Shown here: positions 1 to 32,843 of the stretch, in pieces
Numbering within the stretch: position 1 is the stretch's first letter
Layout of the letters: every line of letters begins with the position of its first letter
Assembly (NCBI GenBank): GCA_903894955.1
Contig: CAITSA010000020.1
Coordinates: 1 to 32,843, forward strand
Length of the DNA: 32,843 nucleotides
Direction of reading: 5' to 3'
Source of the DNA: an uncultured bacterium
GTDB taxonomy: Bacteria > Patescibacteriota > Minisyncoccia > Phycocordibacterales > UBA9973
Translations under genes and position numbers: made by a program
Notes under the pieces: generated by a model
What the model was told of the DNA's origin: nothing
Seen by the model: only the letters and a program-made list of their open reading frames with translations
The model's database searches: none

Positions 1-4
1 AAAT

Positions 5-145
5 AGCAAACTGCTGTCATGGTGAATAAGTCCGTTGAAGATAAAAAACTCATCATATGAGGTTTGTCTTCAACGGCCATATATCGAAAGGTATATGGAG
101 GGCTCAAACCCTCACTTATATGATGAGTTTTTTGTTTGCTCAGCA
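5..145 (+). ncRNA. Structured RNA candidate with pseudoknot-capable fold (unknown class; could be 5' leader of the following CDS)
   Basis: CCGTTGAAGA 32-41 pairs TCTTCAACGG 67-76; AAAAAACTCATCATAT 43-58 (inside that loop) pairs ATATGATGAGTTTTTT 118-133; CCATATATC-GAAA-GGTATATGG hairpin 77-98; GAGGG-CTCAAA-CCCTC 98-113; AGCAAAC 5-11 pairs GTTTGCT 134-140. Confidence 0.45.
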
Positions 146-179
146 TGTGAATTTATCAATTAGAAACAAAGAAAATTCC

Positions 180-1001
180 ATGAGAAAATATCTTACAGTT
201 TTACTTTTAACGATATTTATAATTCCATCAATTGCTTTAGCGAGTTGGTATAATCCTTTCTCATGGTTCAAAAAAACTGTTACATCTCCAGTAGTTCAAG
301 TTTCTGTTCCAATTTCAAATCAAATACTTCCAAAAAGTGCAGGCTGTCATTCAGACAAGGGTTTCAACTCGATAACTGGTGCGCCATGTGGATCTACTAC
401 TATTTCTACAATTACTACAAAACCTACACCAAAACAAAATACTACAACTACATCTACCTTAAAAACTACTTCTCCATCAGTTGTAGCAATAGATTCATTC
501 TTGGCTAATCCAACAGCAGAAAATTTGAAAACATTTTGTACTACAGCTAAAACATTGCCTGGCATAGGAGAGAAGAAAGTTTTTAATGATACGAGAACAG
601 ATTATGTAACAAAGAAAAACACTCTTTATGATGAAACTGATATCTGTGCTCTTGCTCTTGGTGAATACAAAACACCCTCTGGTTTTTTGGTTAACGTTTC
701 TTGGATTGCTTATAATCCATTAGACATTTTTGATTTTAATAATGCTAGTGAATCGGACAAAGTGAGAGCAGTTAAGATAACTTATAACAATTACTGGAAA
801 AGTTTAGCTAAATATAAATTGATAGGATTTAGATATTCTCCAAATAATGAAATTATAACTCCCAAACAAGATCTACAAAATGCGATCAATTCTAATAATA
901 ATTTTGGACTTCTTATTCATGAAAATAGATCAATTAGTCAAATGTTTGTTATACCTGAACAAGCATTATCAGAAGTTCGGTTGAAACTCATAAATAATTA
1001 A
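180..1001 (+). CDS. Secreted small protein of unknown function (N-terminal signal peptide, MRKYLTVLLLTIFIIPSIALASWYNPFSWF)
   Basis: ORF with internal ATG at 180 giving a clean signal peptide; Thr-rich linker follows. Confidence 0.7.
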   Translation: MRKYLTVLLLTIFIIPSIALASWYNPFSWFKKTVTSPVVQVSVPISNQILPKSAGCHSDKGFNSITGAPCGSTTISTITTKPTPKQNTTTTSTLKTTSPSVVAIDSFLANPTAENLKTFCTTAKTLPGIGEKKVFNDTRTDYVTKKNTLYDETDICALALGEYKTPSGFLVNVSWIAYNPLDIFDFNNASESDKVRAVKITYNNYWKSLAKYKLIGFRYSPNNEIITPKQDLQNAINSNNNFGLLIHENRSISQMFVIPEQALSEVRLKLINN

Positions 1002-1005
1002 AACT

Positions 1006-1512
1006 ATGGATATCAATTCAATTATTATCACTGGAACAATTAAAGAAATTACAGAAATAAAAACATTAAAAAATGGACAAAAATGTTGTTGGCTTAATGT
1101 TTTTACTGATGTTTCCTTTAAAAACAAAGATGGAAGTATAGGACACAACAAAGCAACTCATCGTGTCATTGTTTATGGTAAATATGCAGACGTGATTAAA
1201 GATAAGGCTAATATTGAACAAAAGATATCTATCAAAGGAAGACTTAAAACAAATGAATGGGAGTACAAAGGAATAGCTTTTGAAAGAACCTTTATTGTTT
1301 TAGAAAGTTTTAAGCTTTATAAGGTTAAAGAACCAGAAAATTACGAACAACAGGAGGAGCAAGATTCTGAACCCGATGTTGAAGAAGAGCTGAAATTTAA
1401 TGATGATCCTGATAGTGGCTTTATAGATGAGTACGATGATTATTCAGATAATTTTGATATAATGGAATATCTAGATGAAATGGATTGGCCTTATGAAAAT
1501 AGCGAGTCTTAA
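1006..1512 (+). CDS. ssb: Single-stranded DNA-binding protein (OB-fold) with acidic C-terminal tail
   Basis: N-terminal pattern IIITGTIKEI..., ATHRVIVYGKYADVIKD, ISIKGRLKTNEWEYKG typical of SSB; acidic tail ending DEMDWPYENSES. Confidence 0.75.
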   Translation: MDINSIIITGTIKEITEIKTLKNGQKCCWLNVFTDVSFKNKDGSIGHNKATHRVIVYGKYADVIKDKANIEQKISIKGRLKTNEWEYKGIAFERTFIVLESFKLYKVKEPENYEQQEEQDSEPDVEEELKFNDDPDSGFIDEYDDYSDNFDIMEYLDEMDWPYENSES

Positions 1513-1520
1513 AATATACT

Positions 1521-2432
1521 ATGAAAAAAATCTTCAACAAAATAAATGACAGATGGTTGAACTTCAGAAAGTGGAGTGATAATAATATTTTTGGCTATTT
1601 GATTGGCAATATTGTTAAACTTGTTTTTACGTTAGCGATTTTCATTTTAATTTTCTACTCTCTATTTATCATAGGACCATTCAAAGACAAAACATCATCG
1701 GATTCCTCCATAAGTGATTCTTCTACACAAGATCCTAATTGTAATGTTGCAGGGATAAATTTACATGGATCACTAGTTACTTATATTCCAAATCATGCTG
1801 ATAACGATACTGATTTTAATTATGATTCTGTTTCCAGTGAGAACATTCTGGGAGCTATTAAAAGTGCTAATGATAACCCTAATATTAAATCAATAATACT
1901 AGAAGTCGATTCTGGGGGAGGTTCACCCACGGCAGGAGAAGAGATTGCTAACGCTGTAAAGGGCAGTGGAAAGCCTGTAGTGGCATTAATAAGAGAGGTT
2001 GGGGCATCTGCTTCATATTGGGCTATAAGTAGTGCTAGTAAGATATTTGCATCTAGAAATTCTAATGTTGGCAGTATTGGTGTTACTAGTTCTTATTTAA
2101 GTAATGTACAAAAGAATACTAAAGATGGTCTCGTGTATGAACAGCTTAGTGTTGGAAAATACAAAGATTCTGGAAGTGCCAATAAACCTTTAACACAAGA
2201 AGAGAGAAACCTATTTATGAGAGACAATCTAATCATTTACCAGAACTTCATTGAAGCTGTATCTACAAACAGGAATCTACCAATAGAGAAAGTTAAAAGT
2301 TTCTCAGATGGATCAACAGTGCTTGGATCTACCGCTTTGAAATTAGGCTTGATTGATGAAATCGGAGGATTGCCAGAAGTTGAACAGTATCTTAGTAAAA
2401 AGATCAATGAGAAACCTGATATTTGCTGGTAA
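1521..2432 (+). CDS. sppA: Signal peptide peptidase SppA-like serine peptidase (S49)
   Basis: N-terminal TM; IILEVDSGGGSPTAGEEIANAV, GASASYWAISSASKIFA, GSIGVTSSY motifs of S49 family. Confidence 0.85.
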   Translation: MKKIFNKINDRWLNFRKWSDNNIFGYLIGNIVKLVFTLAIFILIFYSLFIIGPFKDKTSSDSSISDSSTQDPNCNVAGINLHGSLVTYIPNHADNDTDFNYDSVSSENILGAIKSANDNPNIKSIILEVDSGGGSPTAGEEIANAVKGSGKPVVALIREVGASASYWAISSASKIFASRNSNVGSIGVTSSYLSNVQKNTKDGLVYEQLSVGKYKDSGSANKPLTQEERNLFMRDNLIIYQNFIEAVSTNRNLPIEKVKSFSDGSTVLGSTALKLGLIDEIGGLPEVEQYLSKKINEKPDICW

Positions 2433-2476
2433 AAGGAACATCTCAGTATATTTTGGTACTAGCATATAATATAGGT

Positions 2477-3034
2477 ATGCAAACATTAATAGAAGACTCA
2501 TTTATTTTAAGCACCAATTTACTCAAAAAAGACCTTCGCAAGGCACGAGACAGAGAGTCAACGGAAGGAACTTTAAATATAATTTACGACAATAAGCCAT
2601 CTATACTCGACTACAAGGTTGAATATTCTGGAGAAGAGACATATCTTGATGTATTTTTTGATATAGAACCACAAAGAATCCTGTTGTCTGAATACGAGCT
2701 TACTTTTGGAACACGAACATATCTAACTTGTGGCTGTGGCACTAGAACCAATGCTTTATACCTTAAGCTAGGATTTTTTGCCTGTAGAAAGTGCCAAAAA
2801 CTCAATTATCGTTCTACTACCATAAATTCCAAGAGTGAACATGGCAGATTTCTGTATCAACAAAGCAAAAGGTTAAAACTTATGGATATGCGAGAAAGTA
2901 TTGGACGAATTTTCTACAAGTCTAAATACACCAAGCGTTTTATGCGCTGGTTAAAGCTATGTGATCAATCTGGGCTGTTTAAGGAAGTAAAAAGTGCCAA
3001 TGATTTGATGATAGCTATAGACAATAGTAAATAG
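2477..3034 (+). CDS. Zinc-ribbon hypothetical protein
   Basis: CGCGTRTNALYLKLGFFACRKCQKLNYRS zinc-ribbon pattern; ATG at 2477 lies 6 nt after TATAAT, so the longer ORF start (2423) is less likely. Confidence 0.65.
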   Translation: MQTLIEDSFILSTNLLKKDLRKARDRESTEGTLNIIYDNKPSILDYKVEYSGEETYLDVFFDIEPQRILLSEYELTFGTRTYLTCGCGTRTNALYLKLGFFACRKCQKLNYRSTTINSKSEHGRFLYQQSKRLKLMDMRESIGRIFYKSKYTKRFMRWLKLCDQSGLFKEVKSANDLMIAIDNSK

Positions 3035-3196
3035 ATTTAGACGAATGCAGTATATTACTTGTTTATTTCAGTAGCTATCTGGTTGTTTTTGAATTCTACA
3101 AAATTGGTAAAATACCTATATTTTAAAGCATATTTATACTATTTATGTTATTTTAAAATATTTACTAAAATAAAAAGGGACTTTGGTATAATTAAG

Positions 3197-3530
3197 GTAC
3201 TTATAGATATATAAGTAAGCTTGAGAAGGTAAAGGTAGCTAACCTATGTGCCTCCTTCTGACAATTAAATCATAGGATAATTGATGTCCTCTAATGAGTG
3301 ATAACAATCTTGAAGAAACCTAACGCAGTATCGTGGCTGACTCTTCTCGTAAGATGCCCCTAACAAACAACTTGAAAATTAAAGTTCAAAGCTGGGAAAC
3401 ACATAACATCGATACAGTATCCTCCTATAGAAACAAGAAAGGAAATAAGGATATGAGACCCGAGACTGTTAAATAAAAACAGCTTTATGACCTCATTTCT
3501 GCTGAAATGAGGGATATCCTTTTAGAATAC
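3197..3530 (+). ncRNA. Candidate structured ncRNA with own promoter and terminator-like hairpin
   Basis: TATAAT at about 3187-3192; hairpin TACTTATA-GATA-TATAAGTA; AGAAGG...CCTTCT; long-range GTATCG/CGATAC; GTATCCT/AGGATAT; terminal CCTCATTTC-TGCT-GAAATGAGG hairpin followed by GATATCCTTTT; no plausible ORF. Confidence 0.4.
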
Positions 3531-3743
3531 TTTCAAACAGCTTATTTGAATATGAAACAAGTAAACGGCAAATGCGAGATTTGAAGTTCCAAGTTACGAA
3601 TATTGAATAAATTATTAGTAGTTTGAAACTTCAAATTGTAGTTATTCGAGAAACGTAACTCGTAGTTGCGTAGTTCTGTAACTTATAGTTTTGAATAAGA
3701 AATAACGATATAGTAAGTTTATTAATTTTACCCTTTTTCTGCC

Positions 3744-4037
3744 TCAATTAGAACGATTTCTATACGTATCATATGGATCATCATTAGTATACGTAATCGT
3801 TACACTTATATATTTATCCTTTTTAAATTTTTGATCTTTATACCAAGGAAAATCTTTATACTCTTTATTATCTGTATGATAATGCCAAGCATTAATTGCC
3901 TCATAAACAATTTGTTTAGCAACTATTTTCTCGAATATGCTTGTTTTTTTATTATGTTTCTTATCTACATAAGTAGTTACAATGTATTTAGGCTTTGCAA
4001 CCTTTAAAGATAGTTTTGCTTTTACTTTAGTTTTCAT
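3744..4037 (-). CDS. Hypothetical protein, basic, 97 aa
   Basis: ORF immediately downstream of the restriction-modification genes, same strand; no family recognised. Confidence 0.55.
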   Translation of the reverse strand: MKTKVKAKLSLKVAKPKYIVTTYVDKKHNKKTSIFEKIVAKQIVYEAINAWHYHTDNKEYKDFPWYKDQKFKKDKYISVTITYTNDDPYDTYRNRSN

Positions 4038-4071
4038 ATTTTAAATGTTATTTAATAATATATTTATGTTA

Positions 4072-4845
4072 TCATTTAAACAACTCAACGGGATTGATTT
4101 TGAACTGCAACATTTTAGCACTTTCACGACCACCATCTCCCCCCTTTCTTTGCATTCCTATTTTGCCAATTTTTAAACTACCTTCTCGCGTTATACGGAT
4201 ATCTCCAGAACCAAAAACATTCATTACATGATTTATAGATTTTAGAACCCATTTGCTTTCACCATTCAATTTTAAAACAACTAAAGTCCAATCAGCAGAA
4301 AATTCACCCCGTCCTTTTAATAAATCTGAAACAATCAAGATTTTGTTTTCTTTAACAAATTTTACAAGTTTATCTTGATCGGATTGATCCATTTCGTCTA
4401 AAAACATTCTTCTGGAATCTCTTAAGTCTTTTTTTGTTGGCTTAATTTCTCCTGTAAATAGTTTTAATATTTGTGTTATGTCTTTTGGAATATTCCAAAG
4501 CTCAACATATTTATCAATCTTTCTTTTATCTATTTGATTGAAACCTTGTGGATTACTTACAAGTTTTACTTGCAAATTCTGCACATCTTCTTGCGATTTT
4601 AGTTTTATAACAATAGTTATTCTTACTTGTATATCTGCCTTATATTGTCCCCTAACCTTTGATGCTTTTACATATTCGATATCATCAATTTTATAACTCA
4701 TTTCAGCTAACCATTCTTGGGCAATCTTATCACTTTCCCAATTATTGAAACGATCAATAACATCTTGTTCGTTACTAAATCCAGCCTTAGCGGTTTTAGA
4801 GCCAAGAGCTATCATTTCTTTTAAATTTTTCTTTTTATTTTTCAT
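4072..4845 (-). CDS. Type II restriction endonuclease, HinP1I-like (predicted GCGC)
   Basis: Recalled R.HinP1I motifs throughout: LGSKTAKxGFxNExDxxDRFxNW, IQVKLVSNxxGFNQIDK, FTGE, RRMFxxE, RGRGxFxAxWxLV, GSGDI, QRKGGDxGRExAxMLQFKIxPxELF; overlaps the methyltransferase gene. Confidence 0.88.
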   Translation of the reverse strand: MKNKKKNLKEMIALGSKTAKAGFSNEQDVIDRFNNWESDKIAQEWLAEMSYKIDDIEYVKASKVRGQYKADIQVRITIVIKLKSQEDVQNLQVKLVSNPQGFNQIDKRKIDKYVELWNIPKDITQILKLFTGEIKPTKKDLRDSRRMFLDEMDQSDQDKLVKFVKENKILIVSDLLKGRGEFSADWTLVVLKLNGESKWVLKSINHVMNVFGSGDIRITREGSLKIGKIGMQRKGGDGGRESAKMLQFKINPVELFK

Positions 4846-5833
4846 ATTTTTCTAATGTTTTAAATAATTCTCTTGCGATTGCTTCAATCGTATTCACGGT
4901 CATGGCGTTTCCCGCTTGTTTTAATAAATTTATTTCTTCTATTACTCCATCAACCTTTTTTGCCAATTTTTTAGGGAATCCTTGAAGCAACAACGATTCA
5001 TAGCCAGACAACTTTCTAAACTTACCATTTCTAACATAGAGAATACCATGTCTGCCCACTCTTAAGGTTGGCACCTTATTATCATATACTCGTAAATCAG
5101 ATTGTCTTGTATCTATAACCAGATAATCTCTCTTTAAGAATCCTTTTAGATCATATCTTCCATGATTATATGTATTCTTTAAATATCTCAAAAATGTTTC
5201 GTAAGATTCTTTCTTATCATCAAATTCAAGTTCTTTCTCATCAATTAAATAATCTTTTACGTTTGCTCTTGGTTGTTTGTCTGGGAAATGGAACTCAAAG
5301 TCATTTGGTATTAAATCCTTTCTGATTCCAATGAAGTAAACTCTTTCTCTCATTTGTGGTACTCCGTAATCAATACTGTTTAAAACTTGGTGAAATACTT
5401 TATATCCAGCTTTGTCTAGCTCTTTTAATATAACTTTTAGCGAGTTTCCATTATCATGATTTGTTAGTCCTTTCACGTTTTCCAAGATAAAATATTTAAG
5501 GTTTTTATCAAGCATTATCTTTATCAAGCCATAGATAATTTGGCCTCTTTTATCTTGCATTCCTTTCCTTTGTCCAATAACAGAAAAAGACTGACAAGGG
5601 AAACCAGCAATCATCATGTCAAAATTAGGTAATTTATCTGTATTAATATTCATCAAATCACCATAATTTGTTTCTTCTTCACCAAAAAACTTTCTATATG
5701 TTATTTCTGCTTGTCTATCTATCTCAGAAAAACCAACACAAGCCATTCCGTTGTTTTCAAGCCCAAGACGTCCTGCTCCAATGCCAGAACAGAAATCAAT
5801 AAATTTTAGGTTTTTTGTTTGTGTTTTAAGCAT
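4835..5833 (-). CDS. DNA (cytosine-5-)-methyltransferase, HhaI/HinP1I type
   Basis: FIDFCSGIGAGRLGLE (motif I), GFPCQSFS (motif IV), FILENVKGL (motif VI), QMRERVYFIG (motif VIII), QAGNAMTVN (motif X). Confidence 0.93.
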   Translation of the reverse strand: MLKTQTKNLKFIDFCSGIGAGRLGLENNGMACVGFSEIDRQAEITYRKFFGEEETNYGDLMNINTDKLPNFDMMIAGFPCQSFSVIGQRKGMQDKRGQIIYGLIKIMLDKNLKYFILENVKGLTNHDNGNSLKVILKELDKAGYKVFHQVLNSIDYGVPQMRERVYFIGIRKDLIPNDFEFHFPDKQPRANVKDYLIDEKELEFDDKKESYETFLRYLKNTYNHGRYDLKGFLKRDYLVIDTRQSDLRVYDNKVPTLRVGRHGILYVRNGKFRKLSGYESLLLQGFPKKLAKKVDGVIEEINLLKQAGNAMTVNTIEAIARELFKTLEKYEK

Positions 5834-5897
5834 ATTATGTATATTCTAACATTTTTAGTTTAGTTTTTAAAACATTTTTTGTGCTTATTTTTTTTAA

Positions 5898-7598
5898 TTA
5901 ATACACTTCTTGCTGATAACATTTCTCACAGTAGACAATCTCTGGTTGATCTGGTGCATAGCTGGTTTCAAATTCATTTTTACATCCCTCATTCATACAA
6001 GTACGATGATATAGTTTTGGTTTATTGATAAATTTATAACGATCTAAAAATCGACAGTTATGACATTTGTGAGGTAACGGCAAGCCAATACGCTTATAGA
6101 ATTGTAATTCAATAGAAACTATTCTATAAGCATGCTTACATGTCTCACAAGCAATAATTTCCTTAACAATATCGTCTGATACATCATTAATCAAATCAGG
6201 TAAATCTGCACCCTGAATTGTAGTCTGAAACTCTCGTGCATTTGTTTCTCTCCAAATAAATCCTTTTTCTTTTGCCTGTTCTTTATTTAATGGGACATAA
6301 TCCTGTGCCAGACTTTCATTATATGCGAGAGGTGAAAATTCAGATGGAAAAAATTCTCCATATTTATATTCTCTACCTAGTGAGTCAACATATGGCATCT
6401 CATCCATGTGCTTTATAATCTTTTCTTTCAACTCAAAGTATTCTTCTTTTGAATATTGTTTATTAAAAATACAATATTGCTTCTTTTTTAATCCCACACA
6501 ACCAAAGCAGTCAGACGATCCTATGCAATAACCACAGTACTCTAAATCACGTGATTCAGCCCAACAATTAAAACAATATTTGAGGTTATATGCACCTTCG
6601 CCACAGGTAGCACATTCATAAGCGTTTTCAACTCCCATAAAAAGCTGAACACTATCATATGAATTAGCTGCCTTGAGGGCAACAATCTGAATATAACGCA
6701 TATTTTCACCTTCTTGAATTGAAACAGAATCGCGAACATTTTTTGAATCACTAATTCGTTCACCCGTGCAATTGAGATTTCGTATGCCGTGATAATATTT
6801 TACTGGAAATTTCTGCCAAAATTCTAAAGCTTTAAGTTGTAGTTTTTTAGTTGATTCATAAGATTCAAGACTTAGTTCAGATAATTTTTTTTCATATTCT
6901 TCTTTTGACAATGGTTCATTAAAAAAATAATTAGACTTTCCTCTTAAATTTACGCATCCAAAACAATTCGTGCACCCACGAAGTCCTTTACTAAACCAAA
7001 CATCTACACAACTTTCACAATCTAGAGAATAAAAAGTTCTATATGATTTATAAACCATAACATCCTCATAACATAGTTCGTCTTCTATTACTTCGTGAGA
7101 ATCAAGGGTATTTTTGATATTAGTCGCCTTAACTAAATATGCTGAATCTTCAACAAAATCTGAATCAAAACATAAATATGCATTACGAAGTCTTCCAGCT
7201 TCATTGCAATAATCTGCATTAACCATAAAACCTTCGGATGATTTTGCTGGCAGTGGAACATGAGATAACAAATCATAAAATTGCTTAAAAAATGATTTTG
7301 AGAAATCATAATCTATTCCGTATTCCAAAGAATCCCATTCGTCTCCATGCCAGTAATTATTTTCATATGTATTTAGGTTAGCCTCAGCAGGAAAACCAGA
7401 AAAGGAATCTTTTCCAGTAAGTGCATCTTTTCTGCGAAATAGATTGCGTTCATTTCTCCACACAAGACGACGAACCATCCTGCAATCAGGACACCATGTA
7501 GGTATTGATACCTTCATTTTCTCATAAAACCCAAAATCATCTGGCTCTATAGTGAAGTCTTGTTTACAGTTCTGGCATTGTTTAGTTTCTGATTCCAT
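5898..7598 (-). CDS. Cysteine-rich multi-zinc-ribbon protein of a family common in CPR genomes
   Basis: Terminal CxxC...CxxCR modules at both ends and repeated CxxC blocks; TATAAT-N6-ATG start. Confidence 0.7.
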   Translation of the reverse strand: MESETKQCQNCKQDFTIEPDDFGFYEKMKVSIPTWCPDCRMVRRLVWRNERNLFRRKDALTGKDSFSGFPAEANLNTYENNYWHGDEWDSLEYGIDYDFSKSFFKQFYDLLSHVPLPAKSSEGFMVNADYCNEAGRLRNAYLCFDSDFVEDSAYLVKATNIKNTLDSHEVIEDELCYEDVMVYKSYRTFYSLDCESCVDVWFSKGLRGCTNCFGCVNLRGKSNYFFNEPLSKEEYEKKLSELSLESYESTKKLQLKALEFWQKFPVKYYHGIRNLNCTGERISDSKNVRDSVSIQEGENMRYIQIVALKAANSYDSVQLFMGVENAYECATCGEGAYNLKYCFNCWAESRDLEYCGYCIGSSDCFGCVGLKKKQYCIFNKQYSKEEYFELKEKIIKHMDEMPYVDSLGREYKYGEFFPSEFSPLAYNESLAQDYVPLNKEQAKEKGFIWRETNAREFQTTIQGADLPDLINDVSDDIVKEIIACETCKHAYRIVSIELQFYKRIGLPLPHKCHNCRFLDRYKFINKPKLYHRTCMNEGCKNEFETSYAPDQPEIVYCEKCYQQEVY

Positions 7599-7670
7599 CA
7601 GTGGATTATACTACAATTTAGTTGATAGTTTAATTACCCAACATACTTTACAGGATTTTGACTAAAATCT

Positions 7671-10600
7671 TTATAAGATACTTTCTCTCAGAATATATCC
7701 GACAGCAGATCCCTTTCTTACTAAAAAATCTAAGATGACCAGAAGGTTTTGTTTTAAAACAAGATTTCTTTTTACTTTTTCACGGTTTTTGTAGATATAT
7801 TTTTTGGCAAGATTTTCCAGATAATAAACAGTGTTTACTTCGAGTTTTGAGGTAGGTAAATCAGGATTATTTTTTATCATATTAGACACCCAAACCATTC
7901 CGTCATCTAAGTATGGACTTCCAATGTTATTCAATAATTTTGAGATTGAATATAAAGCTGACGGGCAGTGACCAAGTTTCTCCGAGATCTCCTTAAAGAA
8001 TCTTTTGTCTTCGTCCTTAAATGTATGCCACTCAACAGCTGATTCTTTCCACGAATTTTGAGCAAATAAATAACTCCTAACTACTCTATCTATATACGAA
8101 TAACCATCTCCTTTTTCACAAACTTTAACTATTTTCTCTTTGAATAAATTCCAAACTTCCCAAAAATTTTCATATGAGTCTAAATAATCTTCAGCAGTTA
8201 TAAATTCCTTAAACAGATTAGCAACAGCTTCTGTACTATCAAATTTATCGATAAAGGATTTCAAATATTCTTTAATCTCCCCTTTTGGACAACTTAGGAT
8301 AAAATAAACCAGCTTCTCTAGGAAATGATGTCTTGTCGCATAATCAACTTTATCTTCCCTAATTTTTGATGTTAGTTTTTCAGCAAAAGCAGTAATGATT
8401 TTTTTGACGATATCTTTATGATCTTGATTTTCGGTTTTTAAAGGAATTATTTGAAATGCTGTGCTTAACACTTCTAAATCTATATTCTCTATATCTACTA
8501 AATCAGACAAAGATAGCTTATTATCCATCATTTCCTGTATCGATACTTTGTTTTCTTTTAAAAACATTTTCACAATATCATTTTCGTTTGAATCATATTT
8601 ATTTTTTTGATAGTTTTCTTGACGTATTTTCTCTCTTAAAACATCGAACTTTGGTCTCATAATCAAATAACCTGTCAACACTGATTGCATATCATCAGGA
8701 AAAGTCTTCCAGAGCCTCTGCATAGCTACTATTGAGAATGCATTAAAACTAGTACCAGCCATATCAATAGAGTGATTATTGAATAAAGAGAAGAACAAAA
8801 ATTCCTTTATTTCTTTTCTTGTTTCTGGAAGATTTTCAAGCAACACAGGGAGAACAGAAATTGCTGATTGTACATTATCGGTAACTTCATACTGGTAGTA
8901 GGGATTACGAGCTAATGAAATGACTTTCAAGACAACACCTGCGCATAGATCTTTCTCTTTTTGAGAAAGTTGATCGAAGTAATCTCTTATCATTAAAGAA
9001 CACACCTCAGTAGGTATGGAATGATTTAAAAGATAAAAACCTTCTTCCTCAGAATGTTCATATTGAAATGATTTTGGTTTTTTTGATTTTTTAAGTTTTG
9101 CAATAACCTCAGAAACTTCTTTAAGGGCAAGCTTAGGATCATCCTCGTATTGCTTATAAATTTTATACTGCTCATCATTTTTTATTTTATACACAGCCCA
9201 CATTTTTAGTGCAGTATATTTCATTGGTGCAGAGCTTTTTTCTAGTGATTTTTCACTATACTCTTTTAATTCTGGCTCAATTTCTGGATTAAATGTAATT
9301 AGAGATCCCTCCTCATTTTTTTCCGAGACAATATTCATTTTCCTTCTATCCATTCTCGCAAGATAGAGTCTCCAAGTTTTATCTCCTTCACTCTGTTTTG
9401 AGGGTTCAGGTAAATCTTTATAGTATTTATCTAAAATTACATACAGCTTTTCTTGTCTCTGCCTTGAGTCCTCTTCTGTTATTCCTTCGGTTCTAAAAAT
9501 CTGATAATTTAAAAACAGATTTTCCAGAGAATTTTTTCTATGTTTCTCATCAGAAGCATCTAGCCTTTCTTGTTCGTGAATTTGATTCTTCGCATTTGTG
9601 CCAGCACCAAATGCTCTTAGCGATAATAAGGTTGCTTTTTGTCCTACATCAAGAACTAATCTACTTGTGTCATACAAGAAAAAGCGTTTTGTTTTAAAAA
9701 GAATTTCTGCAATATTAAAGGTTTTTTCAGGGTACGCTAAAACAATACTCGTTACCACGGCTGATATGGAAGCAGACCTTGAATTTTTAAGTAAGTAAAT
9801 AAGCCAACTCTCTAGGCTCTTTGAATCCATATTTTTACCATGCTCTAAAAAGAATCGCTCTAATGCCATATGCATTGAAGCTAAAACATGAGGAGCTGCT
9901 TGATTGCCTCGGTACATACACCAAAGTCTTCCACTTAAGTACTGTTTTATGGGGTTATTCTCATCTATAAATACTTCAACCTCCTCTACCTCATATTGAG
10001 CAAACTCAGATTTAGCAAAATACTCAACTGTTTTGTTTACAAAGCTTAATATAAAATCTACAGTTTCTTGAAGCGAAGACTGTAGCAACCAGTAAATCGG
10101 GGTTTGATATGAACTAGTTGGAAATGTATCTAAGTGGTCATCTTCCATGTCAAAATGTTCTCCTATGTCAATCCCAGAGCGACCATAAAAATGATCCTCT
10201 TTCGGCGTATATGTCCAGAACAAGTCAGCTATCTTTATGACGTATTTGGGAAGAATCTTAGAAATCGGTACTCCCTCCATTTTACTTAAAATCAGTTTAG
10301 ATAAGTCATAATAAGGATCTCTATGATTTTTCCATTTATTTTTTATAATTTCTTTAAAAATCTCTTCTAGTTCGTCTTTAATTTCAGAAGAACTGTATAC
10401 AATCGTCTCTAAGAGATTTTTCTTCGTATCTTCATCAGAAAGGTACACATCTTCTTTTAAGATCCATTGATAATATTTAAGAGAAATTAAACCACAATAT
10501 TTTGTAGTTTCTCCTTCTTTAAATTTACTAGTCCAGTCATGGATTATAGAAATTACAAAATGCATACTCCTAATCCCTATTTCATCGAAGTTTTCAAAAA

Positions 10601-12479
10601 TAAATTTAATTAAACTCTCCCAGCCTTGCCCTTTGGGTTTCATTATTAAGTATTTCATTTTAAGAATACCCATACCCTTTAGACCTAATTGTCGCAAGAG
10701 AACGTCATCTGGTTCTTTACAAGCAATCCTTAATAAGAAGAAAATTCTATGTATTAAGCTTTCTTCATATTTGTAATCAATAGTGAAAGATCTTATTACT
10801 TTTGACGAAATACCCTGTGTCACTACTTTCTCAGGTATCTTTAATAATTCATTTTTTAAAAAATCAAAGAAAACATTAGAAAAATCAGAAAGTAACACCG
10901 AGACAAGCATTTCATCTTTCCAAAAAGACTGTATATCGTTACTTTGTATTGTTTGCTCGATGAAATATTTTATATCTTCATTCTCGAGAGACAGTTGCTC
11001 TGATAACCATTTTCTAAATGCTCGACGAAAAGGTAAAGAGCTGCCCAGACTCTCGAAAAATGTCTTACTATCAGTTTTTTTAGCAAATTCGGCTTCAATA
11101 ATTTTTTCTAATGCCCATTCTTCATAAATATCATGCGTAATAAAATACCCATGAGGTGATTCATAACCTAAAATTCCATCCTTTTTTAGTTCGTTCAAAA
11201 TTTCTGAGTCGCAATCCGAATTAACAAAAAACTGTCCTTCGTTTGCCCTCTGAAATGCTATTTTCAAAAAACACTGCTCTCTGGCGGGCTTCGACTTAAT
11301 AATTGTCCTATTCCACAATTTACTCTTAAAATCAATATAGTTTACTTGATCATCTGCTTTATAAAATTTCAGGTATTCACTCAAATAAAATGGGTTCCGA
11401 ATAAGATCTAACAACTTTTCATCAACGGGGAGTACAAATTTATATTTTTCAGAGAGTTCAACCAATTCTTTTGCTTCCAGTCTTTGAATATTTATATTCA
11501 AAGGTGCAATTTTGTAAATCTCAAAAAATTGATAGTTTAGATCCTCTAAATAATTATCCCTTGTTGTAAAAATAATTTTCCAATTCTCTTTAACTAAAGT
11601 AGCAAGAAACTCCTTAAAAGGATCTGTATTTTTAAGATCAAGTAATTTTTCAGCAGAATCAATCACAATAATCTTATTCCCTTCTTCCTTGTGAATATCT
11701 AAAAAATTTTGGAGCGAATATCCAGTAAAAAATTCATTTATATTCCTCAGCTCAAATTCATTTGCTTTAAATATATATACAGGTGATTTTCCTTTTATTT
11801 CTTCATAGAAATCTTTAATAAGTGCAGTCTTTCCGACACCACCCACACCACTCAATATCAATACCTGCTCTGGGCTTGTCTTTATTTTTTCCAGATCACT
11901 AGTTCTATCAATTTTAATATCCTGACCATCAAAAAAGATAGCTGTTTGTATTTCATTGAGAATATTTTCTGAATGAGACTCCTGTTGGGCTATAAGATTA
12001 AATATACCGTGATCTAGGGTAAAAAAATGTCTAGCGATTATCTCATTGTCGATAGACACAAAGGGAGATTCAAAGAAGCTTGTAGCTCTTAGTTCTAACT
12101 CAATACCAAGCTCTTTTGCTTTCGCTTCGACATCTTTCTTCCCCTGAGGTTCTTGTCCTCTAGCTTGTCCCCATTCTTGATTAGAATATAAAATTATTTT
12201 CGTGATATTTGGATAATCTTTTTTTGCTCTTTCTAGACCAGCAATAAGCTCATCTTTGTGTTTGCTGAGAGTATCATCATAAAATTTGGCTTGATGACCG
12301 ACAATGTCGTCACCAGCTTGGAGAGGATCAGTTTCTATTGCTGATTGATTCTTATAACGAGAAACTCCTTTTGTTTTATTAAATTCTTTACAAAACAATA
12401 CATAACAAAGCCACTCAAAGTTTCTTTGTGGATTCTCACTGAACTTGGCTCTAAATTTATCCCAATCAGGTTTAATCAT
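7671..12479 (-). CDS. Avs/STAND-like antiphage NTPase with putative N-terminal Mrr/PD-(D/E)xK nuclease-like domain, 1602 aa
   Basis: N-terminus FEWLCYVLFCKEF...GDDIVGHQAKFY (QxK-type nuclease motif); Walker A SGVGGVGKTAL; Walker B KIIVIDSAEKL; IIFTTRDNY; long alpha-helical C-terminal region. Confidence 0.72.
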   Translation of the reverse strand: MIKPDWDKFRAKFSENPQRNFEWLCYVLFCKEFNKTKGVSRYKNQSAIETDPLQAGDDIVGHQAKFYDDTLSKHKDELIAGLERAKKDYPNITKIILYSNQEWGQARGQEPQGKKDVEAKAKELGIELELRATSFFESPFVSIDNEIIARHFFTLDHGIFNLIAQQESHSENILNEIQTAIFFDGQDIKIDRTSDLEKIKTSPEQVLILSGVGGVGKTALIKDFYEEIKGKSPVYIFKANEFELRNINEFFTGYSLQNFLDIHKEEGNKIIVIDSAEKLLDLKNTDPFKEFLATLVKENWKIIFTTRDNYLEDLNYQFFEIYKIAPLNINIQRLEAKELVELSEKYKFVLPVDEKLLDLIRNPFYLSEYLKFYKADDQVNYIDFKSKLWNRTIIKSKPAREQCFLKIAFQRANEGQFFVNSDCDSEILNELKKDGILGYESPHGYFITHDIYEEWALEKIIEAEFAKKTDSKTFFESLGSSLPFRRAFRKWLSEQLSLENEDIKYFIEQTIQSNDIQSFWKDEMLVSVLLSDFSNVFFDFLKNELLKIPEKVVTQGISSKVIRSFTIDYKYEESLIHRIFFLLRIACKEPDDVLLRQLGLKGMGILKMKYLIMKPKGQGWESLIKFIFENFDEIGIRSMHFVISIIHDWTSKFKEGETTKYCGLISLKYYQWILKEDVYLSDEDTKKNLLETIVYSSSEIKDELEEIFKEIIKNKWKNHRDPYYDLSKLILSKMEGVPISKILPKYVIKIADLFWTYTPKEDHFYGRSGIDIGEHFDMEDDHLDTFPTSSYQTPIYWLLQSSLQETVDFILSFVNKTVEYFAKSEFAQYEVEEVEVFIDENNPIKQYLSGRLWCMYRGNQAAPHVLASMHMALERFFLEHGKNMDSKSLESWLIYLLKNSRSASISAVVTSIVLAYPEKTFNIAEILFKTKRFFLYDTSRLVLDVGQKATLLSLRAFGAGTNAKNQIHEQERLDASDEKHRKNSLENLFLNYQIFRTEGITEEDSRQRQEKLYVILDKYYKDLPEPSKQSEGDKTWRLYLARMDRRKMNIVSEKNEEGSLITFNPEIEPELKEYSEKSLEKSSAPMKYTALKMWAVYKIKNDEQYKIYKQYEDDPKLALKEVSEVIAKLKKSKKPKSFQYEHSEEEGFYLLNHSIPTEVCSLMIRDYFDQLSQKEKDLCAGVVLKVISLARNPYYQYEVTDNVQSAISVLPVLLENLPETRKEIKEFLFFSLFNNHSIDMAGTSFNAFSIVAMQRLWKTFPDDMQSVLTGYLIMRPKFDVLREKIRQENYQKNKYDSNENDIVKMFLKENKVSIQEMMDNKLSLSDLVDIENIDLEVLSTAFQIIPLKTENQDHKDIVKKIITAFAEKLTSKIREDKVDYATRHHFLEKLVYFILSCPKGEIKEYLKSFIDKFDSTEAVANLFKEFITAEDYLDSYENFWEVWNLFKEKIVKVCEKGDGYSYIDRVVRSYLFAQNSWKESAVEWHTFKDEDKRFFKEISEKLGHCPSALYSISKLLNNIGSPYLDDGMVWVSNMIKNNPDLPTSKLEVNTVYYLENLAKKYIYKNREKVKRNLVLKQNLLVILDFLVRKGSAVGYILRESIL

Positions 12480-12582
12480 TTTGTTCTTATTTAATGTTGC
12501 TTTTATTTGTAGAAATAATTAGATAACTACAAAAAGCATAGCACTTTCAGCTTGTTTTATAAAGTGATTTTAGACAACAAAA

Positions 12583-12615
12583 AACTAGCAAGGATGTTTA
12601 TAATCCTTGCTAGTT
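12583..12615 (-). terminator. Rho-independent terminator (minus strand)
   Basis: Perfect 13-bp inverted repeat AACTAGCAAGGAT-gtttata-ATCCTTGCTAGTT; minus strand continues into a T-tract. Confidence 0.75.
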
Positions 12616-12623
12616 AATTTGCT

Positions 12624-12797
12624 TTAAATATGATTATTGGTTACCTTTTTGAGCCGTTTAAACCCATAATCCACCCCTGTTTTAAGTGGAGGAGGCAATT
12701 CTATCGTAAACTCAAATGGAATCTGTTTAAAAGCTATATTGTTATCTAGAGAATGTCGTGTTGTGTTCGTGGAGTACCGATTGATAGCATGAAATAA
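12624..12797 (-). pseudogene. Startless ORF remnant (57 codons) preceding the terminator
   Basis: Minus frame reads LFHAINRYSTNTTRHSLDNNIAFKQIPFEFTIELPPPLKTGVDYGFKRLKKVTNNHI* between two stops with no start codon for the full span. Confidence 0.35.
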
Positions 12798-12853
12798 TTA
12801 TATCAGTTTGTTCGAACCTTGTTAATAAAAATTTCTTTGTATATAATGAGATT

Positions 12854-14116
12854 ATGATGAATGCCGAAAACTCCAACCTATCACCGAAACCAAACGTTGA
12901 CACTATAAGAAGAGGAAAATCGGAAGAAGAACTTTCGCGTTATTTTGATTATACTAAATCTCGTTTTTCGGTTGAAAAACAGTTAAAGAAGTTTGGAATA
13001 GAGAACGACTATTTTCGATTTGATATAAAAGTGGAGCGCCAATATTCGCCAGAAACAGAAAGCCTATATTCAATATTAAAAGACATTGTTAAAAATGAAT
13101 GGGAGGGCTTTAGAGAAAAATTAATTCATAATGAAGAACAAAAAAAACAAGTTGAGGGATATGCAGACGAAGCAGAAGCTTATAACAATTTATCAATACG
13201 AGAATCGGGCTTGCTTTCAAGTGATGCTTTGAAATGTTTTGAAGATGAAATAAGAACCAAAGTGTTTTTTGAAACAATAAATAAAAAAATCGGAAGAAAT
13301 AAAGACGATGATGTTTTAGAGGCTGGAACTGGAACCGGAATTATGGCAATCACTGCCGCTCGTGCCGGAGCAAAAAAAGTCACCGCTATTGAAATTAATC
13401 CTGTAACTGCTGCATTCGCCAGACAAATAGTAGATCGATGCGTTAAAGAAGGAATTATTCGCGAAGGCCAGATAGAAATTATTGTGGGAGATGCCTTAAA
13501 ATATGAACCGGAAAAAGGGAAAAAATTTGATGCTTTTATCAGTGAAAACATTTATACCGGACAATTTCATGAATTGCAAATGCAGATCAACAATCATCTC
13601 AATCCGTTTATAGACGCTAAACAAAATAAAATAATTCCAATGGCTTTAATTAACGGTGTTGAAGTAAGCAGTCTTTCAGAAAAATTAAGCAAGGAAACTG
13701 AAGGAAAAACAGATTTTTCCAGAAAAGACTTCGAAAAAAGAGACGAGGGATCATTGATGACTTCTAAATGCAGTCCAAAGGCATACGATATTATTGATTT
13801 TTCAAAACAATCGGAATTAGGAGTTAGAAATAGATTGGTTAAAACTGTTGCGGAGAGCGGAATTGTCGATTCAGTAACAATATTTTCTCTTGTTCAGATG
13901 TCTGACAAAAAGGGGGATTTTATTGCCAGAAACGAAGCAGAATTTTTGGGTGATGACATGGTGATTATTTTAGTCCCTCCCCTTGAAGTTAATTCAGGGG
14001 ACAGTTTGGAAATATATATCAGCTATAAAGCCGCTGATAAGCCAGAAAATGCTGATATCCGAGTTAAAAACCTAAGAACTGGAAAAGAAGTTTTTAATCG
14101 TAAAACTTCAAAGTAA
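12854..14116 (+). CDS. Class I SAM-dependent methyltransferase (PRMT/ribosomal-protein methylase-like)
   Basis: VLEAGTGTGIMAITAARAGAKKVTAIEINPVTAAFA; GDALKYEP; TATAAT-N6-ATG start. Confidence 0.75.
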   Translation: MMNAENSNLSPKPNVDTIRRGKSEEELSRYFDYTKSRFSVEKQLKKFGIENDYFRFDIKVERQYSPETESLYSILKDIVKNEWEGFREKLIHNEEQKKQVEGYADEAEAYNNLSIRESGLLSSDALKCFEDEIRTKVFFETINKKIGRNKDDDVLEAGTGTGIMAITAARAGAKKVTAIEINPVTAAFARQIVDRCVKEGIIREGQIEIIVGDALKYEPEKGKKFDAFISENIYTGQFHELQMQINNHLNPFIDAKQNKIIPMALINGVEVSSLSEKLSKETEGKTDFSRKDFEKRDEGSLMTSKCSPKAYDIIDFSKQSELGVRNRLVKTVAESGIVDSVTIFSLVQMSDKKGDFIARNEAEFLGDDMVIILVPPLEVNSGDSLEIYISYKAADKPENADIRVKNLRTGKEVFNRKTSK

Positions 14117-14200
14117 AAGAAAGTAAAGTGTAGCTATACATAATAATATTATTTACTAATTAACTTTTAAGAATTTCCAAAAATCTTCTGTGATGAGGAT

Positions 14201-15445
14201 TTATTCATATCTTAAGGCCTCAATAGGATCCATTTTAGCAGCTGAGCGAGCTGGAAAAACTCCAAAAAATATTCCAATCATCGCTGAAACTCCAAAGCCA
14301 AGAACAATTGCATATATTGGTACAGAAAAAGTCCACGCCATATGCGCACTCGTCGCGATAAGCGAAATAGCAAAACCCAAAAACGCTCCGAGACCTATTC
14401 CAATGATTCCTCCAAAGATAGTAACCAAAATTGCTTCCGTCATAAATTCTTTTAAAATATCCGACTCTCTCGCCCCTAAAGCTTTTTTTAATCCAATTTC
14501 CGCTGTTCTTTCTGTCACCACCACATACATAATATTCATAATGCCTACGCCCCCCACTAAAAGAGAAATAGCAGCGATGGCAATAAGTAAATAAGTGATT
14601 CCATTAAAAATGGTATTAAAAATATCTAAAGCTTGCGCCTGTGTTTGAACAATAAAATCTTCTTTAGCTGAATCAGTGATGTGGTGGTTGCTTCGTAAAA
14701 TAATTTTTATTTGTTCAGCTGTAGCATCCGCTTCATTGATATCATTTAGAGCCACTACTCCAACAGTAATATAATCTACGCCAAGCATTTTCTTTTGAGC
14801 GGTGTTCAGCGGAATAAAAACAGTTCCATCACTATCGGAAAGAGCTCCTTGCGGAGTATAAACACCAATCACTTGAAAATTCAAAGTACCAAGCCGAAAC
14901 AATTTTCCGACAGGATCATCTTGTCCGAAAAGATCTTTCGCCACCGTAGAACCTAAAATAGCTACTTGCGCTCCACCGCTATCCTCAGCCTTGGTAAAAA
15001 ATCTACCGGAAGACAAAGTGGTTTTATCAATATCAAATCTTTCAGCTCCGGTTCCGTAATAGATTGCACTTTTTTTACTGTTTCGATAAATCGCCACTGC
15101 TTGGCCCGTAATAATGCCATAGCTCCCAGCCACATTTTGCAATTTATTTATATCATTCAAATCCCGCTGTTTGAAACTACTGATAATCACTCCCACTAAA
15201 GCTCCTCCAGGACCATCAGAGATGGCATTGGCGTTTTTAGTAGCCGAAGGAACATGCGTTTGCACAAATAAAGTATTACTTCCAAGAGTAGCGACTTCCG
15301 AATCTATGAGAGAGCGAAAACCAGCACCAGCGGAGAGAACCAAAATAACCGTACCAATGCCGATAATGATACCAAGCATCGTTAAAAAAGTTCTGCCTTT
15401 GTTGGCCTTCAGAGCTTTGATAGATTGTTTAAATATTTTTATCAT
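14201..15445 (-). CDS. ABC transporter permease, MacB/FtsX type
   Basis: KANKGRTFLTMLGIIIGIGTVILVLSAGAG; AIAAISLLVGGVGIMNIMYVVVTERTAEIGLKKALGA; C-terminal KMDPIEALRYE. Confidence 0.9.
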   Translation of the reverse strand: MIKIFKQSIKALKANKGRTFLTMLGIIIGIGTVILVLSAGAGFRSLIDSEVATLGSNTLFVQTHVPSATKNANAISDGPGGALVGVIISSFKQRDLNDINKLQNVAGSYGIITGQAVAIYRNSKKSAIYYGTGAERFDIDKTTLSSGRFFTKAEDSGGAQVAILGSTVAKDLFGQDDPVGKLFRLGTLNFQVIGVYTPQGALSDSDGTVFIPLNTAQKKMLGVDYITVGVVALNDINEADATAEQIKIILRSNHHITDSAKEDFIVQTQAQALDIFNTIFNGITYLLIAIAAISLLVGGVGIMNIMYVVVTERTAEIGLKKALGARESDILKEFMTEAILVTIFGGIIGIGLGAFLGFAISLIATSAHMAWTFSVPIYAIVLGFGVSAMIGIFFGVFPARSAAKMDPIEALRYE

Positions 15446-15447
15446 AA

Positions 15448-16719
15448 TTATTCATATCTTAGAGCGTCAATGGGATTTAATCTGGAAGCTTTGAGTGATG
15501 GATAAAGTCCAAAAATTACTCCAGTTAAAACTGATACACCGACCGCCAACACGACAGAGGTAATAGAAATAACAAAATCCCAATCAAAACCTAAATACTT
15601 CATCAGGAGCGCCATCAAATACGAAATTATTATTCCGAAAATAATACCAATCACTCCACCAATCAAGGTCAGAGTTCCAGCTTCAAGTAAAAATTGTCTC
15701 ATCACCATACTGTTTGTGGCTCCAACTGCTTTGCGCAATCCAATCTCGCGAGTTCGTTCTGCCACCGTAGCCAACATAATATTTAAAATTCCAATACCCC
15801 CAACCGCTAAAGCAATGGCCGCCATGGAAGTTAAGAACAAAGATAATGCGTTCGTAATAGTTTTTAAAATATCCACTGCCGCTGCCACATTTCTGATAGT
15901 AAAATCAATATCATCATCTGTCATAATATGATGTCTTTCTTTCAAGACAATGGTCACATCACTAATAGTTTGATCAATATTTTCAGCTGAATCTACTTTT
16001 ATATTTATCGCTTGTAAATAATGAATACCGAGAAGCTCTCCTTGGGCAATAGAAAGTGGTATAAAAATTTGATCATCTTGATCTTGAAAAAAAGCACTCC
16101 CTCTTTTTTCTACCACTCCGACAATTCGCAATGGTATCCCACCCGCATCCTGTTGTGCACTACTTCTGACTTTAATAACCTGTCCAATAGGGTCTACCCC
16201 CGTACCAGAAAATAAAGCATCGGCCACCTTGGAACCCAAAACAACTACCTTGCTTCCTCCTTTATTAGCAGTCTCATCAATAAATGATCCAGAGCTCATA
16301 GTAAAATTAACTACTTGTGCGTATCCAAAATCAGTACCAACAAAATTTGTATCGGCATTTTTATTTTGCCAAACCACTGTACCAACACCTCGAACCATAG
16401 CATTCACTCCAACAGCATGAGGAACTTGAGAAGTAGAACGTAAAGCGTCAGCATCTGGTTCAACTAAACTAGTAACAACTACACCATAAACTTGCGCAGG
16501 CGGACCTTTGGGATCACTTTTCCCAGGTTGAACAGAAAGAAGATTGGAACCAAGTTTATTGACTTGACCCAGAACCAGAGACTGAGCTCCCGCCCCAAGT
16601 GAGATGATGATAATCACTCCTGCCACTCCAATCACAATTCCAAGCATAGTAAGAGCGGACCTTCCTTTCCTAGAAAGCAAACTTCGCACAGTCATTTTAA
16701 TGGTTGAAAAAAAATTCAT
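15448..16719 (-). CDS. ABC transporter permease, MacB/FtsX type (paralogue)
   Basis: RKGRSALTMLGIVIGVAGVIIIISLGAGAQ; VGGIGILNIMLATVAERTREIGLRKAVGA; LNPIDALRYE. Confidence 0.9.
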   Translation of the reverse strand: MNFFSTIKMTVRSLLSRKGRSALTMLGIVIGVAGVIIIISLGAGAQSLVLGQVNKLGSNLLSVQPGKSDPKGPPAQVYGVVVTSLVEPDADALRSTSQVPHAVGVNAMVRGVGTVVWQNKNADTNFVGTDFGYAQVVNFTMSSGSFIDETANKGGSKVVVLGSKVADALFSGTGVDPIGQVIKVRSSAQQDAGGIPLRIVGVVEKRGSAFFQDQDDQIFIPLSIAQGELLGIHYLQAINIKVDSAENIDQTISDVTIVLKERHHIMTDDDIDFTIRNVAAAVDILKTITNALSLFLTSMAAIALAVGGIGILNIMLATVAERTREIGLRKAVGATNSMVMRQFLLEAGTLTLIGGVIGIIFGIIISYLMALLMKYLGFDWDFVISITSVVLAVGVSVLTGVIFGLYPSLKASRLNPIDALRYE

Positions 16720-17436
16720 TTACTTATTTAAAACTCCATCCGAGGTAGCAATGGTTCGTTTCAGAACTTTTTCATCTCCAACAATCATTCCATCTTTAAT
16801 ATAAATTATTCTCTTGGCGTGATTGGCAGTATCCATCTCGTGAGTAACTAAAATAATCGTGTGCCCTCGATCATTTAATTTTTGTAAAATCTCCAAGACA
16901 GCATTACCGGATTTGGAATCAAGGTTGCCAGTCGGCTCATCAGCAAAAATGACAGCTGGATCACACACTAAAGCCCTCGCTATGGCTACACGTTGTTTTT
17001 CTCCTCCAGAAATCTGGTTGGTAAAAAAATCAAGGCGATGAGAGAGACCAACATCAGCTAGGGCTTTCTTGGCCAAATTATCATGATCTTTTTTATTACT
17101 ATAAATAAGAGGTAATTTTACATTATCGAGAACAGTAGTACGAGTTAAAAGATTAAACGATTGAAAAACGAATCCAATTCGTTCATTTCGAAGTTTTGCT
17201 AAATAATCTTTGTCGAAATCTTTTGTGTCTTGACCTTCAAATTCATAGACCCCAGAGCTTGCTTTATCTAAAAAACTTAAAATATGCATTAAGGTTGATT
17301 TACCAGAACCAGATGGACCCATGATAGCCACAAATTCTCCTTGCTCCATACTAAAATCAATACCATGAAGGACGTTGGTAATTACTCCTTCATTTTCATA
17401 ATCTTTTTTTAAATTTTCTATTTTAATTATAGGCAC
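16720..17436 (-). CDS. ABC transporter ATP-binding protein (MacB/LolD family)
   Basis: Walker [10 protein letters not shown]; signature [15 protein letters not shown]; Walker [13 protein letters not shown]. Confidence 0.95.
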
Positions 17437-17444
17437 TGCTAAAA

Positions 17445-18893
17445 TTATTTTAGATAAGTTACTATCTCTTCTCCAACACTTAATCCAGAGATAATTTCTA
17501 CCAGACCACCATCGGCCTCTAACCCAGTTTGCACTTCCACTTCATTATAAGTTTTCTTTTTTGGATCATTAATCACTCGCACAAAGTGTTGACCGTTTTT
17601 GTTGAGAATAGAACTTGATGGAACGACTAGAACATTTTTTTTCTCGGCTACTTTGATGGTCATATTGGCAGTCATCCCAGGTTTCACTTCCGGAATTTTT
17701 TCCAGACTGCCGGTCACTTTATAATTAACTACGCCAGATACAACCGTCGAAGCAGGATTGACGGTCAGGACTTTGGTCGTAAAGTGTTTATCTGGACCAA
17801 GTGCGTCAAAAGTATTGTCAATTGATTGCCCTATTGCAACTGTTGCAATATCGGCTTCACTTACTAAAGCTTCAGTATGCAGTTCTCCGACATTTAGTAA
17901 TTTCATTACTTCTTTTGAAGCTTGAGCAAATTCTCCAACTTTTATATCTACTTGAGTAATGGTTCCATTAGAAGGAGCAACAATCTTTGCGTTTTCTATT
18001 TTTACCATTATGCTTTCTATGTTCGCTTCCGCTTGAGCTATTTGAGCATCAGCGATAGATGAAGAATCATTGGTGCTTGTCAAATTCGCTTCTGCGTCAG
18101 CAATTGTTTTAGTACGTGTTTCAAGCACAGACTGATAAGCATTATAATTCGTTAAATAATTGGCTGCTTTTTTATTTGGGATTTCTATAACCCAATCTGC
18201 TGTATCTATTTGAGTAGAAGCAGACTTTATATATAAACCTGAATCACCGATAGGCTGAGAGGTAATACTATTCATCATTCCAGAACCATTAGTTAGACCG
18301 GAGGCGGTAAAACTTATACCGCCATAGCTGTAATAAAAATGAAGATTGATTATCCCTTCTTTGCCTAAAGTATAATTACCACTGATGATTGGAGCTTGGT
18401 AGTTTTGAGTATTGTCACTTGGAACTGCTTCGAGGGTAGAGTTAAGAAAATTAGTGTATGCATTTTTTACTAAAAGATCTTGCTGAGCAGTCACATTCAC
18501 CACATTATTTTTTGAGGAAGATGCTTGCTGTTTAGCAATGGTGAGACTTGCTTGTGCGCTATGTAGTTGGGCTAAAAGATCTCTAGTGTCGAGCTCGATT
18601 AGAGTTTGACCAGCAAAAACTACGTCCCCTTCTTTTACAAAAACGTTTTTGACCACCCCACTTGACTGCAAGCTCAAACTCAAATCAGTAGCACTAACAA
18701 CTTGCCCAGTAGCCAGAACTGTTTTTTCGACATCTTGTTGTTGAACAATACCAGTCTGAATACCACTAGTGTCTGTTTTGGGTCTAAAAATAAGCCAACC
18801 AACCAATAACAACAAAAGAATAACCACCGTCCAAATGATTTTCTTTTTAGTAAAAAATGTCTTTATTCTCATTAAAAACGTGATAAATTGCAT
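17445..18893 (-). CDS. Periplasmic adaptor / membrane fusion protein (MacA/HlyD family)
   Basis: N-terminal TM, VVKNVFVKEGDVVFAGQTLIELDTRDL, IVAPSNGTITQVDIKVGEFA; upstream of MacB-like genes. Confidence 0.88.
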   Translation of the reverse strand: MQFITFLMRIKTFFTKKKIIWTVVILLLLLVGWLIFRPKTDTSGIQTGIVQQQDVEKTVLATGQVVSATDLSLSLQSSGVVKNVFVKEGDVVFAGQTLIELDTRDLLAQLHSAQASLTIAKQQASSSKNNVVNVTAQQDLLVKNAYTNFLNSTLEAVPSDNTQNYQAPIISGNYTLGKEGIINLHFYYSYGGISFTASGLTNGSGMMNSITSQPIGDSGLYIKSASTQIDTADWVIEIPNKKAANYLTNYNAYQSVLETRTKTIADAEANLTSTNDSSSIADAQIAQAEANIESIMVKIENAKIVAPSNGTITQVDIKVGEFAQASKEVMKLLNVGELHTEALVSEADIATVAIGQSIDNTFDALGPDKHFTTKVLTVNPASTVVSGVVNYKVTGSLEKIPEVKPGMTANMTIKVAEKKNVLVVPSSSILNKNGQHFVRVINDPKKKTYNEVEVQTGLEADGGLVEIISGLSVGEEIVTYLK

Positions 18894-18917
18894 GTCAGCA
18901 ATTATACCACAAAATTT

Positions 18918-18961
18918 AAAATTAATCTATTAAAGCGTTATATTAATTTTTGCTTTGGCTC
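18918..18961. repeat. Left copy of 44-bp direct repeat (duplicated 3' end of SurA-like gene)
   Basis: AAAATTAATCTATT[A]AAGCGTTATATTAATTTTTGCTTTGGCTC; one mismatch to 22933-22976. Confidence 0.9.
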
Positions 18962-18990
18962 TTTTTCGCAAGGATAATCCTTGCGAAAAA
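18962..18990 (-). terminator. Terminator-like perfect inverted repeat at cassette end
   Basis: TTTTTCGCAAGGAT-A-ATCCTTGCGAAAAA, just downstream of the SGNH gene (minus strand). Confidence 0.75.
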
Positions 18991-19003
18991 TTTGTCATTC
19001 CCC

Positions 19004-20197
19004 TTAATTAGTTTTTACACTCGCATACCCACTTCCAGTTTTCGTGGTGGCATAACCACTACCCTGTTTTGCCGAGGCCCACATAGCCACACCATTCCAA
19101 TCGAGTTTTGGTACAGTAACGTGAAGTTCCGTTGCAGAAACATTGGATATACCGATTTGAATAAACTCAACCGTCCCTGGAGTAATAGGTGAAAATGGGC
19201 CTGTATATGTAGTCCAATCTCCGGCTGAACCCCTTGTAAAATCACTGGCACTTCTTCGGTATTGATATACAGGAGTCCCTTGTGTTACAGTTCCCGAAAT
19301 TATAATTTTGTTGTGAGTAGGCATGATGGCGATAACATCGCTGACAACGCTTCCTCCGTTAGGGATAATCAAAGTCCCTCCATTGAGGTAGCCAGTAACA
19401 GTGTCAGTTGTACCACCACTGATAGATGCACCATAGTAAGGGACCCACCACGACAAAGATTCATGCCCAAACGTGGGGTAAGACGCACTCCCCCAGTCAC
19501 GATTTTTTGAAGGTATGGCTGGGAACGCCCACAGATAGCCCATGACTTGATGTCCCGCCCAATTAGGATGTGTTGCATCATATTGATAAGTTGCATTTAA
19601 AGCACCATCAGTAGTCGGGTCATTCATATCTTGATAGGACGGAGCCATTTTTACTTGGTGTTGCACTGCCCAGTTTTCTAACCACGCATTATAGATTTTC
19701 ACATTTTGAATAAATCCTTCCGCACTATTATTAGGTAATATCTGGTCGGTAATAAAGGTCGTAACTCCTGCCGATGTTGCAATCGCCAACATAGTTGTTC
19801 GGGCATCCAAATATGCTTGGATGGAAACTCCTGTATTTATATCGTTGATTCCATCATGCTCTAAAAATTTAGTGGGTGTATATGTACCGAAAAAATTATC
19901 GGCTACTTCCGTTACAACATTCATCGGAGCAGACCAACCAATACAGCAAGCATTATAAAAAGTATCACCATTGTTTAAAGTATTTACCATCACTTTGGCG
20001 GCCTGATGGTCTTGATTACCGGAGGTGCAACCGAATAAAGCATTAATGCATCCTGTCGGGAGGCTACAGCAGGAATCACCCGTGGCCCCCGCACAAATGC
20101 TATCTCCCATTATAAGCCAATCGTAATGAGTGGCAAAAGAGGATGAAGGAATTGCCATGAAAATCAAAAAACATAATACAGAAATAAGTTTTTTCAT
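19004..20197 (-). CDS. Secreted SGNH/GDSL-like hydrolase
   Basis: Signal peptide MKKLISVLCFLIFMAIPSSSFA; block I IMGDSICAG; C-terminal catalytic DxxH-type YDATHPNWAGHQ; start placed at 20197. Confidence 0.75.
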   Translation of the reverse strand: MKKLISVLCFLIFMAIPSSSFATHYDWLIMGDSICAGATGDSCCSLPTGCINALFGCTSGNQDHQAAKVMVNTLNNGDTFYNACCIGWSAPMNVVTEVADNFFGTYTPTKFLEHDGINDINTGVSIQAYLDARTTMLAIATSAGVTTFITDQILPNNSAEGFIQNVKIYNAWLENWAVQHQVKMAPSYQDMNDPTTDGALNATYQYDATHPNWAGHQVMGYLWAFPAIPSKNRDWGSASYPTFGHESLSWWVPYYGASISGGTTDTVTGYLNGGTLIIPNGGSVVSDVIAIMPTHNKIIISGTVTQGTPVYQYRRSASDFTRGSAGDWTTYTGPFSPITPGTVEFIQIGISNVSATELHVTVPKLDWNGVAMWASAKQGSGYATTKTGSGYASVKTN

Positions 20198-20207
20198 AAA
20201 TTTTTCC

Positions 20208-22739
20208 TTAATGAATTGGCATAACACCACTAAATATGATTTGGTCACTATTCGCTGTTGTGAAAACTCCAGAAGTATTAACTATAATTATATTGTTTCC
20301 AAATGTATTTGTTTGATGGATTTTTAAAATACCAGCATTGTTCTCTCCAGAAAGATAAGCCGAATCATGAGGAACATTAAAAGGTGATGTGGCATTCAAG
20401 TATCCACCAGTCCCTTGTCCGCAAGAAGAATTTACATTCACGATTAATTGATCCTGAATACGCATATTATTGTAAGTTATTTGATAAGAACCATAGATTA
20501 GGGTCCAAGTAGCAGAACCGGCAGGAGAACCGTTACATGTAATAGCGGGCGTATATAAAAGCGTTCTTGTTGAGTAAATAGGATAGTTGAGAGTTACGGT
20601 TCCGGGTGAAGCCGCCCAATAGAAAGTAGCTGTTCCCCCAAGTGTGGCATTTGTTCTGCCTATAACTTGTACGGGGTCAGTTGATGTAGTTGAACCACCT
20701 GAAGCAAAATATGCTTCATTTGTGTTTGTCGCTGAGAAATCGGCAATCGTCAGACCGTACGGAACCCTTGCCATACCTAAATAAACAACACCAGAATGAA
20801 CCGTTAGATAAAGAAAATAATCTATATTCTGCGCAGCGAGTAATACTCCCCCGGAACCGAACCAATTCGTTCCTGCGTTTAAAGTCAATGTTAATGGAGC
20901 GGTAAGAGTATAAGGCACTCCATTAATATTTGTGTACACTGGATTGGTTGTTGAAATAGCGTTCCCATTACCCGCAAGAAGTGTAACGGTTAAGTTATTA
21001 GATGCTACGGCAGGAGATATTCTGTATCCAGTTGTAGGTTGATTTACACCAATTTGAGGATAAACATCACCGTCAGGATAATGAATTGTGCGAGTAGTCG
21101 CATGTGTTACAGCGGAAACATCATCTTGAATCTGCTTTGTTGAGTCTGTTAAGTTATATGCTCTAGGATGATCGTCAGCTTGAGATATACCAACACAAGC
21201 AGTTGGTTCACCATTAGCATCCGTACAAACAACACTTGAAGCAGCTACCGAAACCCCCTTTGCATCGGTGGAAGTCGTCCAGACAGGCCATTGATGAACT
21301 GTCGGAGTTCCTGAAGATGTGACCGTGCCAGAACCTGCATGATCATAAGCAGCCTTAACAGCCGTAGCCGAAGCCGCAGTAGTCGAAGAAGTCGTAGAAG
21401 TAGAGTCTGAGATCCCTGTTATATTAAGAGAGTCTCCCCACGCTGAACCAGTTGAAACCGCTAGACCCGCACCCGGATAAGTCATTGAGCCAGTACCACT
21501 TGAATTACAATCTATGGTATTAGTGGCAGAGTTTTTAGTGCAGTAGTTTCCATTAACCAACGTACCGGCCACTAAAGGATTTGTTAATACTGCTTGATAG
21601 TCTGTTCCAGCTGAGGCTGTACTCATTGTAGCCACTCCTCCTGAGACAGATTGCTTTAAAATTCCACTTCCTAAGGCACCAAGATTGATAGCATTGGTGG
21701 GAGCATTTGTTGTCTGATTGACCAAGTAATATCCGCTAGCATTGGCTCCTGTGCTGGAAGGATTGTCACAAGTACCATCACTTTTTAAATATCCACTGCA
21801 AGTTGTCCATAATCCGGTAATATTAGAATAAGTAGCCGGTGTAGTCCAGGCTGAACCGTTTGAGACTGCTAGACCAGAAGAAGGATAGACCATTGAACCA
21901 ACACCACTAGCACCATAAGAGAAGTTTCCTGCGCCGTCATTGGTTAATACCCCTGAACTATTAGGTAATGCGGAGATAGCATCTAGTTTAGCGCTGTATA
22001 CCTGAATATCTGTTCCGATGGATTTAGTGGAAACAACTCCATTGGTCAGAAAAGGAATTCCATTTAGAGTATTTGACCGTTGACCTGTCTTGCCACCCGT
22101 CCCAGAAAACAAAACAAGTTCACCATCTGAACTGGCGCTAGGGCCAGTGAAGTCACCGGTTGAAGAACCAGCACCAACTTCTAAAATTGACGTGCCTGTA
22201 GGCTTATAGAGTTTGCCATCAATTGAACTTTGACAGAGTTTTCCGAAAGTGAAGTATTTTGACTGATTACAGTTGGAATCAATTAAAACACCCGTGCTAC
22301 TCGAGGTACTTGATGACCCATTTGCTCCAGCTGGACCTGTAGGTCCTTGGGGACCGCGTAATTTGTTCTGAATATCAGGAAGATCAATTAATCTTTCTAA
22401 AGCAGTAAGGATAGTAGTGTCAGAAGTCCCTGTTGTCTGTGGTGTCTCCACCGTGGTAGTGGTAGAAGGAGCAGCATTAGAAATATCTATTGTCTGTGGT
22501 GTCTCCACTGTGGTATTGGTATTTAAAGAAGAAATCTTTTTCTTTAAGGCAGCAATCACTTTAGGACCAACGATACCATCAGCGGTCAATCCATTGGCTT
22601 TCTGGAAATTGATGACTGCTTGTTTGGTTAATGACCCAAAATTACCAGTGGCTATTACGCCTAGAGATGTTTGTAAACAGGTCACTTGAGTACCTTTGGA
22701 ACCTAGTTTTAGGGTAGGGGTAATGGAGCAATCAGCCAA
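20208..22739 (-). CDS. Large secreted protein: PG_binding_1-like domain, collagen-like GPQGPTGPAG, fibre-like repeats; true start probably upstream at about 22881/22885 with SSR-controlled frame
   Basis: LKLGSKGTQVTCLQTSLGVIATGNFGSLTKQAVINFQKANGLTADGIVGPKVIAAL; GPQGPTGPAGANG; upstream in-frame codons encode KFLRLSKVFTLFLFVFLFTNGALA signal peptide. Confidence 0.8.
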   Translation of the reverse strand: MADCSITPTLKLGSKGTQVTCLQTSLGVIATGNFGSLTKQAVINFQKANGLTADGIVGPKVIAALKKKISSLNTNTTVETPQTIDISNAAPSTTTTVETPQTTGTSDTTILTALERLIDLPDIQNKLRGPQGPTGPAGANGSSSTSSSTGVLIDSNCNQSKYFTFGKLCQSSIDGKLYKPTGTSILEVGAGSSTGDFTGPSASSDGELVLFSGTGGKTGQRSNTLNGIPFLTNGVVSTKSIGTDIQVYSAKLDAISALPNSSGVLTNDGAGNFSYGASGVGSMVYPSSGLAVSNGSAWTTPATYSNITGLWTTCSGYLKSDGTCDNPSSTGANASGYYLVNQTTNAPTNAINLGALGSGILKQSVSGGVATMSTASAGTDYQAVLTNPLVAGTLVNGNYCTKNSATNTIDCNSSGTGSMTYPGAGLAVSTGSAWGDSLNITGISDSTSTTSSTTAASATAVKAAYDHAGSGTVTSSGTPTVHQWPVWTTSTDAKGVSVAASSVVCTDANGEPTACVGISQADDHPRAYNLTDSTKQIQDDVSAVTHATTRTIHYPDGDVYPQIGVNQPTTGYRISPAVASNNLTVTLLAGNGNAISTTNPVYTNINGVPYTLTAPLTLTLNAGTNWFGSGGVLLAAQNIDYFLYLTVHSGVVYLGMARVPYGLTIADFSATNTNEAYFASGGSTTSTDPVQVIGRTNATLGGTATFYWAASPGTVTLNYPIYSTRTLLYTPAITCNGSPAGSATWTLIYGSYQITYNNMRIQDQLIVNVNSSCGQGTGGYLNATSPFNVPHDSAYLSGENNAGILKIHQTNTFGNNIIIVNTSGVFTTANSDQIIFSGVMPIH

Positions 22740-22824
22740 AGCTCCATTGGTAAAGAGGAAGACAAAAAGAAATAGAGTAAAAACTTTTGACAGTCTTAGA
22801 AACTTATTTTGGGAAGGAGCTTTT

Positions 22825-22862
<38 letters not shown>

Positions 22863-22915
22863 TTGTGGTCATAAATTTCATTCATAGATTATTTTTAATT
22901 ATTTTAATACACTTA

Positions 22916-22921
22916 ATTATA
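22916..22921 (-). promoter_or_regulatory. -10 box for the SSR-controlled gene
   Basis: TATAAT on the minus strand, about 30 nt upstream of the ATG cluster (22885/22881). Confidence 0.5.
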
Positions 22922-22932
22922 TCAAGAAATAA

Positions 22933-22976
22933 AAAATTAATCTATTGAAGCGTTATATTAATTTTTGCTTTGGCTC
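22933..22976. repeat. Right copy of 44-bp direct repeat, overlapping the 3' end of the SurA-like CDS
   Basis: 43/44 identity to 18918-18961, 4,015 bp apart. Confidence 0.9.
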
Positions 22977-23682
22977 GAAGAGAAGCAATAAAGTTTACCA
23001 CTAAAACTTGTTGCTTGTTGGAAATAAGATTTTGTTTAATTTGATCACTTAGATTTTTTAAAGCTGGTATGACTGCTTTGGCATCTTTAGCTTTCTGTTC
23101 TTTGCTGTAATCTGCATAAAACTGCGCAATTTCGGCATCACTGACGGTTATTGATTTTGTATCAATGTTTTGCAATAAGTATGTTTGAGCTGCGAGTTGC
23201 TTTGATATATTTTCTCGTAATTGTGCTTCTGTTAAATTATTATTCACAAGATCAGTTTTAAGCGCCTCTGTCCCACCTACTTGAGTTAAGATGGTTTGAA
23301 ATTGTTTTTCTACTTCCTCTGCTGTTGCCTTTATCCCCGAAGCCGCTACTCCCTGAGAAATTAATTTGTCAGCTATAAGATTATCTAAAACCTGCGTTTT
23401 AATTTGAGAAAGTTTAGTGGCATCTGTAACATCAACGCCTTGTGTCTTGTATGAAGCGATGCTACTTGCAAGCTGATCATCATAAGCTTTTTGAGTAATG
23501 ATATCCCCGTTCACTGTTGCCGCACTGGCAACATTGTTATTGACAGGACTTTGTATTTTATTTTTTCCAAAAGTAAAATAACCCACTAAAGCCAAAATGA
23601 CCAACACTAATACTACTATCGGAATAACCTTATTTTTAACATCTAAACTCTTTCCCTCTTTTTTTTCTATATTTTCTTCCAT
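22942..23682 (-). CDS. SurA N-terminal domain / peptidyl-prolyl isomerase-like membrane-anchored protein
   Basis: N-terminal TM then ATVNGDIITQKAYDDQLAS...LDNLIADKLISQGVAASGIKATAEEVEKQ, SurA_N-like. Confidence 0.75.
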   Translation of the reverse strand: MEENIEKKEGKSLDVKNKVIPIVVLVLVILALVGYFTFGKNKIQSPVNNNVASAATVNGDIITQKAYDDQLASSIASYKTQGVDVTDATKLSQIKTQVLDNLIADKLISQGVAASGIKATAEEVEKQFQTILTQVGGTEALKTDLVNNNLTEAQLRENISKQLAAQTYLLQNIDTKSITVSDAEIAQFYADYSKEQKAKDAKAVIPALKNLSDQIKQNLISNKQQVLVVNFIASLRAKAKINITLQ

Positions 23683-23789
23683 ATATTTTTTATTAATTTT
23701 ATAATTTTTTGACTTAGATTAGTGTACCATACATAAAAACACAAAGAAAGTTATTTGCCTTTTTGACTCTAATATGCAATAATCCTTTC

Positions 23790-24032
23790 ATGAATCTGGT
23801 AGCAAAAATTCTGCCCTATGCGCAGATTATCCTTTCAATAATACTAGTGTCAGCAATCCTATTACAGCAATCGGCTGCTGGTTTAGGAGGCGCCTTAGGT
23901 GGAGGAGACACCGAATCCTTTCATCATACTCGCCGAGGTTTTGAAAAGTTTCTTTTTTATTTATCCATTGTTTGTGGAATTCTTTTTGCTTTATTTGCTC
24001 TACTTAGTATAATACTAAAAACAAATAGCTAA
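23790..24032 (+). CDS. secG: Preprotein translocase subunit SecG
   Basis: Two TMs, LLQQSAAGLGGALGGGDTESFHHTRRGFEKFLF; start placed at 23790. Confidence 0.85.
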   Translation: MNLVAKILPYAQIILSIILVSAILLQQSAAGLGGALGGGDTESFHHTRRGFEKFLFYLSIVCGILFALFALLSIILKTNS

Positions 24033-24047
24033 TTTGCACTTTGTTTC

Positions 24048-25811
24048 ATGTTGTATATGGAAAATTTATATAGTCGTATTCGCAATTTTAAATTGCCTAA
24101 AAAAAAAGAAATCAATTCAATTTTTAATACTTTCTCAAAAAAAGAACGGACTGTTTTTATTCTGCTATTATTAACTCTCTTAATAAGTACAGTATTAATA
24201 CTAGAGAATATAAATAAATCTCTTATGATCAGTGTGCCCCTCCATGGGGGTTTTATCTCCGAAGGTATTATTGGTACTCCCCGTTTTGTAAATCCAATCC
24301 TAGCAAATTCTCCTGCTGACCTTGATCTTGTCTCGCTTATTTATTCAGGTTTAATGAGAAAAAATTCTAATGGTACTGTTTTTCCAGACTTAGCAGAAAA
24401 ATACGAAATATCTAAGGATGGTTTAACTTATACATTTACTTTAAAAGACAATACATATTTTCAAGATGGAAAACCTATTACTGCGGACGATGTCATCTTT
24501 ACGATAAATGAAATAAAAGATCCAATTATAAAAAGTCCGCGAAAAGTAGATTGGGATGGAGTAAATGTAACAAAAATAGACGACAAAACAATAGAATTTT
24601 CTTTAAAAAAACCTTATCCATCATTTTTAGAAAATTTGACACTTGGAATAATGCCTGAATATTTATGGGATAATTCTTCCATAGAACTAAACAACGCCAA
24701 CACTTCCCCTGTTGGTTCTGGACCTTATTTAATAAAAAATACCACCAAAGAATCATCGGGACTTATAAATTCTTATGAACTAGAATCATTTAAAAAATTT
24801 AGCTTAGGTGAACCATATATTAATAAAGTAAATTTACATTTTTATTTAAACGAAAATGATTTAGTGCGCGCACTGGAAGATGGAGTGGTTAATCAAATAA
24901 GTTCTATCACTCCTCTGAATGCAGATATTTTAAAAGAAAGAAATTACCAAATGGAATCTTATATTTTGCCAAGAGTCTTTGGACTTTTCTTTAATCAAAA
25001 TAAAAATCAACTTTTTACTGACAAAGTAATCACTAAAGCCATTGACCAAGCAATAGATAAAAATAAAATAGTGCAAGAAGTCCTCTTTGGTTATGGGGTC
25101 ACTATTGATGGGCCTATCCCACCCAATATGATTGCCTACCAAAAATTATCTGGAACAGCTAATCCTTCCCGCGAGCTTGTATTACAAAATACACAAAATA
25201 ACTTGGCAAAAGATGGCTGGACTAAAGGTCCAGATGGATTCTTACAAAAGACTACTACCAATAAAAAGAAAAAGAAAACCACTCTAAGCCTAGAATTCTC
25301 TATCTCCACTGGCAACGCTGACGAACTCACTAAAACAGCCGAAATAATTAAGCAAAATTTATCTGACATTGGAATAAAGGTTAATATAAAAACTTTTGAA
25401 ATTGGTAATTTGAATCAAAGTGTAATTCGTCCACGTGATTATGATTCTCTCTTGTTCGGGCAAATCGTCAATCGTGAATCTGATCTATTCGCTTTTTGGC
25501 ATTCTTCTCAGAGAAAAGATCCTGGACTCAATGTCGCTATGTATACTAATGCAAAAGTAGATAAAATTTTAGAAGATGCATCTACCACAATTGATGAACA
25601 AGCTAGAATTAAAAAATATATCCAATTTGAAGACGAAATAAAAAAAGACATGCCAGCAGTTTTTCTCTATAGTCCTGACTTTATTTATGTGGTATCAAAA
25701 AATTTAAAAGGTCTTTCTGTTGATCACATCACCTCCCCTGCCGATCGTTTTTCAAATATATATTCATGGTACACTGAAACACAAAACGTTTGGAAAATAT
25801 TTAATAAATAA
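24048..25811 (+). CDS. Peptide ABC transporter substrate-binding protein (SBP family 5)
   Basis: FVNPILANSPADLDLVSLIYSGLM...YTFTLKDNTYFQDGKPITADDVIFT...YPSFLENL...SDIGIKVNIK. Confidence 0.9.
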   Translation: MLYMENLYSRIRNFKLPKKKEINSIFNTFSKKERTVFILLLLTLLISTVLILENINKSLMISVPLHGGFISEGIIGTPRFVNPILANSPADLDLVSLIYSGLMRKNSNGTVFPDLAEKYEISKDGLTYTFTLKDNTYFQDGKPITADDVIFTINEIKDPIIKSPRKVDWDGVNVTKIDDKTIEFSLKKPYPSFLENLTLGIMPEYLWDNSSIELNNANTSPVGSGPYLIKNTTKESSGLINSYELESFKKFSLGEPYINKVNLHFYLNENDLVRALEDGVVNQISSITPLNADILKERNYQMESYILPRVFGLFFNQNKNQLFTDKVITKAIDQAIDKNKIVQEVLFGYGVTIDGPIPPNMIAYQKLSGTANPSRELVLQNTQNNLAKDGWTKGPDGFLQKTTTNKKKKKTTLSLEFSISTGNADELTKTAEIIKQNLSDIGIKVNIKTFEIGNLNQSVIRPRDYDSLLFGQIVNRESDLFAFWHSSQRKDPGLNVAMYTNAKVDKILEDASTTIDEQARIKKYIQFEDEIKKDMPAVFLYSPDFIYVVSKNLKGLSVDHITSPADRFSNIYSWYTETQNVWKIFNK

Positions 25812-25822
25812 TTATCATTATA

Positions 25823-27778
25823 ATGAAAAAAACAAGACTCTCTTTTTCTTCTCTAAAAATTGACGAAAAAGAAAACAAAATACCTGCCCGCAATACTACG
25901 CCCGCCCGCAACGATTCGGCCAGGCATAACATTGCAGGTGGAGAATATAGAAAAAAGATAACTAAAAGTTCTACTTATCAGTACACCCAAAAAAGATTTG
26001 GTAAAAATTCAGGATCTCGCCCATTTGGAGCAAAAAATCAATCTAAAATTTCAAGTGGTAAAATACTACCTCCAGATAAAGGGGTAATTCGTATTATCCC
26101 ACTTGGTGGAGTAGAAGAAATTGGTAAAAATATGACTGCCGTAGAAATAGGTGACGATATCATATTGATAGATGCTGGGATGCACTTTTCAAATGAGTTA
26201 ACCCCTGGAGTTGATTATGTTATTCCAAACACAACCTATCTAGAAGAACGCAAAGATAAAATACGTGCACTTTTTATTACTCATGGCCACTTAGACCATA
26301 TCGGAGGTGTGCCACTAGTCCTTTCCCGCATAGGAAATCCTCCTGTCTATTCGAGAAACCTTTCTATGTTAATGATGAAAAAGCGACAAGCGGAATTCCC
26401 CCACTTGCCAGCCATTAAAGAAAATCTGGTTGAAAAAGACTCCGTGGTAACTTGTGGAAAAATAAAAGTTAGATTCTTTGGTGTCACTCACACTATCCCT
26501 GATTCAATGGGAGTAATTATAGAAACGGAGCATGGATGGATTGTAAATCCTGGAGACTATAAACTTGATCAAGTGGATGGAATCGTTTCCAAAGAAGAAG
26601 AAAAAGAATATTCTATTTTTGATAAAGCAAAAGTGCTTCTCTTGATGACCGATTCTACTAATATTGAAAATGAAGGGTTTTCTTTGCCCGAGATAAAGGT
26701 ACATCAGGGATTAGAAAATTTAATTAAGAAAATTCCGGGAAGAATAATCATCGCTGCTTTCTCTTCTCATATCACTCGCCTAGCGCATATTGTGAAAGTA
26801 GCTGAAGCTTTAGGAAAAAAGATAGCCATTGATGGACGCTCCATGAAAACAAATATTGAGGTAGCCATCGAAGCAGGATTCTTTGCTCCGAAAAAAGGCA
26901 CTATCATACCATTAGAAGAAGCAAACAATTATCCACCAAATAAAATTGTTGTCCTAATGACTGGTGCGCAAGGTGAAGAATTTGCCGCCCTGAATCGCGC
27001 CGCCAATAAATCTAATACAAAATTTTCCCTACACAAAGGAGACACCATTATTCTTTCCGCTTCCATTGTCCCTGGTAATGAACTAGCAGTAGTAAAAATG
27101 AGAGATGGATTGTCTAGGCAAGGTGTTCGAGTGATCAGCTATCGCACCGCCGGAGAAGATTTTGTCCACGCCACTGGTCACGGCAACCAAGAAGATGTAA
27201 AATGGCTCCACCTGAAAACTCATCCGAAGTTCTTTATTCCAATTCATGGCAATCACTATCGTCTTGTCCTTCATAAAGAACTTGCAATGGAAGTGGGCAT
27301 GTCGGAAGAAAATATTATTGTCCCAGACAATGGTTCAATTATTGAGATATCGGCTGATGGTAAAAAAATGACCATGCGAAAAGAACAAGCTCCAAGTGGT
27401 GCTATGTTAGTAGATGGAACTTCTATCAGCGATACCCAAGACGTAGTTATCCGCGATCGTCAAATGCTTTCCCAAGATGGAATGTTTGTCATTATCGCCC
27501 TCCTTGATCAAAAAACTGGAAGATTAAAAAAATCTCCAGATTTAATTTCACGTGGTTTTGTTTATTTAAAAGAAAATCAAGAACTTCTCCGTCAAGTAAG
27601 AATAATTATTAAAAATGGAGTAGAGAATTTTACCACTAAAATGCCCGTTTCCTCTCATGGTGGAAAGGCAGTAGACCTTGATGTGATCAAGGCAAATTTA
27701 GGAGAGAGTATCTCAAAATTCTTATATCAAAAAACAGCCAAAAGACCTTTGGTCATACCGGTCATCTTGAGCGTCTAA
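25823..27778 (+). CDS. rnj: Ribonuclease J
   Basis: IIPLGGVEEIGKNMTAVE, LFITHGHLDHIGG, beta-CASP features, GSFSLHxGDTIILSAS-like region, HATGHGNQEDVKWL. Confidence 0.94.
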   Translation: MKKTRLSFSSLKIDEKENKIPARNTTPARNDSARHNIAGGEYRKKITKSSTYQYTQKRFGKNSGSRPFGAKNQSKISSGKILPPDKGVIRIIPLGGVEEIGKNMTAVEIGDDIILIDAGMHFSNELTPGVDYVIPNTTYLEERKDKIRALFITHGHLDHIGGVPLVLSRIGNPPVYSRNLSMLMMKKRQAEFPHLPAIKENLVEKDSVVTCGKIKVRFFGVTHTIPDSMGVIIETEHGWIVNPGDYKLDQVDGIVSKEEEKEYSIFDKAKVLLLMTDSTNIENEGFSLPEIKVHQGLENLIKKIPGRIIIAAFSSHITRLAHIVKVAEALGKKIAIDGRSMKTNIEVAIEAGFFAPKKGTIIPLEEANNYPPNKIVVLMTGAQGEEFAALNRAANKSNTKFSLHKGDTIILSASIVPGNELAVVKMRDGLSRQGVRVISYRTAGEDFVHATGHGNQEDVKWLHLKTHPKFFIPIHGNHYRLVLHKELAMEVGMSEENIIVPDNGSIIEISADGKKMTMRKEQAPSGAMLVDGTSISDTQDVVIRDRQMLSQDGMFVIIALLDQKTGRLKKSPDLISRGFVYLKENQELLRQVRIIIKNGVENFTTKMPVSSHGGKAVDLDVIKANLGESISKFLYQKTAKRPLVIPVILSV

Positions 27779-27785
27779 AAGAAAA

Positions 27786-28949
27786 ATGAATTTAAAATTA
27801 AAACACCCAATTAGATTTCTATATTGCATCAGTTTTATTTTTTCAATCCAATACGCTCTAGTAGTATATATAAACTCTAGTTTTTTAGAAATTAAAATTG
27901 GAGAAAATTTAGTTGGCATTATCTTCACAATTGCTTCTTTTTTAAGTATTTTAGCTTTACTCCAAATTACTCATTTGTTAAATCGACTTGGAAACTATCA
28001 AGCTTCCATGTTAATAATTTTAGCGAATGTCACTTCTCTTTTTTTAATGGGTTTCGGGAAATCAGTCTCTTTAATTATTTTTGGATTTATTCTTTACAAT
28101 ATCACCAATTATTCTCTGATGTTTTCTAGAGATGTTTTTATTGAGGACCTGGCTGATCAAAAAGCGATGGGTAAAACTCGTGGATTATTCCTGACTGCCA
28201 TAAACATTGCTTGGGTTTTTGCTACCCTTATTTTAGGATTTATGATGACACGATTTTCCTATTCTGGAGTTTATATTCTAGCAGCTTTTATGTCCCTTTC
28301 GTCAATATTTTTAATATTTCCCTACTTTAAACAATTCAAGGATCCAAAATATAGTAAAATTTCTGTACTAGAAACTTTTAAAAAAATCCTTGGAGATAAA
28401 AATTTAAAAAAGATTTTTGCTTCAGAACTTCTTTTACGTTTTTTTTATTCTTGGATGATAATTTATACCCCTATTTACTTACGTGAATATTTTCATTTCA
28501 GCTGGAGTCAAATTGGAATAATTTTCACTATCATGCTTCTGCCTTTTGTAATATTAGATTACCCACTGGGAGTTTTATCAGATAAAATTGGCGAAAAAAA
28601 GATATTAGCTTTGGGTTTTTCTATCATGGTTATTGCCACAAGCATGATATTTTTTATTACAACATCAAACATTTTTATCTGGGGAATAGTTTTATTTGCC
28701 ACTCGAGTGGGAGCAGCTACCGTAGAAGTGATGAACGAAAGTTACTTTTTTAAAAAAATTCGCCCCAGTGATGCTGGATTAATTGGTTTTTTCCGAAATA
28801 TTTTTCCTGCTTCATTGGTTATTTCACCCATTTTAGCCACCATCTTGCTTAGTTTTTTAAGCCATCAATATCTTTTCCTTGTTTTAGGATTAATCTTAAC
28901 GATAGGAATATATTTAAGCCTGACTCTAAAAGAGATTATTCATTCTTAA
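27786..28949 (+). CDS. Major facilitator superfamily transporter
   Basis: About 12 hydrophobic segments; LSDKIGEKKILALGFSIM motif. Confidence 0.75.
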   Translation: MNLKLKHPIRFLYCISFIFSIQYALVVYINSSFLEIKIGENLVGIIFTIASFLSILALLQITHLLNRLGNYQASMLIILANVTSLFLMGFGKSVSLIIFGFILYNITNYSLMFSRDVFIEDLADQKAMGKTRGLFLTAINIAWVFATLILGFMMTRFSYSGVYILAAFMSLSSIFLIFPYFKQFKDPKYSKISVLETFKKILGDKNLKKIFASELLLRFFYSWMIIYTPIYLREYFHFSWSQIGIIFTIMLLPFVILDYPLGVLSDKIGEKKILALGFSIMVIATSMIFFITTSNIFIWGIVLFATRVGAATVEVMNESYFFKKIRPSDAGLIGFFRNIFPASLVISPILATILLSFLSHQYLFLVLGLILTIGIYLSLTLKEIIHS

Positions 28950-28955
28950 AAAGAA

Positions 28956-29417
28956 TTATCTAATAATATTTTTAAGCAAATGATTTTTATAAATTTTTTC
29001 TTTATATGGTTTTAAACGTATGATTTTTACTAAAATACCCTTATTTTTCAAGTCTCTTTTCAGTTCTGATACATAAGTTTTTTGATCATAACCAAGAGCA
29101 ATAATGTCTGGTTTTTCTTTTAAAATATGAGGCAAATATTTAATTTTTCCTCCTAAAACTACCTTGTTTATAAATTTATTTTGTTTGACTAAATTAAATC
29201 TTTCTTTTTCAGAAAATGTTGACTTTTTTCCTTTAATTTTAATTATGTTTTTATCTCTAGCAATTGAAGCAATCACAAATGAATTCTTGGAAAGTTCTTT
29301 TGCCTGTTTAAAAAAATTAATATGCCCAGGATGCAATCCATCGAAAACTCCGAAAACCATTATATTTACCCGCCTTTCTAGAGTTATTTTTTTTGTATCC
29401 ACATCTTTCTTTGACAT
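28956..29417 (-). CDS. Cytidylyltransferase-like nucleotidyltransferase
   Basis: IMVFGVFDGLHPGHINFFKQAKEL (HxGH motif); DIIALGYDQKTY; start at 29417 preferred. Confidence 0.82.
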   Translation of the reverse strand: MSKKDVDTKKITLERRVNIMVFGVFDGLHPGHINFFKQAKELSKNSFVIASIARDKNIIKIKGKKSTFSEKERFNLVKQNKFINKVVLGGKIKYLPHILKEKPDIIALGYDQKTYVSELKRDLKNKGILVKIIRLKPYKEKIYKNHLLKNIIR

Positions 29418-29464
29418 AATATGAAGTAAGTATATACTAAGAGAGTTCATTTGAAAATTAAAAG

Positions 29465-29600
29465 AATTGATTGGGGAAACTGGTTAGATTCCAGTACAGT
29501 GCCGCTACGGTAAGTCCTTCCGACTTAAGTCGAAGGAACAAGTCCGAATACCAATCATTTTATTAGTAGTCCCGAGCAGGATTTATAAGAACCAGTGTCT
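29465..29600 (+). promoter_or_regulatory. Cobalamin riboswitch-like element
   Basis: TGATTGGGGAAACTGGTTAGATTCCAGTACAGTGCCGCTACGGTAAGTCC...CAAGTCCGAATACCAATCA: matches B12-box style core (GGGAA..GGT..TCC, GCCGC.ACGG, AAGTCCGAA.ACC); TGATTGG/CCAATCA closing stem. Confidence 0.82.
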
Positions 29601-29609
29601 TATTTGTCG

Positions 29610-29633
29610 ACTCCTCTCGGTAGGAGTTTTTTT
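29610..29633 (+). terminator. Intrinsic terminator in riboswitch expression platform
   Basis: ACTCCT-CTCGGT-AGGAGT followed by TTTTTTT, upstream of the 29650 start. Confidence 0.78.
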
Positions 29634-29649
29634 ATTTTTAATTTAAACC

Positions 29650-30444
29650 ATGAAAAAAATTTCACTAAGTTTCTTGATTGTCTCAACATTACTAACGGGA
29701 GGAAGTAAGTTTGCCCTAGCTGATGGAGCAAATGTGAATTTAACTGTGAAAAATAACGGAGATATTGTTTATTCTGGTACCATACCACTGTCATCAACGC
29801 CAAGCGAGGACAATGTGCTCTTTGCAATAAAACAAGCTGATACCTTAAGTTCAGATTTTGATATTTCTAATATTGTTCATTACAGTTTTGGTGATTATTT
29901 AAAATGCATTACGATTTCCAAAACAACTGAACTTTGTGATAATTGGCTATATAAAGTTAACGGGGATAGCCCTATGATGGGTATGGACTCATACCCTTTA
30001 TCAGGAAAAGAAAATATTGTCTTGTATTTTGGAGATGAAAACAAAGCACCAAATCCAGAACCAGAAAATCCACCAAGTGGCGGTAGTAGTGGGGGCAGTG
30101 GATATTCGATTTCAAATACTATTATTCCCACCACTTTACTTGTTTCTCCTATCCCCACTTCTTCTTCAGATATAAATCCTGAAGAAAAACCCCTCGGGTA
30201 TAGCCCCATCGGCAGGAACCTCACAGGCGATACTACTGACAAGTCAAAAACTATTTTATTTACAAACCCTAAAAAACAACCTAAAAAAATAAGCAAAATT
30301 ACCCTCGGGCATAGCCCTATGGGTGAGCCAAACCAAAATACTGCAACAATTACAAATCCTGTTCCTCCTATCCCGGTACAAACTGAAAATCCAAAAAATA
30401 CTTGGTGGGGAAGATTTTGGGATAAAATATTTAGTATTTTTTAA
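29650..30444 (+). CDS. Secreted DUF4430-like (transcobalamin C-terminal-like) domain protein with Pro/Ser/Gly linker
   Basis: Signal peptide MKKISLSFLIVSTLLTGGSKFALA; CDNWLYKVNGDSPMMGMDSYPLSGKENIVLYFGDE resembles WxYxVNG...YxLxxGDxI..Y motif. Confidence 0.72.
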   Translation: MKKISLSFLIVSTLLTGGSKFALADGANVNLTVKNNGDIVYSGTIPLSSTPSEDNVLFAIKQADTLSSDFDISNIVHYSFGDYLKCITISKTTELCDNWLYKVNGDSPMMGMDSYPLSGKENIVLYFGDENKAPNPEPENPPSGGSSGGSGYSISNTIIPTTLLVSPIPTSSSDINPEEKPLGYSPIGRNLTGDTTDKSKTILFTNPKKQPKKISKITLGHSPMGEPNQNTATITNPVPPIPVQTENPKNTWWGRFWDKIFSIF

Positions 30445-31063
30445 ACTCTACAATTTTTCCTGCTTTTATTTCTATCCTATCTGCTTTTCGAAGTTTCTTA
30501 ATAAAAGACTTCGGCACAATATCGTAATGTTTTATTTTATCTAATTTTTTATCTATAAACCAAAGATCTTTTTGCGATATAGCCCAATTCTCGTCTGCCG
30601 ATGAGGCAGATTTTTTCAAAGTATTTAAATTAAGAAGTGCCGAATACTGCCTTAAGGTTTTTTCTCCATTATTTAAAAAATATTCATGAAAATAAGACAT
30701 AGCAAGCTCACGAATATTTTTATAAATAGGCTCACGGTAGCGTAAAACCGCATGATTAGTTTTAGATAAAGCACCCCAATATTTCCCTATTTTAAAAGGG
30801 ACAACAATATGGTCAAAATCCTCTTTGGTAGCCTTTAAATGCATTAAATATGGAGTAAATCCTTGTAGGGATAACAGATAAGCTCCAAGAAGCGCCCCTT
30901 CAAAACAATGTGCCCTTCGTGTTCTCAGGGTTAAAATCGGAGATTTTAAACTTTCCCCTTTTTCCTCAAAATTAAACTTTAAACTATTCAAAAAATCCTG
31001 CACCTTGGCGGGTGTATTTAATTTCTTCATCAGAGCCAGTTCTTTTTTTGTAAACCCTAACAT
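30431..31063 (-). CDS. Conserved hypothetical, possible transglutaminase-like fold
   Basis: RRAHCFEGALLGAYLLSLQGFTPYLMHLKA..DFDHIVVPFKIGKYWGALSKTNHAVLRYREP pattern with Cys/His spacing. Confidence 0.6.
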   Translation of the reverse strand: MLGFTKKELALMKKLNTPAKVQDFLNSLKFNFEEKGESLKSPILTLRTRRAHCFEGALLGAYLLSLQGFTPYLMHLKATKEDFDHIVVPFKIGKYWGALSKTNHAVLRYREPIYKNIRELAMSYFHEYFLNNGEKTLRQYSALLNLNTLKKSASSADENWAISQKDLWFIDKKLDKIKHYDIVPKSFIKKLRKADRIEIKAGKIVEFKKY

Positions 31064-31089
31064 TTTTATTTAAATTAAAGTAAAGTAAA

Positions 31090-32103
31090 TTACTGTTTAG
31101 CTTCAAGACTTTTTATCATTCTTTCTAGAGCATAAATACTGGCACTAGCCACTGTTTCACTTCTTGCGTAATGCAACCCATGAGTGCCTGACTTAGCACC
31201 TAGTAAAGTTATTGTACCAATACTCTTTTTAAATATTTTTTTTAATGCTTCAATTCTTTTATTTTGTGAAGCTAGTCTTTTATTGTAATCTTTATCAATG
31301 CCGTGTATATCCTCAGGAATAATTTTTTTAGAATCAAAAACACTATCACTGGCACCTAAAACCACAACAACCGGTGCTTTAATTTCTGCAGCGTTTTTTT
31401 CGTTAAACCTAGATGCTTCGTCCGCCTCTCGATTAGCCCTATTGGTAAATTCACCTGGAGCAGTAACTATTTCTTTTGCTATATAAGCACCTATGTTAGC
31501 TCCCACGCGAATGGTTCTACCCACAGACCCAAGAGAACTTCCCTCCTTTAACCAACTTTTAGGAGTATTAATTAAAGCATCTTTAGTAAAATTTGTTTTC
31601 ATTGTTTTAGAATCTTGCTCATATAAACCAGCAGGACTGGTCAAAATCAAACCACGAACATGAATCTTAGCCTCTCCGCTACCTTCTTCTTTCTCTAAAA
31701 GAGCTGCTAAGTCTATAGCCTTATTAGCGCCTTGTGAATTACCAACCAGAGTAACTTCTTGTATATTATGACTAATCATAAATTGACGAATTGCTTCTGC
31801 TTGAACTTTTTGAGAATTTTCAATCTTAGGATCATCTGTGCGGGTAGAAATAGAATAAGAAATTGTTTTTGATGCATTAGCAAAATCTTGAGCCGAATCT
31901 AATACCGAAGAAGAACCAGAATCAAGAGCAACTCCTGGTAAGAATATTACTACTCGGCCAGGTTTTATGTTTTCTCCTTTTTGAAAATTATCAGGTTTAA
32001 AAATATTCCATTTTAAAGTAACGTCACCTTCTTTGGTTTTAAATTTTTCTGTTGTACTACGTACTTTTTCTTTAGTTGTTTTTCCAGGTCCTTCTAAGCT
32101 CAT
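31090..32103 (-). CDS. Alpha/beta hydrolase
   Basis: VVIFLPG, nucleophile elbow LVGNSQGANKAI, C-terminal GTHGLHYARSE; TATAAT-N8-ATG. Confidence 0.75.
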   Translation of the reverse strand: MSLEGPGKTTKEKVRSTTEKFKTKEGDVTLKWNIFKPDNFQKGENIKPGRVVIFLPGVALDSGSSSVLDSAQDFANASKTISYSISTRTDDPKIENSQKVQAEAIRQFMISHNIQEVTLVGNSQGANKAIDLAALLEKEEGSGEAKIHVRGLILTSPAGLYEQDSKTMKTNFTKDALINTPKSWLKEGSSLGSVGRTIRVGANIGAYIAKEIVTAPGEFTNRANREADEASRFNEKNAAEIKAPVVVVLGASDSVFDSKKIIPEDIHGIDKDYNKRLASQNKRIEALKKIFKKSIGTITLLGAKSGTHGLHYARSETVASASIYALERMIKSLEAKQ

Positions 32104-32135
32104 ATATTTTCATTATACAATATATTCTTATAAAT

Positions 32136-32165
32136 AAAAATCTCGAGCTTATACTCGAGATTTTT
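32136..32165. terminator. Bidirectional intrinsic terminator
   Basis: Perfect AAAAATCTCGAG-cttata-CTCGAGATTTTT. Confidence 0.85.
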
Positions 32166-32170
32166 AAACT

Positions 32171-32236
32171 TTATTTCTTTTTTGCTTTCTTAGGTTTTTT
32201 TACATCCTTTCGATATGAATTATTTCCCTTTCCCAT
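32171..32236 (-). CDS. Lysine-rich microprotein, 21 aa (MGKGNNSYRKDVKKPKKAKKK)
   Basis: ATG to TAA ORF just upstream of a strong terminator; sequence resembles small MGKGNNSxxK...KKPKK proteins recalled from other bacteria. Confidence 0.6.
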   Translation of the reverse strand: MGKGNNSYRKDVKKPKKAKKK

Positions 32237-32309
32237 ATGATTAGTTGGCTAAATTAATAATATAAATTATACCCTGTAGTGAAACTTTTAACAAAGTTCT
32301 ACTACGGGG

Positions 32310-32675
32310 TTATACCTCTTTTTTGTAAAAATGAGCAACGGCTAATAAGGTCAAAAGAGAAAAGAAAGCGGTCAGTGCCAGCATGGGGATTGATATATAG
32401 CCACCAAAGACAGAAACCAAATGCTGATAACAAGAGACTCCAGACGCATCACACGGCAAATTTGAATTTTCTCCAAAATAATAAAAGAAATTCTGATAAA
32501 GAGAGATAAGGAAACCCACACAAACAAGGGGTAATGCATATCGAATTACTTTTCTGTCTTTGTCCCATAATGCCACTGCGAACATCAAGACTAAAGGAAA
32601 CATAAAAACTCTTTGCCACCAACATAAATAACACGGAACAAAATGAATAATTTCAGAATAAACTAACGAAATCCC
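32310..32675 (-). CDS. dsbB: Disulfide bond formation protein DsbB, 5'-truncated at a junction
   Basis: SLVYSEIIHFVPCYLCWWQRVFMFPL (CxxC) and second Cys pair LPCDASGVSCYQ; N-terminal 30 residues of the ORF are non-homologous-looking and GC-rich. Confidence 0.8.
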   Translation of the reverse strand, partial: GISLVYSEIIHFVPCYLCWWQRVFMFPLVLMFAVALWDKDRKVIRYALPLVCVGFLISLYQNFFYYFGENSNLPCDASGVSCYQHLVSVFGGYISIPMLALTAFFSLLTLLAVAHFYKKEV

Positions 32676-32843
32676 TGACGGACAAAATCCTCGCGGCCCG
32701 CGCAGATGAAGGAATTGCCGTCTCGGGACGCGGCGCGCGGGCAGAAGCCAAGGCGGCCTACACCACAACGCTTGGCGCGGCGAGGGACGCGCTACTCGAC
32801 GCCATCTACCACGACATGCTCGCGGGGTGGAAGAAGCCGGCGA
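32670..32843. other. Abrupt GC-rich segment, likely chimeric or foreign
   Basis: Sharp change from AT-rich to GC-rich; + strand frame KSLTDKILAARADEGIAVSGRGARAEAKAAYTTTLGAARDALLDAIYHDMLAGWKKPA stays open to the window end. Confidence 0.75.

Follow-up and report, generated by a model that had tools for sequence, protein, structure and literature searches.

Within the 32,843-nucleotide window, the whole stretch of DNA analysed here, a gene on the forward strand (29650-30444) encodes a 264-residue secreted protein with a DUF4430 domain. It is preceded by a match to the Rfam Cobalamin family RF00174 (29425-29573, forward strand), which scores 39.5 bits in cmscan relative to a gathering threshold of 31.5 (E = 8.5e-7 for the whole window). 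This is the sole RF00174 match in the window's own genome, an assembly of 627 kb in 31 contigs that is 76.6% complete. The significant match bears out an initial annotation, made from the letters alone, that had proposed a cobalamin riboswitch upstream of the DUF4430 gene. The pair is flanked by a divergent cytidylyltransferase-like gene (28956-29417, reverse strand; PF01467, E = 2.5e-13) and a convergent transglutaminase/vasohibin-like gene (30431-31063, reverse strand), both conserved in synteny and lying outside the B12 unit. The product of the convergent gene has a weak vasohibin/transglutaminase-like match, and its orthologue in L082 scores above the PF14822 cut-off. Most loci in the genus occupy one of two sites: one lies between the divergent cytidylyltransferase and the convergent transglutaminase-like gene, which is the window's arrangement; the other comes straight after a pair of genes for a ribonucleotide reductase (RNR) and an adenosyltransferase. 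The annotated CPR (Patescibacteria) host is upheld; named relatives are mostly Candidatus Nomurabacteria.

A sigma-70-type promoter, TTGACA-16-TATACT (29411-29438, forward strand), agrees with the consensus at 11 of 12 positions. Its position is kept in most relatives, about 60-63 nt before L5, and its -35 box shares bases with what is probably the start codon of the divergent gene. Because the 5' part of the RF00174 match (29425-29438) overlaps this promoter, the leader transcript would probably start near 29445 and the functional aptamer is predicted to be a compact core at about 29460-29565. The core itself (29468-29557, forward strand), whose core columns are invariant in 16 sequences, is closed by P3 (TGATTGG 29468-29474 with CCAATCA 29551-29557). 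It holds the P4 strands (29479-29483/29491-29495), a T-loop-like L4 (TTAGATT, 29484-29490), L5 (TGCCG, 29500-29504), the P6 arm and J6/3 (AGTCCGAATACC).

The P3-P6 core is conserved with compensatory base changes, and 95.7% of the cells are paired across P3, P4 and the terminator in 16 genus sequences. Both-sided changes affect three of seven pairs in P3, two of five in P4 and three of five in the terminator stem. They number 8 compared with 4.3 in shuffles, and none of 500 shuffles gave a higher score; the result is supportive rather than proof, the shuffle preserving column make-up and not relatedness. Sliding the pairing partners abolishes the signal. The fold of the whole leader is only mildly above shuffles in stability (z = -1.6). 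A chance match, or a degenerate riboswitch without ligand response, would fit the modest Rfam score and the way in which the model's 5' part is forced onto the promoter. We judge this extremely improbable: the core, its compensatory changes, the kissing loop, the antiterminator and the terminator are conserved in dozens of relatives, and the riboswitch precedes DUF4430 genes throughout the genus. Taken together, these comparisons indicate that the riboswitch at 29425-29573 is real.

In cobalamin aptamers, L5 docks with L13 of the hairpin P13 (PMC10653944; PMC10907184). P13 of the window is the hairpin TCC-CGAGCA-GGA (29570-29581, forward strand), which is invariant in the 16 genus sequences. 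From sequence evidence only, its loop L13 (CGAGCA, 29573-29578) is the kissing partner of L5: the predicted TGCCG:CG(A)GCA pairing comprises five base pairs with A29575 bulged and is likewise invariant in the 16 sequences. Across the class, where the search required CGAG or CGCG in L13, the loop CGAGC[A/T] is kept while the P13 stem varies (TCC/GGA, CCCT/AGGG, TTTCTT/AAGAAA, CTTC/GAAG). At the S-component loci, L5 TGTCGCG (pairing part TCGCG) accompanies L13 CGCG, a matched alternative pairing. An earlier search that did not require P13 to fold recovered the 10-mer CCCGAGCAGG downstream of nearly all genus aptamers. Both L13 and J6/3 presumably resemble their counterparts in env8HyCbl, a likeness that we treat only as a lead.

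The initial annotation had assigned the kissing loop to the hairpin ATAAGA-ACCAGTG-TCTTAT, with ACTGGT in the core as its partner. We reject this ACCAGT:ACTGGT pairing. The hairpin is real, but ACTGG at 29479-29483 is the 5' strand of P4, and the loop is not conserved, reading TTCAATG in the closest relative, L162, whereas P4 is unchanged there. The hairpin (29585-29603) is instead a spacer that caps the antiterminator.

This predicted antiterminator (29572-29620, forward strand) pairs CCGAG[C]AGGA (29572-29581) with TCCTCTCGG (29612-29620) in a duplex of -13.4 kcal/mol and is contained in the minimum-free-energy fold of the leader. The leader also contains the intrinsic terminator that had been annotated, GACTCCT-CTCGGT-AGGAGTT plus a T-run (29609-29633, forward strand, with the hairpin extending to 29628; one found where 0.3 were expected). 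Averaged over all loci with a terminator, the antiterminator pairing reaches -10.1 as opposed to -5.4 (sd 0.3) with shuffled arms; a few loci mis-called by the terminator finder (for example L006, L017, L021 and L027) were kept, which weakens rather than inflates this test. When arms were exchanged among 17 loci, most of them more distant, the value was -7.1, compared with a true value of -9.2 (p = 1.5e-4).

The same P13, antiterminator and terminator logic has been proven by mutation for metE of P. megaterium, where corrinoid turns expression off (PMC10653944). For the window we infer both that the RNA binds its ligand and that corrinoid acts in this sense. At low corrinoid, the terminator's 5' arm would be taken up in pairing with the 3' half of P13, and the gene would be expressed. 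With corrinoid in the P3-P6 aptamer, L5 would kiss L13 and hold P13 closed, the terminator would form and the gene would be off. The element shares the P3-P6 core, the T-loop L4 and the L5-L13 kissing loop with cobalamin riboswitches (RF00174/RF01482 clan; P. megaterium metE, PMC10653944), and, specifically with the metE-type switch (PMC10653944), a P13 whose 3' half doubles as antiterminator and a terminator acting as an OFF switch. It is unlike known cobalamin riboswitches in being compact, with little or no P1/P2, in its Patescibacteria host and in its place before DUF4430 genes. The bulged A in L13 departs from metE-type switches; a bulge has been reported in L13 of env8HyCbl (PMC10653944).

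The protein encoded downstream begins with a signal peptide read directly from the sequence (codons 1-24, MKKISLSFLIVSTLLTGGSKFALA, followed by DG), continues with the DUF4430 domain (codons 25-135) and a Pro-rich tail, and ends in a conserved aromatic C-terminus (NTWWGRFWDKIFSIF). PF14478 (DUF4430) matches it with 23.7 bits, 0.1 bit under the gathering threshold of 23.8 (E = 6.5e-5), and the same protein scored 26.2 bits in the genome search. In the domain (29722-30066, forward strand), which has a C...C(D)xWxY pattern, two cysteines, one tryptophan and one tyrosine are invariant in the alignment. A structure model of residues 25-139 built from 38 relatives (pLDDT 89.9, pTM 0.82) predicts the fold of the transcobalamin beta domain. 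Among PDB entries the model comes closest to haptocorrin (4KKI, E = 4e-5), intrinsic factor (2PMV) and the human transcobalamin beta domain in isolation (5NO0), with TM-scores of 0.69 to 4KKI by query length and 0.69 to 5NO0 by target length. Of the 19 top fold matches, 17 belong to vitamin B12 carriers and the remaining two to chains of 3U7Z, a 'putative metal binding protein' of Ruminococcus gnavus. Sequence identity to the transcobalamin-type carriers is only 15-20%, and a sequence-profile search against solved structures returned no transcobalamin, the link being visible by fold only. The annotated secretion and DUF4430-like domain are upheld by the signal peptide and the near-threshold Pfam match, and the proposed kinship with the C-terminal domain of transcobalamin and intrinsic factor is confirmed independently by the predicted fold. 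Transcobalamins carry DUF4430 at their C-terminus (PMC4350170).

The window protein does not follow the transcobalamin plan of an alpha/alpha barrel and a beta domain in one protein, the barrel being absent from its 264 residues. In transcobalamins the barrel is the other half of the B12-binding site. We found no squalene-cyclase-like barrel in the window's own genome at 76.6% completeness, and a second, barrel-supplying protein could be missing from this assembly. In the genus, the riboswitch is usually followed by two genes, the first encoding a small membrane-anchored DUF4430 protein and the second a larger multidomain protein with DUF4430, a beta-sandwich and an alpha/alpha barrel. The barrel is present in most relatives, which pair it with DUF4430 as transcobalamin does; DUF4430 precedes the barrel in this genus, whereas it follows the barrel in other families. 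We do not claim transcobalamin membership for the relatives' barrel, as the top whole-protein matches of a two-domain orthologue are complement and squalene-cyclase folds. Of these two genes, the larger is the one to which the window gene is orthologous; the window gene lacks the middle, and its N-terminal domain and C-terminal tail both match. This barrel-less form occurs in the window's species and in one close relative (L162), whose protein is 41% identical to that of the window over its full length and 64% in the domain. Misassembly is an unlikely cause of the missing barrel, since the same form and the same synteny are found in the independent assembly of L162.

Loss of the barrel could mean that the window gene is a decaying remnant, with a working riboswitch, a lost small DUF4430 gene and a product that binds corrinoid poorly or only with a partner. 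Most syntenic relatives have two genes, one of them with the barrel, where the window retains the DUF4430 domain and C-terminal tail only, and the missing squalene-cyclase-like barrel in its genome points the same way. We nevertheless find decay rather unlikely. L162, another species, keeps the barrel-less form with an intact frame, signal peptide and C-terminal motif, and a second barrel-less form, membrane-anchored, is found in L183 and L186 beside an RNR and a CobA-like adenosyltransferase. Because frames stay open at the divergence between the window and L162, selection on the barrel-less form is suggested. Two copies of CTCGGGYATAGCCCYATSGG (0 expected by chance) are present in the tail of the window gene, at 30193-30212 and 30304-30323, where they encode LGYSPIG and LGHSPMG; they may be what remains of a small repeat inserted close to where the barrel is missing.

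The same genome encodes a candidate consumer of B12. On contig C28, genes for an S-component-like protein, a 764-residue RNR and a PduO-type adenosyltransferase stand in a row. The best match of the RNR is the adenosylcobalamin RNR 1L1L (E = 3.4e-41), which we take to be that of L. leichmannii. With PF21995 (the B12-RNR insertion domain) and PF17975 above their cut-offs and TIGR02505 below its own, the RNR is assigned by sequence to class II (adenosylcobalamin-type). The adjacent cob(I)alamin adenosyltransferase matches PF01923 with 153 bits. By its family match, the S-component-like protein resembles ECF S components (PF07155) and solitary S components such as BtuM; at four other loci, a gene of this kind comes immediately after a cobalamin riboswitch. 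Unlike ECF S components, the copy in the window's genome scores below the Pfam cut-off (24.6 bits against 26.7; the orthologues in L014 and L173 reach 30.0 and 28.4), and no CbiQ-type ECF energising (T) component was found in the 31 genus genomes. The four loci (L007, L014, L018 and L026) have a riboswitch with L5 TCGCG and a solitary S-component-like gene, whose product is likely a B12 carrier of Patescibacteria. In L002 and L021, cobalamin riboswitches lie beside genes resembling those for lower-ligand salvage (CobT/CobU-like, judged by eye). The earlier remark that no synthesis or BtuB genes are nearby is accurate for the locus but incomplete for the genome, with the RNR, adenosyltransferase and S-component-like genes on another contig.

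We then compared the distribution of these genes. RF00174 is found in 21 of the 31 genus genomes, or 23 counting two weaker RF01482 matches. All 21 also have DUF4430; two genomes have DUF4430 without RF00174 and eight have neither (p = 5.7e-6). In the two exceptions the weaker RF01482 matches (E = 7.5e-5 and 1.3e-4) lie at the same place, so that a riboswitch match is present at the locus in 23 of 23 DUF4430-carrying genomes. The RNR and DUF4430 occur together in 21 genus genomes, each without the other in two, and neither in six (p = 9e-4). In five relatives (L173, L181, L188, L191 and L200), the S-component, RNR, PduO, riboswitch and DUF4430 form one contiguous block. Among 384 genomes of the class, 26 have both RF00174 and DUF4430, eight only the riboswitch, 34 only DUF4430 and 316 neither (p = 3.6e-17, a value inflated by shared ancestry); 24 of the 34 class riboswitches lie within 3.5 kb of DUF4430. 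Because 34 class genomes have DUF4430 without a detected riboswitch, DUF4430 proteins need not all bind corrinoids. The arrangement, initially thought unusual, is on this genomic evidence a recurrent Patescibacteria system and not a lone oddity.

From fold and linkage, corrinoid capture is very probably the function of the controlled protein, and the cobalamin-capture role first suggested for it is the best reading of the B12-carrier fold and the B12-use genes. It could otherwise be a cell-surface protein for adhesion or host contact, its expression merely tuned by B12. Its Pro-rich low-complexity tail and aromatic C-terminus do resemble a surface display module, and Pfam gives DUF4430 no function. 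Such a role is quite improbable given that B12 carriers make up nearly all of the closest solved folds and that the gene is linked to B12-use genes, in contiguous blocks in several species.

We consider it likely that the DUF4430 protein is a secreted corrinoid binder at the cell surface that supplies the RNR with B12, and that its gene is under the control of a transcription-terminating riboswitch repressed by cobalamin. The prediction builds on the riboswitch, kissing loop, antiterminator, terminator, secretion signal, fold and co-occurrence, each drawn from sequence or comparison; we infer corrinoid binding by the DUF4430 protein and its hand-over to a carrier. The DUF4430 product would be exported via signal peptidase and stay outside the membrane, where its transcobalamin-beta-like domain would bind corrinoid and hand it on to a carrier in the membrane. 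The S-component-like protein, whose gene lies elsewhere in the genome, is the probable carrier. Within the cell, the adenosyltransferase would make adenosylcobalamin for the class II RNR. A broader proposition, which we find plausible but hesitate to favour, is that transcobalamin-like surface proteins, produced only under B12 shortage, allow Patescibacteria to scavenge corrinoids for an adenosylcobalamin-dependent RNR, and that in some species the carrier has been reduced to the beta domain alone as a minimal external B12 binder.

In Lactobacillales, a DUF4430 protein adjoins rtpR (L. rhamnosus LGG_02295), and an 'additional lipoprotein component of putative cobalamin ECF transporter' is also listed (PMC9963975). 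The Patescibacteria system shares with it (PMC9963975) the DUF4430 gene beside an adenosylcobalamin-type RNR gene and the cobalamin-ECF annotation; unlike the Lactobacillales protein, that of the window lacks a lipobox cysteine and carries a site for signal peptidase I, and no CbiQ was found. Our analysis extends this pattern to Patescibacteria and goes beyond the published annotation (PMC9963975) with the riboswitch, the two-domain plan of the barrel-bearing relatives and the barrel-less variant of the window's species. In the open-access literature (subscription journals lie outside it), we found no paper on a cobalamin riboswitch with DUF4430, or on riboswitch, cobalamin and Patescibacteria together. 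For these ultra-small, biosynthesis-poor bacteria, the proposed capture-and-use chain of sensor, surface binder, carrier, adenosyltransferase and consumer offers a concrete route for B12. It would link DNA precursor synthesis in these Patescibacteria to corrinoid from neighbours, assign a likely function to a bacterial DUF4430 family and provide the vertebrate B12 carrier fold with a counterpart in bacteria.

Elsewhere in the window, a LOOT RNA (RF03000) match at positions 1-113 scores 64.3 bits (gathering threshold 46.4), its 5' end cut by the window start. A 1602-residue STAND NTPase (7671-12479, reverse strand) matches the anti-phage defence protein Avs4 from end to end with 2216.7 bits, a striking gene for so small a genome; near it lie a type II restriction enzyme (4072-4845) and a cytosine methyltransferase (4835-5833). 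An 843-residue protein (20208-22739, reverse strand) combines a peptidoglycan-binding domain with a phage tail-fibre repeat.
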